NCBI RefSeq assembly: GCF_000473085.1
Contig: NZ_AXBA01000006.1
Coordinates: forward strand, 124,001 to 188,000
Source: Azorhizobium doebereinerae UFLA1-100
Lineage (GTDB): Bacteria > Pseudomonadota > Alphaproteobacteria > Rhizobiales > Xanthobacteraceae
Direction of reading: 5' to 3'
DNA: 64,000 nt
The position numbers and the translations under genes are program-made. The notes under the pieces were generated by a model. That model made no database searches, was not told the DNA's origin, and worked only from the letters and a program-made list of their open reading frames with translations. Below are positions 1-64,000 of this stretch, piece after piece (position 1 is the first letter of the stretch; each line of letters opens with the position of its first letter).

Positions 1-2
1 TG

Positions 3-131
3 CACAAGGCGCTGGGCGGCGGCTGGGACGGGCGGATGGACACCAAGACACCGGAGGTGATCGACGTGAACACCGGCCCGCATCTGCCGGATGCCGCCGC
101 GGTTCCCGCCATGCTGCCGTTCGGAGGCTGA
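3..131 (+). CDS. Outer-membrane efflux lipoprotein, C-terminal end (partial)
   Basis: The window opens inside a reading frame that gives the last 42 residues of a protein. The visible piece begins HKALGGGW and is followed by a polar, proline-rich tail to TGA at 129-131. A KALGGGW motif at the extreme C-terminus is typical of NodT/TolC-family outer-membrane efflux factors, which form the exit duct of tripartite pumps. The position directly upstream of macA and macB fits: the ribosome-binding site of macA lies inside the last codons. The family call rests on the short motif plus context, and the rest of the gene lies outside the window. Confidence 0.6.
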   Translation, partial: HKALGGGWDGRMDTKTPEVIDVNTGPHLPDAAAVPAMLPFGG

Positions 132-132
132 G

Positions 133-1518
133 ATGCCACGGCCCGAGCGGCTTCCCCCCCGCAATGAAGTCCCGGTGGACGCGCCCCATTTGGATGCCCC
201 TCGCCCGGATGCGACGCCCGCCCGGCCCGACGCGGCGCCGGACTTCGGTGGCGACGCGGGCGGCGGCGCCGGCGGCGGGCGGCGCACCGCGCGCAAGCGG
301 CGGCGCTGGCTCATCCTCGCCGGCCTGCTGCTGCTGGCGGGCGCCGGCTTCTATGCCTATCGCGCCGGCACCGCCGCGCGCCCGGCGGACGCCTACACCA
401 CCGCCGCCGTCGCCACGGGCGACGTGGAGGAGAGCGTGCTCGCCACCGGCATCCTGAAGCCGGTGCGCTTCGTCGCCGTGGGCGCCCAGGCCTCCGGCCG
501 GCTGATCCGGATGAACGTGAAGCTGGGGCAGGTGGTGAAGGCCGGCGACCTCATCGCCGAGATCGATTCGCTCACCCAGCAGAACAGCCTGCGCACCGCC
601 GAGGCGGACCTCGCCAACATCCGCGCCCAGCGCGAGGAAAAGCTGGTGACGCTGAAATATGCCGAGCTGACGCTGGCCCGGCAGACCCGCATGCTGTCCC
701 AGACCATCACCTCGCAGGCGGATTTCGAGACCGCCGCCTCCACGGTCGGCACCACCAAGGCGCAGATCGCCTCGCTGGAGGCGCAGATCGCCGAGGCCGA
801 GGTGGCGGTGGAGAACGCTCGGGTGAACCTCGGCTACACCCGCATCACCGCGCCCATCGACGGCACCATATTGTCCCTGGTCACCCAGGAAGGGCAGACG
901 GTGAACGCCAGCCAGTCCGCGCCGACCATCGTCATCCTCGGCGCGGTGGACACGATGGTGGTGCGCACCGAGATCTCCGAGACCGACGTGGTCAAGGTGA
1001 AGCCGGGCCAGGACGTCTATTTCACCATCCTGGGCGAGCCGGACCGGCCCTATCACGCCAAGCTGGAATCCATCGAGCCGGCGCCGGAATCGGTGAAGAG
1101 CGACAGCAGCTTCAGCACCTCCACCACGTCCTCCTCGTCGTCGTCCTCCTCCTCGTCCACCAGCACCAGCTCGGCGATCTACTACAACGGCCTGTTCAAC
1201 GTGCCGAACCCCGAGGGCAAGCTGCGCACCTACATGACCGCCGAGGTGCATATCGTGCTGGGCAGCGCCAAGGGCGTGCTCATCATTCCCGCCGCCGCTT
1301 TGGGCGCGCCGGCGGGGAACGGCGCCTATCCGGTGCAGGTGGTGAAGTCCGACGGCACGCTGGAAACCCGCGCCGTCACCGTCGGCCTCAACGACAAGGC
1401 GTCGGCGCAGGTGCTCTCGGGCCTCGCCGGAGGCGAGCAGGTGGTCACCGGCCGACGCAGCGCCCAGGGCACCGCGACCACGCAGCGGCCGGGTGGCGGC
1501 CCGCCGCCGGGGATGTGA
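133..1518 (+). CDS. macA: MacA-type periplasmic adaptor (membrane fusion protein)
   Basis: This 461-residue adaptor would link the MacB inner-membrane ATPase to an outer-membrane duct. A cytoplasmic Arg-rich stretch precedes one membrane anchor (about residues 57-76). Next come a biotinyl-lipoyl-like half motif, a coiled-coil hairpin (about 155-235) and beta-barrel domains. ATG at 133 is chosen because GGAGG lies 5 bases upstream; the frame is open further upstream but has no better site. A serine/threonine-rich insert (about residues 323-347) contains ten consecutive Ser codons at 1129-1158, just before an AIYYNGLF segment. The stop is one base before macB, so the two are co-translated. Known MacA/MacB pumps export macrolides, peptides or lipids; the substrate here is unknown. 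Confidence 0.92.
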
Positions 1519-1519
1519 G

Positions 1520-3478
1520 ATGAGCGAGCCGCCGCTGATCGTTCTCGAACAGGTCCGGCAGGAGTTTCCCTCCGGCGACGGCACGCTGGTCGTGCTCAAG
1601 GACATCGACCTCACCATCGCGCGCGGCGAGATGGTGGCCATCGTCGGCGCCTCCGGCTCCGGCAAGTCCACGCTGATGAACATCCTCGGCTGCCTGCACA
1701 CGCCGTCGTCCGGCAGCTACAGGGTGGCCGGGCGGGACGTGATGAGCCTGGAGGCGGACGAGCTGGCGGCGCTGCGCCGCGAGCGCTTCGGCTTCATCTT
1801 CCAGCGCTACCACCTGCTGGCCGAGCTGGACGCGGTGGATAATGTGGAGATCCCGGCGGTCTATGCCGGCGAGGACCCGCGCGCCCGGCACGACCGGGCC
1901 GAGGCCCTGCTGGCGCGGCTCGGCCTCGCCGACCGCGCCGACCACCGGCCGGGGCAATTGTCCGGTGGCCAGCAGCAGCGCGTCTCCATCGCCCGCGCGC
2001 TGATGAACGGCGGCGACGTGATCCTCGCCGACGAGCCCACCGGCGCGCTCGACCGGGCCAGCGGCGAGGAGGTGCTGCGCATCCTCGACGAGCTGAACGC
2101 CGAGGGAAAGACGATCATCATCGTCACCCACGACATGGCGGTGGCCGGGCGGGCGCGGCGCATCGTCGAATTGAGCGACGGCGCCATCGTCTCCGACCGG
2201 CCCACCGGCAAGGCGGCGCCGGCGGCGGTGCCGACCGTGCCGCGCGCGCGCAAGCAGGCCTCCGTCTGGCGCGGCGCGCTCGACCGCCTGCGCGAGGCGG
2301 TGCGCATGGCGGTGCTGTCCATGCTGGCGCACCGGCTGCGCACCTTCCTCACCATGCTGGGCATCATCATCGGCATCGCCTCGGTGGTGTGCGTGGTGGC
2401 GCTGGGCACCGGCACCCAGCAGAAGGTGCTGGCCAACATCTCGAACCTCGGCACCAACACGCTGGAGATCTTCCCCGGCAAGGATTTCGGCGACGTGCGC
2501 TCGGCCAAGGTGCAGACCCTGGTGCTGGCCGACGCGCGGGCGCTGGCCTCCCAGCCCTATGCGGCGGCGGTCAGCCCCACGGTGTCCACCAGCACCACGG
2601 TGCGCTTCGCCTCCAAGGAGGCGAGCGCGCTGGTGAACGGCGTGGACGAGGCCTATTTCGCCGCCAAGGGCACCAAGCTCGCCGCCGGCCGCTTCTTCGA
2701 CGCGGTGAGCGTGCGCGGCCGGACCCAGGAAGTGGTGATCGACGAGAACACCCGCAAAGCCCTGTTCGCCAGCGTGCCCGGCGGGGCGCTGGGCAAGGTG
2801 CTGCTGGTGGGCGACGTGCCGTGCCGCGTGGTGGGCATCACGGAAGCCCAGCAGGGCGGCTTCGGCTCCAGCTCGAACCTTTCGGTCTACCTGCCCTATA
2901 CCTCGGTGCAGACGCGCTTCCTCGGCACCAACACGCTGCGCTCGATCACGCTCAAGGTCAGCGACGAGGTGGAGCCGAGCGCGGCGGAGGAGGCGGTCAC
3001 CGCCTTCCTGACCCAGCGCCACCGCACCAAGGACTTCTTCATTCTCAACACCGACGACATCCGCAAGACCATCACCAGCACCACCCAGATGCTGACGCTG
3101 CTGGTGGCGGCCATCGCCGTCATCTCGCTCATCGTCGGCGGCATCGGGGTGATGAACATCATGCTGGTGTCGGTGTCCGAGCGCATCGGCGAGATCGGCC
3201 TGCGCATGGCGGTGGGGGCGCGGCGCAGCGACATCCTCCAGCAATTCCTCATCGAGGCGGTGCTGGTGTGCCTGATCGGCGGCCTCGCCGGCATCGGCAC
3301 GGCGCTGGGCCTCGGGGCGCTGGTCTCGGCGCTGGCCACGGGCTTCGCCATGGTCTATTCGCCCACCTCCATCGTGGCGGCGGTGGCGGTGTCCACGGCC
3401 ATCGGCGTGGTGTTCGGCTATCTGCCGGCCCGCAACGCCTCTTTCCTCGACCCGGTGGTGGCCCTGTCGCGCGACTGA
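1520..3478 (+). CDS. macB: MacB-type ABC exporter (ATPase fused to permease)
   Basis: A 652-residue fusion with the MacB layout. The N-terminal ATPase carries Walker [10 protein letters not shown] (about 43-51), signature LSGGQQQR (about 147-154) and Walker [13 protein letters not shown] linker leads to one membrane helix (about 270-295, [15 protein letters not shown]), a large periplasmic domain, and three C-terminal helices of the FtsX type (about 530-640). It uses ATP hydrolysis to drive extrusion of periplasmic substrate through MacA and the outer-membrane duct by mechanotransmission. The start ATG at 1520 lies one base after the macA stop. It is the last gene of the efflux operon. Confidence 0.95.
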
Positions 3479-3506
3479 GCGTGCTCCGCGGGGCAGGGCG
3501 TTTCAG

Positions 3507-3530
3507 CCCCCTCGCTCGCGGGGGAGGGGG
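3507..3530 (+). terminator. Possible hairpin after macB
   Basis: CCCCCTC (3507-3513) can pair with GAGGGGG (3524-3530) around a 10-base loop, 29 bases after the macB stop. No T-run follows, so it may be a weak or Rho-assisted terminator or simply GC-rich sequence. Confidence 0.3.
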
Positions 3531-3654
3531 CGTGTTGACGTGTCGTGAGCCGGCTCCGCGCATCGGCGCGGAACGCGAACGCCGGGTCGATCAGCCGCGC
3601 CGCGGCGGGCGTCCGGCGCCGAGGCGCCGGCCCGGCCTCACATGGCCTTCTTCC

Positions 3655-4296
3655 TCACTTGGCCTTCTTGATGCGCACCATCTTGAAGAAGCCGGCGGGG
3701 AAGACCGGCGAGATGTCGCTCACCGTCATGTCCGGATGGGTCGCGGCCCATGTGCGCAGGCGGCTCGCCTTGAAGGCGATGCTCCAGCCCACCTTCTTCA
3801 CCAGCGGCGCCAGCATGCTCTCCACATGCATGGCCGGGCCGGCGTCGGCGCCCAGCTTGGAGGCGATGATGATCTCGCCGCCCGGCTTCAGCACCCGGCG
3901 CATCTCGTCCAGCGCCCCTTCCGGGTCCGGGACCAGGGTGATGACGAAGGGCACGGTGACGGCATTGAAGCTGGCGTCGGCGAAGCCCAGCGCGCAGGCG
4001 TCCATGGAGGCCAGCAGGCCCACCTGGGAGAGGCGGCGCTCGCGCTTCTTCTCCACCGCCTTCTCCAGCATGTCGAACGACAGGTCGATGCCGGTGACGC
4101 GGCAGTGGCGCGGGTAATAGGACAGCACCAGCCCGGTGCCGACGCCCACTTCCAGGATGTCCGGCCCGCAGGCGGCGGCGGCATTGGCCGCCTTGCGCTG
4201 CGCGTCGGCCAGCAGCTTCACATAGACCGCGTCATAGATCGGCGCCCACTTGGCGTAGACCTTCTTCTGCTCTGCGAGATCGTATTGAACCGCCAT
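3655..4296 (-). CDS. pmtA: SAM methyltransferase, probably phosphatidylethanolamine N-methyltransferase
   Basis: A 213-residue class I SAM-dependent methyltransferase. Motif I, ILEVGVGTG, is at about 47-55, an acidic post-I loop GIDLSFDM follows, and LKPGGEIII is present. The start YDLAEQKKVYAKWAPIYD and overall length resemble the UbiE-like (Rhodobacter-type) PmtA enzymes, which methylate phosphatidylethanolamine to phosphatidylcholine at the membrane. UbiE or another small-molecule methylase is the main alternative; Hyphomicrobiales commonly make phosphatidylcholine. It is convergent with macB and stands apart from mnmA by 287 bases. The family fold is certain, the substrate is inferred. 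Confidence 0.6.
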   Translation of the reverse strand: MAVQYDLAEQKKVYAKWAPIYDAVYVKLLADAQRKAANAAAACGPDILEVGVGTGLVLSYYPRHCRVTGIDLSFDMLEKAVEKKRERRLSQVGLLASMDACALGFADASFNAVTVPFVITLVPDPEGALDEMRRVLKPGGEIIIASKLGADAGPAMHVESMLAPLVKKVGWSIAFKASRLRTWAATHPDMTVSDISPVFPAGFFKMVRIKKAK

Positions 4297-4445
4297 TGTC
4301 CCACGCCGTCCTTCAGCTCTGGCGGGAAGGCCGGACCCAGCACCGGCTTTTCCCGCGACAGGAGGACCGGCGCGGTTGCAACCCGAGCCGCCCGTTCCCC
4401 CTCATGTTCCAACATGGAGAACGCCTGAAACGTCCTCCGGGCAAC

Positions 4446-4490
4446 GATTCCGCCGGCAAAGATTCCACCGGCAACCATTCCACAGGCGAG
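4446..4490. repeat. Three 15-bp imperfect tandem repeats
   Basis: The gap between pmtA and mnmA (4297-4583) holds three adjacent 15-base units of the form (g/c)attcc(g/a)c(c/a)ggc(a/g)a(n), at 4446, 4461 and 4476. A degenerate partial fourth copy follows. The period is a multiple of three, but I see no credible gene across it. Nothing else is recognisable in this gap. Confidence 0.6.
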
Positions 4491-4583
4491 GTCCCGCCGG
4501 CCGCGCATCCGCCGGGCGGCCGCAGCCGGAGGCGGGTCCCGTCCGGCCGCCCCGGAGCGAATCGATCCGCGCGGCTCCGATCC

Positions 4584-5765
4584 TTATGCCACTTGCGCGG
4601 CGTTCAGATGACTCATTGCGCGCTCCGCGCGCATGATGGTGCCGCCGCCGAGCAGCCGCGCCGCCCCGTCCGCCGCATCGTAGAACACGCAGGCCTGCCC
4701 CGGCGCAACGCCTTCCTCGCCGGTCACCAGCTCCACCACCGGCGCGCCGTCGGCGTCGCAGGTGAGGCGCGCGGGGGTCGGCGGGCGGGTGGAGCGCACC
4801 TTCACATGCACGTCCAGCCCCTCGGCGCAGGCCCGCGCCAGCGGCACGTCGCCCAGCCAGTTGATGTCGGCGAGCCGGATGGCGCGCACCGCCAGCGCCT
4901 CGCGCGGGCCGACGCGCACCTCGCGCCGCCCGGCGTCGATGGCCACCACATAGAGCGGCTCGGGCGTGGAGATGCCGAGGCCCTTCCTCTGGCCGATGGT
5001 GTAATGCATCACGCCGCGATGGCGGCCCAGCACGCGGCCGTCCAGGTGGACGATGTCGCCGGCCTCGCCCGCCTCGGGGCGCAGGCGCTCCACCACCTCG
5101 GCATAATCGCCGCCGGGCACGAAGCAGATGTCCTGGCTGTCCGGCTTGTCCGCCACCGGCAGGCCGAGTTCGACGGCAAGCGCGCGCACGTCGCTCTTCT
5201 TCATGCCGCCGAGCGGAAAGCGCAGCCGGGCGGCCTGGGCCGGGGTGGTGGCATAGAGGAAATAGCTCTGGTCGCGGTTCTCCTCGGCGGCGCGGAACAG
5301 GCCGCGCCGGCCGTCCGGCAGGGCGTGGCTCGCCACATAATGGCCGGTGGCCAGCACCGAGGCGCCCAGGTCCTGCGCCGTGGCCAGGAGATCGCGGAAC
5401 TTCACCGTGCGGTTGCAGTCCACGCAGGGAATGGGGGTGAAGCCGGCGGCATAGCTGTCGGCGAACCGCTCGATCACCTCCTCGCGGAAGCGGGTCTCGT
5501 AATCGAGCACATAATGCGGGATGCCGAGGCGCTCGGCCACGTCGCGGGCGTCGTAGATGTCCTGGCCGGCGCAGCAGGCGCCCTTGCGGCGGGCCGCCTC
5601 GCCCTGGTCGTAGAGCTGGAGGGTGACGCCCACCACGTCGAAGCCGGCGCGGGCCAGCAGCCCGGCCACCACGGAGGAATCCACGCCGCCGGACATGGCC
5701 ACCACCACGCGCGTGGCGGCGGGATCGGTCCCGATGTCGGCAAGGTCAGGCAGCAGGATGGTCAT
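4584..5765 (-). CDS. mnmA: tRNA-specific 2-thiouridylase MnmA
   Basis: MnmA adenylates and thiolates U34 of tRNA Lys, Glu and Gln, making s2U34 in the cytoplasm. The 393-residue protein has the PP-loop SGGVDSS at residues 25-31. The catalytic cysteine lies in PCVDCN (about residue 110) and the second in [12 protein letters not shown] (about 212), as in the E. coli enzyme. [12 protein letters not shown] marks the central domain. The frame is open another 224 codons upstream, but homology begins at MTILLPDL, so ATG at 5765 is used; no strong ribosome-binding site precedes it. Confidence 0.95.
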
Positions 5766-5892
5766 GTCTTGCGGGTCATGTCTCGCGGCGGATCGGCCGG
5801 GCGGCGGACATGAACGTCCGGTTGCCGCGCCGTGCCTAATATAGGCGCGGCCGCCGGTGACGCAATTCAGGAGGGCGCCGCCCACCTCTGCG

Positions 5893-6744
5893 TCACGCGG
5901 ACACCTCCACCGCCACCAGCATCTGGCGCAGCGCGTCGGCGGGGCCGAGGTAGGAGCCGGCGATGGGCGTGGTCTCCTCCAGGAGGCGGCCCACCGCCAC
6001 CGGCACCAGATTGTGGCCGCCCATGGTGGCGTGGGTGGGATCGAACGCCAGCCAGCCGGCGCCGGGCAGGAACACCTCGGCCCAGGCGTGCATGGTGGCA
6101 GTGCCCGGCGCGCTGCCGCCGGGATTGGCGAGGTAGCCCGAGACCAGGCGGACGGCGAGGCCCAGCGCCCGCGCGCCTTCCGCGAACAGCACGGCGAAAT
6201 CCCGGCAGGAGGCGATGCCGCGCGCCAGCGTCTCCAGCGGGCCCTGGGTGCCCATGTCCAGGCGCACCTCGTAGCGGGCGGCGGCGGCCACCGCCGCGTT
6301 GAGGTCTCCCAGCAGGGCCAGCGTGCCGGTGGGCGCGCCGCGCACCAAGCCGCGCGCCCAGGCGGCGAGCCGGCCCTGCGGGTCGGCATAGGCGGGCAGG
6401 GCGAAGCGGGCGAGGCCCGGCCAGTCGGCCGCCGCATAGAGGAAGGGATAGGCCTGCGCCGCCGGATCGAGCGGCGGCGGGTCGGCGGCCGTGCCGCTCA
6501 GGTCCAGCTCGGCGCGGCTCTCCACCACCAGCGTGTCGGTCGCGCCGGTGAAGCTGGCGATGGCCAGCATGTTGGCCATCTCGTCCGCCTCGAAGCTGAG
6601 CGCGGCGGGGGGCGAGACGGTCAGGTCGAAGTTCAGGAGAGACAGGTCGCGCCCGGCGCGCGGGCGCAGCCGCAGCCGGTGCGGGCCGAGCGCGACGCTC
6701 TGGTGGTAGAGATAGGTGGTCCGGTGGGCGATGCGCACCCGCAT
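5893..6744 (-). CDS. Transglutaminase-like cysteine protease family protein
   Basis: A 283-residue cytosolic protein with an N-terminal transglutaminase-associated beta domain ([14 protein letters not shown]) and a C-terminal transglutaminase-like domain. The triad is visible as Cys180 (GIASCRDFA), His219 (TMHAWAE) and Asp235 (AFDPTH). Such proteins are common in proteobacteria beside alpha-E/circularly permuted ATP-grasp genes, but those partners are absent here. It sits between htpG and mnmA on the same strand. The biochemical activity is unknown: it may be peptidase, amidase or transglutaminase. Confidence 0.85.
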
Positions 6745-6826
6745 GGGGTCAAGGCTCCGCGCGGCTCGGCGCGCCGACCGCGCCGCGCGGCCGTCACGGC
6801 CGGCGGCGCGGGTGGGGAAGGTCCGG

Positions 6827-8725
6827 TCAGGCCGCCGGCAGGCCGCGCTGCATCACCCGCATGAGGCGATCGGCGAAGGCCACGGGATCGGTCGGCTGCT
6901 CGCCGTCCAGCACGCGGGCCTGGTCGAACAGCAGCCGCGCCGCGTCCGCCCGGACGGCGGCATCGCCGACGCCGGCGAGCGCGGCCACCAGCGGGTGGCG
7001 CGGGTTGATCTCCAGCACCGGCTTCACCGCCGCGCCGAGGCGCCCGGCCCCGGCCAGCAGCTTCTCCAGCCGCCGGTCGATGCCGCTCTCCGGCGCCACC
7101 AGGCACACGGCGGAGGTGGTCAGGCGGTCGGAGGCGCGCACGTCGGACACCTCCTCGCCCAGCGTCTCCTTGACGAAGGCGATGAAGTCCTGCGCCCCCT
7201 CGGCCGCCTCCGGGGCCGGAGCCTCGTCCGTGGCCGCGCGGGGGATCAGGGAGAGGTCGGCGGCGCCCTGGGTGACGGAGGTGAAGGGCTTGCCCTCGTA
7301 ATCGGCGCCCGCCGTCACCCAGAAGCTGTCCACCTGGTCGGGCAGCAGCAGCACCTCGACGCCGCGGGCGCGGAACCCTTCCAGCTGCGGGGCGTGCTCG
7401 ACGCGGGCGAGGTCGCCGGTGATGTAATAGATGGCGGTCTGGTTCTCCTTGCAGTCCGCCACATAGTCCTTGAGCGTCCGCCACCCGCTGTCCGGCCCGG
7501 TGCCGGTGGCGGTGGTCTTGAAGCGGGCCAGCCCGAGCAATTGGGCGCGGCGCTCGTAATCCTCGTACAGCCCCTCCTTCAGCACCGGGCCGAAGTTGGA
7601 CCAGATGGCCGCGTAGGCCTCCGCGTCATTCTGCGCCAGCTTCTCCAGCTCGGAGAGCACGCGCCCGGTCACGCCCTTGCGGATGGCGGCGAGGATGGCG
7701 CTGTCCTGGAGCATCTCGCGCGACAGGTTCAGCGGCAGGTCGGCGCTGTCCACCACGCCGCGCACGAAGCGCAGGTAGCGCGGCATCAGCTCGGCGTCGT
7801 CGGTGATGAAGACGCGCTTCACATAGAGCTTCACCCGGCCGGCGCGGTCGGGGTCGAACAGGTCGAACGGCGCGGTGCCGGGCACGAACACCAGCGCGGT
7901 GTATTCGTGCCGGCCCTCGGCGCGGAAATGCACGGTGAGCGCCGGGGCGTCGAACTGGCCGGCCACCGAGCGGTAGAAGTCGGCATAGTCCTCCGCCGAG
8001 ATCTCGCTCTTGGCGCGCGTCCACAGCGCCACGCCGTCGGCGATCTCCTCCGGCTCGGCCTCCAGCGTCTCGACGATATAGATCGGCACCGGCACGTGGC
8101 CGGACTGCGCCTTGACGATGCGCTCCAGGGTGAAGCGGTCGGCGTAGCTCTTGCCGGCCTCTGAGAGGTGGAGCACGACGCGGGTGCCTCGCGCCGGCGC
8201 CTCGGCGACGCCGATGTCGGAGACGGTGTAGGCGCCCTGGCCGTCGGACGACCACAGGCTGGCGCCCTGCGCCCCGGCGCGGCGGGAGATCACGTCCACC
8301 CGGTCGGCTACCATGAAGGCGGAGTAGAAGCCGACGCCGAACTGGCCGATGAGCTGGGCGCCCTCGCTGGCCTGGGCGGCCTCGATGCGCTCCATGAACG
8401 CCTTGGTGCCGGAGCGGGCGATGGTGCCGAGCGCCTCCACCATCTCGGCGCGGCTCATGCCGATGCCGTTGTCCTCGACGATCAGGCGGCCGGCGGCGGC
8501 GTCGATGCGCAAGGTGATGCGCGGCTTGGGATCCTCGCCCAGCAGCTCGGGCTGGGTGATGGCCTCGTAGCGCAGCTTCTCGCACGCGTCGGCGGCGTTG
8601 GAGATCAGCTCGCGCAGGAACACGTCCTTGTCGGAATAGACCGAGTGCACCATCAGGTGCAGCAGCTTGGCGACATCGGCCTCGAAGGTGCGGCTCTCGG
8701 GTGCGGCGGCTTCGGCGGTCGTCAT
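6827..8725 (-). CDS. htpG: Chaperone HtpG (Hsp90)
   Basis: Bacterial Hsp90, an ATP-dependent dimeric chaperone of the cytoplasm, 632 residues, close to the usual 620-630. The GHKL ATPase motifs are intact near the N-terminus: ELISNAADACEK supplies the catalytic Glu and Asn, followed by IEDNGIGM-type (VEDNGIGMS) and GQFGVGFYSAFM. The middle domain (YVKRVFI, LNLSREMLQ) and C-terminal dimerisation domain follow. The ATG at 8725 starts the conserved protein after a short Ala-rich head. I see no clear heat-shock promoter or CIRCE element in the upstream 219 bases. Confidence 0.97.
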   Translation of the reverse strand: MTTAEAAAPESRTFEADVAKLLHLMVHSVYSDKDVFLRELISNAADACEKLRYEAITQPELLGEDPKPRITLRIDAAAGRLIVEDNGIGMSRAEMVEALGTIARSGTKAFMERIEAAQASEGAQLIGQFGVGFYSAFMVADRVDVISRRAGAQGASLWSSDGQGAYTVSDIGVAEAPARGTRVVLHLSEAGKSYADRFTLERIVKAQSGHVPVPIYIVETLEAEPEEIADGVALWTRAKSEISAEDYADFYRSVAGQFDAPALTVHFRAEGRHEYTALVFVPGTAPFDLFDPDRAGRVKLYVKRVFITDDAELMPRYLRFVRGVVDSADLPLNLSREMLQDSAILAAIRKGVTGRVLSELEKLAQNDAEAYAAIWSNFGPVLKEGLYEDYERRAQLLGLARFKTTATGTGPDSGWRTLKDYVADCKENQTAIYYITGDLARVEHAPQLEGFRARGVEVLLLPDQVDSFWVTAGADYEGKPFTSVTQGAADLSLIPRAATDEAPAPEAAEGAQDFIAFVKETLGEEVSDVRASDRLTTSAVCLVAPESGIDRRLEKLLAGAGRLGAAVKPVLEINPRHPLVAALAGVGDAAVRADAARLLFDQARVLDGEQPTDPVAFADRLMRVMQRGLPAA

Positions 8726-8944
8726 GGCGGGTGTGGTCCTCAGATGCGGTCAAGGGCGGGTCACGAGATGGCCCGTTCTCCGCCGCATTTCAAGGGCCGG
8801 AGGCCATTTGGGCGCCCATGACCGGCGTTCCGGGACATACGGCGTTACAATTCTCGCCCGCGCGGAAACGCGGTGACAAACTACGGTCCAGCTCCCGCCA
8901 AGAAGTTGCAGTTCACTGAAGCTGTATTCGATAAGGAGTGGGTG

Positions 8945-9625
8945 ATGGAAAAGCTTGTGCGTCTGCTGCGGGACCCGCCGTCGCATGTGAAGACCCTGAT
9001 GCTGCGCACCGGGGTCGGCGCCGCGCTCAGCCTCGGCACGCTGGCGCTGGCGCACATGATGCCCCCCGACACGCTGAGCCGCCCGGTCAAGACCATCGCC
9101 GCCGCCGACGCGCCGGCATTCGATTTCGGCCCGCAGAAGACGGCCGATGGTGCCAAGACGGATGCGGCCAAGGCCGACGTTGCGAAGACGGATGCGCTGA
9201 AGACCGCGACCGATGCCAAGGACAGCGCCAAGGATGGCGCTTCCCGGGACGGCACCCAGATGGCGAGCGTGCTGCCCGCCGCGCCGCTCCCCGCCGCCCG
9301 GCCGCGCGCCGTTCCGGCCGCCAAGCTGGCGGACGCCTCCGCTCTGCCGTCCGGCGTCGAGCGCTTCGACCGCTGCCGCAGCGCCTGCGACAGCCGCGAC
9401 CCGGCCCTCACCGGGGCGGCGCTGGCCATGAGCGTGGTGGCCACAGGCCCCGCCATGCCCGTTCCCCCGCCCGCGCCGGAGGCTACCCCGAAGGGGCCGT
9501 TCCGCAGCGCCATGGGCGTGATCGGCGACGGCCGCCGCATGCTCGACGGTGCCATCGGCACCGCCTCCGCGACGCTGGTGACCGTCAAGGAAGCCATGCT
9601 CGGGGCGATCACGCCGGAGTATTGA
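8945..9625 (+). CDS. Hypothetical membrane-anchored protein with Lys/Asp/Ala-rich repeats
   Basis: A 226-residue protein that I do not recognise. ATG at 8945 is chosen because AAGGAG lies 6 bases upstream; a GTG at 8942 is an alternative. One hydrophobic segment (about 19-38) may anchor it. Residues about 63-100 are low-complexity, built from short repeats such as KTDAAKADVAKTDALKTA. A Pro/Ala-rich linker and a C-x3-C pair (RCRSACDS) follow, then an amphipathic C-terminus. The composition suggests an extended periplasmic spacer. The neighbour at 9630 follows closely and may be co-transcribed. Confidence 0.65.
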   Translation: MEKLVRLLRDPPSHVKTLMLRTGVGAALSLGTLALAHMMPPDTLSRPVKTIAAADAPAFDFGPQKTADGAKTDAAKADVAKTDALKTATDAKDSAKDGASRDGTQMASVLPAAPLPAARPRAVPAAKLADASALPSGVERFDRCRSACDSRDPALTGAALAMSVVATGPAMPVPPPAPEATPKGPFRSAMGVIGDGRRMLDGAIGTASATLVTVKEAMLGAITPEY

Positions 9626-9629
9626 GCCG

Positions 9630-9887
9630 ATGGTCCACTTTCGTCTGCCCGCCGGCTGGCTCCAGCCGGCCCCCACCCCCGCACCGGCGGCGCCCAGCCG
9701 CCGGGAGGGCCTCCATGCGGCGATCCGCGAGGATGTCGCCGCCGTCATCTATGAGCGGATCTTCCCCACGCTGGTCTGGGGCGATGCCACGCGCAGCGGC
9801 AAGACCACCGCTTATGCCAGCGCCGACGCGGTGCTGCATGTGCTGCGCCCCTTCCTCGCTTTGCCCGGCCCCGACGCGAAGGCCTGA
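9630..9887 (+). CDS. Small hypothetical protein
   Basis: An 85-residue frame starting 4 bases after the preceding stop; GGAG inside the previous gene's end is a plausible ribosome-binding site. A Pro/Ala-rich head (residues 12-22) is followed by a predicted helical domain containing IREDVAAVIYERIFPTLVWG. No signal peptide or motif is recognised. Close coupling to the 8945 gene supports reality, as does the terminator after it. Confidence 0.5.
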   Translation: MVHFRLPAGWLQPAPTPAPAAPSRREGLHAAIREDVAAVIYERIFPTLVWGDATRSGKTTAYASADAVLHVLRPFLALPGPDAKA

Positions 9888-9933
9888 AGGCCCCCGCGTG
9901 GCCCCGGCGGGCCTCACGCCCCCCTGAATGCAC

Positions 9934-9971
9934 GAAGCCCGCCCGCCCCGGATCGGGGGCGCGCGGGCTTC
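9934..9971. terminator. Bidirectional hairpin between convergent genes
   Basis: GAAGCCCGC (9934-9942) is the exact reverse complement of GCGGGCTTC (9963-9971), with further GC pairing in the loop. It lies between the + strand gene ending at 9887 and the - strand gene ending at 10037, so it can serve both. No long T-run is present. Confidence 0.6.
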
Positions 9972-10036
9972 CGTCATTGGCCGCTTGGGTCACCGGCCGC
10001 TCGGGTCACTGGCCGCCTGGGCCGGCGCGGCGCCGG

Positions 10037-10324
10037 TCAGCGATAGTAATAGCCCGGATAGGGCGGCTGGCCGCCATAGCCATAGACCGGAGCGTGGTGC
10101 GGCGGCCGGGGCCGGGGCTCCACATAATGCCGGTGGCGCCGGGGCGCATAGGCCTGCGGCGGAGGGGCGTGCCGCATGTGGTGCGGGCGCGGCGCGTTGG
10201 GCGCCGGCGGACGGCCCACATGCACCTCGGTCCAGGTTTCGGCGGAGGCCGGCGCGACCGGAATGAGCGCCAGCGGGGCGGTCACCAGCGCCGCGGCGAG
10301 AACGGCGGCAACGGGTCTGATCAT
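10037..10324 (-). CDS. Small secreted His/Pro/Tyr-rich protein
   Basis: A 95-residue protein with a clear Sec signal peptide (MIRPVAAVLAAALVTAPLAL, cleavage probably after APASA near residue 28). The mature part is rich in His, Pro, Arg and Tyr and ends in PPYPGYYYR. AAGGAG lies a few bases before the ATG. Small basic proteins like this are frequent in Hyphomicrobiales, with unknown role; metal binding through the histidines is conceivable but unproven. It is unrelated in motif to the BA14K genes at 29.8-31.0 kb. Confidence 0.7.
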   Translation of the reverse strand: MIRPVAAVLAAALVTAPLALIPVAPASAETWTEVHVGRPPAPNAPRPHHMRHAPPPQAYAPRRHRHYVEPRPRPPHHAPVYGYGGQPPYPGYYYR

Positions 10325-10918
10325 GGGAACACTCCTTCAGTCCGTTTGTCGAGTGTTCAACGGCGAATCCGGCTGTTCTGTTCCGCAGAGTCGTCCTCTC
10401 CGGCCAGACCGGAAAGATTGGTGGACCGAAAATGGCGCATTCCAAAGTAGTTCCGGAATGAGATGCGCAGGTCTTCGCTCGCCGTTTCCGTCCCATGTCA
10501 GCCATCGCCAGCGAGGATACATCAGCATCCGTTGATGAACCGCAGTTCATCTCAGCAGGACTGGATATGAGCGTCGAAGGCGTGACATCTCGTCATGAAA
10601 TGTGATCGCGGACCAACGGATCCGTGCCGCCGCGCCGCGACCAACGCGGTCTTCCGCCGCCATCGTCCGCCCGGTCCTCTGCCGGTGCTCTGACGCCTGT
10701 TCCGCTTGTCGGAGAGGGACGGGGCCGCGCGCCGGGGCGGAAACCCTCCCGGCCTGGGGGACGGTTGCTTCGCGCCATGTCCGGGGCGCCTCGCCGGGCC
10801 CGCTCCCGAAGCTGCGCTGCCCGAAGCTGCGCCAGAGGCCCACGCTCTCCCTCCCCTCAGGCGGGAGCGCGCGCGTGGGCGGTCGTGGGGGCTGTCGGGG
10901 CCGGTGCGGCGCCGACCC
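10325..10918. other. 594-bp region without a recognisable gene
   Basis: Only short open frames occur here (up to about 98 codons on the minus strand, 10547-10843), and none has a recognisable protein, a good ribosome-binding site or the strong third-position GC of neighbours. The sequence from 10360 to 10600 is visibly less GC-rich than the flanks. A short direct repeat CCGAAGCTGCGC occurs near 10806 and 10819. It should contain the promoter of the gene that starts at 10324. Confidence 0.5.
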
Positions 10919-11503
10919 TCACCCCCAGAGCGCCTCGCCCTCCACGAAGCGGCGGCGCCAGGTGAAGCCTTCCAGCGCGATCCGCCGCGCGGGATCGCCG
11001 GGCCAGACCGGCGTGAGGCCCGAGGCCTTCAGTTCCGCCACGACGCGCGCGCCCACGGCGATCTTGTCCGGCACCGCCCCCGCCACATGGTCGAAAGCGA
11101 TGAGCAGCGGCTCCGCCGCCAGCGCCCGGGCGATGTCCTGCGCGTGATAGAAGCAATAGCCCACATAGGTGCCGGGCGGCTCCTGGGCGAGCGCGGCGGC
11201 GGCGTCCGCATGGCCGTCCGCCAGGGTGAAGCCGGCATTGTGCAGGGCCAGGACGCGGGCGCCCGGCAGCGCCTCGAAGGCGGCGTCCAGCCGGTCGCAA
11301 TCGGTGGTGGCGGGCCAGCCGCGCTCGGCCTTGGCCTTCTCCGCCATCTCCGCGTTCACCGCCGCCCACAGCGCGGCTTCCTCCAGCTCCGGCGCCTCCA
11401 GGCGCAGATCCTCGATCAGTCCCTCGATGTCGTTCGGCCCGAGGAAGCCGGACCAGACGGTGGTGCGGATGACCTGCTGCTGGGTGTCCCCTATGCCGTT
11501 CAA
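10919..11503 (-). CDS. DUF6891-like protein
   Basis: A 194-residue soluble protein. The start is TTG at 11503, supported by GGGAGGA six bases upstream; no ATG fits before the conserved part. Visible features are GWPATTDCDRLDAAFEAL, a LHNAGFTLADG stretch and GYCFYHAQD, which I associate with the uncharacterised DUF6891 family (moderate confidence). No catalytic motif can be named. It is monocistronic, with the tRNA-Met promoter region on its upstream side. Confidence 0.65.
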   Translation of the reverse strand: MNGIGDTQQQVIRTTVWSGFLGPNDIEGLIEDLRLEAPELEEAALWAAVNAEMAEKAKAERGWPATTDCDRLDAAFEALPGARVLALHNAGFTLADGHADAAAALAQEPPGTYVGYCFYHAQDIARALAAEPLLIAFDHVAGAVPDKIAVGARVVAELKASGLTPVWPGDPARRIALEGFTWRRRFVEGEALWG

Positions 11504-11828
11504 GCCCCGTCCTCCCTTGCGTGTGCCCGCGTCTGTGGCGCCGCCATGGGGCGGGTGCGCGGGATTGGCCTAGGGTCAGGTTGGAGCGGGACCTTGGCGG
11601 CGGCAGGGCGGATCGAAGGCCGCGCCGCGTCCGGGTGTGGGAGAGGAGTGCGGCAACCGGGGCGTGCCGCGCGTGGGGGCGGATCGCCCCGCCGCGCCGC
11701 CGCCGGAGCCGATCGGGCGCCGCGGCCTGTGGCCGCCGCGCGTTTGCGGCGCTCCCTTTCTTGACACCCGCCGGGCCGCGCTCCTATATGCCCACCTCTC
11801 GGGACGCTGGCGGCACGCCGGCGCGCGG
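11504..11828. other. 325-bp intergenic region ahead of tRNA-Met
   Basis: No credible gene. It contains the divergent upstream regions of the gene starting at 11503 and of the tRNA, including the strong tRNA promoter at 11761-11789. The frames that cross it are GC-rich shadows. Confidence 0.6.
11761..11789 (+). promoter_or_regulatory. Sigma70-type promoter of tRNA-Met
   Basis: TTGACA (11761-11766, preceded by C) is followed by exactly 17 bases and CTATAT (11784-11789). This matches the alphaproteobacterial housekeeping consensus CTTGAC-N17-CTATAT. Transcription would begin near 11796, about 33 bases before the mature tRNA. Confidence 0.88.
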
Positions 11829-11905
11829 GGCAGCGTAGCTCAGTTGGTAAGAGCGCCGGATTCATAACCCGGAGGTCGGCGGTTCAAGTCCGCCCGCTGC
11901 TACCA
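11829..11905 (+). tRNA. tRNA-Met (anticodon CAU), CCA encoded
   Basis: A complete 77-base cloverleaf. The acceptor stem pairs 11829-11835 with 11895-11901 (the first pair is G-U). D-arm GCTC/GAGC, anticodon loop TTCATAA with CAT at 11863-11865, T-arm GGCGG-TTCAAGT-CCGCC, then A and encoded CCA. The base of the anticodon stem has an A-C mismatch next to the loop (A31/C39). Absence of a C1-A72 mismatch and of three G-C pairs in the anticodon stem argues for elongator rather than initiator tRNA. A lysidine-modified tRNA-Ile(CAU) is the alternative that anticodon alone cannot exclude. Confidence 0.93.
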
Positions 11906-11994
11906 CCTTCGGCCGTGCGCCGCGACGAGATCCTCCCAGCCAGTTCCTTAGCTCCCATCTCGCCGGTCCATCCGGCCCGCCGCCTCGCCCGGCC

Positions 11995-12837
11995 TCATCG
12001 CCGCGCCAGATGGTGGAGGACGATGCCGCTGGTGGTGGCCACGTTCAGGCTGTCGAAGCCCGCCGCCATGGGAATGGCGATGCTGCGCGTCGCCGCCAGG
12101 ACGTCCTGCGGCAGGCCGGGACCCTCGGTGCCGAACAGCGCCGCCCGCCGGCCGCCCGGTGCAATGTCCGCCAGCCGCTCGCCGCCGGACGGGCTGAGCG
12201 AGAGCAATTCGAGCCCGGCGTCGCGGATTGCACCGAGCATGTCGCCGGCATCGCCCGCGCGCGCATAGGGCACGATCAGGCTCGCCCCCACCGAGACCCG
12301 GATCGCCTTGCGGTAGAGCGGGTCGCAGCAGCCGGCGTCCAGCAGCACCGCATCGGCGCCGAAGGCGGCGGCGTTGCGGAAGATGCCGCCCATGTTGTCA
12401 TGGTTGGAGATGCCCACCAGCCCCACCACCAGCGCGTGGGGGCCGAGGCCGGCGAGCAGGTCCGCCGCGCTCACCGGCGGGCGGGCGCGGCCGATGGCCA
12501 GGATGCCGCGATGGATGTGGAAGCCGACGATGCGGTCCATGACCGCCTGCCCGGCCACGTGCACCGGGACCGTGCGGGGCAGAAGGTCGAGGGCGTCGGC
12601 GACGCGGGGCAGGCTGGCCTGCGAGACCAGGACCGAGGCGAGGCCGTCGCCGCCGCGCCCGGCGAGGAGGCGCAGCACCACCTCGCCCTCGGCCATGAAC
12701 TGGCCCCGGCGGCCGACGAGGTCGCGCTCGCGCACCTCCCGATAGTCGGCGATGCGCGGATCGTCCGGGTCGGCGATGGGGATGAGGCGGGGCGTGTCGC
12801 GTGACACGGTGTTCGCAGTGGGGAAGTCCATGTCCAT
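11995..12837 (-). CDS. SpoU/TrmH-family RNA 2'-O-methyltransferase
   Basis: A 280-residue SPOUT methyltransferase that methylates ribose 2'-OH of rRNA or tRNA. The three SpoU motifs are present: NHDNMGGIFRNAAAFG (about 143-158), FGTEGPGLP (about 231) and IPMAAGFDSLNVATTSGI (about 252-269), which together form the trefoil knot and bind SAM. ATG at 12837 is used; a second ATG two codons later is possible. The longer open frame upstream overlaps the lacI-type gene and is rejected. It lies 31 bases after that regulator on the same strand. The exact RNA target is not evident. Confidence 0.88.
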   Translation of the reverse strand: MDMDFPTANTVSRDTPRLIPIADPDDPRIADYREVRERDLVGRRGQFMAEGEVVLRLLAGRGGDGLASVLVSQASLPRVADALDLLPRTVPVHVAGQAVMDRIVGFHIHRGILAIGRARPPVSAADLLAGLGPHALVVGLVGISNHDNMGGIFRNAAAFGADAVLLDAGCCDPLYRKAIRVSVGASLIVPYARAGDAGDMLGAIRDAGLELLSLSPSGGERLADIAPGGRRAALFGTEGPGLPQDVLAATRSIAIPMAAGFDSLNVATTSGIVLHHLARR

Positions 12838-12868
12838 GGACGTAGCATACGGGCCCAGGCGGAGGGCG

Positions 12869-13921
12869 TCAGCGAGGGCGGCCGGCGCGGGCCGGGGGCG
12901 GGGCGGTGGTATCGCGGACCACCAGCCGGGGGGTGAGCAGCACCCGCTCCACCGGCCGGGCGGGGTCGGCGATGCGGGCCAGCGCCAGGCCGGCGGCGAT
13001 GCGGCCATACTCCGGGATGCGGGTGAAGACGGTGGTCAGCGCCGGGTGCCAGAGGGCGGCTTCGGGTAGGTCATCGTAGCCGACTAAGGAAAAATCCCTG
13101 CCGGCCGTCAGTCCCGCCGCCTGGAGCCCCATGAGGGCGCCGAACGCATTGAGATCATTGAAGCAGACGGCGGCGGTGGGCGGATCATCGAGGGCCAGCA
13201 GCTTGAGGATACCGGCCCGCCCGGTCTCGCGCAGGCCCGGCCCCTCGGCCACCAAAGCGGGCTCGAACGGCAGGCCGGCGGCGGCAAGGCCGGCCTTGTA
13301 GCCGGCGAGGCGCCGGCGCCCGGTGGAGGTGACGGGCAGGCTGCCGATCATGCCGATGCGGCGGTGGCCGAGCCCCACGAGATGGGCGACGGCGAGGCTC
13401 ACGCCCGCCGTGTCGTCCGAGCCGGCGAAGTCGAATCCGGACCCTTCCACCTCCCGCGTGACCTGGACGACGGCGATCCCGCTGGCCGCCAAGGCCTTGA
13501 GATCGCTGACGGTTGTGGCGGCGGCGGGGGAGACGATGAAGGCGTCGGGGCGGTATTCGGCTAGCGTCCCGAGGGTCCGGGTCTGGCGCGCCACATCCTC
13601 CTGGCTGACCCCGAGCAGGACTGTTTTGCCGGCTACGCTGAGGGCTTCCTCCAGCGCCGCGAGCAGCTCGGTGAAGGACGGATTGATGATGTCGTGCAGG
13701 CCGATGCCGACGATATTGGTGCGCGCGGTGCGCAGCGAGGCGGCGCCACGATTGGCCACGTAGCCGCGCGCTCGGGCGGCCTCCTGCACCTTGATCCGGG
13801 TGGCGTCCGCCACCACCGGGCTGTCCCGCAGGGCCAGCGAGACCGTGGCCGTGGACAGGCCCAGCTCGCGCGCCAGCCGCTGGAGCGTCACCCGCCCCGC
13901 GCCTCCTCCCGCCCCGTCCAT
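12869..13921 (-). CDS. LacI-family transcriptional regulator
   Basis: A 350-residue repressor. The N-terminal helix-turn-helix VTLQRLARELGLSTATVSLALRD (residues about 11-33) and hinge helix precede a periplasmic-binding-protein-like effector domain with IVGIGLHDIINPSFTELL and GLGHRRIGMIGS. Sugars or sugar derivatives are the usual ligands. ATG at 13921 is preferred over an upstream start because GGGAGGA lies 7 bases before it. No transport or catabolic operon is adjacent, so the regulon is probably elsewhere. Co-directional with the downstream SpoU gene, probably by chance. Confidence 0.9.
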   Translation of the reverse strand: MDGAGGGAGRVTLQRLARELGLSTATVSLALRDSPVVADATRIKVQEAARARGYVANRGAASLRTARTNIVGIGLHDIINPSFTELLAALEEALSVAGKTVLLGVSQEDVARQTRTLGTLAEYRPDAFIVSPAAATTVSDLKALAASGIAVVQVTREVEGSGFDFAGSDDTAGVSLAVAHLVGLGHRRIGMIGSLPVTSTGRRRLAGYKAGLAAAGLPFEPALVAEGPGLRETGRAGILKLLALDDPPTAAVCFNDLNAFGALMGLQAAGLTAGRDFSLVGYDDLPEAALWHPALTTVFTRIPEYGRIAAGLALARIADPARPVERVLLTPRLVVRDTTAPPPARAGRPR

Positions 13922-14077
13922 GCCCGCGTCCTCCCGGCCTGTTCCATCCCGGCCGCAGGCGTGTCGAAGCCGGGCGTTGGCGCCCATCCTAAACGATTTA
14001 ACGAGCGGGGCGAAAGCCCGCCGCGTCGCCGCCGCACAGGCTGGTGGAGGCGGGAAAAGGCATGCGGCGGCAGGGCC

Positions 14078-15442
14078 TTATTCGACCTCGCTCTCCATCG
14101 GGCCGGCGGCGATGAGGCGATGCAGTGTCAGCAGCGCCTCCTTGAGCACCGCATGGGAGGGGGGCGAGAGGGCGAGGCGCACCGCATTGGGGGCATGGCT
14201 CGGGGCGACGCAGAAGGCCGAGGCCGGGGTGATGGCGATGCCCCGGCGGGCGGCGGCCGCCGCGAAGGCGTCGGCGCGCCAGCTGTCCGGCAGCTCCAGC
14301 CAGGCATGGTAGGAGCGCGGGTCGGTCTTCAGCATCGCGCCGTCGAACACCTCGCGCAGGATGGCCTGGCGCTCCCGCGCATCCGCCTGCTTGGCGGTGG
14401 TGAGGCGGCCGGCGATGCCGTCGGTCATGATCTGCAAGGCGGCGGCGAGCGGCAGGCCGGTGGCCGCCCAGGCGCCGGCGCGCACCGCCGCCACCATGCG
14501 CTCGGCCCAGGCGGCGGGGCCGGCGACGAGGCCGATGGTCAGGCCCGGCGCCACCCGCTTCGACAGGCTGTCCACCAGCAGCGTATGGGCCGGCGCCAGC
14601 GCCGCCAGCGGCTCCTCCTCGGCGAGGAAGCCGTAGATCACGTCCTCCACCGCCATCAGTTCCTCGCCCTTGAGGACGGCGGCGATCTCGGCCCGGCGGC
14701 GGGCATCCATGGACAGGCCGAGCGGATTGTGCAGCTGCGGCTGGAGATAGACCCCGCGCAACGGCGCGGCGCGATGGGCTTTCAAGAGCGCGTCGGGGCG
14801 CAGGCCGTGGACGTCCAGGGGCAGGGGCACCAGGGTGATGCCGAGCCGGGCGGCGATCCATTTCACCGCCGGATAGGTCAGCGCCTCCACCGCGATCCGC
14901 TCGCCGGGCGGGGCGAGGGCGGCGAAGGCGGCGGCGATGGCCTGCCGGCCGTTGGCGGTGAAGACGAGGCCGGCCGGGTCCGGCCGCCAGCCGGCCCGGG
15001 CGAGGAAATCGGCGGTGATGCCCCGCGCCTCGCGGGTGGCGGCGGCGCTGGTGGGGCGGAAGGCCGACGCCAGGGCACCGGAGCGCATCAGCCGGCTAAG
15101 GACCTGCGCCAATTCGGCATCCTGGCCGGGCAGGATGGGGAAGTTGAGCTGCAGGTCCACCGGCGCCTGCACCGGCTCGCCGAGCGCCCCGCTCGCCGGC
15201 GCCTCTCCGGTGCGCACATAGCTGCCCCGCCCGACCTCGCCGGCGATGAGCCCGCGCCGGGTCAGCTCGGCATAGACGCGGCTGGCGGTGGAGGCGGCGA
15301 TGCGGTGCTGATAGGCGAACTCCCGCTGCGCCGGCAGGCGGGTGCCGGCGGGCAGGCGGCCGGAGGCGATGTCGGCGGCGATGGCGTCGGCCAGGGCGCG
15401 GTAGTCGCCGCGGACGGGACTGAGGACGTCGGCATCCGACAT
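14078..15442 (-). CDS. MocR-type GntR/aminotransferase transcriptional regulator
   Basis: A 454-residue fusion of a GntR winged-helix domain (about 14-75; PAQREFAYQHRIAASTASRVYAEL in pieces) to a fold-type I PLP aminotransferase domain. The probable PLP lysine is in DSLSKRVAPG (about residue 292), and YLQPQLHNPLG and VEDVIYGFL are typical cofactor-pocket segments. MocR regulators such as GabR and PdxR bind direct and inverted repeats and sense PLP or amino compounds. The gene is divergent from a DUF1127 gene; the 54-base gap carries repeated ATTGC(T/A)CCGA sites. Its own ribosome-binding GGAG is inside one of these. Autoregulation is likely. Confidence 0.9.
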   Translation of the reverse strand: MSDADVLSPVRGDYRALADAIAADIASGRLPAGTRLPAQREFAYQHRIAASTASRVYAELTRRGLIAGEVGRGSYVRTGEAPASGALGEPVQAPVDLQLNFPILPGQDAELAQVLSRLMRSGALASAFRPTSAAATREARGITADFLARAGWRPDPAGLVFTANGRQAIAAAFAALAPPGERIAVEALTYPAVKWIAARLGITLVPLPLDVHGLRPDALLKAHRAAPLRGVYLQPQLHNPLGLSMDARRRAEIAAVLKGEELMAVEDVIYGFLAEEEPLAALAPAHTLLVDSLSKRVAPGLTIGLVAGPAAWAERMVAAVRAGAWAATGLPLAAALQIMTDGIAGRLTTAKQADARERQAILREVFDGAMLKTDPRSYHAWLELPDSWRADAFAAAAARRGIAITPASAFCVAPSHAPNAVRLALSPPSHAVLKEALLTLHRLIAAGPMESEVE

Positions 15443-15444
15443 TT

Positions 15445-15494
15445 ATTGCTCCGAGTACAATGTATTTATTGCACCGATATCATGTCGGAGCAAT
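15445..15494. promoter_or_regulatory. Probable MocR operator: two direct and one inverted 10-bp site
   Basis: ATTGCTCCGA at 15445-15454 is repeated as ATTGCACCGA at 15468-15477 (one mismatch, 23 bases start to start). It appears inverted and exact as TCGGAGCAAT at 15485-15494. Direct repeats plus an inverted copy are the known binding pattern of MocR/PdxR-type dimers. Both outer sites contain the GGAG that can act as ribosome-binding site of the flanking genes. Confidence 0.8.
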
Positions 15495-15544
15495 GAATGC
15501 GAGCCGTCGCTGGCAATTTCTGCCATCCGCCCCAGGAGGCCCCC

Positions 15545-15838
15545 ATGGCTCCGCGCGTCCGCCCGTCCTCCCCGCCCCCCGGCAGCGCCGGCCGGCCTGC
15601 CGCCCGTCTGGCCGCGTCCACCGCGCCGCGCGGCGCCATCGGCCAGGCGCCGCCCGTGCCGGGCGCGGCGATGCCGGCGCCGGAGCGCTGGTCGCTCTAT
15701 CGGACGCTGTGCCTGTGGATCTGGCGGGCGCAGTCGCGCCGGGCGCTGGCGGAGCTCGATGCCGACCGGCTGCGGGACATCGGCGTTCATCCGCGTGTGG
15801 CGCGGCGCGAGGCGGAAAAGCCGTTCTGGCGGGCGTGA
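15545..15838 (+). CDS. DUF1127-domain small protein
   Basis: A 97-residue protein. The last about 45 residues form a DUF1127 domain (LAELDADRLRDIGVHP core) with basic Arg/Trp-rich flanks. DUF1127 proteins are small, often RNA-linked or phosphate/stress-related in alphaproteobacteria. The N-terminal half is Pro/Ala/Arg-rich and unlike the family. ATG at 15545 has AGGAGG five bases upstream. An earlier in-frame ATG at 15497 with GGAG six bases upstream sits in the operator and would add 16 residues. Divergent from the MocR regulator, its likely controller. Confidence 0.8.
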   Translation: MAPRVRPSSPPPGSAGRPAARLAASTAPRGAIGQAPPVPGAAMPAPERWSLYRTLCLWIWRAQSRRALAELDADRLRDIGVHPRVARREAEKPFWRA

Positions 15839-15864
15839 GCGGCGGACCGCGCCAGGGGCGCGGT

Positions 15865-16566
15865 TCAGCCCTCGACCTTGCAGGCCGTGTCGGCGGGGGC
15901 GAGGGCGGGTTCGCGCCGGACGCCATAGACCTTCATGAACAGCCGCACCGCGCGGGTGACGACCTTCTCCATCTGTGCCCGCTGGATGCTGGCGGCGGCG
16001 CCGAACAGGGCCGGGGCGAGGATGGTGTCCTTGGCCAGGGACAGGAACTGGCTGGCGGCGGCGTCGGTGTCCTCGATGTCCAGCTGGCCCTGCTGGACCT
16101 TGGCCTTCAGGAAGGCGGACAGGCGCCGGATGCCCGAATCAGGCCCGGCATCGAGGAAGCGCAGGCCGATCTCGGGGAACTTCTCGGCGATGGCGATGAC
16201 GGTCCGCACCGTGGCCACGTGGCTCGGGCGCAGCATGGCCTCGACGAAGGAGACGCCCAGCTTCATCAGCGCCGCCTCCACATCCGGCTCGTTGGCATCG
16301 AGCACGAACAGGCGTTCCGCCGTCTCATTGCATTCGGAGGTCACGAGGGAGGCGAACAGATCCACCTTGTCCTCGAAATAGACATACAGAGTGCCCTTCG
16401 ACACGCCGGCCGCCCGGGCAATGTCGCCCATGCTGGCGGCGTCGAAGCCGCGCTCCAGAAACACCGCGCGGGCACCGGCCAGAATCTGGCGGCGCTTCTC
16501 CGGGTCCTGCCCGGCTCCGCTGGGCGTGTCTTTCGTTGGAACGGTCAATCGATCCATCTCCTTCAT
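15865..16566 (-). CDS. TetR-family regulator of the adjacent EmrAB pump
   Basis: A 233-residue TetR repressor. The N-terminal HTH is clear (ILAGARAVFLERGF, then MGDIARAAGVSKGTLYVYF, about residues 27-66). The C-terminal ligand domain contains MLRPSHVATVRTVIAIAEKFPE. ATG at 16566 is used; an ATG three codons later has its AGGAG directly adjacent and is less likely. It is divergent from the EmrA/EmrB-type genes, with two palindromes between them that it should bind. Repression relieved by a pump substrate is the usual scheme. Confidence 0.92.
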   Translation of the reverse strand: MKEMDRLTVPTKDTPSGAGQDPEKRRQILAGARAVFLERGFDAASMGDIARAAGVSKGTLYVYFEDKVDLFASLVTSECNETAERLFVLDANEPDVEAALMKLGVSFVEAMLRPSHVATVRTVIAIAEKFPEIGLRFLDAGPDSGIRRLSAFLKAKVQQGQLDIEDTDAAASQFLSLAKDTILAPALFGAAASIQRAQMEKVVTRAVRLFMKVYGVRREPALAPADTACKVEG

Positions 16567-16655
16567 GATGTCTTTTTCCTCACACCAACGACATTCGCAA
16601 GCCGTTGTTGCGGTGGCGCTGAAGTCGTTCCCACCCCCTCAGCGGAGAAATTTTG

Positions 16656-16670
16656 ACCGAACGGTTCGGT
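16656..16670. promoter_or_regulatory. TetR operator 1 (15-bp palindrome)
   Basis: ACCGAAC-G-GTTCGGT is a perfect 7+1+7 palindrome lying 90 bases upstream of the tetR start. It shares its core with the second site 62 bases away. Confidence 0.85.
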
Positions 16671-16715
16671 ACGCTCTTGAAATGTGCTTTTCGCTGGCGT
16701 AAGTCAATGTCCACG

Positions 16716-16734
16716 TGACCGAACCGTTCGGTCA
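16716..16734. promoter_or_regulatory. TetR operator 2 (19-bp palindrome)
   Basis: TGACCGAAC-C-GTTCGGTCA is a perfect 9+1+9 palindrome, 116 bases upstream of the emrA-type start. A GTG start for the pump gene inside this site (16715) is therefore unlikely. Confidence 0.88.
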
Positions 16735-16849
16735 GACACCGGATCCGCAACCTGGTGGCCTGATCGGCGTTGAGGGAGGAGAGCAACCGCCCCCGCTCTC
16801 CTCCCTCTCTTCGTTCGTTTGGCAGCATCTGCCTCAGAAAAGAAACATT

Positions 16850-18040
16850 ATGTCCCTGGCCGCCAAGACCTCGTCCGGGCCCTCGCCCGAGACCTCGGAG
16901 CAGAATATCGAGCCCTCGCGCATGCGCGTCGCCGAAGCCCCTTCTCAGGGCGCGGCTGCGGCCGTGGCCGCGCCGGCGAAGTCCGGCGGCCGCCGCCGGG
17001 TGATCCTCACCCTTGTCGCGCTGCTGGTCGCGGCCGGCGTGGTTGCGTGGGGATACCGCTACTGGACCGTCGGCCGCTTCATGGTGTCCACCGACAACGC
17101 CTATGTGGGCGCCGACATCGCCATCGTCGCCCCGAAGGTGTCGGGCTATGTGGCGGTCGCCCCGCTGGTGGCCAACAGCCACGTGAATGCCGGCGACCTC
17201 CTGGTGAAGCTCGACGACAGCGACTATCGGGTCGCCGTGGATCAGGCGAAGGCCAAGGTCGACACCCAGGATGCGACCATCGCGCGGCTCGGCAAGCAGG
17301 TGGAAGCGCAGCTCGCCGCCATCGACCAGTCCAAGGCGCAGCTCCAGTCCGCCGAGGCGGACGAGGCCCGCTCCGCGGCCGATTTCCAGCGCACCTCCAA
17401 GCTCGCCATCAATGCCTTCGCCAGCCAGCAGTCGCTGGACAGCGCGCGGGCCGACCGCGACAAGACCGCATCCGCCACCGTCGCCGCCCAGGCGGCGGTC
17501 AGCTCGGCCCGGGCCAATCTCGAAGTGCTGAAGGCGCAGAAGGCTGAGGCGGAAAGCACCCGCAAGGAGCTGGTGGCGGCGCTCGCCAAGGCCCAGCTCG
17601 ACCTCGACGCCACCCAGGTGCGCGCCCCGTCCGCCGGCATCATCGGCAACAAGGCGGTGGAGGTCGGCGACTACGTGACCGCCGGCAAGCGCCTCGCCGC
17701 GCTGGTGCCCGACAACGGCGCCTATGTGGACGCCAACTTCAAGGAAACCCAGTTGCGCGACCTGCGTCCCGGCCAGAGGGTGGAACTGTCGCTGGACACC
17801 GACCCCGACCACCCGATCACCGGGACCGTTGACAGCATCGCGCCCGCCGCCGGTCAGGTGTTCAGCCTGCTGCCGCCGGAAAACGCCACCGGCAACTTCA
17901 CCAAGATCGTGCAGCGCGTGCCGGTTCGCGTCCGCGTTCCGCTCGCGGACCTGGAGCGCGGGGTGCTCCGCCCCGGCCTGTCCGTGGTGGCGACCGTCGA
18001 CACCCGCACCGGGCCGAGCCGCACCGCCGAGGCACGCTGA
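16850..18040 (+). CDS. emrA: EmrA/HlyD-family efflux adaptor
   Basis: A 396-residue inner-membrane adaptor of the EmrA type. A polar N-terminus and one membrane helix (about 51-68) are followed by STDNAYVGADIAIVAPKVSGYV, the first lipoyl half. A long alpha-helical hairpin (about 140-245) comes next, then the second lipoyl half and a beta-barrel domain. It would connect EmrB to a TolC-like duct. ATG at 16850 fits the domain start; the ribosome-binding site is weak (AGAAAAGAAA). The frame upstream runs into the TetR operator and is ignored. Its stop overlaps the emrB start by one base. Confidence 0.9.
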   Translation: MSLAAKTSSGPSPETSEQNIEPSRMRVAEAPSQGAAAAVAAPAKSGGRRRVILTLVALLVAAGVVAWGYRYWTVGRFMVSTDNAYVGADIAIVAPKVSGYVAVAPLVANSHVNAGDLLVKLDDSDYRVAVDQAKAKVDTQDATIARLGKQVEAQLAAIDQSKAQLQSAEADEARSAADFQRTSKLAINAFASQQSLDSARADRDKTASATVAAQAAVSSARANLEVLKAQKAEAESTRKELVAALAKAQLDLDATQVRAPSAGIIGNKAVEVGDYVTAGKRLAALVPDNGAYVDANFKETQLRDLRPGQRVELSLDTDPDHPITGTVDSIAPAAGQVFSLLPPENATGNFTKIVQRVPVRVRVPLADLERGVLRPGLSVVATVDTRTGPSRTAEAR

Positions 18041-19614
18041 TGGCGGCCGGGCCGGCCGCCGGGGCGCCTGCCGAGCCGCAGGTGACCGCCCGGCGGATGA
18101 TCGCCTTCCTGGCGCTCATCTTCGGCATGTTCATGGCCATCCTGGACATCCAGATCGTCTCGTCCTCGCTGTCCGAGATCCAGGCGGGCGTGTCCGCCTC
18201 CGCCGACGAGATCTCCTGGGTCCAGACCGCCTATCTCATCGCCGAGGTGGTGATGATCCCGCTGTCGGGCTTCCTCGCCCGGGCGATGTCGACGCGCTAC
18301 CTGTTCGCCCTGTCGTCGGCCGGCTTCACGCTGGCGAGCCTGCTCTGCGCGACCGCCACCTCCATCGAGCAGATGATCTTCTACCGCGCCGTGCAGGGTT
18401 TCATCGGCGGCGGCATGATCCCGACCGCCTTCGCGGCGGCCTACACCATCTTCCCCAAGCGCTACCAGCCGCCGGTGATGTCGCTGGTCGGCCTCGTGGT
18501 GACGCTGGCGCCGACCATCGGCCCGACGGTTGGCGGCTATCTCACCGACGCCCTGTCCTGGCACTGGCTGTTCCTGATCAACGTGCCGCCGGGTATCGCG
18601 GCGACGCTGCTGTGCTGGTTCCTGGTGGATTTCGACAAGCCCGAGTTCAGCCTGCTGAGGCAGTTCGACTTCATGGGCCTCATCGGCATGGCGGTGTTCC
18701 TCGGCAGCCTGGAATATGTGCTGGAGGAGGGCGAGCGCGACGACTGGTTCCAGTCGGAAACCATCGTCTTCTTCTCGGTCATGGTGGTGCTCGGGGCGAT
18801 CCTGTTCTTCTACCGGGCGTTCAAGGCGAAGCAGCCGGTGGTGGATCTGCGCGCCTATGCGGACCGCAATTTCGCCGTCGGCTCGGTGCTCACCTTCATG
18901 CTGGGCACCGTGCTCTACGGCCTGACCTATCTCTACCCGCTGTTCCTGGCGCAGGTGCGCGGCTTCAATTCGTTGCAGATCGGCGAGACGGTGTTCGTCA
19001 CCGGCGCCGCCATGTTCGTGTTCGCCCCGGTGGTGGGCATCTTCGGCCGCAAGCTCGACCCGCGTCTGGTCATCGGCGCCGGCTTCGTCTGCCTCATCGT
19101 CTCCTCGTTCGAGCTGCTGCCCATCACCAAGGACTGGGGCTTCTACGAGATGCTGTGGCCGCAACTGCTGCGCGGCGCGGCGCTGATGATGTGCATGGTG
19201 CCCATCAACACCGTGGCGCTCGGCACGCTGCCGCCCTCGCAACTTAAGAATGCCAGCGGCCTGTTCAACCTGATGCGCAACCTCGGCGGCGCGGTCGGGC
19301 TGGCGATCATCAACACGGTGCTGAACAGCCGGTGGGACCTCCACATGGCCCGGCTGCGGGATGCCGTGACCTGGTCGCGGCCGGGCGTGGTGGACACGCT
19401 CGCCAACATCACCGCCGGCTTCCAGGCGCGCCTCGGCACCAATGCGGAGATCGCGGCCACCAAGGAGGTGGCCAAGATGGTGCGCCAGCACGCGCTGGTG
19501 ATGGCCTTCTCAGACGTCTTCCTCGGTATCGCGGTCTTCCTGTGCGGCGCGGCCCTGCTGGTGTTCCTGGTGCGCAAGCCGAACGCCGGGGCGGGCGCGG
19601 CGCCCGCCCACTGA
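18040..19614 (+). CDS. emrB: EmrB/DHA2-family MFS multidrug exporter
   Basis: A 524-residue major facilitator of the 14-helix DHA2 family, driven by proton motive force. The first helix and motif D segment read FLALIFGMFMAILDIQIVSSSL, and motif C-like PTIGPTVGGYLTDALSWHWLFLINVPPG is present in pieces. Such pumps export hydrophobic drugs, uncouplers or acids. The ATG overlaps the emrA stop (TGATG), so the two are translationally coupled. No outer-membrane duct gene is next to it. Confidence 0.93.
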   Translation: MAAGPAAGAPAEPQVTARRMIAFLALIFGMFMAILDIQIVSSSLSEIQAGVSASADEISWVQTAYLIAEVVMIPLSGFLARAMSTRYLFALSSAGFTLASLLCATATSIEQMIFYRAVQGFIGGGMIPTAFAAAYTIFPKRYQPPVMSLVGLVVTLAPTIGPTVGGYLTDALSWHWLFLINVPPGIAATLLCWFLVDFDKPEFSLLRQFDFMGLIGMAVFLGSLEYVLEEGERDDWFQSETIVFFSVMVVLGAILFFYRAFKAKQPVVDLRAYADRNFAVGSVLTFMLGTVLYGLTYLYPLFLAQVRGFNSLQIGETVFVTGAAMFVFAPVVGIFGRKLDPRLVIGAGFVCLIVSSFELLPITKDWGFYEMLWPQLLRGAALMMCMVPINTVALGTLPPSQLKNASGLFNLMRNLGGAVGLAIINTVLNSRWDLHMARLRDAVTWSRPGVVDTLANITAGFQARLGTNAEIAATKEVAKMVRQHALVMAFSDVFLGIAVFLCGAALLVFLVRKPNAGAGAAPAH

Positions 19615-19636
19615 GCCGCGCCTCGCGGGGCGCGCC

Positions 19637-20842
19637 TCAGGCCGGGCGCATGGTCCCGGCCGCAGGCATCGCCGCCGCGGTGGCGACCAGGGTCGCCACG
19701 TGCGGCGCGAGGCGCAGCATGTTGTCGCCTTCGCGTTTGGCATCATAGAGCGCCAGATCAGCCGCGTTCAGTAGGTCCTCCATCGAGCCCTGCCCGTCCG
19801 CGCTCAATGCCATGCCGCCCGAGGCGGTGCAGAGGATGCCGCGCTCGCTCGCTGCGGCGGCCTGCTGGGTGAAGCGCTCCATCAGGCAGCGCGCCACTTC
19901 GGTAGCGGCCCTGGCGTCGCAGTCCGGCAGCATGATCGCGAATTCCTCGCCGCCGATGCGCCCGGCAATGCCGGACGGGGCGAGGCACAGCGCGACCGCG
20001 CGGGCAAAGGCCTTGAGGACGGCATCGCCTGCGGCATGGCCATAGGTGTCGTTCACCGCCTTGAACTCATCGAGATCGAAGATCGCCACCGCCGCCGGCC
20101 GGCCGGCGCGGGCGCAGGCGGCCAGCCGCGCCGTTCCCTGCTCGAAGAAGGCGCGCCGGTTGCACAGGCCGGTCAGCGGATCGGTCGCCGCCGCCTGCCG
20201 CAGCCGCGCCTCCAGCCGCTGCTTGGTCAGGCCGATGACCAGGATCGCGGTCATCTGCACGAAGGCGATGGCTTCCAGCAGGACCACGCCGAGCCACGGG
20301 CTGTGGAACGGCAGGGCTCCGGCCGGGAGGAGCCCGACGATGATCGGTGTGCGCAGCAGCATCACGAAGGCATGCGCGGCGATCAGCAGCGCCAGGGGCA
20401 GGCGCCCCGGCAGCGGTTCGCCGGCCCGGAATTCGCGCGCCGCCAGCAGCATGAACAGCGCGATGAGGGCGGATCCGTAGAAGCTGCGGAACGGGACCCA
20501 GCCGGCGAACAGCGGCGAAGCCCAGAACAGCAGCCAGGCGAGAGGCCCGATGATGATGGCGGTCCAGCAGGGCGGACGGCCGTTGAAGGCGCGCGCACCG
20601 GTCCAGACGGTACTGGTGGCGATGATGATGACGGCGGGCCCGATCGCCTCATGCAGACCGGGAGGAAGGCGAATGGTGCCGGAAAACAGCGCGACGCCGA
20701 CGCTGGCGAGCAGAAGGGCGCCGCCGCTCCAGGCCAGCATCTTTTCGGCGCGGTCGCGGGCCCAGCTCCACAGCAGGGAAAGACCTGCCACGTCGAGAGT
20801 GACAATCAGCGCGACGAATAGAGTTGTTGGGTCGAACCACAT
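19637..20842 (-). CDS. Membrane-bound diguanylate cyclase (GGDEF)
   Basis: A 401-residue protein. About six hydrophobic segments in residues 5-195 form a membrane sensor of no named family. A GGDEF domain follows (about 215-380): DPLTGLCNRRAF, the metal-binding IFDLDEFKAVNDTYGH, and active-site GGEEF at about 297-301. It should make cyclic di-GMP from two GTP. The position where an inhibitory RxxD site would lie reads LAPS-like instead, so product inhibition is probably absent. No EAL domain. Co-directional with the serine hydrolase behind it. Confidence 0.92.
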   Translation of the reverse strand: MWFDPTTLFVALIVTLDVAGLSLLWSWARDRAEKMLAWSGGALLLASVGVALFSGTIRLPPGLHEAIGPAVIIIATSTVWTGARAFNGRPPCWTAIIIGPLAWLLFWASPLFAGWVPFRSFYGSALIALFMLLAAREFRAGEPLPGRLPLALLIAAHAFVMLLRTPIIVGLLPAGALPFHSPWLGVVLLEAIAFVQMTAILVIGLTKQRLEARLRQAAATDPLTGLCNRRAFFEQGTARLAACARAGRPAAVAIFDLDEFKAVNDTYGHAAGDAVLKAFARAVALCLAPSGIAGRIGGEEFAIMLPDCDARAATEVARCLMERFTQQAAAASERGILCTASGGMALSADGQGSMEDLLNAADLALYDAKREGDNMLRLAPHVATLVATAAAMPAAGTMRPA

Positions 20843-20971
20843 GCGCCCGAGTCTGAAACCGCCCGATCACCATCTGATAAAGCACGCGCGGCGGTTGGTA
20901 CAGTGGTGGGCGGCCCTTACACGCCTACCTGCCAGCTTCACACAAGATCGGATCGCGAACGCAGAACGGGA

Positions 20972-22141
20972 TCAGGCGCCGAGCAGAATACGCAGCGCCT
21001 CGTTGCCCAGCCTTGTCGCCACCGGCCCGTTGGCGAGTATGACCACGCCGTGGGTCGCCGGGGCACCGGTGCCTTGCCAGTCGGTGAAGCCCATCCAGGA
21101 GGTGAAGCCGGCCACCGCGCCATTCTTGTTGAGGGCGCGCACCGGGCCTCCGGACGTCGCCACCTGCTGGGCGAACCAGCCATAGGCGGTCGTCGGGCTG
21201 CGTTCCCCACCGCCGCACGGCGGCGCGTGGAAGCGCGGCGACTGCTGGTAGGCCAGGGCCGGATCCGATGGCCCGCCCGGCTTGCGCCCCATGTTGCAGG
21301 CGAGGAAGGCCAGCATGTCGGTTCCGGTGCTCACGATGCCGCCGGCACCGATGGTCGGCGGGCGGGTTGGCGCATAGGGCGCCCCGGTGGGCAGGGGGCG
21401 CCATTCCCGCCTGTAGCCGATTGGCAGGCGCGGCCGCAGCGAGGGGGCGAACACCTGGGTGTCGCGCGCGCCGACGTCCGCGCAGAAGGCGGAGAGGGCC
21501 GCAGCGTATCGCCGGACATAGGCGGTGGTGTCCGTCCCCTGAAGGCCGGTGGCCGCCATGGCCAGGAGAGCCCAGCCAAGGTTCGAATAGGCATAGCAGG
21601 TGCCCTGGGGCAGGGGGCCGGGCAAGGCGTTGAGATAGGCGAAGACGCTGTCGAGCGTGGCCAGTGTGCCGGGCGGGTAGACGCCGCCCTGGTTGTCCTG
21701 CGGCAGTCCGGGCCGGTAGGAGGCGAGATTGGCCAGTTCCAGCGCCGCCACGGCGGGCGAAAGGGCGACGGCGCCGCCGAGCGCGGTGCCGAGCGTCCCG
21801 GCATAGGCGCCATGCGCGCGGTAGGAGAGGGCCGAGGTGAAGACCTTGGAGATCGAGCCGATCTCGAACGGGGTCTGGGGCGTGAGCGCCAGCGGGGCGC
21901 CGGTGGCGGACAGGAGGCCCGCCCCGCCGGCGACGAGCACGCGGCCCTCCGGCGCCTCCGGGCTGATGAGGGCAAGGGACAGGGCGAGCTGCGCGCCGTT
22001 CTGGGCCCTGGCGCGGGCCGCCGCCCGGTCGATGAGCATCTGGCAGCGATCGCTCTGCGCCAAGGCGCGGCCGGACAGCAGCGCCGGAGCGGCGAGCCCC
22101 GTGGCGATCGTGCCGGAGAGGAAGGCGCGACGTGTCAGCAT
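20972..22141 (-). CDS. Exported beta-lactamase-fold serine hydrolase
   Basis: A 389-residue protein with a Tat-like signal (TRRAFLSG near residue 3, cleavage probably near ALAQ, 29). The class C beta-lactamase/penicillin-binding fold is indicated by Ser96-x-x-Lys99 (GSISK), Tyr185-Ser-Asn187 (YSN), and a KNG triad element in place of KTG near the C-terminus. Activity could be a DD-peptidase, esterase or AmpC-like beta-lactamase; the length and extra Cys residues make a genuine AmpC less certain. Divergent from the small secreted protein at 22312. Resistance should not be assumed from this. Confidence 0.85.
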   Translation of the reverse strand: MLTRRAFLSGTIATGLAAPALLSGRALAQSDRCQMLIDRAAARARAQNGAQLALSLALISPEAPEGRVLVAGGAGLLSATGAPLALTPQTPFEIGSISKVFTSALSYRAHGAYAGTLGTALGGAVALSPAVAALELANLASYRPGLPQDNQGGVYPPGTLATLDSVFAYLNALPGPLPQGTCYAYSNLGWALLAMAATGLQGTDTTAYVRRYAAALSAFCADVGARDTQVFAPSLRPRLPIGYRREWRPLPTGAPYAPTRPPTIGAGGIVSTGTDMLAFLACNMGRKPGGPSDPALAYQQSPRFHAPPCGGGERSPTTAYGWFAQQVATSGGPVRALNKNGAVAGFTSWMGFTDWQGTGAPATHGVVILANGPVATRLGNEALRILLGA

Positions 22142-22311
22142 GCCCCAAGCTTGACCGGCCTGGCGCAGATTTCAAGCCATCGCCGCCAGGCTTGCGGTTT
22201 CGACTTGATGCGCGCCGCGCCCGGCGCCATGTGAAGGGAAGATCAGGCCGATCGGAGCGCGGCGGCGGAGCCGTCCTTCGATGCGGCAAGTGGGCTTCAG
22301 GGGAGCACGGG

Positions 22312-22665
22312 ATGACGGGACTGAAGAGCTTGGCCGGGGCCGGCGTCGTGGCGGCGGCGATGGCATGTGGCGCTCCGGCCTTTGCGCAGGAATGCCTGGA
22401 GCAGATCGTCGCCTTGCAGAACCGGCTGCCGCAGCCGCCGCTCGACGCGCCGGTGAACGCGGGGCCGTCCGCGCGGCAGACGGTGGGGACGCAGCTGGAC
22501 CACCAGCCGACCCCCGGATCGGTCGCCGCCGCCAGCGGCGGGCAGCCGCAATTGTCCGGCGCGCAGGCCTATCTCAACAAGGCGGAGAACCTCCAGGCGG
22601 CCGGCGACAAGGCCGGTTGCCTCCAGGCGGTGGAGGAAGCGCGCAAGCTGCTGGACCGCAAATAG
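22312..22665 (+). CDS. Small secreted protein, unknown function
   Basis: A 117-residue protein with a Sec signal peptide (hydrophobic core about 7-20, cleavage probably after AFAQ near residue 26). The mature part begins ECLEQI and ends in a helix with GCLQAVEEARKLLDRK; two cysteines may pair. ATG at 22312 has GGGGAG eight bases upstream. The C-terminal stretch resembles small periplasmic helical proteins, but I do not recognise a family. Divergent from the serine hydrolase, with about 170 bases between. Confidence 0.7.
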   Translation: MTGLKSLAGAGVVAAAMACGAPAFAQECLEQIVALQNRLPQPPLDAPVNAGPSARQTVGTQLDHQPTPGSVAAASGGQPQLSGAQAYLNKAENLQAAGDKAGCLQAVEEARKLLDRK

Positions 22666-22799
22666 GGCGGCGTGGGGCGAAAAATGCCGCACGCGGCACC
22701 ATGGTAACTCCCCAAAAAAATTAGCCGGATCAACGTCATCGGACTGTCAGGCAGTGCGCGGCAGGTAGCCCTGTTTCGCACCTGCTCCGGATTGCTCCC

Positions 22800-24509
22800 A
22801 TGCGTCTTTTCCGCCGGCCCCGGCTCGTCTTGCGTGCCACCATCGGGCGCAAGTTGGGCGCCGTTCTTGCCCTGCTGACCCTGGTGACGATCGCCGTCTC
22901 CGGCTTCGGCTATCTCCAGATCGCCCTGGAACAGCATAGGGCGGAGCAGATCGAGAAGATCTGGAACGGCGCGTTGCAGGCCCAGACGCTGGCGCGGACC
23001 ATCGAGCACGCGGTGGTGGAGGCCAATGCCGTCTACACCGCCAAGGACAAGGCCGCCGCCCGCGACAAGCTCGAAGGCCTCCAGCGGGCGTTGCAGGACG
23101 TGACCGCCGCGCGCGAGCCCTTCTTTGCCGCTTTGGGCGAGCAGATCGATCCGCAGCGCCGCCAGCGTCTGCAGAACCAGCTCAACGAATTCGTCGCCTA
23201 CCAGGAAGACACCGCCCAGCTCGGCCTCACCATTTCCCCGGCGGCGGCGCTGCTCCAGGCGACGGAGGAGCCGACCATCCGCAGCCGCGAGCAGATGCTC
23301 GCCGGCATCACGGCGCTCGGCAAGGACGTGCTCGCCGGCCTCGACCGGACCCGCGCGGAGGCCGAGGCGTCGCGCTCCGACGCCCAGGTGGCGCTGATCG
23401 CCTTTCCCGCCGTTGGCCTGGTGCTGGCGCTCGGCATGGCCGGCTGGCTGACCACGTCGCAGATCCAGCGCCCGCTGATCCGGCTGAAATCCACCATGAC
23501 CGCGCTGGCCGCCGACGACCTGGAGGTGGAGGTGCCCTTCGCCCAGCGGCGCGACGAGATCGGCGAGATGGCCCAGTCCATCGCCGTCTTCCGGCGGGCG
23601 CTGCTGGAAAAGCGCGAGGCGGACGCCGCCCTGCTGGCCCGCTCCGCCGCCGATCACGCGCGGGCGGAGAACCTGGCGGAGGCTGCCCGGGCGTTCGAGC
23701 AGGAGGCGCTGGCCATGATGAGCGCCGTCGCGGAAGCGGCCGAGAAGATGAACTTCGCCGCCGGCGCCATGGCCAATGCGTCAGATTCCACCCAGACCCA
23801 GGCCAAGCTTGCCTCCGAGGCGGCCGGCGCCGCGGCGCGGGCGGTAGATTCCATCGCCGGCAGCGCCCGGCACCTGTCCGAATCCGCCGATGAGATCGGC
23901 GAGCGCATCCGCACCACCAGCCAGATCGCGGCGGAAGCCCTGGTGGAAACCGAGCAGACGGGCGCCGCCGCGGGCCAATTGGTGGCGGCTGTGGGCAAGA
24001 TCAGCGAAGTGGTGGGCGTCATCGCCTCCATCGCCGAGCAGACCAACCTGCTCGCCCTCAACGCCACCATCGAGGCGGCCCGCGCCGGCGACAAGGGCCG
24101 CGGCTTCTCGGTCGTCGCCAGCGAGGTGAAGGCGCTGGCCGAGCAGACCGCCCGTGCCACCGCGCAGGTGACGGAGGAGATCACCGGCATCCAGAGCGCC
24201 AGCCGCGGCACCTCCAAGGCCGTGGACCTGATCGCCGAGACGATCCGCAACATGAACCTGCTGGCCCGCGAAGTGGCGGAGGCCGCCGTCGGCCAGGGCC
24301 ACGCCAGCCGCGACATCGCGGTGAGCATGGACGAGGCGGCGGGCGGCTCGCGCACCGTGTTCGCCAGCATCGGCGGCGTGCAGAGCGCGGTCGCCTCCAA
24401 CGGTGGCCATGTGGCCGAGGTGCAGACCCTGGCGGTCAACCTCGCCGAGCGGGCGCAACTGCTCGGCCGTTCGGTCGAGACCTTCCTGAGCTGCGTGCGG
24501 GCGGCCTGA
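22800..24509 (+). CDS. Methyl-accepting chemotaxis protein
   Basis: A 569-residue transducer. TM1 (about 20-40), a helical periplasmic sensor (about 41-200) and TM2 (about 200-222) come first. A HAMP domain with [15 protein letters not shown] and [12 protein letters not shown] is next, then a cytoplasmic signalling domain with the hairpin tip [20 protein letters not shown] in pieces. It would couple ligand binding to CheA/CheW. No NWETF-type CheR tether is seen at the C-terminus. No chemotaxis genes adjoin. ATG at 22800. Confidence 0.94.
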
Positions 24510-24606
24510 CGGCCGCCCCCGGAGCACGCAACCTCTCTCTTACGTGTGACTGTGCGAACCGCTGTTGCGCCCTATGCTGATCGAATGTTGATCGAGGGGT
24601 GGGAAC

Positions 24607-25119
24607 ATGTTCGACATCACGACATTGACCGGCATTCACACCTGGCTGAGCCTGATCGCCATCGCCTCCGGCGTGGTGGTCACGGGTGGATTGTTCGCGT
24701 CGCGCCGTCTGCCGGGCTGGACGGCGCTTTTCCTCGCCACGGCGGTGGCCGCCAGCGCCACCGGCTATCTGTTTCCGTTCAACGGCGTCCTGCCGTCGCA
24801 CATCGTCGGCGCGGTGGCGCTGGTCGTCCTGGTGGCGGCGCTGGCGGCCCGCTATCCGCTGCGTCTGTCCGGCGCCGCGCGCTGGATCTACGTGGCAGGC
24901 GCGGTGGCGAGCCTCTACCTGCTGGTGTTCGTGGGCGTGGCGCAGGCCTTCGCCAAGATCCCGGCCTTGAAGGCCATGGCGCCGACCCAGGCCGAGCCGC
25001 CGTTCGCCATCGCCCAGGGCGTCGTCCTGCTCATCTTCCTGGGTATCGGCGTCCTTGCGGCACGGTCCTTCCATCCGGCGGGCCCCCTGACGGGCCTGAG
25101 GCAAGCCCAGGCGCGCTGA
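24607..25119 (+). CDS. Small polytopic membrane protein, unknown
   Basis: A 170-residue protein with about four to five hydrophobic helices (about 10-27, 39-55, 62-82, 92-112, 133-152) and short loops. The second and third helices flank YLFPFNGVLPSHIVG, which resembles uncharacterised DUF2306-like or heme-copper associated membrane proteins, but I cannot assign a family. Convergent with puuB, 16 bases apart. Confidence 0.6.
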   Translation: MFDITTLTGIHTWLSLIAIASGVVVTGGLFASRRLPGWTALFLATAVAASATGYLFPFNGVLPSHIVGAVALVVLVAALAARYPLRLSGAARWIYVAGAVASLYLLVFVGVAQAFAKIPALKAMAPTQAEPPFAIAQGVVLLIFLGIGVLAARSFHPAGPLTGLRQAQAR

Positions 25120-25135
25120 GGCGGAAAGCCTCGGC

Positions 25136-26419
25136 TCAGAGCCGATCGCGCAACGCGTAATAGCTGAGGCCGGCCACCAGCAGCGGATAGCGCAGCGCCG
25201 TGCCGCCCGGAAAGGCCGGCACCGGGAAGCGTTCCAGCACGGCGAGGCGGTCCAGGCGCCCCGCCACCGCCTCGGCGAGGATCTGCCCGAACAGCGGCGC
25301 CAGCAGCACGCCCTGGCCGCTGTAGCCGGCCGCCACCAGCACCCGGTCGGACAGGCGCCGCACGAAGGGGTTGCGGCTCATAGTGAGGCCGAGGATACCG
25401 CCCCAGCCATAGTCGAGCGGGATGTCCGCCAGTTGCGGGAAGATGCGCAGCATGTAGGGCCGCACGAAGCCGGTCACGTCGCGCCGTAGCGTCCGGCGAT
25501 AGCTCTCCCCGCCGCCGAACAGCAGCCGCCGGTCGGGCGAGAGGCGGAAGTAGTTCACCACGAAGCGGGTGTCCGACACCGCCGCATCGTTCCGGATGAG
25601 CTCGGCCGCGCGCGCGCCGAGCGGCGCGGTGGCGGCGATGTAATTGGCGATGGGCATGACGTGGGTGTCCACGCGTCGGTCGAGCCCGTCCATCAGCCCG
25701 TCGCCGCATTCCAGCAGCCGGTCGGCCCGCACCACGGGGCCGGCGGCGGTGGAGATGCGCACGCCGCCGGTCTCCTGCGTGATCGCGACTGCCCGCGTGC
25801 CCTCGAACAGGCGAGCGCCGGCCTTCTGCGCGGCGCGGGCGAGGCCGAAGGCGAGCTTCAGCGGATGCAGATGGCCGCCGCCCTTGTCGAAGGTTCCGCC
25901 GTGGTAGGCGTCCGAGGCGAGCAGCGACCGCAATTCCTCGCGCGACAGGGGCGCGATGTCCTCATAGCCATAGGCGTCCCGCAGATGACGGGCGTAGGCT
26001 TGGTCGTCGGCGGCAAGGTCCGGCTTGTGGGCGGCGTGGATCAGGCCGCCCCTGAGGTCGCAGTCGATGTCCTGGGTGGCGATGAGATGCCGCAGCAGGA
26101 CTTTCGCGTCCTCGGCCAGATCCCACAGCTTGCGGGCGTCGTCGCGGCCCACATGGGCTTCCAGATAGGCCTGGTCGCGCCGATGCCCGGAATGGATCTG
26201 CCCGCCGTTGCGGCCCGAGGCGCCGGACCCGACGCGCCCGGCCTCCAGCAGGACCACGTCGAGACCCATCTGGGCGAGGAACAGCGCGGCGGCGAGCCCG
26301 GTATAGCCGCCGCCGACGATGGCGACGTCGGCGCGGGTGTCGGCGGTGAGCCGCGGCAGGTCCGGCGGGGTGCCGGCCGTCGCGGCGTACCAGGAGGCGG
26401 GATGGTCCGGGGGCGTCAC
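25136..26419 (-). CDS. puuB: FAD-dependent oxidase, PuuB-type gamma-glutamylputrescine oxidase
   Basis: A 427-residue DadA/OrdL-family flavoenzyme. The FAD-binding GGGYTGLAAALFL is at about 36-48; a GSGASGRNGGQ stretch follows, which is typical of PuuB/OrdL. C-terminal GYSGQGVLLAPLFGQI is the second flavin segment. Expected reaction: gamma-glutamylputrescine plus O2 gives gamma-glutamyl-aminobutyraldehyde, ammonia and peroxide. The start is GTG at 26419, only 7 bases after the puuA stop, so they form an operon. The next enzymes (PuuC, PuuD) are not in the window. The assignment is stronger because of the pairing with puuA. Confidence 0.8.
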   Translation of the reverse strand: MTPPDHPASWYAATAGTPPDLPRLTADTRADVAIVGGGYTGLAAALFLAQMGLDVVLLEAGRVGSGASGRNGGQIHSGHRRDQAYLEAHVGRDDARKLWDLAEDAKVLLRHLIATQDIDCDLRGGLIHAAHKPDLAADDQAYARHLRDAYGYEDIAPLSREELRSLLASDAYHGGTFDKGGGHLHPLKLAFGLARAAQKAGARLFEGTRAVAITQETGGVRISTAAGPVVRADRLLECGDGLMDGLDRRVDTHVMPIANYIAATAPLGARAAELIRNDAAVSDTRFVVNYFRLSPDRRLLFGGGESYRRTLRRDVTGFVRPYMLRIFPQLADIPLDYGWGGILGLTMSRNPFVRRLSDRVLVAAGYSGQGVLLAPLFGQILAEAVAGRLDRLAVLERFPVPAFPGGTALRYPLLVAGLSYYALRDRL

Positions 26420-26426
26420 GGCCGGC

Positions 26427-27830
26427 TCAAACGTTGAGCAGCAGGTATTCCCGTTCCCATGGCGAGATCACCCGCATGAAGGTCTCGAACTCCGCCCGTT
26501 TCACCGCTGCATAGGTCTTGACGAAGCGCTGGCCGAGCACAGTGCCCAGTTCCGTGCAGGCGGCCAGTTCGTCCACCGCCTCCAGCAGGCCGCGCGGCAG
26601 GTCGAAGGGCTTGTCCTTGGCGTCGCCCTCCAGCGGCTCGGTGGGCCGCAGGCCCTGCTCGATGCCGAGATAGCCGCAGGCCAGCGAGGCGGCGATGACG
26701 AGATACGGGTTGGCGTCGGAGGAGGGCACGCGGTTCTCCACGCGCCGTGCTTCCGGCAGCGAAGGCGGCACGCGCAGGCCGGCGGTGCGGTTGTCATAGC
26801 CCCATTGGACGTTGATGGGGGCCATGGAATCCGGGGTCAGGCGCCGGTAGGAGTTCACATAGGGCGCCAGGATGCAGAGCACCGCCGGCAGGTATTTCTG
26901 CTGGCCGGCGATGAAGGAGAAGAATTCCGGCGTCGGATCGCCATCGGCGTCGGAGAAGATGTTCTTGCCGGTCTTGCTGTCCACCACCGACTGGTGGATG
27001 TGCATGGCGCTGCCGGGCTCGTTGGCGATCGGCTTGGCCATGAAGGTGGCGTAGATCTTGTGCCCCAGTGCCGCCTCGCGGATGGTGCGCTTGAACAGGA
27101 ACACCTGGTCCGCCAGCACCAGCGGGTCGCCGTGGCGCAGGTTGATCTCCATCTGCGCGGCGCCGTCCTCGTGGATCAGCGTGTCGATCTCCAGGCCCTG
27201 GGCCTCGGAATAATCATAGATGTCCTCGAACAGGGCATCGAACTCGTTCACCGCCTGGATGGAATAGGACTGCCGGCCGATCTCGGGGCGGCCGGAGCGG
27301 CCGACCGGCGGCTTCAGCGGATAGTCGGGGTCGGTGTTGGGCTCCACCAGATAGAATTCGATCTCCGGGGCCACCACCGGCGTCCAGCCGTGCTTGGCAT
27401 AGAGGCCGAGCACGTTCTTGAGCACCTGCCGGGGGGATTCCTCCACCGGGCGGCCGTCGCGATGATAGGCGTCGTGCACGATCTGCGCGGTGGGGTCCTG
27501 CGCCCAGGGCACGGCGCAGAGCGTGGCGAAGTCCGGCTCCATGACGAGATCGGAATCCGCCACCACGGAATCCACCAGCCCCTCGTAATCGGGATATTCG
27601 CCGGAAATGGTCTGGAAGAAGACCGAGAGCGGCAAATTCATCACCGGCGAGGAGAAGAATTTCGAGGCGGGCATGATCTTGCCGCGCGCCACGCCGGCGA
27701 GATCGGGCACGGTGCACTCGATCTCGGTGATCCCGCGGGCGGCCATCCAGGCCTTCGCCTCGCTCAATGTCTTGACGCCACGGGGCGCCGTCAGGGTGAC
27801 TTTCTCGTTTGCCTTGCTGCGCTTGGCCAT
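26427..27830 (-). CDS. puuA: Glutamine synthetase family, PuuA-type gamma-glutamylputrescine synthetase
   Basis: A 467-residue glutamine synthetase homologue. Metal and ATP motifs are seen as APEIEFYL, IHEDGAAQMEINL and SAMHIHQSV. It would ligate glutamate to putrescine with ATP, the first step of the Puu pathway. ATG at 27830 is chosen, with AGAGGG upstream; a GTG five codons earlier is possible. True GlnA normally ends with an adenylylation Tyr motif; here the C-terminus (SPWEREYLLLNV) is of the PuuA/GlnT type. It heads the puuA-puuB operon. Confidence 0.82.
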   Translation of the reverse strand: MAKRSKANEKVTLTAPRGVKTLSEAKAWMAARGITEIECTVPDLAGVARGKIMPASKFFSSPVMNLPLSVFFQTISGEYPDYEGLVDSVVADSDLVMEPDFATLCAVPWAQDPTAQIVHDAYHRDGRPVEESPRQVLKNVLGLYAKHGWTPVVAPEIEFYLVEPNTDPDYPLKPPVGRSGRPEIGRQSYSIQAVNEFDALFEDIYDYSEAQGLEIDTLIHEDGAAQMEINLRHGDPLVLADQVFLFKRTIREAALGHKIYATFMAKPIANEPGSAMHIHQSVVDSKTGKNIFSDADGDPTPEFFSFIAGQQKYLPAVLCILAPYVNSYRRLTPDSMAPINVQWGYDNRTAGLRVPPSLPEARRVENRVPSSDANPYLVIAASLACGYLGIEQGLRPTEPLEGDAKDKPFDLPRGLLEAVDELAACTELGTVLGQRFVKTYAAVKRAEFETFMRVISPWEREYLLLNV

Positions 27831-28006
27831 GGAGCCCTCTGGCACGACCGCCGTGCCGGAGCAGGGAACACCTGCCCACCACCCGGTGTCAACGGAAGGC
27901 GGCGTTGCGGCAGGCGATGAGTCCAGAACAGGAACGGAACGAATCGCGGTCGAATCGAGAGAGTCGGGCGTTCCTGCTTTGTCCCATCGCGGTCACCGCG
28001 CGAGAC

Positions 28007-28864
28007 TCAGGGCTTCGGCGCGCTCACCGGCACGGCCTTGTCCTTCGCCTCGGTCTCGAAGCTGGTGGCCTCCAGCAAGGCGGTGCCGATCATGGTGGCG
28101 ATGGAGACCTTGAAGGGAGCCATCAGCCGGGTGCCGGAAATGGGCACCAGCCAAACGAACATCTCCTTGTTCTCCATCATGTATTTCACGGTGGAGCGGG
28201 TCGGGCGATGGCCGGCGACGGGAAAGTAGCTGGCTCGGCACACCACCGAGGGGCCGGCATAGGTCTTGCCCGCCTTCACTTGCTCCACCCGCAGGAAGGA
28301 GAGGGCGACATCATAGCGCTGGCGGCCGTCGAACACCGGGATGGTGCGGTCGCAGGCGGCGGCGGAGATTGGATCGACGGTGCCCGGCACATAGACGAAC
28401 GCGCCGCTCATGGGGTCCATGATGTTGGCGAGATGCGCCTCGGTGATCTCCACCCGGTCGGGCAGCGGCTTGACCGGGGGCTCCACCTCCACCTCCTTGG
28501 CAGCGCCGCCGACGATGCCGAGCCGCACGGACTCCGGCTTGCCGTCCGCCTCCGCCGACAAGGCGAAGACCTGCGGGCTGACCTTGGCGACGCCGATGCC
28601 CCCCTTGGCGGCCGCGCTGCCCTTGCCGGCGGACACCGCGCGCAGGATGCCGGTGACCTTGCCGGTGCCGGCGATCTGGTAGGCGGTGTCGGAGGCATCG
28701 ACCGCGATGGTCGCCCGGCCGATCTCCACCCCGGCCACGGTGAGCGTGTATTTGGCTGAGAGCTTGCCGTCGGCGCGGGCCATGGCGAGAGGGCAGGCGG
28801 CAACGGCTGTGCCGAGCGCGGCGCGGGCTGCCAAGGCGGCAAGAAGGGCAAGGCTCGGGCGCAT
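28007..28864 (-). CDS. DUF3108 periplasmic protein
   Basis: A 285-residue protein with a signal peptide (residues 1-30, ending CPLAMARA). The mature domain is a beta-rich DUF3108 fold with [19 protein letters not shown] at its start and [26 protein letters not shown] late. Members are widely conserved in alphaproteobacteria without a known role. Divergent from the infC leader at its start; faces puuA's upstream region at its end. Confidence 0.8.
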
Positions 28865-29166
28865 GGCGGGTCCGGATCACTCGTGACGCAACGGCTTACC
28901 CCCGTCCGGAGGCGCCTGATTCGCGGATGTTCGCCCTTCATTGTGCCATGAGTGGGGAAGGGGGCCGAACTTTGTCCGGGTTGCGCCGCACACCAAAAAT
29001 GCCCGGCGGGAACCCTCTGGAAAGGCGCAAGGTCATTGACTTAAGCGGCGTTTGTCACGATCTTCTGGGTCCGCCTTTCGCGTCGAGACCTGCCCGCGGC
29101 TCGCAGCCGCCGCAACAATTCGGCTTCCGGGGGCGGAAAGTTCAATGGCAAGAGGAGTTTGCCGCC
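28865..29166 (+). other. infC leader / divergent intergenic region
   Basis: The 302 bases hold the promoters of the DUF3108 gene and of infC. A candidate -35 TTGACT (29036-29041) is followed after 17 bases by GATCTT, a poor -10. The infC frame is open through 28927, but no homology supports translation before 29167. AGAGGAG at 29151-29157 is the infC ribosome-binding site. Confidence 0.45.
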
Positions 29167-29703
29167 ATTCGACGCCCTATGAGACCCGTCGCGCCGGAGA
29201 AGGATGGTCCGCGCGTCAACGAAGAGATCCGCATCCGCGAAGTTCAGCTCATCGACCAAGATGGGCAAAATCGTGGTGTCCTGGCCATCCGCGACGCCTT
29301 GGCGCTGGCGCAGGAGGCCGGGCTTGATCTCGTGGAGATCTCGCCCAATTCCGCTCCTCCCGTCTGCAAGATCCTCGATTTCGGCCGCTTCAAGTATCAG
29401 AACCAGAAGAAGGCCAGCGAGGCGCGCAAGAAGCAGAAGGTGGTCGAGGTCAAGGAAATCAAGCTGCGGCCCGGCATCGATACCCACGATTACGAGGTCA
29501 AGATGCGCGCGATGCAGCGCTTCTTCGAGGAAGGCGACAAGGTGAAGGTCACCCTGCGCTTCCGCGGTCGTGAGATGGCGCACCAGGACATCGGCTACAA
29601 GCTGCTGCAGAAGCTGCGTGAAGAGGTGTCCACCATCGCCAAGGTGGAAGCCGAGCCCATGCTCGAAGGCCGCCAGATGATCATGATCCTGGCGCCCCGC
29701 TGA
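29167..29703 (+). CDS. infC: Translation initiation factor IF-3 (ATT start)
   Basis: IF-3 binds the 30S subunit and checks the start codon. The 178-residue product has the N domain ([20 protein letters not shown]), a basic linker with [18 protein letters not shown], and the C domain ending [13 protein letters not shown] place the start at ATT 29167: AGAGGAG lies 9 bases upstream, whereas the next ATG (29179) is 21 bases away. An AUU start is well known for E. coli infC, where it allows autoregulation. Followed by a strong hairpin terminator, so rpmI is separately transcribed. Confidence 0.95.
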
Positions 29704-29729
29704 CCGCGCCTGCGTTTGTCCGACACGAC

Positions 29730-29767
29730 ACGGCCCGCCTTCGCTGAAGGCGGGCCGTTTCTGTTTC
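29730..29767 (+). terminator. Intrinsic terminator of infC
   Basis: ACGGCCCGCCTTC (29730-29742) and GAAGGCGGGCCGT (29746-29758) form a perfect 13-bp stem with a GCT loop, followed by TTTCTGTTT. It lies between infC and the convergent BA14K gene. Confidence 0.93.
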
Positions 29768-29781
29768 AGTGCCTTGCCGGA

Positions 29782-30336
29782 TCAGGGGCAGGGATGCCGG
29801 AAGCCGTCGTAGCCGAGATAGGTGCCCGTGCGGGGGTCGTACGAGCGATAGCGCGAGGCGCAATAGGCCTGCGCGTTGGAGATGTTCGCCTGGTTGGCAT
29901 TGGCCACGCTGGCCGCCGCGGCGCCCAGCGCCATGCCACCGATGATGCCGGCGGCCACCGCCGCGCCGTTGTTATTGTAATTATAGTAGCGCGGGCCGTA
30001 GTAGCCGGGACCCCGCCAGCCGGGGCCGCCCCAGCCGCGATTGTAATAGCCCGGGCCCCGCCAGCCGGGGCCGCGCCAGCCGGCACCAGGCCCGCCGCCG
30101 CGCCAGCCGCGCGGCGGGGCGCGTCGGACGCCGGGAGGGGCGTGGGGCCCCGGCCCGTAATACTGCACCCGCTCCACCGGCACCTTCGGCGCGGCGGCGA
30201 GGTCGCTCGGGACGCTGGATGCGCCGAGCCGCAGCGCCTGGGCGCTCGCGATTGTCGGCAGGCCGACCGAGGCCGCGACCGCAGCGGCGGTGAGAAGGGC
30301 GGAGGCGCGTCGCCAAGCGCTTATGCGTGCTGTCAT
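29782..30336 (-). CDS. BA14K-family secreted protein 1
   Basis: A 184-residue protein. The signal peptide ends near residue 33 (TIASAQA). A Gly/Trp/Arg/Tyr-rich repeat region (about 70-115, units such as GWRGPGY) precedes a hydrophobic Ala/Gly segment (about 122-145). The conserved BA14K-like tail reads YCASRYRSYDPRTGTYLGYD, ending HPCP. BA14K is a Brucella immunoreactive protein linked to envelope integrity. ATG at 30336 with AAGGAG upstream; the frame open beyond it is ignored. Paralogous to the next gene. Confidence 0.82.
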   Translation of the reverse strand: MTARISAWRRASALLTAAAVAASVGLPTIASAQALRLGASSVPSDLAAAPKVPVERVQYYGPGPHAPPGVRRAPPRGWRGGGPGAGWRGPGWRGPGYYNRGWGGPGWRGPGYYGPRYYNYNNNGAAVAAGIIGGMALGAAAASVANANQANISNAQAYCASRYRSYDPRTGTYLGYDGFRHPCP

Positions 30337-30493
30337 TTTGTTCTCCTTCGGAGCTACAACGCCGCCGCGCCTCAAAAGATGCGGGCAGTCACGGACGATT
30401 GAGCCGGCGGCGTCCGCGACCGGGGCCGCCCGGCACCATTGGCGGCGCGGACGGCCCGGTCGGCCTCGCGGATGCGGGCGCGCCATGCCGCCG

Positions 30494-31009
30494 TCAGGTG
30501 CAGGGATGGCGACGGCCGTCATAGCCCAGGAAGGTGCCGGTCCTCGGGTCGAAGGAACGGTACTTCGCCGCGCAATAGGCGTACCAGTTGGCTGGCGGCG
30601 GGGGAGCGACGGCGGTTGCCGCGGCGCCGCCGATGATCACGCCGGTGGCGAAGGCCGGTCCCCAGCCATAATTGTAGCCATAGCCCCAGCCTGGGCCCCA
30701 ACCGGCGTAATAGCGCGGGCCCCATCCAGGCCCCCAACCCGGTCCGGGTCCACCCCAGCCCGGCCGGCCCCATCCGGGACCGCCCCAGCCGGGGCCGCCG
30801 CGCCAGCCGCCACCGCCCCATCCGGGGCCGCCCCAGCCGCCCCGGCGCCATTGGACCTGCTCCACACCGCCGGCCGCAGCGGCGACGGCGGATGGCGGCA
30901 GGGCGCCGAGCGCAAGAGCCTGCGCGGAGGCGGGACGGGGAGCCGTGGCAAGGCCGGCGGCAAGCACCACGGCGGCGGACGTGAGTGTGAGTGCGCGAAC
31001 GAGGGGCAT
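30494..31009 (-). CDS. BA14K-family secreted protein 2
   Basis: A 171-residue paralogue of the 29782 gene in the same orientation. Signal peptide to about residue 29 (RPASAQA), a longer glycine-tryptophan repeat (GWGGPGWG units, about 56-100), a short hydrophobic segment (AFATGVIIGGAAATAV), and the tail YCAAKYRSFDPRTGTFLGYD, ending HPCT. GGAGG precedes the ATG. The two genes are separated by 157 bases and look like a tandem duplication. Both lie on the strand opposite to infC and rpmI, splitting the usual infC-rpmI-rplT order. Confidence 0.82.
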   Translation of the reverse strand: MPLVRALTLTSAAVVLAAGLATAPRPASAQALALGALPPSAVAAAAGGVEQVQWRRGGWGGPGWGGGGWRGGPGWGGPGWGRPGWGGPGPGWGPGWGPRYYAGWGPGWGYGYNYGWGPAFATGVIIGGAAATAVAPPPPANWYAYCAAKYRSFDPRTGTFLGYDGRRHPCT

Positions 31010-31274
31010 GATTATTCCTCCGATCCTTTATGTATATGGACACTTTGGCGCCCTCGGGGTTCCCATGGGGCCGGTGTTCACATTCGCTTGAGCGTGGGCG
31101 TGGGCCGGTCCCGACTCTGGCTGCGCTTGCCTTTTGAAGCCGGCTCCTGTAACGAGTGCGGCCTTCCGAACCGGCCGGCGACAAGGGCTGCCGTGCTGGT
31201 TCTTATTGCTCACTAACAAGAGGCCGAAAGCCCCGCACGGCAACGGGCGGTGGATCGCGGCTACGGAGAGCCAA

Positions 31275-31475
31275 ATGCCCAAGATGAAGACCAAGTCGGG
31301 AGCGAAGAAACGCTTCCGCCTGACGGGTACTGGAAAAGTGATCGCGGCCCAGGCCGGTAAGCGGCATGGGATGATCAAGCGGACCAACAAGACGATCCGC
31401 AACCAGCGCGGCACCACGATCCTGAGCGAGAGCGATGGGCGCGTGATCCGCAAGTCGTTCCTGCCGAACGGCTGA
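31275..31475 (+). CDS. rpmI: 50S ribosomal protein L35
   Basis: A 66-residue L35, beginning [20 protein letters not shown], the family signature. The start is ATG 31275 with GGAG upstream; the open frame before it is not coding. It belongs to the large ribosomal subunit and is followed 30 bases on by rplT. Its promoter should lie in 31010-31274, where no clear consensus was seen. Confidence 0.97.
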
Positions 31476-31505
31476 CGCCACAACCGCGATCAAAGGAAAT
31501 CATCC

Positions 31506-31865
31506 ATGGCCCGCGTGAAACGTGGCGTTACATCACACGCCAAACACAAGAAGGTCTTCAAAGCCGCCAAGGGCTTTTACGGCCGTCGCAAGAATACCAT
31601 CCGCGCTGCGAAGTCGGCCGTCGAACGGTCGATGCAGTACAATTACCGCGATCGCAAGATCAAGAAGCGCACGTTCCGCGCGCTCTGGATCCAGCGTATC
31701 AACGCGGGTGTGCGTGAGCTCGGCATGACCTACGGCCGATTTATCGATGGTCTCGGCAAGGCCGGGATCGAGGTGGATCGCAAGGTGCTCTCGGATATCG
31801 CCATCCATGAGCCCGAGACCCTGAAGGCCCTGGTGGAGAAGGCGCAGGCTGCCCTCGCGGCCTGA
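31506..31865 (+). CDS. rplT: 50S ribosomal protein L20
   Basis: A 119-residue L20 ([19 protein letters not shown] start, [20 protein letters not shown]), the early assembly protein that binds 23S rRNA domain II. In other bacteria L20 represses the rpmI-rplT transcript, but I do not see an obvious structure in the leader. GGAAAT precedes the ATG. It ends before a hairpin terminator and the separately started pheS. Confidence 0.98.
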
Positions 31866-31902
31866 GCTTCCGCTTCGGCGCATCCCGCTTGTCCGAGACC
31901 TG

Positions 31903-31934
31903 AAAGCCCCGTGCGCCGAGCGTCCGGGGCTTTT
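31903..31934 (+). terminator. Intrinsic terminator after rplT
   Basis: AAAGCCCCG (31903-31911) pairs with CGGGGCTTT (31925-31933), followed by one further T. The loop is 13 bases and GC-rich. Confidence 0.85.
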
Positions 31935-32009
31935 GGCGTTTGTGCCGTGCGGATATAAGGCGCGCGGCGCCCCTGCTCGTGCCGTCCCGCTCGCCCCTGA
32001 AGGTTTGCC

Positions 32010-33119
32010 ATGTCCGCATTCGTCCTCACCGACCATCCCGCCCTCGACGCTCTGGAGCGGGAGATCGCCGGCGCCATCCTTGCCGCCGCCGGCGAGGCGG
32101 AGCTGGAGCAGGTGCGCGTCTCCGCCCTCGGCAAGAAGGGCAGCGTCTCCGAACTGCTGAAATCCCTCGGCGGCATGTCGCCGGACGAGCGCAAGGTCAT
32201 GGGGCCGGCCATCAACGGCCTGCGCGACCGCGTGCAGGGCCTGCTGACCGCCCGCAAGGAGACGCTGAAGCAGGCGGCCCTCGAAGCCCGCCTCGCCACC
32301 GAGCGCCTGGACGTCACCCTGCCGATCCGCGAGACCCCGGCCGAGATCGGCCGCGTCCACCCGATCGCGCAGGTGACGGAAGAACTGACCGCCATCTTCG
32401 CCGACATGGGCTTCTCAGTGGCGGAAGGGCCGGACATCGAGACCGACTTCCACAATTTCACCGCGCTGAACTTCCCCGCCGGCCATCCGGCGCGGGAGAT
32501 GCACGACACCTTCTTCCTGCCGCCCAATGCCGAGGGCGAGCGCATGGTGCTGCGCACCCACACCTCGCCGGTGCAGGTGCGCACCATGCTCGGCCAGAAG
32601 CCGCCGATCCGCGTCATCTGCCCCGGCCGTACCTATCGCTGCGACAGCGACCAGACTCACACCCCCATGTTCCATCAGGTGGAGGGGCTGGTGATCGACA
32701 AGGGCTCGCACATGGGCCACCTGAAGTGGATCCTGCAGGAATTCTGCAAGGCCTTCTTCGAGGTGGAGAATGTGACCATGCGCTTCCGCCCGTCCTTCTT
32801 CCCCTTCACCGAGCCGAGCATGGAAGTGGACATCCAGTGCGACCGCTCGCGCCCCGGCGAGATCCGCTTCGGCGAGGGCAATGACTGGCTGGAGATCCTG
32901 GGCTGCGGCATGGTGCACCCGAACGTGCTGCGCAATTGCGGCATCGACCCGGACGAGTACCAGGGCTTCGCCTGGGGCATGGGCATCGACCGCATCGCCA
33001 TGCTGAAGTACGGCATGAACGACCTGCGCGCCTTCTTCGAGGCCGACGTGCGCTGGCTGTCGCACTACGGCTTCCGCCCGCTCGACTTCCCGACGCTCGC
33101 CGGCGGCCTCAGCGCCTGA
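32010..33119 (+). CDS. pheS: Phenylalanyl-tRNA synthetase alpha subunit
   Basis: The catalytic subunit (369 residues) of the alpha2-beta2 enzyme that charges tRNA-Phe. An N-terminal coiled coil (about 10-95) precedes the class II core with [10 protein letters not shown], motif 2 ([24 protein letters not shown]) and motif 3 ([17 protein letters not shown] in part). ATG at 32010 starts right before a conserved Ala/Phe-rich head. pheT follows after 91 bases. It has its own expression signal behind the rplT terminator. Confidence 0.98.
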
Positions 33120-33210
33120 GGCCGCTGCCCGCCGCCGTCATCCGTCCGATCCTCCCGCGGCCGCGCGCTTTGAGAGCGCAGGCCGGCCGCCCCTTGAAGG
33201 CATCCGCGCC

Positions 33211-35622
33211 ATGAAGTTCACCTGGTCCTGGCTCCAAGAGCATCTCGAAACCACCCAGCCGATGGACGCCATCGTCGAGAAGCTGTCCCTCATCGGGCTC
33301 GAAGTGGAGGGCGTCGAGGACAAGGCGAAGGCGCTGAAGCCATTCATCGTCGGCGAGGTGCTGACCGCCGAGAAGCACCCCAACGCCGACAAGCTGCGCC
33401 TGTGCACGGTGGACGTGGGCACCGGCAGCCCGGTGCAGGTGGTGTGCGGCGCGCCGAACGCACGCGCCGGCATCAAGGTGGTGTTCGCCGCGCCGGGCAC
33501 CGTCATCCCGGCCTCCGGCGCCGAGTTGAAGATCGGCACCATCCGTGGCGTCGAGAGCCGGGGCATGATGTGCTCGGCCCGGGAGCTCGGCCTCTCCGAC
33601 GAGCACGAGGGCATCATCGAGCTGCCCGCCGACGCGCCCGTGGGCGCGCCCTTCGCGGATGTGCTCGGCCTCAACGACCCGGTGATCGAGATCGCCGTGA
33701 CGCCCAATCGCGCGGACTGCCTCGGCGTCTCGGGCGTCGCCCGCGATCTCGCCGCCGCGGGCCTGGGCGAGCTGATGGCGCCGCGCATCGCCCCGGTGGC
33801 GGGCACCTTCCCCGCCCCGCTGATGGCGACGCTCGATTTCGGCGAGACCCCCGCCCTCTGCCCGGCCTTTGCCCTGCGCGTGGTGCGCGGCGTGAAGAAC
33901 GGCCCCTCGCCGGAGTGGCTCCAGGACAAGCTGCGCGCCATCGGTCTGCGCCCGATCAACGCGCTGGTAGACGTCACCAACTTCCTCACCTTCGACCGCA
34001 ACCGGCCGCTGCACGTGTTCGACCTGAAGAAGGTGACCGGCAACCTCGTGGTGCGCCGGGCCAAGGCGGGCGAGACGCTGCTGGCGCTCGACGGCAAGAC
34101 CTACACGCTCGACGAGGCCATGTGCGTGATCGCCGACGACAAGGGCGTCGAGAGCCTCGCCGGCGTCATGGGCGGCGAGGAGAGCGGCTGCGACGAGACC
34201 ACCACCGACGTGGTGATCGAGAGCGCGCTGTGGGACCCCATCAACATCGCCCAGACCGGCCGCAAGCTGGGGCTGAATTCCGATGCGCGCTTCCGCTTCG
34301 AGCGCGGCATCGATCCGGCCTTCACCGTGCCGGGCCTGGAACTGGCCACGCACCTCATTCTCGACTTCTGCGGCGGCGAGCCCTCCGAGGTGGTGCTGGC
34401 CGGGGCGATCCCGGACACAAGCCGCACCATCGCCTTCCCGCTCGCCGAGGTGAAGCGCCTCTCCGGCCTTGAGGCCACGCGCGAGGAGATCCTCGACGTG
34501 CTGGGCAAGCTCGGCTTCGAGGCCTCCGGCTCCGGCGAAGTGCTGGACGTGGTGCCGCCCTCCTGGCGCGGCGACGTGGAGGGCAAGGCCGACCTCGTGG
34601 AAGAGGTGGTGCGCATTCTCGGTCTCGAGCGCGTGGCGCCGACCGAGTTTCCGCGCGGCGATGCCCGCCGCCCGGTGCTGACCGCGCTGCAATTGCGCAC
34701 CCGCAAGGCGCGCCGGTCGCTGGCCGCGCGCGGGCTGGTGGAGGCGGTCACCTGGTCTTTCGTCTCCAAGGCCGAGGCCGAGCTGTTCGGCGGCGGCGCG
34801 GCGGAACTCGCCCTGATCAACCCCATCGCCTCGGATCTCTCCAACATGCGCCCGAGCCTGCTGCCGGGCCTCATCCGCTCGGCCCAGGCCAATGCGGATC
34901 GCGGCTTCGGCGACGTGGCGCTGTTCGAGGTGGGGCAGGTGTTCGCCGGTGACCGGCCGAAGGACCAGACCCAGCAGGCCTCCGGCATCCGCCGCGCCAC
35001 CGCCAAGCCGTCCGGCGCCGGCCGCCATTGGTCCGGCAAGGCGGGCAGCGTGGATGCTTTCGACGCCAAGGCCGACGCGCTGGCGGCGCTGGCCGCCTGC
35101 GGCGCGCCGGTGGCCAATCTCCAGGTCACGCGCGATGCCCCGGCCTGGTATCACCCCGGCCGCTCGGGGGTGTTCCGCCTGGGGCCGAACGTGATCGGCA
35201 CCTTCGGCGAGCTGCATCCCTCCGTGCTGGAGGCGCTGGACGTGTCCGGCCCCATCGTCGCCTTCGAACTGACGCTCGACCGTGTGCCGGAGCCCAAGGC
35301 CAAGCCCACCAAGGTGAAGCCGCTGCTCGACCTGTCCGCCTTCCAGCCGGTGAAGCGCGACTTCGCCTTCCTGGTGGACCGCTCCGTCGCCGCCGCCGAC
35401 ATCCTTAAGGCGGCCCAGGGCGTGGACAGGAAGCTGGTGACCGAAGTGAACGTGTTCGACCTCTATGAGGGCGCGGGCATGGGCGAGGACAAGAAGTCCG
35501 TGGCCATCGAAGTCACGCTTCAGCCGCGCGAGCGCACGCTGACCGACGTCGAGATCGAGGCGGTGGCGGGCAAGATCGTGGCCGAAGTCACCAAGAAGAC
35601 CGGCGCGGCCCTGCGCGCCTGA
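33211..35622 (+). CDS. pheT: Phenylalanyl-tRNA synthetase beta subunit
   Basis: An 803-residue subunit. Domain order: B1 ([15 protein letters not shown]), an EMAP-like tRNA-binding domain (about 39-150; [12 protein letters not shown]), B3/B4 editing site, B5, the class II-like core (about 475-690) and the C-terminal anticodon-binding FDX-ACB domain (about 710-803, [14 protein letters not shown]). It hydrolyses mischarged Tyr-tRNA-Phe and positions tRNA. ATG at 33211. Convergent with the amine oxidase gene across a bidirectional palindrome. Confidence 0.98.
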
Positions 35623-35635
35623 CGTCCCTTCAGCG

Positions 35636-35660
35636 TCAGGGCGCGAGGCTCGCGCCCTGA
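35636..35660. terminator. Bidirectional 25-bp palindrome between pheT and amine oxidase
   Basis: TCAGGGCGCGAG-G-CTCGCGCCCTGA is a perfect 12+1+12 palindrome that begins at the amine oxidase stop codon (35636-35638) and lies 13 bases after the pheT stop. It can form a hairpin on either transcript; no T-run follows on either side. Confidence 0.65.
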
Positions 35661-36988
35661 ACGCCGAGGATGCGCAACGCCTGCCCCGCCGCCCGCTCGC
35701 CGGACAGCCAGGCGCCGGGCACCGTGCCCCACAGGGTCTCGTGCGCATGCTCGCCGGCGAACACCAGCCGGTTGGCCACCACTTCGGTGAAGGCGCGGCG
35801 CATGTTGCCGCTGCCGGGCAGGGCGCAGGAGATGGCGCCCAGCGCCAGCGGCTCGCGGCTCCAGCGGGTCTGCACCACCTTGCCCATGCGCCGCGCCAGG
35901 TCGGCGCCGAAATTGGCCTGGAGCGCGCTTTTCACATAGTCCGCGCCGGACGTGGCGCCGCCGTCGGCAAGGCCCTGCGCCAATTGTCCGCCCACCTGAG
36001 CCACATGCACGTCGCTGCCGTTGACCCGGGCGATCAGGCGGAACGGCCGCTGGCCGGTGGTCTGGACCATAAGGGTCTCGTCGGGCGCCGCATTCAGGGG
36101 ATTGCCCGGCAAGAGGAAGGCGATGTGGTCGCGCGCGCCGAGCGTGATGCGCTCCACCGCGCTGCGCTGGCGCGTGGGCAGGCCGGGCGTGATGCGGATC
36201 TTGCCCGCGGCGATCAGGCTGGGCGGAACCGCCAGGATCACCGCGCGGGCGGTGAGCAGGCCCTTGCTGGTGCGCACCTCCACGTTGCGGGGACCAAGGT
36301 CGATGACGCTCGCGGCGGTCTCCATCCGCACGGTGAGGCCCTGCGCCAGCTTGGTGACGAGGCTGCCGATGCCGGTGCGGCACAGCACCGCCTCATCGCG
36401 CTCCTCGGCGCGGGAGAAGTCCACCGTGGAGACCTGATCCAGTTCCTTGGCGCAACGCAGCGGGCCGATCATGAAGCTGGCGGCGGCGCCGAACGGGCCG
36501 AGATCCGGAGGCAGCACGCGTGCGGCGGGCAGATCGCGCCCCGCATCGCCGGCGGCGCCGATGGCGCGCTCCGCCCGCCGCACGGTGGCGGCGAAATCCT
36601 CATACGGGCTGTCGCTTGCCTCCTTCAGCCCCTGGTACAGCCGGGCGCCGCGCGGGGCCTCATAGAGGTCGAGCCCTGCCTGCCGCGCGAGGTCCACCAC
36701 CGGCGCTCCGCCGGGCAGGAACAGCCGCGTGGCGCCGAGATCGAGCGGCAGGCCGAAGGCGGCGGTGTCGGTGAAGGCGCGCCCGCCGACGCGCTTGCCG
36801 GCCTCGATGAGCGCATAGGTGCGGCCCGCCGCCGCCACCTTGCGCGCGGCCGCGATGCCGGCGGCACCGGCGCCGATGATGACCACATCCACCTGGCCGG
36901 ACGCCGGCACCTGCCCGAGCGCGCGGGAGAAGGCCGGCAAGGCAAAGGCGCCGGCGAGCAGGCCGCGGCGGGTGAGGGTGCCGGTCAT
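35636..36988 (-). CDS. Tat-exported flavin monoamine oxidase
   Basis: A 450-residue flavoprotein with a Tat-type signal (TRRGLLAGAFALPAF, cleavage near 25-32). The Rossmann motif IIGAGAAGIAAARKV is at about 38-52 and KRVGGRAFTDT follows (GG doublet of amine oxidases). A C-terminal FAD segment contains RLVFAGEHAHETLWGTVPGA. It would deaminate an amine in the periplasm; the substrate is unknown. The start ATG at 36988 overlaps the stop of a short upstream frame (ATGA). The long open frame beyond 36988 is not coding. Confidence 0.85.
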   Translation of the reverse strand: MTGTLTRRGLLAGAFALPAFSRALGQVPASGQVDVVIIGAGAAGIAAARKVAAAGRTYALIEAGKRVGGRAFTDTAAFGLPLDLGATRLFLPGGAPVVDLARQAGLDLYEAPRGARLYQGLKEASDSPYEDFAATVRRAERAIGAAGDAGRDLPAARVLPPDLGPFGAAASFMIGPLRCAKELDQVSTVDFSRAEERDEAVLCRTGIGSLVTKLAQGLTVRMETAASVIDLGPRNVEVRTSKGLLTARAVILAVPPSLIAAGKIRITPGLPTRQRSAVERITLGARDHIAFLLPGNPLNAAPDETLMVQTTGQRPFRLIARVNGSDVHVAQVGGQLAQGLADGGATSGADYVKSALQANFGADLARRMGKVVQTRWSREPLALGAISCALPGSGNMRRAFTEVVANRLVFAGEHAHETLWGTVPGAWLSGERAAGQALRILGVQGASLAP

Positions 36989-37080
36989 CGCGCGGCCTCC
37001 GCCGGGCCGGCGGGGCGGTGCCGCACGGCCGGGCGGTCCTTCTGATGGGGCATGACGTCGTCCAGGGAAGCCATGCCCAT
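36985..37080 (-). CDS. Possible 31-residue leader or small protein
   Basis: A short frame (MGMASLDDVMPHQKD start) fills the 133-base gap between ispA and the amine oxidase. Its TGA overlaps the oxidase ATG (ATGA), which would couple their translation. No ribosome-binding site is obvious, and the frame runs back into ispA without a stop, so it may be an artefact. The first half has balanced composition, unlike the Arg/Pro-rich second half. Confidence 0.3.
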   Translation of the reverse strand: MGMASLDDVMPHQKDRPAVRHRPAGPAEAAR

Positions 37081-37121
37081 GATGTAGCACGCACCCGCGC
37101 GGCGGGCGACGGCGGCGGCGC

Positions 37122-38057
37122 TCAGCTCTGCCGCTCCGCCACGAAACGGGCGGCGGCGGCGAGCGTGTCGCCGCGCGGGCCGAAGATGGAAAGGGCGGCG
37201 AGCGCCTCCTCCACCAGCCCGGCGAGCACCGTTCGCGCGGCCGGGAGGCCGAGCGCGGAGACGAGCGTCGCCTTGCCCGCCTCCTGGTCCTTGCCCACGG
37301 ACTTGCCCACCGCCTCCGGGGTGCCTTCCACGTCCAGCAGGTCGTCGGCGATCTGGAAGGCGGCGCCCAGCGCCTTGCCATAGGCGGCCAGAGCGGTCCG
37401 TTCCTCCGGCGTCGCGCGGCCGAGCAGCGCCCCGGCCTCGACGCTGGCGGCGAGCAGGGCGCCGGTCTTCATGGCCTGGAGGTCGCGTATCTCCGGAATG
37501 TCGAGCGCCAGCGGGCCGGTGCCGCCGAAGCGGCCCTCCGCCGCGAGGTCAAGCATCTGTCCCCCCACCATGCCACCGAGGCCGGAGGCGCGCGCCAGGA
37601 GGCGCACCAGGGCGATGCGCACGGCGGGGTCGGCATGGGCCTCCTCGCCGGCCAGGAGGTCGAAGGCGAGGGTCAGCAGCGCGTCGCCCGCCAGGATCGC
37701 GGTGGCCTCGCCATAGGCCACATGCACCGTGGGCCGCCCCCGGCGCAGCATGTCGTTGTCCATGGCCGGCAGATCGTCATGGATGAGCGAGTAGCAATGC
37801 ACGCATTCGAGTGCCGCCGCGGTGGTGATGGCGGCATGGGTGTCGATGCCGAACAGCGCCGCCGTCTCGACCACCAGCAGAGGCCGCAGCCGCTTGCCGC
37901 CGTCGAGGGCGCCGTGCCGCATGGCCTGGAGCAGCCGGTCCGGCCGCTGTCGCTCGCCGGCCTCGGGGACATCGTCGAGCGCGCGGGCAAGCCGCTGTTC
38001 GGTCGCCGTCGCGACTGCCTGGAACCGCGTGGCCAGGAGAGAGGAAGCGCTGGTCAC
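37122..38057 (-). CDS. ispA: Farnesyl (polyprenyl) diphosphate synthase
   Basis: An approximately 311-residue trans-prenyl synthase that condenses IPP with allylic diphosphates to farnesyl diphosphate. Both Asp-rich motifs are present: first DDLPAMDND, second DDLLD (within [12 protein letters not shown]). A GGKRLRP substrate motif and QAMKTGAL are also seen. No ATG is available: I use GTG at 38057 (VTSASSLL); TTG at 38081 would add eight residues. The window shows no linked dxs or xseB. Geranylgeranyl diphosphate synthase is the less likely alternative. Confidence 0.9.
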
Positions 38058-38171
38058 GGCGTGAGGTCCCGGACGTGGCAATTGACGTTGGCGACGGGGT
38101 GCCCCAACCAGAGCGGACGGTCAAGCCGCCAGGGAACCCGAGCGGGAGCGGAACCGTTCCAGGAGGAATGC

Positions 38172-38870
38172 GTGGCGCGGCGGGGGAAAATGGGTGTTCT
38201 TGGCGTCATCCTGCGGATTGTCCTGGTCCTGGTGCTGGCGCCACTGGTGCTCGCCATCCTCTATAATGTGGTCAACCCGGTCTCGACCCTGATGATCGGC
38301 CGCTGGCTGACGGGCGCGCGGGTGGAGCGCGTCTGGACGCCCATCGATCGCATGTCGCCCATTCTGGTGCGCACCGTCGTCGCCTCCGAGGATGCCCGCT
38401 TCTGCCGGCACTGGGGTGTCGACGTCGGCGAGATCCGCGCCGCCATCGCCAAGGCGGACGACGATGTGGAGGATGCGCGCGGCGCCTCCACCATTCCCAT
38501 GCAGGTGGCGAAGAACCTGTTCCTGTGGCCCGGCCGCTCCTTCATCCGCAAGGGGCTGGAACTGCCGCTGGCGCTGTGGATCGACCTGGTGCTGAGCAAG
38601 CGGCGGCTGATGGAAATCTATCTCAACATCGCCGAATGGGGGCCGGACGGGGAGTTCGGCGTCGAGGCCGGCGCGCAGCGGGCGCTGCGCAAGAGCGCGG
38701 CGCAGGTCTCCGCCTCGGAGGCGGCGCTGCTGGCGGTGATGCTGCCCAATCCCATCCGCCGCGATGCCGGCCGGCCCACGCCGGGGGTGCGCCGCCTCGC
38801 CGCCCGCCTCGACGGGCGGGTGGAGCAGGAGGGGCCGGAGATCGTGTCCTGCCTCAGGCTTGCGCGGTGA
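38172..38870 (+). CDS. mtgA: Monofunctional biosynthetic peptidoglycan transglycosylase
   Basis: A 232-residue GT51 glycosyltransferase that polymerises lipid II. One N-terminal membrane helix (about 8-30) precedes the catalytic domain with [12 protein letters not shown] (catalytic Glu) and [20 protein letters not shown] (motif 2-3). The start is GTG at 38172, five bases after AGGAGG; the ATG at 38168 is out of frame. It is divergent from ispA, sharing about 115 bases of upstream sequence. ispZ follows in the same direction. Confidence 0.95.
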
Positions 38871-38944
38871 GGGGGCTGCCGCCGCCCGGGCCTTGATCCC
38901 GCCGCTGTCGCTCCCCACAACAGATGCATGTTAAGAGGAGCACG

Positions 38945-39571
38945 ATGACCCAGCCCGTTTCCAGTGAGGCGCCCGTGTCCAGCCCGCAGCAAGCCGCCGC
39001 TCCCGCCAAGCCGAAGATGGGCCTCGGCCTCAAGATGGCGCTGGAGATGGGGCCGCTGGCTCTGTTCTTCGCCGGCAATTCCTATGGCGGCATCTATGTG
39101 GCCACCGGCGTGTTCATGGTGGCGACCCTCGCCGCGCTCGGCGCCATGTGGGTGCTGGCGCGCAAGATCGCGGTGATGCCGCTGGTCTCCGCCCTCGTGG
39201 TGATGGTGTTCGGCACGCTGACGCTGGTGCTGCAGGACGACCATTTCATCAAGATCAAGCCGACCATGGTGAATGCGCTGTTCGGTGCCCTGCTGCTGGG
39301 CGGCCTCGCGTTCCGCAAGCCGCTGCTGCCCTATGTGCTCGACGGCATGGTGAAGCTGACCGACACCGGCTGGCGTATCCTGACCATCCGCTGGGGCGTG
39401 TTCTTCCTGGCGATGGCGGTGCTGAACGAGGTGGTCTGGCGCTCGGTGTCCACCGACACCTGGGTCAATTTCAAGACCTTCGGCTATCTGCCGCTCACCT
39501 TCGTCTTCGCCATGGCGCAGGCCCCGCTGATGGCCCGCTACGAGGACAAGCACCCCGCTCCCGAGGCGTGA
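38945..39571 (+). CDS. ispZ: Septation protein A (inner membrane-spanning protein YciB/IspZ)
   Basis: A 208-residue inner membrane protein of the YciB family, needed for normal septation in Shigella and E. coli. A polar N-terminus with GLKMALEMGPLALFFAGNSYGG is followed by about five helices. WGVFFLAMAVLNEVVWR and WVNFKTFGYLPLTFVFAMAQ are family-specific. ATG at 38945, with AGAGGAG eight bases upstream. Convergent with ccmG, four bases apart. Confidence 0.95.
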   Translation: MTQPVSSEAPVSSPQQAAAPAKPKMGLGLKMALEMGPLALFFAGNSYGGIYVATGVFMVATLAALGAMWVLARKIAVMPLVSALVVMVFGTLTLVLQDDHFIKIKPTMVNALFGALLLGGLAFRKPLLPYVLDGMVKLTDTGWRILTIRWGVFFLAMAVLNEVVWRSVSTDTWVNFKTFGYLPLTFVFAMAQAPLMARYEDKHPAPEA

Positions 39572-39575
39572 GCGC

Positions 39576-40166
39576 TCAGGATGCCGCCGGCTTGCCGGAC
39601 AGGCGCTCAATCAGCGGCAGCAGCGTGTCCCTTATGGTCTGCTCGGTGAGCGGGCCGACGAACTTCTGCGCGATGGTGCCGTCGGGCGCCAGGACGAAGG
39701 TCTCCGGCACGCCATAGACGCCCCAGTCGATCGCCGAGCGGCCCGCGGGATCCACCCCCACCGCCGCATAGGGCAGGCCGAAGGTGCCGAGGAAGCGGCG
39801 GGCATTGTCCGGCAGGTCCTTGTAGTTGAGGCCCACCAGCAGGATGCGCGGGTCGCGGGACAGCGACATCAGCAGCGGGTGCTCCTCCCGGCACGGCGCG
39901 CACCAGGATGCCCACACATTCACCAAGGCCACCTTGCCGGCGAGCGCGGCCGAGGTGATGCCCGGCACCGGACCGCCGGCCGTCGAGAGGCCGGGCAGGG
40001 CCGCGAGGTCGAGCGCGGGCGCCTGCCGCCCGACGAGGGCGGAGGGGATGCGCGAGGGATCGCCCGCGAACAGCCGGATGAAGAACAGCCCCGCCAGCAC
40101 GGCGAACGCCAGCAGCGGCAATATGACGACGAGGGGGCGACGCCGGCGTGGGGTGGTGGCGGTCAT
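39576..40166 (-). CDS. ccmG: Thiol:disulfide interchange protein CcmG/DsbE
   Basis: A 196-residue membrane-anchored thioredoxin-like protein. A membrane helix (11-29) is followed by a periplasmic thioredoxin fold with WASWCAPC (Cys89, Cys92) and the cis-Pro loop YGVPETFV. It keeps apocytochrome c haem-binding cysteines reduced for haem attachment by CcmFH. Last gene of the ccmA-B-C-D-G block, three bases after the ccmD stop. Confidence 0.96.
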   Translation of the reverse strand: MTATTPRRRRPLVVILPLLAFAVLAGLFFIRLFAGDPSRIPSALVGRQAPALDLAALPGLSTAGGPVPGITSAALAGKVALVNVWASWCAPCREEHPLLMSLSRDPRILLVGLNYKDLPDNARRFLGTFGLPYAAVGVDPAGRSAIDWGVYGVPETFVLAPDGTIAQKFVGPLTEQTIRDTLLPLIERLSGKPAAS

Positions 40167-40169
40167 GGC

Positions 40170-40325
40170 TCAGCCCTGGCTGGCGCGGCGGCGGATGCCG
40201 CGCGCCTCAAGATCAGCCAGCGCCCGGCGCTGGGCGCGGTTGTCCAGGACCAGCGCCAGCGCCAGCGCGCCGAGGCCGAGGGCAGCCACGCCATAGGCGG
40301 CGGCAATGAAGGCGGCATGGCTCAT
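40170..40325 (-). CDS. ccmD: Haem exporter subunit CcmD (51 residues)
   Basis: A short frame between ccmC and ccmG, starting one base after the ccmC stop. It encodes MSHAAFIAAAYGVAAL as first residues, one membrane helix (about 7-28) and a basic tail with RAQRRALADLEARGIRRR, exactly the CcmD pattern. CcmD is required to release holo-CcmE from CcmABC. It is too short to appear in longest-frame searches. Confidence 0.93.
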   Translation of the reverse strand: MSHAAFIAAAYGVAALGLGALALALVLDNRAQRRALADLEARGIRRRASQG

Positions 40326-40326
40326 G

Positions 40327-41058
40327 TCACAATCCTGCCTGGGCGGCGGCGCGGGCTTCGAGGGCCTGGACGCGGCGGCGCAGGATCTCCGTGCGCATGG
40401 CCAGCATGTGCAGGGCGAGGAACAGCAGGGTGAAGCCCGTGGCGCAGACCAGCAGCGGCCACAGCAGGCTGGGCGCGATGGTGGAGCCGCCCATGCGGAA
40501 TACCGAGGCTGGCTGGTGCAGCGTGTTCCACCAGTCCACCGAGAACTTCACGATCGGCACGTTGATGAAGCCCACCAGGGTCAGCACCGCGGCGGCGCGT
40601 CCGGCGCGGTTGGGATCGTCGATCGCCGCGCGCAGCGCCATGACGCCCAGATAGAGCAGGAACAGCACCAGCACCGAGGTGAGCCGGGCATCCCACACCC
40701 AATAGGTGCCCCACATGGGCCGGCCCCACAGCGCGCCGGTGATCAGGCACAGGCAGGTGAAGGTGGCGCCGATGGGCGCGAGCGCCTTGTGCGCCACGTC
40801 CGCGAGCGGGTGGCGCCAGGCGAGGATGCCGAGCGAGGACACGGCCATGAGGCTGTAGCCGAACATGGAGAGCCAGGCGAACGGCACATGGATGTACATG
40901 ATCCGCACCGTTTCGCCCTGCTGGTAGTCGGGCGGCGCCTGAAAGGCGAGCACGAGCCCGGCGCCGAGGACGAGCACCGCCGCGCCCGAGAGCCACGGCA
41001 GGAGCCGGTCGGACAGCCAGACGAAACGGGTGGGATTGGCGAGATTGAGCAGTCCCAT
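40327..41058 (-). CDS. ccmC: Haem delivery protein CcmC
   Basis: A 243-residue six-helix membrane protein that loads haem onto CcmE. The tryptophan-rich WWD loop WGTYWVWDARLTS (about 113-126) and the two periplasmic histidines (in MYIHVPFAW and the later STL-H segment) are intact. ATG at 41058 is chosen over a TTG two codons earlier. ccmB ends 75 bases upstream in the same strand. Confidence 0.96.
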   Translation of the reverse strand: MGLLNLANPTRFVWLSDRLLPWLSGAAVLVLGAGLVLAFQAPPDYQQGETVRIMYIHVPFAWLSMFGYSLMAVSSLGILAWRHPLADVAHKALAPIGATFTCLCLITGALWGRPMWGTYWVWDARLTSVLVLFLLYLGVMALRAAIDDPNRAGRAAAVLTLVGFINVPIVKFSVDWWNTLHQPASVFRMGGSTIAPSLLWPLLVCATGFTLLFLALHMLAMRTEILRRRVQALEARAAAQAGL

Positions 41059-41133
41059 GGGCAAGGGTTCTAGTGTGCCCCACGCCCCGTGGGAAGCCGT
41101 CTCCCCCTGTCACATCTTCGCGTGCCCTGCGGC

Positions 41134-41805
41134 TCAAGCCCGCGCCGTGCGCAGCGCCGCCGCCGCCGCCACCGGGCCGAGCACGAGGGAAAACAGCGTC
41201 AGCCCCATCAGGATGCGGAACGGGGTGCCGAACGGCACCGGCCCGGTGATGGCGGCGCTGGTGGCGGAGACGGCGAAGATCAGCACCGGAATGGCCAGCG
41301 GCAGGACCAGCACGGCGATCAGCAGCCCGCCTCGGCGGAAGGCGCCGGAGAAGGCCGCGCCGATGAGGCCGAGGGCGGTGACCGCCGGCGTGCCCACCAG
41401 CAAGGTGAGCACCACCGCGCCGATGGCGGTGGGATCGAGGTTGAGCATCAGGGCCAGCACCGGGGCCGCGAGCACCAGGGGCAGGCCGGTGGCGAGCCAA
41501 TGGGCGAGGCCTTTCGCCGCGGCCACCAGCTCAAGCGGCAGCGGCGACAGGCAGAGGGCGTCGAGTGAGCCGTCTTCCACATCGCCCGCGAACAGCCGCT
41601 CCAGGCCGATGAGGCTGGCGAGCAGGGCGCCGATCCATAGGATGGCGGGGCCGATGCGCGCGAGCAGCGCCAGGTCCGGCCCCACCGCGAACGGCATGAT
41701 GGTGACGACGGAGAGGAAAAAGACGACGCCCAGGCCCGCGCCGCCGCCGGAGCGCAGGGCGAGATGCAGGTCACGCCGCACGATGGCGAGGAAGGCTTCC
41801 ATCAT
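41134..41805 (-). CDS. ccmB: Haem exporter permease CcmB
   Basis: A 223-residue permease with about six helices, starting [18 protein letters not shown] and containing DVEDGSLDALCLSPLPLELV, which is diagnostic. It pairs with CcmA and CcmC. The ATG overlaps the ccmA stop (ATGA). Confidence 0.96.
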   Translation of the reverse strand: MMEAFLAIVRRDLHLALRSGGGAGLGVVFFLSVVTIMPFAVGPDLALLARIGPAILWIGALLASLIGLERLFAGDVEDGSLDALCLSPLPLELVAAAKGLAHWLATGLPLVLAAPVLALMLNLDPTAIGAVVLTLLVGTPAVTALGLIGAAFSGAFRRGGLLIAVLVLPLAIPVLIFAVSATSAAITGPVPFGTPFRILMGLTLFSLVLGPVAAAAALRTARA

Positions 41806-42461
41806 GACGGGCGCCGCGCCCCGAGCGCGAGTTCCTGGACAGTCGCGCCGAAATCCAGCGGCGTATGGGTGGCGGCCAGGATGATGCCGCCGCCGGCGAG
41901 ATGGGCGCGCGCCAGTTCCGCGAATCGCGCCTGCGCGGTGACGTCGAGCGCGGTGGTGGGCTCGTCGAGCATCCAGACGAGGCGCCGGGTCACCAGCAGG
42001 CGGGCGATGGCGAGCCGCCGCTTCTGTCCGGCGGAGAGGACGGAGGCGGGCAGGCGCCCGAGGCCGCCCAGCCCCACCTCTTCGAGGGCCTCGTCCACGG
42101 CAAGGCCGGTGCGGCCGAGCACGTTGCGCCAGAAGGCGAGATTCTCCGCCACCGACAGCCCGCCCTTGAGCGCATCGTCATGGCCGAGATACTGCAACTG
42201 TTCTCTTAGACTAAGGTCTGGGTCCCCGCCGCGCAGGTGTATCGCACCCGCCGTGGCGCCGAGAAGGCCGGCCATGATGCGCAAAAGTGATGACTTTCCA
42301 GCGCCGTTCGGGCCGACCACCACCAGCGCATGGCCGGCCTGCGTCTCGAACGACAGGCCGGAGAACAGGAGCCTCTGGCCGCGCTGACACGAAAGGCCTT
42401 GTGCGCAAAGGGCTGGCGCGGTATCGGCCCGACCGGGCGAGGGCATTTCAAGTTGGTTCAT
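41802..42461 (-). CDS. ccmA: Haem exporter ATPase CcmA
   Basis: A 219-residue ABC ATPase. Walker [10 protein letters not shown] (about 48-56), signature LSAGQKRR (about 139-146), Walker [13 protein letters not shown] and an H-loop ATHTPLD are in order. It supplies ATP-driven release of holo-CcmE. ATG at 42461 (MNQLEMP) is the probable start; the longer frame reaches into the acnA promoter. First gene of the ccm block, divergent from acnA. Confidence 0.95.
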
Positions 42462-42478
42462 TTTGGGTCGTCTTATCG

Positions 42479-42507
42479 CATGACCGCCGTTTGAAATGGC
42501 TCTATAA
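42479..42507 (+). promoter_or_regulatory. Candidate sigma70 promoter of acnA
   Basis: CATGAC (42479-42484), N17, CTATAA (42502-42507) departs from CTTGAC-N17-CTATAT at one -35 and one -10 base. Transcription would start near 42514, about 90 bases before the acnA start codon. Confidence 0.5.
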
Positions 42508-42604
42508 AGCGCCTGAACCGCACCGCCCATGGTGTCGGGGTATTCCGTTCCCCGCCGCTATGGCGCTTCGCGTCGGTCGATCATCGAACCGGAGAAAACG
42601 CGCC

Positions 42605-45301
<2,697 letters not shown>

Positions 45302-45309
45302 GTTGACGG

Positions 45310-45344
45310 CGGGCGGGGGATGCGCGGCATCTCCCGCCCGTTTT
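45310..45344 (+). terminator. Intrinsic terminator of acnA
   Basis: CGGGCGGGGGATG (45310-45322) pairs with CATCTCCCGCCCG (45328-45340) with one G-T wobble and a 5-base loop, followed by TTTT. It starts 9 bases after the acnA stop. Confidence 0.93.
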
Positions 45345-45492
45345 GCATCCGGCGGCCGCCCGGCCCCAGGCCGCTCGCGGGCGCGTGTTCCGTCCCCGCC
45401 GCGTCTCACCTTGAATTGACTCGCCCCGGCCTCCCGTGGGGCCTATCCGTTGGGCTCGCGCTTCTTTCCAGGCAAGGTCCCGCTCGACGTCC

Positions 45493-46284
45493 ATGATCCT
45501 CCCGCTGCTGCCCCGACTGTCCCTCTGTGCCGCGCTGGTGGTCGCCCTGGCGGGCGTCGCCGTCCCGACGGCGCGGGCGGAGGATGCGGTGCGGCCGGGT
45601 CCGGCACCGGCCGCCGAGCCGATGCCCAAGGCGGTGGTGGAATTGTTCACCAGCCAGGGCTGCGCCTCCTGCCCGCCCGCCGACGCGCTGCTGGGCGAAC
45701 TGGCCCGCGATCCCGGCATCATTCCGCTCACGCTTGCGGTGGACTACTGGGACTATATCGGCTGGAAGGACACCCTGGCCCAGCACGGCCACTCGCAGCG
45801 CCAGCGGGCTTATGCGGACGTGCGCGGCGATCGCAAGATCTACACGCCGCAGATGGTGGTGGACGGCATCCAGGCCGCCATCGGCAGCGACCGCCCGGCG
45901 GTGGAGAAGGCGCTGGTGAGCGCCAAGGCTGGCGGCTCGGCGATGACGGTGCCGGTCAGCCTCGCGCGCGAAGGCGACGACCTCGTGGTCGATGTGCGGG
46001 CCTTGCCCCGCGCGCCCGGCGCGGAAGTGTGGGCCTGCCCGGTGATCCGCAGCCACACGGTGGCGATTGGGCGCGGCGAGAATGGCGGCCGCAACGTCAC
46101 CTATACCAATGTGGTGCGCGGCTGGGTGCGGGTCGGCACATGGGACGGCGATGCCGAGCGCTTCAAGGTCCCGGTCAACCAGCTGCGCCTCGAAGGGGTC
46201 AATGCGGTGGTGGTGCTGCTCCAGTCCGGCACCTTCGCAGCCCCAGGCCCGATCCTCGGCGCCGCGACCCTTCCCCTGAACTGA
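45493..46284 (+). CDS. DUF1223 thioredoxin-like secreted protein
   Basis: A 263-residue protein with a signal peptide (cleavage after about TARAE, 29-30). The DUF1223 domain begins VVELFTSQGCASCPPADALL with a Cys57-x-x-Cys60 pair; TLAVDYWDYIGWKD and DRKIYTPQMVVDG follow. The fold resembles thioredoxin, but no substrate is known. ATG at 45493 matches the signal peptide; a longer open frame upstream is ignored. Confidence 0.9.
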   Translation: MILPLLPRLSLCAALVVALAGVAVPTARAEDAVRPGPAPAAEPMPKAVVELFTSQGCASCPPADALLGELARDPGIIPLTLAVDYWDYIGWKDTLAQHGHSQRQRAYADVRGDRKIYTPQMVVDGIQAAIGSDRPAVEKALVSAKAGGSAMTVPVSLAREGDDLVVDVRALPRAPGAEVWACPVIRSHTVAIGRGENGGRNVTYTNVVRGWVRVGTWDGDAERFKVPVNQLRLEGVNAVVVLLQSGTFAAPGPILGAATLPLN

Positions 46285-46660
46285 ACCGGCCGGTCCTGGC
46301 CGTCGCCCACGAGCGCGGAGTTCCCCGACGCACGAAAAAGGCCGCTTTCGCGGCCTTGGAAGTTTGCAAAATTTTGGAAGTGTAGCAGTGGCCGGTTCAC
46401 GCCACCCCGGGGGGCTGGGGGGCTGGGATAGACCGGAGCGGCAGCGAACCGGCCCTGCTACGGGTACGAAGATCGCGCCGCCCCTTGTCGGCGTCTTGAC
46501 CGAAATCCGGCGAGACTGTGTTCGCGTTTGACGACCCCGTGATCGCCCGAGATCGCGGTCCCGTATCCGTTGCGGCGCAGCACAAGCCGGCTATCAAACC
46601 CCCTTGAAAGCCGGGGAGCCTGCGGCGATCATCGCGGGGCACGGCAGCCTTGGAGGCCCG
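46285..46660. other. 376-bp intergenic region
   Basis: It contains the hairpin at 46338-46357, a G-rich direct repeat GGGGCTGGG near 46411-46428, and no convincing gene or clear promoter. The minus-strand frame here has no support. Confidence 0.5.
46338..46357 (+). terminator. Hairpin after the DUF1223 gene
   Basis: AAGGCCGC (46338-46345) and GCGGCCTT (46350-46357) form an 8-bp stem with a TTTC loop, preceded by an A-run and followed by mixed sequence. It could act as a terminator in either direction. Confidence 0.7.
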
Positions 46661-47038
46661 ATGGGCGAGATCGAACCTATACGGCGCGGCCCGGCGCCCT
46701 CGCCATCGACCCAGGCGCCAGTCCCGCAGGCGGCGGCGCTGCCCAACGTCACCTTCGACCGCCGGGAACTCGACCGCATTCTCGATCTGTACGGGCGCAT
46801 GGTCGCCGCGGGGGAATGGCGCGACTACGCCATCGACTTCCTCAAGGAGCGGGCGGTGTTCTCCATCTTCCGCCGCTCCCTGGACGTGCCGCTCTATCGC
46901 ATCGAGAAACAGCCGAAGCTGGCGCGCAAGCAGGGCGCCTACAGCGTCGTCTCGCAGACCGGGCTCATCCTGAAGCGTGGCCACGAACTGCCGCGCGTGC
47001 TGGCGGTGCTGGAGAAGCCGCTGACCTCCGTGAGCTGA
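46661..47038 (+). CDS. DUF2794-domain protein
   Basis: A 125-residue conserved alphaproteobacterial protein of unknown function. The DUF2794 core contains FDRRELDRILDLYGRMVAAG, then EWRDYAIDFLKERAVFSIFRR, and ARKQGAYSVVSQTG. ATG at 46661 has GGAGG four bases upstream; a TTG start at 46604 would add 19 residues without homology. polA follows in the same orientation. Confidence 0.92.
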   Translation: MGEIEPIRRGPAPSPSTQAPVPQAAALPNVTFDRRELDRILDLYGRMVAAGEWRDYAIDFLKERAVFSIFRRSLDVPLYRIEKQPKLARKQGAYSVVSQTGLILKRGHELPRVLAVLEKPLTSVS

Positions 47039-47129
47039 GCCGAGGCGCCGGCCGATCCGGCGGCGCGAAGAAGGGTTGTTCCTGGACGGGGCGTCGGGCA
47101 TCGTGCGCGCCGCATCAACGGATAGCCCA

Positions 47130-50100
47130 ATGTCTTCTGCTCCCCGCCCGATCCAGCCTGGCGACCATGTGTTCCTGGTGGACGGCTCGTCCTTCGTGTT
47201 CCGGGCCTATTTCCAGTCCATCAACCAGGACCGGAAGTACAATTTCCGTTCCGACCGCCTGCCCACCGGCGCGGTCCGGCTGTTCTGCACCAAGCTGTTC
47301 CAGTTCGTCCGCGAGGGCGCCCTCGGCATCCGGCCGACCCACCTCGCCATCATCTTCGACAAGTCGGAGGATAGCTTCCGCAAGGAGATCTACCCCCGCT
47401 ACAAGGCCAACCGCTCCGACCCGCCCGACGAGCTGATTCCCCAGTTCCCGCTGATGCGAGAGGCAGTCAAGGCCTTCGGCCTCATCCCGGTGGAGATGGC
47501 GCGCTACGAGGCGGACGACCTCATCGCCACCTATGCCCGGCAGGCGCAGGCGGCGGGTGCCGACGTGCTGATCGTCTCGGCCGACAAGGACCTGATGCAG
47601 CTGATCGGCGACAAGGTCGCCATGTACGACCCGGCCTCCGGCGAATCGGGCGGGCGGGGCTCGCGGCCGGAGCGGCGCATCGGCGTGCAGGAGGTGATCG
47701 ACTATTTCGGCGTCGGCCCCGAGCAGGTGGTGGACGTGCAGGCGCTCGCCGGTGATTCGACCGACAACGTGCCGGGCGTCCCCGGCATCGGCATCAAGAC
47801 CGCCGCGACCCTGATCAAGGACTATGGCGACCTCGACACGCTGCTGGCCCGCGCCGGCGAGATCAAGCAGGAGAAGCGCCGCCAATCGCTCATCGAGCAT
47901 GCGGACAAGGCGCGCATCTCCAAGGAACTGGTGCGGCTGGTCACCGACGTGGCGGTGGAGGTGCCCCTCTCCGACCTCGTCCTGGAGGACCCCGACGGTA
48001 AGCGCCTGATCGCCTTCCTCAAGGCGATGGAATTCACCACCATCGTCCGCCGGGCGGCGGAGGCCTTCTCGGTGGACGCGGGCGAGGTCGATCCCGACCC
48101 GCGCCTTGCGGCCACCGGCACCGGCCCGCTGTTCGCCGGCCAGAGCGCGCCGGTGTCGTCCGGCGGCGGCGAGCCCGATGCCGGCGAGGCGTTGCCCCCG
48201 GCTGCGGCCATCGCCGGCGGGCGGCCCTCGGTGCTGAACCCGCCGGACCTCGTCGCCGCGCGCGCCCAGGAGGCCCGCGCCGACAAGGTGGACCGCGCGC
48301 GCTACAGGATGCTCACCACCCGCGCCGAGCTGGAAGCGTGGTGCGCCAAGGCGCGCGAGCAGGGCTACGTGGCCTTCGACACCGAGACCACCTCCATCGA
48401 TCCGCTCCAGGCGGATCTGGTGGGCGTCTCGCTGGCGCTGGCGCCCAATGAGGCCTGCTACATCCCGCTCGCCCATCGCGGCGCGGGGGAGGGGCTGTTC
48501 ACCGAGGGCCTGCTGCCCGGCCAGATCGCCTTCGCCGAGGCGCTGGAGGTGCTGAAGGGCGTGCTGGAGGATCCCGGCACGCTGAAGATCGGCCACAACG
48601 TCAAGTATGACGCCGCCATCCTCGCCCGCCACGGCATCACCGTCGGGCCGTTCGATTGCACCATGTGCATGTCCTACGCGCTCGATGCCGGCCGCAACAA
48701 CCACGGCATGGACGAGCTTTCGGTGAAGCACCTGGGCCACACGCCCATCGCTTTCACGGAGGTGGCCGGCAAGGGCAAGGCGCAGATCACCTTCGACAAG
48801 GTGCCGCTGGAGGCCGCCACCGCCTATGCGGCGGAGGATGCGGACGTGACCCTGCGCCTGTGGCGGGTATTCAAGCCCCGGCTGCCCGCCGACGGCATGA
48901 CCACGGTCTACGAGACCATGGAGCGCCCGCTGATCGCCGTGCTGACCCGCATGGAGGCGCGCGGCATCTCCATCGACCGGCCGCTGCTGGCGCGCCTGTC
49001 CTCGGAATTCGCCCAGGGGGCGGCGCGGCTGGAGGATGAGATTTCGGAACTCGCCGGCGAGAAGGTCAATGTGGGCTCGCCCAAGCAGATCGGCGACCTG
49101 CTGTTCGGCAGGATGAACCTGCCCGGCGCCACCAAGACGCCGACCGGGGCCTGGTCCACCAAGGCCAATGTGCTGGACGAACTGGCGGAAGCCGGCCACG
49201 AGCTGCCGCAGAAGATCCTCGCCTGGCGCCAGCTTTCCAAGCTCCGCTCCACCTATACGGACGCGCTGCCCAACTATGTGAACCCGCAGACCCAGCGCGT
49301 TCACACCTCCTATGCGCTGGCGGCCACCACGACCGGGCGGCTATCCTCGTCCGAACCCAACCTCCAGAACATCCCCATCCGTACCGAGGAGGGCCGCCGC
49401 ATCCGCCGCGCCTTCGTCGCGGTGCCGGGCACCAAGCTGGTGTCGGCGGACTATTCGCAGATCGAGCTGCGCCTGCTGGCGGAGATCGCCGAAATCCCGG
49501 CGCTGCGGCAGGCGTTCCAGGACGGCATCGACATCCACGCGATGACCGCGTCCGAGATGTTCGGCGTGCCGGTGGAGGGCATGCCCTCCGAAGTGCGCCG
49601 CCGCGCCAAGGCGATCAATTTCGGCATTATCTACGGCATTTCGGCCTTCGGCCTCGCCAACCAGCTGGGCATCCCGCGCGACGAGGCGGGGCAGTACATC
49701 AAGCGCTATTTCGAGCGCTTCCCCGGCATCCGCGCCTATATGGACGAGACACGCACCTTCTGCCGCGAGCACGGCTATGTGGAGACGCTGTTCGGCCGGC
49801 GCTGCCATTATCCGGATATCGCCGCCTCCAACCCCTCCATCCGGGCCTTTAACGAGCGCGCCGCCATCAACGCCCGCCTCCAGGGGACGGCGGCGGACAT
49901 CATCCGCCGGGCAATGATCCGCATGGAAGGCGCGTTGAAGGACGCCGGCCTGTCCGCCCGGATGCTGCTCCAGGTGCATGACGAACTGGTGTTCGAGGTG
50001 CCCGACGCGGAGGTGGAGGCCACGCTTCCCGTCGTGCGCCGGGTGATGGAGCATGCCGCCTTGCCGGCGGTCACGCTGGCCGTTCCGCTCCAGGTGGAAG

Positions 50101-50135
50101 CCAGCGCCGCCGACAATTGGGAGGAGGCGCACTGA
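47130..50135 (+). CDS. polA: DNA polymerase I
   Basis: A 1001-residue Pol I. The N-terminal 5'-3' exonuclease (about 10-300) has IIFDKSEDSFRKEIYPRYK and ADKDLMQLI. The 3'-5' proofreading domain is intact (FDTETTSIDPL, GHNVKYDAAIL, EDADVTL). The polymerase has DYSQIELRLLAEIAE (motif A), RRRAKAINFGIIYG (motif B) and QVHDELVFEVP (motif C). ATG at 47130 (MSSAPRP) fits the conserved start; the upstream frame is not coding. The linker at about residues 330-400 is an Ala/Pro/Gly-rich stretch. Confidence 0.98.
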   Translation: MSSAPRPIQPGDHVFLVDGSSFVFRAYFQSINQDRKYNFRSDRLPTGAVRLFCTKLFQFVREGALGIRPTHLAIIFDKSEDSFRKEIYPRYKANRSDPPDELIPQFPLMREAVKAFGLIPVEMARYEADDLIATYARQAQAAGADVLIVSADKDLMQLIGDKVAMYDPASGESGGRGSRPERRIGVQEVIDYFGVGPEQVVDVQALAGDSTDNVPGVPGIGIKTAATLIKDYGDLDTLLARAGEIKQEKRRQSLIEHADKARISKELVRLVTDVAVEVPLSDLVLEDPDGKRLIAFLKAMEFTTIVRRAAEAFSVDAGEVDPDPRLAATGTGPLFAGQSAPVSSGGGEPDAGEALPPAAAIAGGRPSVLNPPDLVAARAQEARADKVDRARYRMLTTRAELEAWCAKAREQGYVAFDTETTSIDPLQADLVGVSLALAPNEACYIPLAHRGAGEGLFTEGLLPGQIAFAEALEVLKGVLEDPGTLKIGHNVKYDAAILARHGITVGPFDCTMCMSYALDAGRNNHGMDELSVKHLGHTPIAFTEVAGKGKAQITFDKVPLEAATAYAAEDADVTLRLWRVFKPRLPADGMTTVYETMERPLIAVLTRMEARGISIDRPLLARLSSEFAQGAARLEDEISELAGEKVNVGSPKQIGDLLFGRMNLPGATKTPTGAWSTKANVLDELAEAGHELPQKILAWRQLSKLRSTYTDALPNYVNPQTQRVHTSYALAATTTGRLSSSEPNLQNIPIRTEEGRRIRRAFVAVPGTKLVSADYSQIELRLLAEIAEIPALRQAFQDGIDIHAMTASEMFGVPVEGMPSEVRRRAKAINFGIIYGISAFGLANQLGIPRDEAGQYIKRYFERFPGIRAYMDETRTFCREHGYVETLFGRRCHYPDIAASNPSIRAFNERAAINARLQGTAADIIRRAMIRMEGALKDAGLSARMLLQVHDELVFEVPDAEVEATLPVVRRVMEHAALPAVTLAVPLQVEASAADNWEEAH

Positions 50136-50200
50136 GCGCCTCTTCCTTCCGGCGGCCGCTTCTGCGCCCATGGAACGTGAAATAACCAAACATCATTTTC

Positions 50201-50237
50201 GCGGCGTTGAATAACGCCGCCGCATGCGTCATATGAC
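50201..50237. promoter_or_regulatory. Hairpin and 10-bp palindrome ahead of cysG
   Basis: GCGGCGTT-GAAT-AACGCCGC (50201-50220) is a perfect 8-bp stem-loop, and GTCATATGAC (50228-50237) is a perfect palindrome. They sit 85-121 bases before the cysG start and could be a polA terminator and a cysG operator, respectively. No T-run follows the stem. Confidence 0.4.
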
Positions 50238-50321
50238 AGGGACGCGGCCGCCCCTTGGCAAGTCCAGCCCGTGGGGAGACACTTCCAAGTCGCGCCGTCC
50301 GAACCATGAGAGAGTGACCCG

Positions 50322-51821
50322 ATGAGCGCCGATCGCACGCCCCCGCAGGATGGCCGCGCGCCGCGCGTGCGCGAGGGCGGGCGCATGGAGAAGCTGGCGC
50401 GCCTGCCGGTCTTCTATGCGCTGGCGGGCAAGCGCGTGCTGGTGGCCGGCGGCGGCGAGCCGGCGGTGTGGAAGGCCGAGCTGCTCTCCGCCGCCGGTGC
50501 GCGGGTGGAAGTGATCGCGCCCGAGATCTGCGAGGAGATGTGGCATCTGGCCGGCGCCGCGCCGGACGGGCATATCGCCATCCACAAGCGCCCCTGGGCA
50601 CCCGATGACTTACCTGGCGCGGCACTGGCCGTTGCCGACGCGGCGGACGAGGCGGAGGCCGGCCGCTTCGCCGCCGCCGCCCACGCCGCCGGCGTGCCGG
50701 TGAACGTGGTCGACAAGCCGGCCTATTGCGATTTCGCCTTCGGCGCGATCGTCAACCGCTCGCCGCTGGTGGTGGGCATCTCCACGGATGGGGCGGCGCC
50801 GGTGTTCGGGCAGGCCGTTCGGGCCAAGATCGAGGCGCTGCTGCCGCAGGGCTTCAAGGCCTGGGCGCAGGCGGCGCAGGCGTGGCGCGGCGCGGTGACC
50901 GCGCTGGGACTGTCGTTTCAGGCGCGCCGGCGCTTCTGGGAGGATTTCGCCGCCCGCGCCATGGCCGAGCCCGGCCGCGTGCCGAACGACACCGATCGCG
51001 ACGTGCTGCTGGCCGCCGCCGAACTGGGGCAGGGCGCACCGGACGTGGGGTCGGTCGTCCTCGTGGGCGCGGGGCCGGGCGATCCCGAGCTGCTGACGCT
51101 GAAGGCGGTGCGGGCGCTGCAATCGGCCGACGTGGTGCTCTATGACGATCTGGTCTCCGAGGCGGTGCTGGATTTCGCCCGCCGCGAGGCGAGGAAGATG
51201 CTGGTGGGCAAGACCGGCTATGGCCCCTCCTGCAAGCAGGACGACATCAACGCCCTGATGGTCCAACTGGCCCGGGAGGGCCGCCGCGTGGTGCGCCTGA
51301 AGGGTGGCGAGCCGATGATCTTCGGTCGCGCCGGCGAGGAGATCGCCGCCTGTCATGCGGCGGGCGTGCGGGTCGAGGTGGTGCCCGGCATCTCCGCGCC
51401 GCAGGGCGCGGCGAGCCGCCTCGTCGCGTCGCTGACCCATCGCGACCACGCCCGGCGGCTGCAATTCGTCACCGCCCATGCCCGCGACGGCAAGCTGCCG
51501 CGCGACCTCGATTTCCATGCCCTGTCCGACAAGGCGGCGACCACGGTGGTCTACATGCCGCGCCGCACCCTGCCGGATCTGGTCGGCGAGCTGGCCGCCG
51601 CGGGCATCGACCCGGCGACGCCCGCCGTTGCCGTCTTCTCGGTGACCCGCGCCGAAGAGAAGATCGTCTGGGCGCCGGTGTCCGGGCTGGCTGCGGCCGT
51701 GTCTGCGGCGGCCGAGGCGGGCGCGGCGGGACCCTGCATCATCATTTATGGCCACGCCCTCTCCGCGGCGGAGGGGGCGCAGGCGCTGGCCGATGGCGGC
51801 CCCCGCGCGGCGCGGCTCTGA
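50322..51821 (+). CDS. cysG: Siroheme synthase CysG (trifunctional)
   Basis: A 499-residue fusion that makes siroheme for sulfite/nitrite reductase. The N-terminal dehydrogenase/ferrochelatase part has VLVAGGGEPAVWKAELL (about 39-55). The C-terminal uroporphyrinogen III methyltransferase (about 243-490) has VLVGAGPGDPELLTLKA, YDDLVSEAVLDFA and VVRLKGGEPMIFGRAGEE. ATG at 50322, with GAGTGAC upstream; an ATG at residue 22 is a less likely start. moeB follows after 46 bases. The usual cysI/cysH neighbours are not here. Confidence 0.95.
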   Translation: MSADRTPPQDGRAPRVREGGRMEKLARLPVFYALAGKRVLVAGGGEPAVWKAELLSAAGARVEVIAPEICEEMWHLAGAAPDGHIAIHKRPWAPDDLPGAALAVADAADEAEAGRFAAAAHAAGVPVNVVDKPAYCDFAFGAIVNRSPLVVGISTDGAAPVFGQAVRAKIEALLPQGFKAWAQAAQAWRGAVTALGLSFQARRRFWEDFAARAMAEPGRVPNDTDRDVLLAAAELGQGAPDVGSVVLVGAGPGDPELLTLKAVRALQSADVVLYDDLVSEAVLDFARREARKMLVGKTGYGPSCKQDDINALMVQLAREGRRVVRLKGGEPMIFGRAGEEIAACHAAGVRVEVVPGISAPQGAASRLVASLTHRDHARRLQFVTAHARDGKLPRDLDFHALSDKAATTVVYMPRRTLPDLVGELAAAGIDPATPAVAVFSVTRAEEKIVWAPVSGLAAAVSAAAEAGAAGPCIIIYGHALSAAEGAQALADGGPRAARL

Positions 51822-51867
51822 TCCGCCGCGCCGGTGACCGCTCGGCTGCGGCAGGATAAAACGCTTC

Positions 51868-52680
51868 ATGGCCTTCTCATCCGACGAAATCGAACGCTAC
51901 GCCCGCCACATCGTGCTGCATGACGTGGGCGGGCCCGGCCAGCAGAAGCTGAAGGCGGCCACCGTGCTGGTGATCGGCGCCGGCGGGCTCGGGGCTCCGG
52001 TGCTGCTCTATCTGGCCGCGGCGGGTGTCGGCCGGCTGATCCTGGTGGATGACGACGTGGTGTCGCTCTCCAACCTCCAGCGCCAGGTGATCCACCGCAC
52101 CGCCGACATCGGCCGTCCGAAGACGGACAGCGCGCGAGACGCGGTGGAAGCCCTCAATCCGCATGTGGAGGTGGTGACGCATGCGGTGCGCATCGGGCCG
52201 GACAATGCGCTGGAGCTGATCGCGGCGGCGGACGTGGTGGTGGACGGCTCGGACAATTTCGCCACCCGCTATCTCGTCGCCGATGCCTGCGTGCTGGCGG
52301 GGAAGACGCTGGTGACGGCGGCGCTGGGCACGTTCGATGCGACGCTCACCACCATCCGCGCCCATGAGACCGGGCCGGACGGCACGCCCAATCCCACCTA
52401 CCGCTGCCTGTTTCCCGAGGCACCGCCGCCGGGGACGGTAGCACCCTGCGCGGAAGCGGGGGTGCTGGGCGCACTCGCCGGCATCGCCGGCTCCATGGCG
52501 GCGCTGGAGGCGATCCGCGCCATCGTCGGCTTCGGCGAGGGACTGGTGGGCAAGCTGCTGATGATCGACGCCCGCTCCATGCGTTTCGAGACGCTGAGCT
52601 ACGGCTGGGACCCGGACAATCCGCTGACCGGGACCGGGGCGCGGATCACCGACCTCTCCGAGCACGGTCGGGCGGCTTGA
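51868..52680 (+). CDS. moeB: Molybdopterin-synthase adenylyltransferase (MoeB/ThiF family)
   Basis: A 270-residue E1-like enzyme that adenylates the C-terminal Gly of MoaD (or ThiS). The nucleotide motif GAGGLGAPVLLYLAAAGVG is at about 32-50, with LVDDDVVSLSNLQRQ and the DGSDNFATRYL substrate loop. The catalytic Cys is probably in APCAEAGVLG. The paired zinc cysteines of E. coli MoeB are not seen. ThiF is an alternative. It lies just after cysG and may be part of its operon. Confidence 0.88.
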   Translation: MAFSSDEIERYARHIVLHDVGGPGQQKLKAATVLVIGAGGLGAPVLLYLAAAGVGRLILVDDDVVSLSNLQRQVIHRTADIGRPKTDSARDAVEALNPHVEVVTHAVRIGPDNALELIAAADVVVDGSDNFATRYLVADACVLAGKTLVTAALGTFDATLTTIRAHETGPDGTPNPTYRCLFPEAPPPGTVAPCAEAGVLGALAGIAGSMAALEAIRAIVGFGEGLVGKLLMIDARSMRFETLSYGWDPDNPLTGTGARITDLSEHGRAA

Positions 52681-52694
52681 GCGCAGGGATGCGG

Positions 52695-53015
52695 TCAGCT
52701 TCCCAGCTGGAGTGCCAGCAGATTGTTGTGATTTCGAATCCAGCCTGGGATCAGGAAGGCATCAACCAAGACCCAAATACCGGCCACCGCCAGAAAGACA
52801 AGTCCTACTCCCACTACCGCTAGAGCTGCGCCTGCAATGGTTAGTAAAAGGATCGCGATCGCAGACCCGATTTTTCCGCAATAAAAGCGGTGCCCGCCGA
52901 GGCCTCCAAAGAAAATCCACAGCACATAAGCGACTGTGGTGGACTTCTTATTCGCTTCAAACAACATCAACGACCGCGCATCGCTGCCGCGCGATATGTT
53001 TACAATTGGATCCAT
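52695..53015 (-). CDS. TM2-domain membrane protein in low-GC island
   Basis: A 106-residue protein with a TM2 domain: KKSTTVAYVLWIFFGGLGG, HRFYCGK, then IAILLLTIAGAALAVVGVGL. Two helices of unknown function. ATG at 53015 has AGGGA before it; an eight-codon extension exists. The gene and flanks (52690-53060) are clearly less GC-rich than all neighbours, with codons ending in A or T, so recent transfer is likely. It is convergent with moeB. Confidence 0.88.
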   Translation of the reverse strand: MDPIVNISRGSDARSLMLFEANKKSTTVAYVLWIFFGGLGGHRFYCGKIGSAIAILLLTIAGAALAVVGVGLVFLAVAGIWVLVDAFLIPGWIRNHNNLLALQLGS

Positions 53016-53072
53016 GATATAATTCCCTGCCCAACCCAAAGGTAAAACAGGATATTAGGTCATGTCCATCCC

Positions 53073-54074
53073 CTAGAGCATCGAGGGCAGGACGCGGTCC
53101 GGCGGGCGGTGGCCGTCCATGAAGGTCCGGATGTTGACGATGACCTTCTCGCCCATGTCGACGCGGCCTTCCAGCGTGGCCGAGCCCATGTGCGGCAGCA
53201 GCACCACCTTGCCCTGGCGGGCGAGGCGCACGAGCTTGGGGTTCACGGCTGGTTCCTGCTCGAAAACGTCGAGCCCGGCGCCGGCCAGTTCGCCCGCCTC
53301 CAGCATGCGGGTGAGGGCGTTCTCGTCGATGATCTCGCCGCGCGCGGTATTCACCACATAGGCCTCGCGCTTCATCAGCTTGAGGCGGCGGGCCGAGAGC
53401 AGGTGGAAGGTGGCCGGCGTGTGCGGGCAGTTGACCGAGACGATGTCCATGCGGGCCAGCATCTGGTCGAGGCTGTCCCAATAGGTTGCTTCCAGCGCCT
53501 CTTCCACCGCGCCCGGCAGCGGGCGGCGGTTATGGTAGTGGATCTGCAGGCCGAAGGCCTTGGCGCGGCGGGCCACCGCCTGGCCGATGCGGCCCATGCC
53601 GATGATGCCGAGGCGCTTGCCCCAGATCCGCCGCCCGAGCATCCAGGTGGGCGACCAGCCGGACCAGTCGTCGCGCTCGCCGATGAGGACCTGCGACCCT
53701 TCGGTCAGCCGGCGCGGCACGGCCAGGATCAGCGCCATGGTCATGTCGGCGGTATCCTCGGTGAGGACGCCCGGGGTATTGGTGACGGTGATGCCGCGCG
53801 CCAGCGCGCTCGCCACGTCAATGTGATCGACGCCGTTGGAGAAGCTCGCGATCAGGCGGAGATTCTCGCCGGCCTGCGACAATACGGCGTTGTCGATACG
53901 GTCTGTCAGCGTGGGCACGAGCACGTCCGCGCGCCGGACCGCCTCCACGAGGGCAGCCTGGTCCATGGGCACGTCGTCGACATTGAGCTGCGCGTCGAAC
54001 AGTTCGCGCATGCGGGTTTCGACGGTGTCCGGCAGCTTTCGCGTAACGACGACGAGCGGCTTGCGGCGCGCCAT
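53073..54074 (-). CDS. D-isomer-specific 2-hydroxyacid dehydrogenase
   Basis: A 333-residue NAD(P)-dependent dehydrogenase of the glyoxylate/hydroxypyruvate reductase (GyaR/GhrB) group. The cofactor motif GIIGMGRIGQAVARR is at about 156-170. Catalytic residues are Arg in NTARGEIID, Glu in VFEQEP and His in LLPHMGSAT. It could reduce glyoxylate to glycolate or hydroxypyruvate to glycerate in the cytoplasm. ATG at 54074. No glyoxylate-pathway partner is adjacent. Confidence 0.88.
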   Translation of the reverse strand: MARRKPLVVVTRKLPDTVETRMRELFDAQLNVDDVPMDQAALVEAVRRADVLVPTLTDRIDNAVLSQAGENLRLIASFSNGVDHIDVASALARGITVTNTPGVLTEDTADMTMALILAVPRRLTEGSQVLIGERDDWSGWSPTWMLGRRIWGKRLGIIGMGRIGQAVARRAKAFGLQIHYHNRRPLPGAVEEALEATYWDSLDQMLARMDIVSVNCPHTPATFHLLSARRLKLMKREAYVVNTARGEIIDENALTRMLEAGELAGAGLDVFEQEPAVNPKLVRLARQGKVVLLPHMGSATLEGRVDMGEKVIVNIRTFMDGHRPPDRVLPSML

Positions 54075-54341
54075 TTGTTTCCCCGTTCCCGTTTCTTAAC
54101 CCTTGTCGTTCCGTCTAGCAGACAGACGGGGAAAGACAAAGCGCGGCGCAAGCGCCGGCCTTGACGCCATGGCCGGGGCAGCGCACTTCACTCCCGCCGG
54201 TTCGGCGCCGGTTCGGGTGCTGTCCGCGACGATCCGGCCGTCGATGGTAAAATAATCGCCATTAAAGCTTTAGATGCGGATTCCGGTGCAGATGGATCTG
54301 GCCGGAAGCGCCGGCTCCAGGGCATGAAAGGACGAGCGGAC

Positions 54342-54881
54342 ATGCAGATCACGTGGCGGCATCTCTTCCAGACGCGCGCGGCGGCTTTCGCCCTGCTCTT
54401 GGCGGCGATGCTTCCGGGCGTGACCGGGGCGCAAGCAGCGGACGAGGAGAAGGGCACGGGCTTGCCGGTGCCGCGTTTCGTCTCGCTGAAGGCGGATCGG
54501 GTGAATGTCCGCAACGGCCCCAATCGCGACCAGGATGTCGCCTGGATCTTCACCCGCGCCGGGCTGCCGGTGGAGATCACGGCCGAGTTCGAAACCTGGC
54601 GGCGCATCCGCGATGCGGACGGCGCGGAAGGCTGGGTCTACCACTCCATGCTGTCCGGCCGGCGCACGGCGCTTGTCTCCCCCTGGAGCAAGGACGCTAC
54701 GGTGACGCTGCGTGACAAGCCCGACGGCGGTGCCCGCGTCGTGGCGCGGCTGGAGCCGAGCGTGCTCGGGATCATCAAGACGTGCGATGGGAAGTGGTGC
54801 CGGATCTTCGGCGAGGGCTTCGACGGCTTCATCGAGCAGAACAAGCTCTGGGGCGTCTATCCCAACGAAAAGGTCGACTGA
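54342..54881 (+). CDS. Periplasmic protein with bacterial SH3-like domains
   Basis: A 179-residue protein with a signal peptide (hydrophobic 8-28, cleavage after about GAQA, 32). Two SH3b-like units follow: RFVSLKADRVNVRNGPN with WIFTRAGLPVEI, and later TLRDKPDGGARVVARLEPSV with CDGKWCRI. Proteins of this kind bind peptidoglycan peptides. ATG at 54342 has AGGA nine bases upstream; ATG 54324 is an alternative adding six residues. Divergent from the dehydrogenase at 54074. Confidence 0.88.
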   Translation: MQITWRHLFQTRAAAFALLLAAMLPGVTGAQAADEEKGTGLPVPRFVSLKADRVNVRNGPNRDQDVAWIFTRAGLPVEITAEFETWRRIRDADGAEGWVYHSMLSGRRTALVSPWSKDATVTLRDKPDGGARVVARLEPSVLGIIKTCDGKWCRIFGEGFDGFIEQNKLWGVYPNEKVD

Positions 54882-55042
54882 GCGCCCGCCGCTCGTCCGT
54901 TCGGTTTGCTGTACCCGTTCAGCGCAACCTGCTTAGCGCATTGAGGCTGGACGGCCGGTGTTGCCGATGCACGCGGCAAACCCCGGAGCGGACGCCATCA
55001 TGGGCATCCGGTGCCGTTCTCAGTCTCTTCAAACCCTCGTCT

Positions 55043-55519
55043 TCAGGCCTTCTTGGCCGGGCGGCCGACGCGCGGCTTGCGCACGGTGTCCTTCGCCTTG
55101 GGGGCTTCGGTCACCTTGGCGCGGCCGAGGCCGATCTCCTTCGCCATGGCCGAGCGCGTCAGCGCGTAATTGGGCGCCACCATCGGATAGTCGTAGGGCA
55201 GGTCCCATTTCTTGCGATACTCGTCCGGCGTCATGCCGTGCTTCGACAGGAGATGGCGCTTCAGCGACTTGAACTTGTGCCCGTCTTCCAGGCAGACGAT
55301 GTGGTCCGGCGTGACCGAGCGCTTGACGCTCACCGCCGGGACGACCTGCTTGGGCGCGGCTTCCACCACCGGCTGGTTGCCCAGACCGGCGAGCGCGGCA
55401 TGCACGGCCTTGATCAGGTTCGGCAGCTCGGTTGAACTGATGCTGTTATGGGCGACGAATGCGCTGACGATCTGCGCTGCATTCTCTGCCAGGAAGTCAT
55501 TCGAATCTTGATCGTCCAT
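55043..55519 (-). CDS. mucR: MucR/Ros-family transcriptional regulator
   Basis: A 158-residue regulator. The zinc-finger region reads VCLEDGHKFKSLKRHLLSKH, with Cys-x2-Asp and two His as in many MucR, then GMTPDEYRKKWDLP. The basic tail (KPRVGRPAKKA) is typical. MucR proteins are H-NS-like silencers that bind AT-rich DNA in Rhizobiales, controlling exopolysaccharide and virulence. GGAGGAG precedes ATG 55519. Its own promoter is AT-rich and autoregulated in relatives. Confidence 0.95.
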   Translation of the reverse strand: MDDQDSNDFLAENAAQIVSAFVAHNSISSTELPNLIKAVHAALAGLGNQPVVEAAPKQVVPAVSVKRSVTPDHIVCLEDGHKFKSLKRHLLSKHGMTPDEYRKKWDLPYDYPMVAPNYALTRSAMAKEIGLGRAKVTEAPKAKDTVRKPRVGRPAKKA

Positions 55520-55543
55520 GGCTACTCCTCCGCTAATACACGC

Positions 55544-55572
55544 TTATTGCAGCAGGAAGAATCGTTATTCAA
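55544..55572 (-). promoter_or_regulatory. Candidate mucR promoter
   Basis: On the minus strand TTGAAT (55567-55572) is followed after 17 bases by CAATAA (55544-55549). The -10 lies in TTATTGCA, whose inverted copy TGCAATAA is at 55621-55628; the gap is AT-rich, as expected for a MucR-bound region. Confidence 0.5.
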
Positions 55573-55672
55573 GCGCGTAAGGAGCATAAAAGCTACCAAA
55601 ACGGATTTTTCATGCCGCCTTGCAATAAAGCGCCGCGTTTGACCCTTCGTCCAGGGCAAACTTGTGGCGACT

Positions 55673-56434
55673 TTATGTCTTCATCCGGTAGCCGGTCTTG
55701 AAAATCCAGACCACGGCGCCCAGGCACAGAAGCAGGAAGATGAGGGTCATGGCGACGCTCAGCCCAACGTTGACGTCGGAGGTGCCGAAGAAGCTCCAGC
55801 GAAAGCAACTCACCAGATAAACCACCGGGTTGAACAGGCTGACCGCCCGCCAGAACGGCGGCAGCATGTCGATGGAATAGAAGCTGCCGCCAAGGAAGGT
55901 GAGCGGGGTGACGATGAGCATGGGGATCATCTGGAGCTTCTCGAAACTGTCCGCCCAGATGCCGATGACGAAGCCGAACAGGCTGAAGGTGATCGCGGTC
56001 AGCACCAGGAAGGCGAGCATCCAGACCGGGTGTTCGATGCGCAGATCGACGAAGACGGAGGCCACCGCGAGCGTGATCAGGCCGAGGATGATCGATTTGG
56101 TCGCCGCCGCGCCGACATAGCCGGTCACGATCTCCAGCGCCGAGAGCGGGGCCGAAAGTATTTCGTAAATGGTGCCGACGAAGCGCGGAAAATAGATGGC
56201 GAACGACGCATTGGCGATGCTCTGCGTCAGCAGGCTCAGCATGATGAGCCCCGGCACGATGAACGCGCCGTAGCTGACGTCGCCGATCTGCCGCATGTGG
56301 CCGCCGATGGCGGAGCCGAACACGACAAAATAGAGCGAGGTGGACAGAACCGGCGACACGATGCTCTGCAGCAGCGTCCGTCGCATGCGGGCCATCTCGA
56401 ACAGATAGATGGCGCGGATGGCGTGGAGGTTCAT
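55673..56434 (-). CDS. yadH: ABC-2 type exporter permease (YadH-type)
   Basis: A 253-residue permease with about six helices ([19 protein letters not shown], then [20 protein letters not shown]). The segment [19 protein letters not shown] and the [21 protein letters not shown] loop match the YadH/ABC-2 family. It pairs with the upstream ATPase, 105 bases apart. The exported substrate is unknown; polysaccharide or drug export is possible. Confidence 0.9.
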
Positions 56435-56539
56435 GGGAGCCTCTTGCTGGGGGCGGGCGCATGGGCGGCGCGCCGGTTGGACGGGATGTCGGAAGGCAAT
56501 CGCGGACGCGCCAGGGGAGGCGGCCCGTCGGCTCGGGCG

Positions 56540-57466
56540 TCAGGCGTCCGCGCGCACCAGCCGCACGAAGATCTCCTCCAGCGAGCTTTGCTCGGTGTCG
56601 AGGTCGGTGAAGGCGATGCCCGCCGCAGCCACATCCTGGAGGAATGGCGAGATGGACGTGGGGTCGCCGGTGCCGGTGTAGGTGTAGACGAGGCGCCGGC
56701 CGTCCGGCGACAGCGCCAGCGGGTAGCGGGCGAGCGCGGCGGGGATCTCGGCTAGCGGCGCGGCGAGCTGCAAGGCGAGTTCCTTGCGCCCCAGCGTCCG
56801 CATGAGGTCCTCCTTGCGTTCCACCAGGATCAGTTCGCCATTGCGGATCACGCCGATGCGGTCTGCCATCTCCTCCGCTTCCTCCAGATAGTGGGTGGTG
56901 AGGATGATGGTGACGCCATTGTCCCGCAGGTCGCGGATCACCCGCCACATGTCGCGGCGCAGTTCGACGTCGACGCCGGCGGTGGGCTCGTCGAGGAACA
57001 GGATCTGCGGCTCGTGCGACAGCGCCTTGGCGATCATCACCCGCCGCTTCATACCGCCGGACAGCGTCATGATCCGGCTGTCGCGCTTCTCCCACAGGGA
57101 GAGATCGCGCAGCACCTTCTCTACATGGGCCTCAGCCGGCGCCTTGCCGAACAGCCCCCGGCTGAGGCGCACCGTCGCCCGGACGGTCTCGAAGGCGTCG
57201 GTGGTCAGTTCCTGCGGCACCAGGCCGATGAGCGATCGGGCGGCGCGATAATCGCGGATGATGTCGTGCCCGCCGGCCGCGATCGTGCCCGCCGTCGGCG
57301 TCACAAGGCCGCAGATGATGCTGATGAGGGTCGTCTTGCCGGCGCCGTTGGGGCCCAGGAGGGCGAAGATTTCGCCGCGCGCGATCTCCAGGGAGACGTC
57401 CTTGAGCGCGGCGTGGCCGGTCGCGTAGGTCTTTGAAACGCCACGGAGAGAAAGGATTGGCTGCAT
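56540..57466 (-). CDS. yadG: ABC-2 type exporter ATPase (YadG-type)
   Basis: A 308-residue ATPase: Walker [10 protein letters not shown] (about 37-45), [16 protein letters not shown], signature LSGGMKRR, Walker [13 protein letters not shown], and H-loop TTHYLEEAE. The match to E. coli YadG runs through the whole length. ATG at 57466 (MQPILSL) is chosen; the frame open upstream is not coding. Paired with the yadH gene downstream. Confidence 0.92.
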
Positions 57467-57793
57467 GGGCGGTATATACCTGTTGGGCATCCGGTGGGCG
57501 AATTTTAAGCAGAGTGGCTTGGAGTTTCGCAGGTCCCGCGGGTTTTTTGAGGACGCTGCCCATGCCGCGCGCACTCAGGATGCCACGCTCGCGCAAGGTG
57601 GGGCTTCTAACACCCTATTCGGCTCACTGAGCCGCGGCGCCGCGACCCCCGGGCGTCGGGGTCGGCCCTGGCATGCGGGTGCCGGGGCCGACCTACCTCG
57701 CCAACATGGCATGAAACGGCATGGCTTGCCTGCCGACGGGGTATTTTTAGGATAGTGTTGCGGGGAAGCTTCAGCCCGGTCCGCATTCCTGCC
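57467..57793. other. 327-bp divergent intergenic region
   Basis: It carries the upstream regions of yadG and of the Lrp gene. A 7-bp stem CGACCCC (57643-57649)/GGGGTCG (57658-57664) and the near-palindrome GGCATGAAACGGCATGGC near 57706 are seen. No gene is recognised. A GGTATATAC element near 57470-57480 could be part of a yadG promoter, without a clear -35. Confidence 0.45.
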
Positions 57794-58291
57794 ATGCCGC
57801 CTCTCGACGCCATCGACCGCAAGATCCTCGCCCTCCTCCAGCAGGATTGCCGCATCACCATGCAGGCGCTGGCGGCGCAGGTGGGTCTCTCCCCGTCGCC
57901 CTGCCATCGCCGCGTGCGGCTGCTGGAGGAGCGCGGCGTCATCACCCGCCATGTGGCGCTGGTGGACCAGGCGGCGGTGGGGCTGCCGGTCAGCGTCTTC
58001 ATCTCCATCAAGCTGGAGCGCCAGAAGGAGGAGGATCTCGACCGCTTCGCCAAGGCCATCTCGGGCTGGGACGAGGTGCTCGAATGCTACCTCATGACCG
58101 GGCCGCGCGATTACCTTCTGCGCGTGGTGGCCCCGGACCTCGCCGCCTACGAGACCTTTCTCAAGACCCGGCTGACCCGGCTCGACGGCATCGCCTCGAT
58201 CGAATCGAGCTTCGCCTTGGGGCAGGTGAAATATTCCATCGCCCTGCCGGTGCGCGCGGCCCAGGCTGCGGTGGGTGGCCCCGGCCGCTGA
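57794..58291 (+). CDS. Lrp/AsnC-family transcriptional regulator
   Basis: A 165-residue regulator. The N-terminal HTH (IDRKILALLQQDCRITMQAL, then VGLSPSPCHRRVRLLEERG) precedes a RAM effector domain with VLECYLMTGPRDYLLRVVAPD, the amino-acid-sensing fold. ATG at 57794 is chosen; a TTG at 57755 adds 13 residues. Closely followed by the solute-binding protein gene (87 bases), which it probably controls. Confidence 0.92.
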   Translation: MPPLDAIDRKILALLQQDCRITMQALAAQVGLSPSPCHRRVRLLEERGVITRHVALVDQAAVGLPVSVFISIKLERQKEEDLDRFAKAISGWDEVLECYLMTGPRDYLLRVVAPDLAAYETFLKTRLTRLDGIASIESSFALGQVKYSIALPVRAAQAAVGGPGR

Positions 58292-58378
58292 ATCGGCACA
58301 AGTCCTGCATCCGGGGAGGCGCGAGCGGCTGCCGGATGGCGGTGCCCGGCGTCATGTCCTGTTCGAGGAGATTATCCC

Positions 58379-59170
58379 ATGGATCGCAGATCCGCCCTGT
58401 CCCTGCTTTGTCTTACGGCGCTGTTCGGCCTGTCGGCGCCGGCCGCGCGGGCGGAGGATGCGCTTGATGCCATCATGGCGCGGAAGGTCATCCGCATCGC
58501 CATCCCCACCGATTATCCGCCCTATGGCTTCGTCGGCCCGGACCTGAAGCCGCAGGGCCTCGACATCTCCATGGCCGAGCTGATCGGCCAGAAGATGGGC
58601 GTGAAGGTGGATCTGGTGCCGGTGTCGAGCGCCAACCGCATCCCCTATCTCCAGACCGGCAAGGTGGATCTCGTCATCTCGACGCTGGGCAAGAACGCCG
58701 AGCGCGAGAAGGTGCTCGATTTCTCTTATGCCTACGCCCCCTTCTACCAGGCGGTGTTCGGCGGCAAGGGCGTGGCGGTGAAGGGGCCCGGCGACATGGT
58801 CGGCCACAGCGTGGCGGTCACCCGCGGCGCCATGGAGGATCAGGAATTGGAGAAGGTCACGCCGCAGGGCGTGATCGTGAAGCGCTACGAGGACAATGCG
58901 GCCACCGCCGCCGCTTATGTGGCCGGGCAGACGGAACTGGTGGCCATCTCCTCCGCGGCGGCGGGCACCATCATGATGAAGAACCCGGCCACCAATACGG
59001 AGTTCAAGTTCCTCATCAAGGAATCGCCTTGCTTCATCGGTCTCTCCAAGGGCGAGGAGAAGCTGAAGGCCAAGGTCAACGACATCATCCTCGCCGCCAA
59101 GAAGGACGGCACCATCGATGCCATGTCGAAGAAGTGGCTCGGGCGCGAGGCGGGCGAACTGCCGCAGTGA
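58379..59170 (+). CDS. Polar amino-acid ABC solute-binding protein (orphan)
   Basis: A 263-residue periplasmic binding protein with a signal peptide (residues 1-24, PAARAED). The type 3 solute-binding fold appears as IRIAIPTDYPPYGFVGPDLK, AELIGQKMGVKVDLVPV and GKVDLVISTLGKNAERE. It should bind amino acids. The permease and ATPase genes are not adjacent, so it is either an orphan or uses a transporter elsewhere. Lies downstream of the Lrp regulator; ends before a strong terminator. Confidence 0.92.
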   Translation: MDRRSALSLLCLTALFGLSAPAARAEDALDAIMARKVIRIAIPTDYPPYGFVGPDLKPQGLDISMAELIGQKMGVKVDLVPVSSANRIPYLQTGKVDLVISTLGKNAEREKVLDFSYAYAPFYQAVFGGKGVAVKGPGDMVGHSVAVTRGAMEDQELEKVTPQGVIVKRYEDNAATAAAYVAGQTELVAISSAAAGTIMMKNPATNTEFKFLIKESPCFIGLSKGEEKLKAKVNDIILAAKKDGTIDAMSKKWLGREAGELPQ

Positions 59171-59196
59171 CCGGCGCGCGGGCTTTCGATCGTTTC

Positions 59197-59228
59197 CCCG
59201 CCCGGCGTGAGCGCCGGGCGGGCCTTTT
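59197..59228 (+). terminator. Intrinsic terminator after the solute-binding protein
   Basis: CCCGCCCGGCG (59197-59207) and CGCCGGGCGGG (59212-59222) form a perfect 11-bp stem with a TGAG loop, followed by CC and TTTT (59225-59228). Confidence 0.93.
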
Positions 59229-59244
59229 GGGAGCCAGGGGGCGC

Positions 59245-59895
59245 TCAGCGCTCCGCCAGCCAGGATTGGGTCAGCGTCAGGTCGGCCTGGGACAGGCCGT
59301 GGCCCACGGGAAGGACCTGGTGGCGCACCTGTGCGCCCATGCCCTCCAGCGTCGCGGCGAGCCGTGCCGCATTGTCCGCCGGCACGATGGGATCGACGGC
59401 GCCGGACAGGATCAGCACCGGCGTTCCGGCAAGATCCGCCTTCGGCGCCGCCTTCAGCGGCACCATGGCGCGCAGCAGCACGGCCCCCGCCAGCACGCCG
59501 GGATAGAGTTCGAGCACCGCCGCCGCGATATTGGCGCCGTTGGAGAAGCCCAGCGCGATGGGCGCCGGCAGGCCGTAGGCAGCGCGTGCTTCGGCGATGA
59601 AGTCCGCCAGTTCCCCGGCCCGCAGCCGCACGTCGGCTTCGTCGAACACGCCCTCGGCGAGGCGGCGGAAGAAGCGCGGCATGCCGCCTTCCATCACCTT
59701 GCCGCGCGGCGAGAGCAAAGCGGCGCCGGGCGCTACCGCCTGACCAAGCGGCAGCAGGTCGCTCTCGTCGCCCCCGGTGCCGTGCAGCAGCAGGAGCGGG
59801 GCCTTGCCCGGCGCGCGGGCCGGCTCGAAGCGGTGGACGAAGGACAGGGGGCGGGCCGCGTTCGGATGCGCCCGGGTCAGGTTCTCTTCAATCAT
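59245..59895 (-). CDS. Alpha/beta hydrolase of the MhqD/carboxylesterase type
   Basis: A 216-residue serine hydrolase. Nucleophile Ser118 lies in GFSNGA, Asp168 in SGAVDPIVP and His199 in VGHGLS; LLLLHGTGGDESDLLPL holds the oxyanion region. It resembles MhqD of the Bacillus quinone-response regulon and phospholipase/carboxylesterases. ATG at 59895 is the likely start, though the frame is open far upstream. It lies downstream of the dioxygenase gene with the same direction. Confidence 0.85.
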   Translation of the reverse strand: MIEENLTRAHPNAARPLSFVHRFEPARAPGKAPLLLLHGTGGDESDLLPLGQAVAPGAALLSPRGKVMEGGMPRFFRRLAEGVFDEADVRLRAGELADFIAEARAAYGLPAPIALGFSNGANIAAAVLELYPGVLAGAVLLRAMVPLKAAPKADLAGTPVLILSGAVDPIVPADNAARLAATLEGMGAQVRHQVLPVGHGLSQADLTLTQSWLAER

Positions 59896-59957
59896 GGCAA
59901 CCTCCGTGAGGTCGGAAGGTGGGCGCGAGCCCGCCGGAGCGAACCGGCGGGCGGGCG

Positions 59958-60902
59958 TCAGGCGAGGACGGGGAGCACCTCTTCGATGGCGCCGCGGCGC
60001 GGCTCCAGGAAGGCCGGCAGCTTGAGGGCCGAGCCCAGAGCCGAGACCGGCTCGTCGGCGGCGAACCCCGGGACATCGGTGGCGATCTCGAACAGCACGT
60101 GGCCGGGCTCGCGGAAATAGACCGAGCGGAAGTAGTTGCGGTCCTTCTGCTCCGTGGGGTTGAGGCCGTGGTTGGCCTTCAGCTTGCGCACCATCTCCAT
60201 CTCCTCCGCGTCGTCGGCGGCGCGGAAGGCGATGTGGTGCACGGAGCCGCCGCCCATGCGGGCCGGCAGGAAGCCGCCGGCGCCGCGCAGGTCGACGATG
60301 CCGCCGATCTTGGTGTCGCCGGCGCGGTAGCGCACCACCGAGCCCTCCCGCGCCACCTCGGTGAAGCCGAGCACGTCGGTGAGGATGGCGCCGGTGCGCG
60401 CGGTGTCCTCCAGCAGCAGGCTGGCCGCGTGGAAGCCGCGGATCGCGGCCTCCGCCGGCACGTCGCCGGCGGTCCAGGCCGGCTCGCCTTCGATGCCGGG
60501 CAGGCCGGCGATGGCGAGGCGCATGCCGTCCGGGTCCTTGAAGGGGATCACCTTCTCCCCGAACCGCTCGATGGGCGCCTGGTGGGCGACGCCGCGCTCC
60601 ACGAGGCGGTGCAGCCAGTAGCCGATGGAGGCCGCCGGGACGCGGAACACCGTCTCCTCGGTCTCGCCCACCCCCAGCCGGCCGGGCGCCACATGCGCCC
60701 AGGGGAAGAAGGTGAGGATGGTGCCGGGGGCGCCGGTCTCGTCGCCGAAATAGAAGTGGTAGGTGCCCGGATCGTCGAAATTGACCGTCTTCTTCACCAG
60801 CCGGAGCCCGAGGGTGCGGGTGTAGAAGTCGAGGTTGCGCTGGGCCGGGCCGGCGATCGCGGTGATGTGGTGGATGCCGTGGGCGGAGCTGGTGGTGGTC
60901 AT
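59958..60902 (-). CDS. Ring-cleaving extradiol dioxygenase (MhqO type)
   Basis: A 314-residue vicinal-oxygen-chelate protein with two glyoxalase-like modules. Metal ligands are likely His in GIHHITAIAG, His in GGSVHHIAFRA (about 222) and Glu in GHVLFEIATD (about 267). It resembles MhqO/LinE-like hydroquinone dioxygenases. ATG at 60902 has AGGAG nine bases upstream. First gene of a two-gene unit with the hydrolase; divergent from doxX over a region of direct repeats. Confidence 0.87.
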   Translation of the reverse strand: MTTTSSAHGIHHITAIAGPAQRNLDFYTRTLGLRLVKKTVNFDDPGTYHFYFGDETGAPGTILTFFPWAHVAPGRLGVGETEETVFRVPAASIGYWLHRLVERGVAHQAPIERFGEKVIPFKDPDGMRLAIAGLPGIEGEPAWTAGDVPAEAAIRGFHAASLLLEDTARTGAILTDVLGFTEVAREGSVVRYRAGDTKIGGIVDLRGAGGFLPARMGGGSVHHIAFRAADDAEEMEMVRKLKANHGLNPTEQKDRNYFRSVYFREPGHVLFEIATDVPGFAADEPVSALGSALKLPAFLEPRRGAIEEVLPVLA

Positions 60903-60989
60903 GAGCTGAACTCCTGGAAGGGTGCCGATCGGTCCGGCGCCGTTGCATCCAGAGATAGCGCTCAGCCGGCGGAGCGCCATGCTGTTTCG

Positions 60990-61043
60990 ATTGCGTCAGT
61001 GCAATATTGATTGTGCAAACTGCGAAATTGAATTGCGTCAGTG
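60990..61043. promoter_or_regulatory. Direct repeats in the dioxygenase/DoxX intergenic region
   Basis: ATTGCGTCAGTG occurs at 60990-61001 and again at 61032-61043, 42 bases start to start (about four helical turns). The first copy is part of a dyad ATTGC-N6-GCAAT (60990-61005). The space between is AT-rich. The likely protein is the LysR regulator encoded at 61726. Confidence 0.7.
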
Positions 61044-61133
61044 AACGGAGGATTGTCTCTCCACACCTTGGTTGCCGCCGCGTTCCCGACGGTCCGCGGT
61101 TCCCTCAAGACCCTGAAGACAGGAGACTTTCCA

Positions 61134-61571
61134 ATGACCGACGACCGCACTTCCGCCTATGGCGCCCTCGTCCTGCGCGTGGCGCTGGGGCTCATGTTCA
61201 TTTCCCATGCCTATCTGAAGTTCGCCGTGTTCACCGTGCCCGGCTTCGAGGGCTATCTGGCGGCCCAGGGCCTGCCCACCGCCTTGGCCTGGCCGATCAT
61301 CCTCGGCGAGTTCCTCGGCGGCGTCGCCATCCTGGTCGGCTTCTACGGCCGCCTGGTCTCCCTGGCGCTGATCCCGCTGCTGCTGGGCGCCGTCATGGTG
61401 CATGCCCCGAACGGCTGGGTGTTCAACGTCACCGGCGGCGGCTGGGAATATCCCGCCTTCCTCGCGGTCTCGGCCCTGGCCCAAGGCCTCATCGGCGACG
61501 GCGCCCTGGCGCTGAAGTCGGTGACCCTCGCGCAGCTCGTCGGCGGCAAGGCGCGCCCCCGCGCCGCCTGA
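61134..61571 (+). CDS. DoxX-family membrane protein
   Basis: A 145-residue protein with four predicted helices, starting MTDDRTSAYGALVLRVALGL. The motif RVALGLMFISHAYLKF and GEFLGGVAILVGFYGR are typical of DoxX/MhqP. Such proteins accompany quinone or electrophile detoxification, perhaps by membrane redox support. ATG at 61134 has AGGAG eight bases upstream. Divergent from the dioxygenase. Confidence 0.9.
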   Translation: MTDDRTSAYGALVLRVALGLMFISHAYLKFAVFTVPGFEGYLAAQGLPTALAWPIILGEFLGGVAILVGFYGRLVSLALIPLLLGAVMVHAPNGWVFNVTGGGWEYPAFLAVSALAQGLIGDGALALKSVTLAQLVGGKARPRAA

Positions 61572-61725
61572 TCCTTCCGCCCCCCCGGCTCCCGGCCGCG
61601 CAGTCCCTGCGCGGCCGTTTTCGTTTGCGCGGCAGGCGCTTGGGGCGTGAAACCCGGGCCGGGAATGTGCTTTAGTGACCCCGCCGCGCGGCCGTGTCGG
61701 GAGCCGGCCCGGTGGAGGGGGGATC

Positions 61726-62685
61726 GTGGCGGAGCCGTTCAAGAATCTGGCGTGGGACGATTTCCGGCTGATCAAGGCGGTGGCCGATTCGCGCGGGCTG
61801 CCGGCCGCCGCCGCCCAGCTCGGCATCAATCATTCCACCGTGTTCCGCCGCCTCCGCCAGATCGAGGAGGCGCTTGGGGTGGCGCTGTTCGTCCGCCACC
61901 GCTCCGGCTATGCGCTGACCCCGGCGGGCGAGGAGGTGGTGGCGCTGGCGGAGCGGGTGGACGCGGACATCACCTCCGTCACCCGCAGGATCGCCGGCCG
62001 CGAACTGGCACCCGCCGGCGAATTGCGGGTCACCACCAACGACAGCCTGCTGGTCCATCTGCTGATGCCGTTGCTGGCGAAGTTCCGCCGGGCCTGCCCC
62101 AGCGTGCGGCTGGACGTGGTATTGGGCAACCAGGCGCTGAACCTCTCCAAGCGCGATGCCGACGTCGCCATCCGGGCCACCGACGCGCCGCCCGACAATC
62201 TGGTCGGCCGCCGCGTGGCGCGGATCGGCTGGGCGCTTTACGGTCTCGCCGCGCAATTCCCCACTCCGGACACCGTGTCTTACGACACGCTTTCGGCCGG
62301 CGACTGGATTTCGCTCTCCGACAGCTTCGGCGGCATGCGGGTGGTGAAGGATACTCTGGCCCGCATCCCGCCCGAGCGCATCGCCTATAAGGTGAACACC
62401 GTGCTCGGCCTCGCCGAGGCGATCGAGGCCGGCCTCGGCGTCGGCTTCGCGCCCTGCTTCATCGCCGATGCCCACCCGGCCCTGGTCCGCCTCGCCCCGC
62501 CGGAGCCGGCCTATGCGGCCGACCTCTGGCTGCTCACCCACCCGGACCTGCGCCATGCCGCCCGCGTCCGGGTGTTCCTCGACTTCATGGCGGCGGAGAT
62601 CGCCCGGCACCGCGCCTTCCTGGAGGGCGCGCCCGAGCTGCCGCCGGCCGCCGCGGAAGCCGGGGCTCCCGCGGCGGAGGGATGA
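61726..62685 (+). CDS. LysR-family regulator of the quinone-type cluster
   Basis: A 319-residue LysR protein. The HTH reads DDFRLIKAVADSRGLPAAAA then QLGINHSTVFRRLRQIE, and the effector domain contains DVVLGNQALNLSKRDADVAI. The start is GTG at 61726 with GGAGGGGGG before it; the upstream in-frame ATG lacks such a site. It lies 154 bases after doxX in the same direction and may control that cluster through the direct repeats at 60990-61043. GST lies on the other side. Confidence 0.9.
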   Translation: MAEPFKNLAWDDFRLIKAVADSRGLPAAAAQLGINHSTVFRRLRQIEEALGVALFVRHRSGYALTPAGEEVVALAERVDADITSVTRRIAGRELAPAGELRVTTNDSLLVHLLMPLLAKFRRACPSVRLDVVLGNQALNLSKRDADVAIRATDAPPDNLVGRRVARIGWALYGLAAQFPTPDTVSYDTLSAGDWISLSDSFGGMRVVKDTLARIPPERIAYKVNTVLGLAEAIEAGLGVGFAPCFIADAHPALVRLAPPEPAYAADLWLLTHPDLRHAARVRVFLDFMAAEIARHRAFLEGAPELPPAAAEAGAPAAEG

Positions 62686-62688
62686 GGC

Positions 62689-63390
62689 TCAGTCCTTCAG
62701 CGTGGCGGCGGTCTGGCCGAACAGCACGGAGCGGCTGGCCGCGTTCACCGTCGGGGTGCTGCTGACCTCGGCGCCCTTCTCATAGGCGCGGATGGTGGCG
62801 GGGCGGGCCTTGATGGCCTCGAACCAGCGCTTCAGGTGGGGGAAGTCCTCCAGCTTCTGCTGCTGGCGCTCGTGCGGCACGATCCAGGGGTAGCAGGCCA
62901 TGTCGGCGATGGAATAGCCGGCGTCGTCGATGAAGTCGCGGCCCGCCAGGCGGCGATCGAGCACGCCGTAGAGCCGGTTGGTCTCCTTGACGTAGCGCTC
63001 CATGGCGTAGGGGATCTTCTCCGGGGCGTACTGGGTGAAATGGTGGTTCTGCCCGGCCATGGGGCCAAGGCCCCCCATCTGCCAGAACAGCCATTGCAGC
63101 ACCTGGTAGCGCCCGCGCAGGTCGGCCGGCAGGAAGCGCCCGGTCTTCTCCGCCAGATAGAGCAGGATGGCGCCCGATTCGAACACCGAGACCGGCGCCC
63201 CGCCGCCCGGCGGGTCGTGGTCGACGATGGCCGGCATGCGGTTGTTGGGGCCGATCTTCAGGAAGTCGGGCTTGAACTGCTCGCCGGCGCCGATGTTCAC
63301 CGGGTGGATGGCATAGGGCAGGCCGCTCTCTTCCAGGAAAAGAGTGATCTTGTGGCCGTTGGGGGTCGGCCAGTAGTGCAGGTCGATCAT
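62689..63390 (-). CDS. yfcG: Glutathione S-transferase (YfcG-type disulfide-bond oxidoreductase)
   Basis: A 233-residue GST of the Nu class. MIDLHYWPTPNGHKITLFLE is nearly identical to E. coli YfcG; NNRMPAIVDHDPP, FESGAILLYLAEKTG and WLFWQMGGLGPMAGQNHHF confirm it. It has disulfide reductase activity in E. coli and conjugates some electrophiles poorly. ATG at 63390; the frame upstream is open but unsupported. Convergent with lysR, four bases apart. Confidence 0.93.
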   Translation of the reverse strand: MIDLHYWPTPNGHKITLFLEESGLPYAIHPVNIGAGEQFKPDFLKIGPNNRMPAIVDHDPPGGGAPVSVFESGAILLYLAEKTGRFLPADLRGRYQVLQWLFWQMGGLGPMAGQNHHFTQYAPEKIPYAMERYVKETNRLYGVLDRRLAGRDFIDDAGYSIADMACYPWIVPHERQQQKLEDFPHLKRWFEAIKARPATIRAYEKGAEVSSTPTVNAASRSVLFGQTAATLKD

Positions 63391-63585
63391 GCGCGCTCCA
63401 GGTGGGTGCGTCGCCCGGGCTCCGGTGGGGCCCGGCGCAGGGATGGCGCACAGTGGCCCAACATGGTGCGTCAGGAAACCACCCCGCCCGCGACCCACGC
63501 ATTCGTGCTTGTGTCTTGACGCCCGGCCGCGCCGGGTCGCAGATCGGGCCTCGTTTCCGTTCCAGGCCAGCGGTCAGTCACTCTC

Positions 63586-64000
63586 ATGTCCAAGACTACT
63601 CGTGCCACCCAGGCCCTCGAAAAGGCGGGCGTCGCCTTCCGCACGCTCTCTTATGACTATGACCCCTCCGCCGAGCGCATCGGCCTCCAGGCGGCGGAGG
63701 CCATCGGCGCCGACCCGCACCGGGTGCTGAAGACGCTGATGGCCGAGGTGGACGGCAAGCCGGTGTGCGTGGTGGTGCCCTCGGATCGCGAGGTGAGCAT
63801 GAAGAAGCTGGCGGCGGCGTTCGGCGGCAAGGCGGCGCACATGATGCGCCCGGCCGATGCGGAACGCCTGACCGGCTACCATGTGGGCGGCATCAGCCCG
63901 TTCGGCCAGAAGCGCGCGGTGCCCACCGTCCTGGAGGAGACCGCGCTCATTGAGGAGACCGTCTTCCTCAATGGCGGCCAGCGCGGGCTGCAAGTGGAAG
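63586..64000 (+). CDS. ybaK: Cys-tRNA(Pro)/Cys-tRNA(Cys) deacylase YbaK (3' partial)
   Basis: The first 138 residues of a YbaK/EbsC protein, cut by the window end. MSKTTRATQALEKAGVAF start, KTLMAEVDGKPVCVVVPSD, KKLAAAFGGKAAHM and GGISPFGQKRAVPT are characteristic. It hydrolyses Cys mischarged on tRNA-Pro in the cytoplasm. ATG at 63586; no strong ribosome-binding site. The full family length is about 155-160, so only a few residues are missing. Confidence 0.95.
   Translation, partial: MSKTTRATQALEKAGVAFRTLSYDYDPSAERIGLQAAEAIGADPHRVLKTLMAEVDGKPVCVVVPSDREVSMKKLAAAFGGKAAHMMRPADAERLTGYHVGGISPFGQKRAVPTVLEETALIEETVFLNGGQRGLQVE

Follow-up and report, generated by a model that had tools for sequence, protein, structure and literature searches.

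A divergent mocR–DUF1127 pair encloses a cluster of repeats

The window, by which we mean the whole 64,000-nucleotide stretch of Azorhizobium doebereinerae DNA that was analyzed, contains a gene for a MocR-subfamily regulator on the minus strand and, divergent from it, a gene for a small DUF1127 protein on the plus strand. The two start codons lie 54 bp apart if the DUF1127 gene begins at the ATG at 15497 and 102 bp apart if it begins at 15545. The features of this region are as follows:

14078–15442, minus strand: MocR-subfamily regulator gene, 454 aa, ATG at 15442
15445–15461, minus strand: box 3, an imperfect palindrome of 17 bp that reads ATTGTACTCGGAGCAAT on the MocR strand and stops 2 nt short of the MocR ATG
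15468–15476, minus strand: box 2, CGGTGCAAT, a direct repeat 23 bp upstream of box 3
15486–15494, plus strand: box 1, CGGAGCAAT, the mirror copy, in the opposite orientation to the other two boxes
15491–15502, plus strand: invariant tail CAATGAATGCGA, overlapping the mirror copy and the ATG, with 12 consecutive invariant columns in the four closest loci
15534–15539, plus strand: AGGAGG, the likely Shine–Dalgarno sequence of the DUF1127 gene
15545–15838, plus strand: gene for the small DUF1127 (YjiS-like) protein, with 15545 favored over 15497 as its start

The regulator has the two domains of its subfamily: an N-terminal winged helix-turn-helix (PF00392, GntR; 37.8 bits, cut-off 27) and a C-terminal aminotransferase-like domain (PF00155, Aminotran_1_2; 71.1 bits, cut-off 19.7). 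Its SLSKRVAPG segment aligns with SFSKSIAPG of E. coli YjiR, and we take the lysine in both to be the one that binds PLP. Among NCBIfam models, EhuR scores best at 334.6 bits, which is below its cut-off of 480 and leads us to reject membership in the EnuR/EhuR/EutR group; PdxR membership was rejected on the same grounds (134.7 bits, cut-off 320). A search of solved structures returned matches to aminotransferases or unnamed proteins only, with E values up to 1e-8. The divergent protein is a marginal match to PF06568 (25.0 bits when read from 15497, cut-off 23.3; 26.3 bits in the genome search), a family that we take to be the DUF1127/YjiS group denoted COG5457.

The first-pass annotation had described an imperfect inverted repeat on both strands, with a direct repeat of the same half-sites near 15468. 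Both repeats are real: the inverted repeat has 15-nt arms (15440–15454 and 15485–15499) that are 93% complementary, and the direct repeat spans 14 nt (15441–15454 and 15464–15477) with 93% identity. The minus-strand copy adjoins the MocR ATG at 15442, while the plus-strand copy leads into the ATG at 15497, which is in frame with an open reading frame at 15497–15838, again as described. What that description lacked is that the MocR-proximal copy is one half of the 17-bp palindrome at 15445–15461 and that the block conserved in the four closest loci reaches 15502.

The pattern CGGWGCAATRA matches exactly at 15443–15453 (minus), 15466–15476 (minus), and 15486–15496 (plus), giving three copies within 54 bp; under the stricter CGGAGCAATRA, the middle copy carries one mismatch. 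In 300 first-order Markov windows, the mean was 0.07 exact copies per window, never with two inside 60 bp, and no cluster of three arose in any of them even when one mismatch was allowed; a chance origin was rejected on this basis. Genome-wide (5.81 Mb), there are nine exact matches, three of which form the cluster at 15440–15499, and a control pattern gave none. When as many as two mismatches are allowed, the window shows no enrichment of the half-site (20 occurrences versus a mean of 27 expected), and thus what stands out is how tightly the near-exact copies cluster. A small terminator-like hairpin is also present on the plus strand at 15428–15440, within the first mocR codons and facing the DUF1127 gene; with 0.1 expected in shuffles, it is possibly a chance occurrence.

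Conservation of the boxes among MocR homologues

We aligned 68 MocR homologue loci from whole genomes (L012–L079, L012 being the window), oriented with mocR forward. Sixty-three of these were retained (42–100% identity, window included). The five that were dropped are L061, in which the alignment starts at residue 42 and the MocR N-terminus was not found, and L018–L021, which are 33–37% identical and have no box by pattern; the line at 42% identity was set after seeing where the box ends. Two further loci, L009 and L010, duplicate L013 and L014, respectively; L013 comes from a genome of the same genus as the window (G002). One locus of 32% identity (L011) was left outside the analysis. A single scan of genome contigs gave three loci. 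The family search matched 109 of 391 genomes and the order search 25 of 397, and the loci analyzed are part of these matched genomes, mostly the best-scoring, plus 12 stretches picked for diversity. The sample leans to one genus (g24), such that thinning the 63 proteins and four outgroups (67 in all) leaves 37 tree rows, of which 33 bear the box.

Box 3, with the consensus ATTGCnCTCGGnGCAAT, is found at the mocR start in all 63 retained homologues. It scores 15/15 in 48 loci, 14/15 in 12, and 13/15 in three, values that are partly built in because the consensus was derived from these same loci. The real test of box 3 is the comparison with control stretches, together with its fixed position. 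Among 1188 control stretches from those loci, one scored 13, five scored 12, and none scored higher, and the distance from the box to the mocR start codon is 0–2 nt in 55 of the 63 loci and −1 to 8 nt in all of them. Box 2 is found at exactly 23 bp from box 3 with at least 7 of 9 matches in 59/63 loci, a spacing of about 2.2 helical turns and hence not a whole number. Conservation of the half-sites in relatives, a search for which had been proposed in the first-pass annotation, is therefore borne out.

Box 1 follows a narrower distribution. It is exact in the window and L013, has one change in L014 and two in L015, and is degenerate outside these close relatives, where the MocR strand reads, for instance, AATGATCC or AATGCTCC. 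In these four closest loci, the conserved block takes in all three boxes plus a run of 12 invariant bases, which reads TCGCATTCATTG on the MocR strand, and then stops; from 15502 to 15545, no conserved stretch of coding type was found among the four. The invariant ATGAATGCGA of these loci may be promoter sequence, perhaps of the DUF1127 gene.

In the tree, the box-bearing regulators are split from the four more distant ones (33–37% identical, no match to the box pattern) by a branch with 100/99 support, with the caveat that these outgroup rows are long branches, flagged as such by the tree output itself. A set of 25 further loci (L113–L137) comprises one orthologue (L113), 20 loci scored as paralogues, and four that went unscored with the N-terminus unaligned. 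The 20 MocR-like paralogues, from six genomes, are without the box, their best forward scores being 8–11 out of 15; three score higher on the reverse strand (12 in L114, 11 in L117 and L134). Separately, L061 encodes a MocR homologue without the N-terminal part, and its best box-like stretch scores 11 while the DUF1127-like gene is kept, a possible case of regulator decay.

The first-pass proposal of a MocR-type operator, with half-sites in direct and inverted orientation in the gap of a divergent MocR/DUF1127 pair, is thus supported by conservation in relatives. We consider it likely that the region of about 15440–15502 is the operator of the adjacent MocR, through which the regulator would repress its own gene and control the divergent DUF1127 gene.

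The divergent partner and its exchange

A divergent DUF1127-like open reading frame is the partner of mocR in 57 of the 63 loci, as judged by an HMM that we built from the clear cases (49 ORFs chosen by motif, of which 47 are distinct); those cases consequently match by construction. Of five weaker DUF1127-like partners compared with Pfam, three reach the DUF1127 cut-off and two have no match. The remaining six loci face other genes; the two that were tested encode a LysE-type and a TauE-type transporter. Mapped on the tree, the DUF1127 label changes five times, at least three of the changes being forced by well-supported branches, which indicates that the partner has been exchanged more than once. 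Box 3 is kept in 6/6 of the loci whose partner is not DUF1127, and the site thus belongs to mocR.

This last result bears on whether the site serves mocR autoregulation only, the DUF1127 gene being a bystander with a promoter of its own. Such a role would account for a box that stays with mocR even where a LysE, TauE, or different gene takes the partner position, for the strongest box adjoining the MocR start, and for a promoter scan that recognized none for DUF1127. It fits poorly with the divergent DUF1127-like gene at 57/63 loci, with the invariant tail at 15491–15502 lying on the DUF1127 side, and with the genomic pairing of the two families: of six genomes examined for the two, five have a DUF1127 match next to the box-bearing MocR, and no DUF1127 match adjoins any of the 24 other MocR-like matches. 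COG5457 genes are, moreover, placed under MocR regulators in published regulons (PMC5320631). We therefore regard a site for mocR alone as unlikely.

Translation starts and the outer half-sites

The DUF1127 gene more likely starts at 15545 than at 15497. The distance from the ATG matching 15497 to the downstream start is 48 nt in the window, 50 nt in L013, 27 nt in L014, and 46 nt in L015; at 50 and 46 nt, that ATG is out of frame in L013 and L015, and across the four loci the intervening stretch drifts in length and frame like noncoding DNA. The protein read from 15545 begins MAPRVRP, compared with MAPLVRP, MTPRIRQ, and MSPQQSR in relatives, with M-[AST]-P in common. The anti-Shine–Dalgarno energies at the downstream start and at the mirror copy, respectively, are −10.3 and −6.4 in the window, −7.4 and −6.4 in L013, −5.9 and −1.9 in L014, and −7.6 and −4.1 in L015, making the downstream sequence the better one in 4/4 close loci. 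It is on this drift, the shared N-terminus, and these energies that we place the start at 15545. The start at 15497 was rejected, as its counterpart is out of frame in two of three close relatives and has the weaker anti-Shine–Dalgarno energy.

On the MocR side, the would-be Shine–Dalgarno letters read GGTG in 47 of the 63 loci, GGAG in 11, GGAT in two, GGTA in two, and AGGG in one. Mean anti-Shine–Dalgarno energies are −5.85 for the GGAG boxes and −5.4 for the GGTG boxes, against −5.04 for 500 random 20-mers from the window. With GGTG prevailing and energies near random, box 3 was rejected as a selected Shine–Dalgarno sequence. The box may be usable in translation, without sign of selection for that role, and the GGAG beside the MocR ATG appears to be mostly a by-product of CGG[A/T]GCAAT ending at the start codon. 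With the operator adjoining the start codon, the mocR leader is probably very short. By eye, the palindrome overlaps by its first three bases with a hexamer (TACATT, TATATT, or AACATT) that may be the mocR −10 element; the promoter scan found no sigma-70-like promoter on either strand, and promoter positions are accordingly guesses.

These data speak to a dual use of the outward copies, in which they would be selected both as operator and as Shine–Dalgarno sequence, coupling MocR binding to the translation start on both sides. Both copies in the window indeed read GGAG-N6-ATG, the GGAG before the MocR ATG is kept in three of the four closest loci, and the ATGAATG that follows the mirror copy is invariant in all four, with one of its ATGs in the DUF1127 frame in three: the window, L013 (the first ATG, 4 nt upstream), and L014 (the second), while neither is in frame in L015. 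Among the 57 DUF1127-type loci, however, an ATG within about 12 nt past the mirror position is absent from 46, out of frame in eight, and in frame in only three (the window, L013, and L014); the 11 loci with such an ATG include the four close ones. Together with the low energies of the mirror copy in L014 and L015, the better Shine–Dalgarno sequence downstream in every close locus (AGGAGG at 15534–15539 in the window), and the GGTG majority on the MocR side, this makes selection for dual use very unlikely. The first-pass view of each outer half-site as a selected ribosome-binding site, with the mirror copy serving DUF1127, consequently does not hold up.

It is extremely improbable that the inverted repeats work at the RNA level, as a structure or attenuator within the leader of DUF1127. 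Such leaders can be regulatory, one Sinorhizobium DUF1127 gene being subject to uORF-dependent attenuation (PMC12218461), and an upstream frame could begin at the 15493 and 15497 ATGs, but the conserved elements end at 15502 with no conservation in the leader beyond, the four close loci share no common short uORF, and the boxes precede mocR also where the partner is not DUF1127.

Proposed mechanism

Under the favored reading of a MocR operator, a MocR dimer would bind the two direct boxes (2 and 3) and, in some state, also the inverted box 1. Occupancy of box 3 would cover the stretch from the −10-like hexamer to the ATG and so repress mocR, while the complex, switched by a PLP-dependent ligand, would activate or repress the divergent DUF1127 promoter from the same site. 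For autorepression and control of DUF1127, we draw on the site anatomy and on published MocR behavior, in which the regulators are often divergent from positively regulated targets and are often auto-repressors (PMC5320631). The first-pass annotation had further suggested that the regulator may set the ratio of itself to the DUF1127 protein.

A more far-reaching version has this PLP-dependent MocR driving DUF1127 as its main or only target, such that an amine- or PLP-related signal tunes phosphate uptake, with self-repression through an operator fused to the start codon and an mRNA with a very short leader. The phosphate component derives from the report that DUF1127 proteins bind the sensor kinase PhoR and that Agrobacterium and E. 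coli take up more phosphate when these proteins are lost (PMC12501420). Taken as a whole, we consider this version doubtful.

The analysis yields a precise and conserved predicted operator for a regulator group whose ligand we did not find described. It also connects MocR regulators, in a way that can be tested, with the small DUF1127 proteins, whose part in phosphate control is just beginning to emerge. The gain is modest, since the kind of operator and the link between MocR and COG5457 are already in print.

Relation to described MocR systems

According to Suvorova and Rodionov (2016; PMC5320631), the commonest MocR motif consists of two direct boxes and one inverted box, a form given in their Table 2 for 103 regulogs and 245 regulons. 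Our site likewise has two direct boxes and one inverted box between mocR and the divergent gene, and it differs from the published form in its proximal box, which makes up one half of an overlapping palindrome adjoining the mocR start codon. The same paper describes COG5457 genes, written as "YjjS-related," as frequent in MocR regulons and as present in most Rhodobacterales EutR regulons. The arrangement is thus of a known kind, in both operator form and gene link (PMC5320631), and the supplementary tables of that paper may already list the regulog in full. Within the literature available to us, we found no paper naming MocR together with DUF1127; it is the name COG5457 that leads to PMC5320631.

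The EutR/EnuR/EhuR regulons share with this locus the closest NCBIfam model, a palindrome of the ATTG...CAAT type, and a COG5457 gene. They differ in the palindrome itself, ATTGC-N7-GCAAT here compared with the published ATTGT-N6-ACAAT (PMC8739950), and in the score, which falls below the EhuR cut-off. Here, the neighbors tested with Pfam are of LacI type, TetR type, and DUF1127, and no ectoine gene was found among the neighbors scanned. The E. coli yjiR–yjiS pair has the same layout of a MocR-type regulator divergent from a DUF1127 gene, whereas YjiR is only 25% identical to the MocR studied here, and the 400 bp around the yjiR–yjiS gap contain no comparable box, the best match being 11/15.

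Further matches to the boxes

A search of the window's own genome for the palindrome with up to two mismatches gave three matches, of which box 3 alone has at most one mismatch. The other two, with two mismatches each, sit inside long open frames, and a large regulon in this genome was rejected on this basis. The two direct boxes with up to two mismatches gave matches in 40 of 41 genomes; among the matches listed, those read outside mocR sites looked like chance.

Several additional elements were observed in individual genomes. A single-contig genome of the same genus (G001) contains a second perfect palindrome (L093 1501–1517, equivalent to G001:C1:1391548–1391564), about 90 bp upstream of an ORF that by eye resembles glutathione S-transferase and may be a second target. 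The DUF1127 coding region of the same genome contains another pair of boxes, which reads CTCGGTGCAATTTGCACATTGCTCCGAG on the MocR strand (G001:C1:5082038–5082054, in the upstream part of L015). A one-mismatch palindrome (L106 1501–1517, G025:C1:5039675–5039691) lies upstream of an ORF similar to the TauE-type partner of MocR in L067. Finally, in many g24 loci (L022, L029, L036, L041, and similar ones), the interval from box 1 to the DUF1127 gene contains an additional element resembling ATTGCTTGC...CTCGGTGCAATC, about 20–45 bp upstream of box 1 on the MocR strand, which looks like a second operator.
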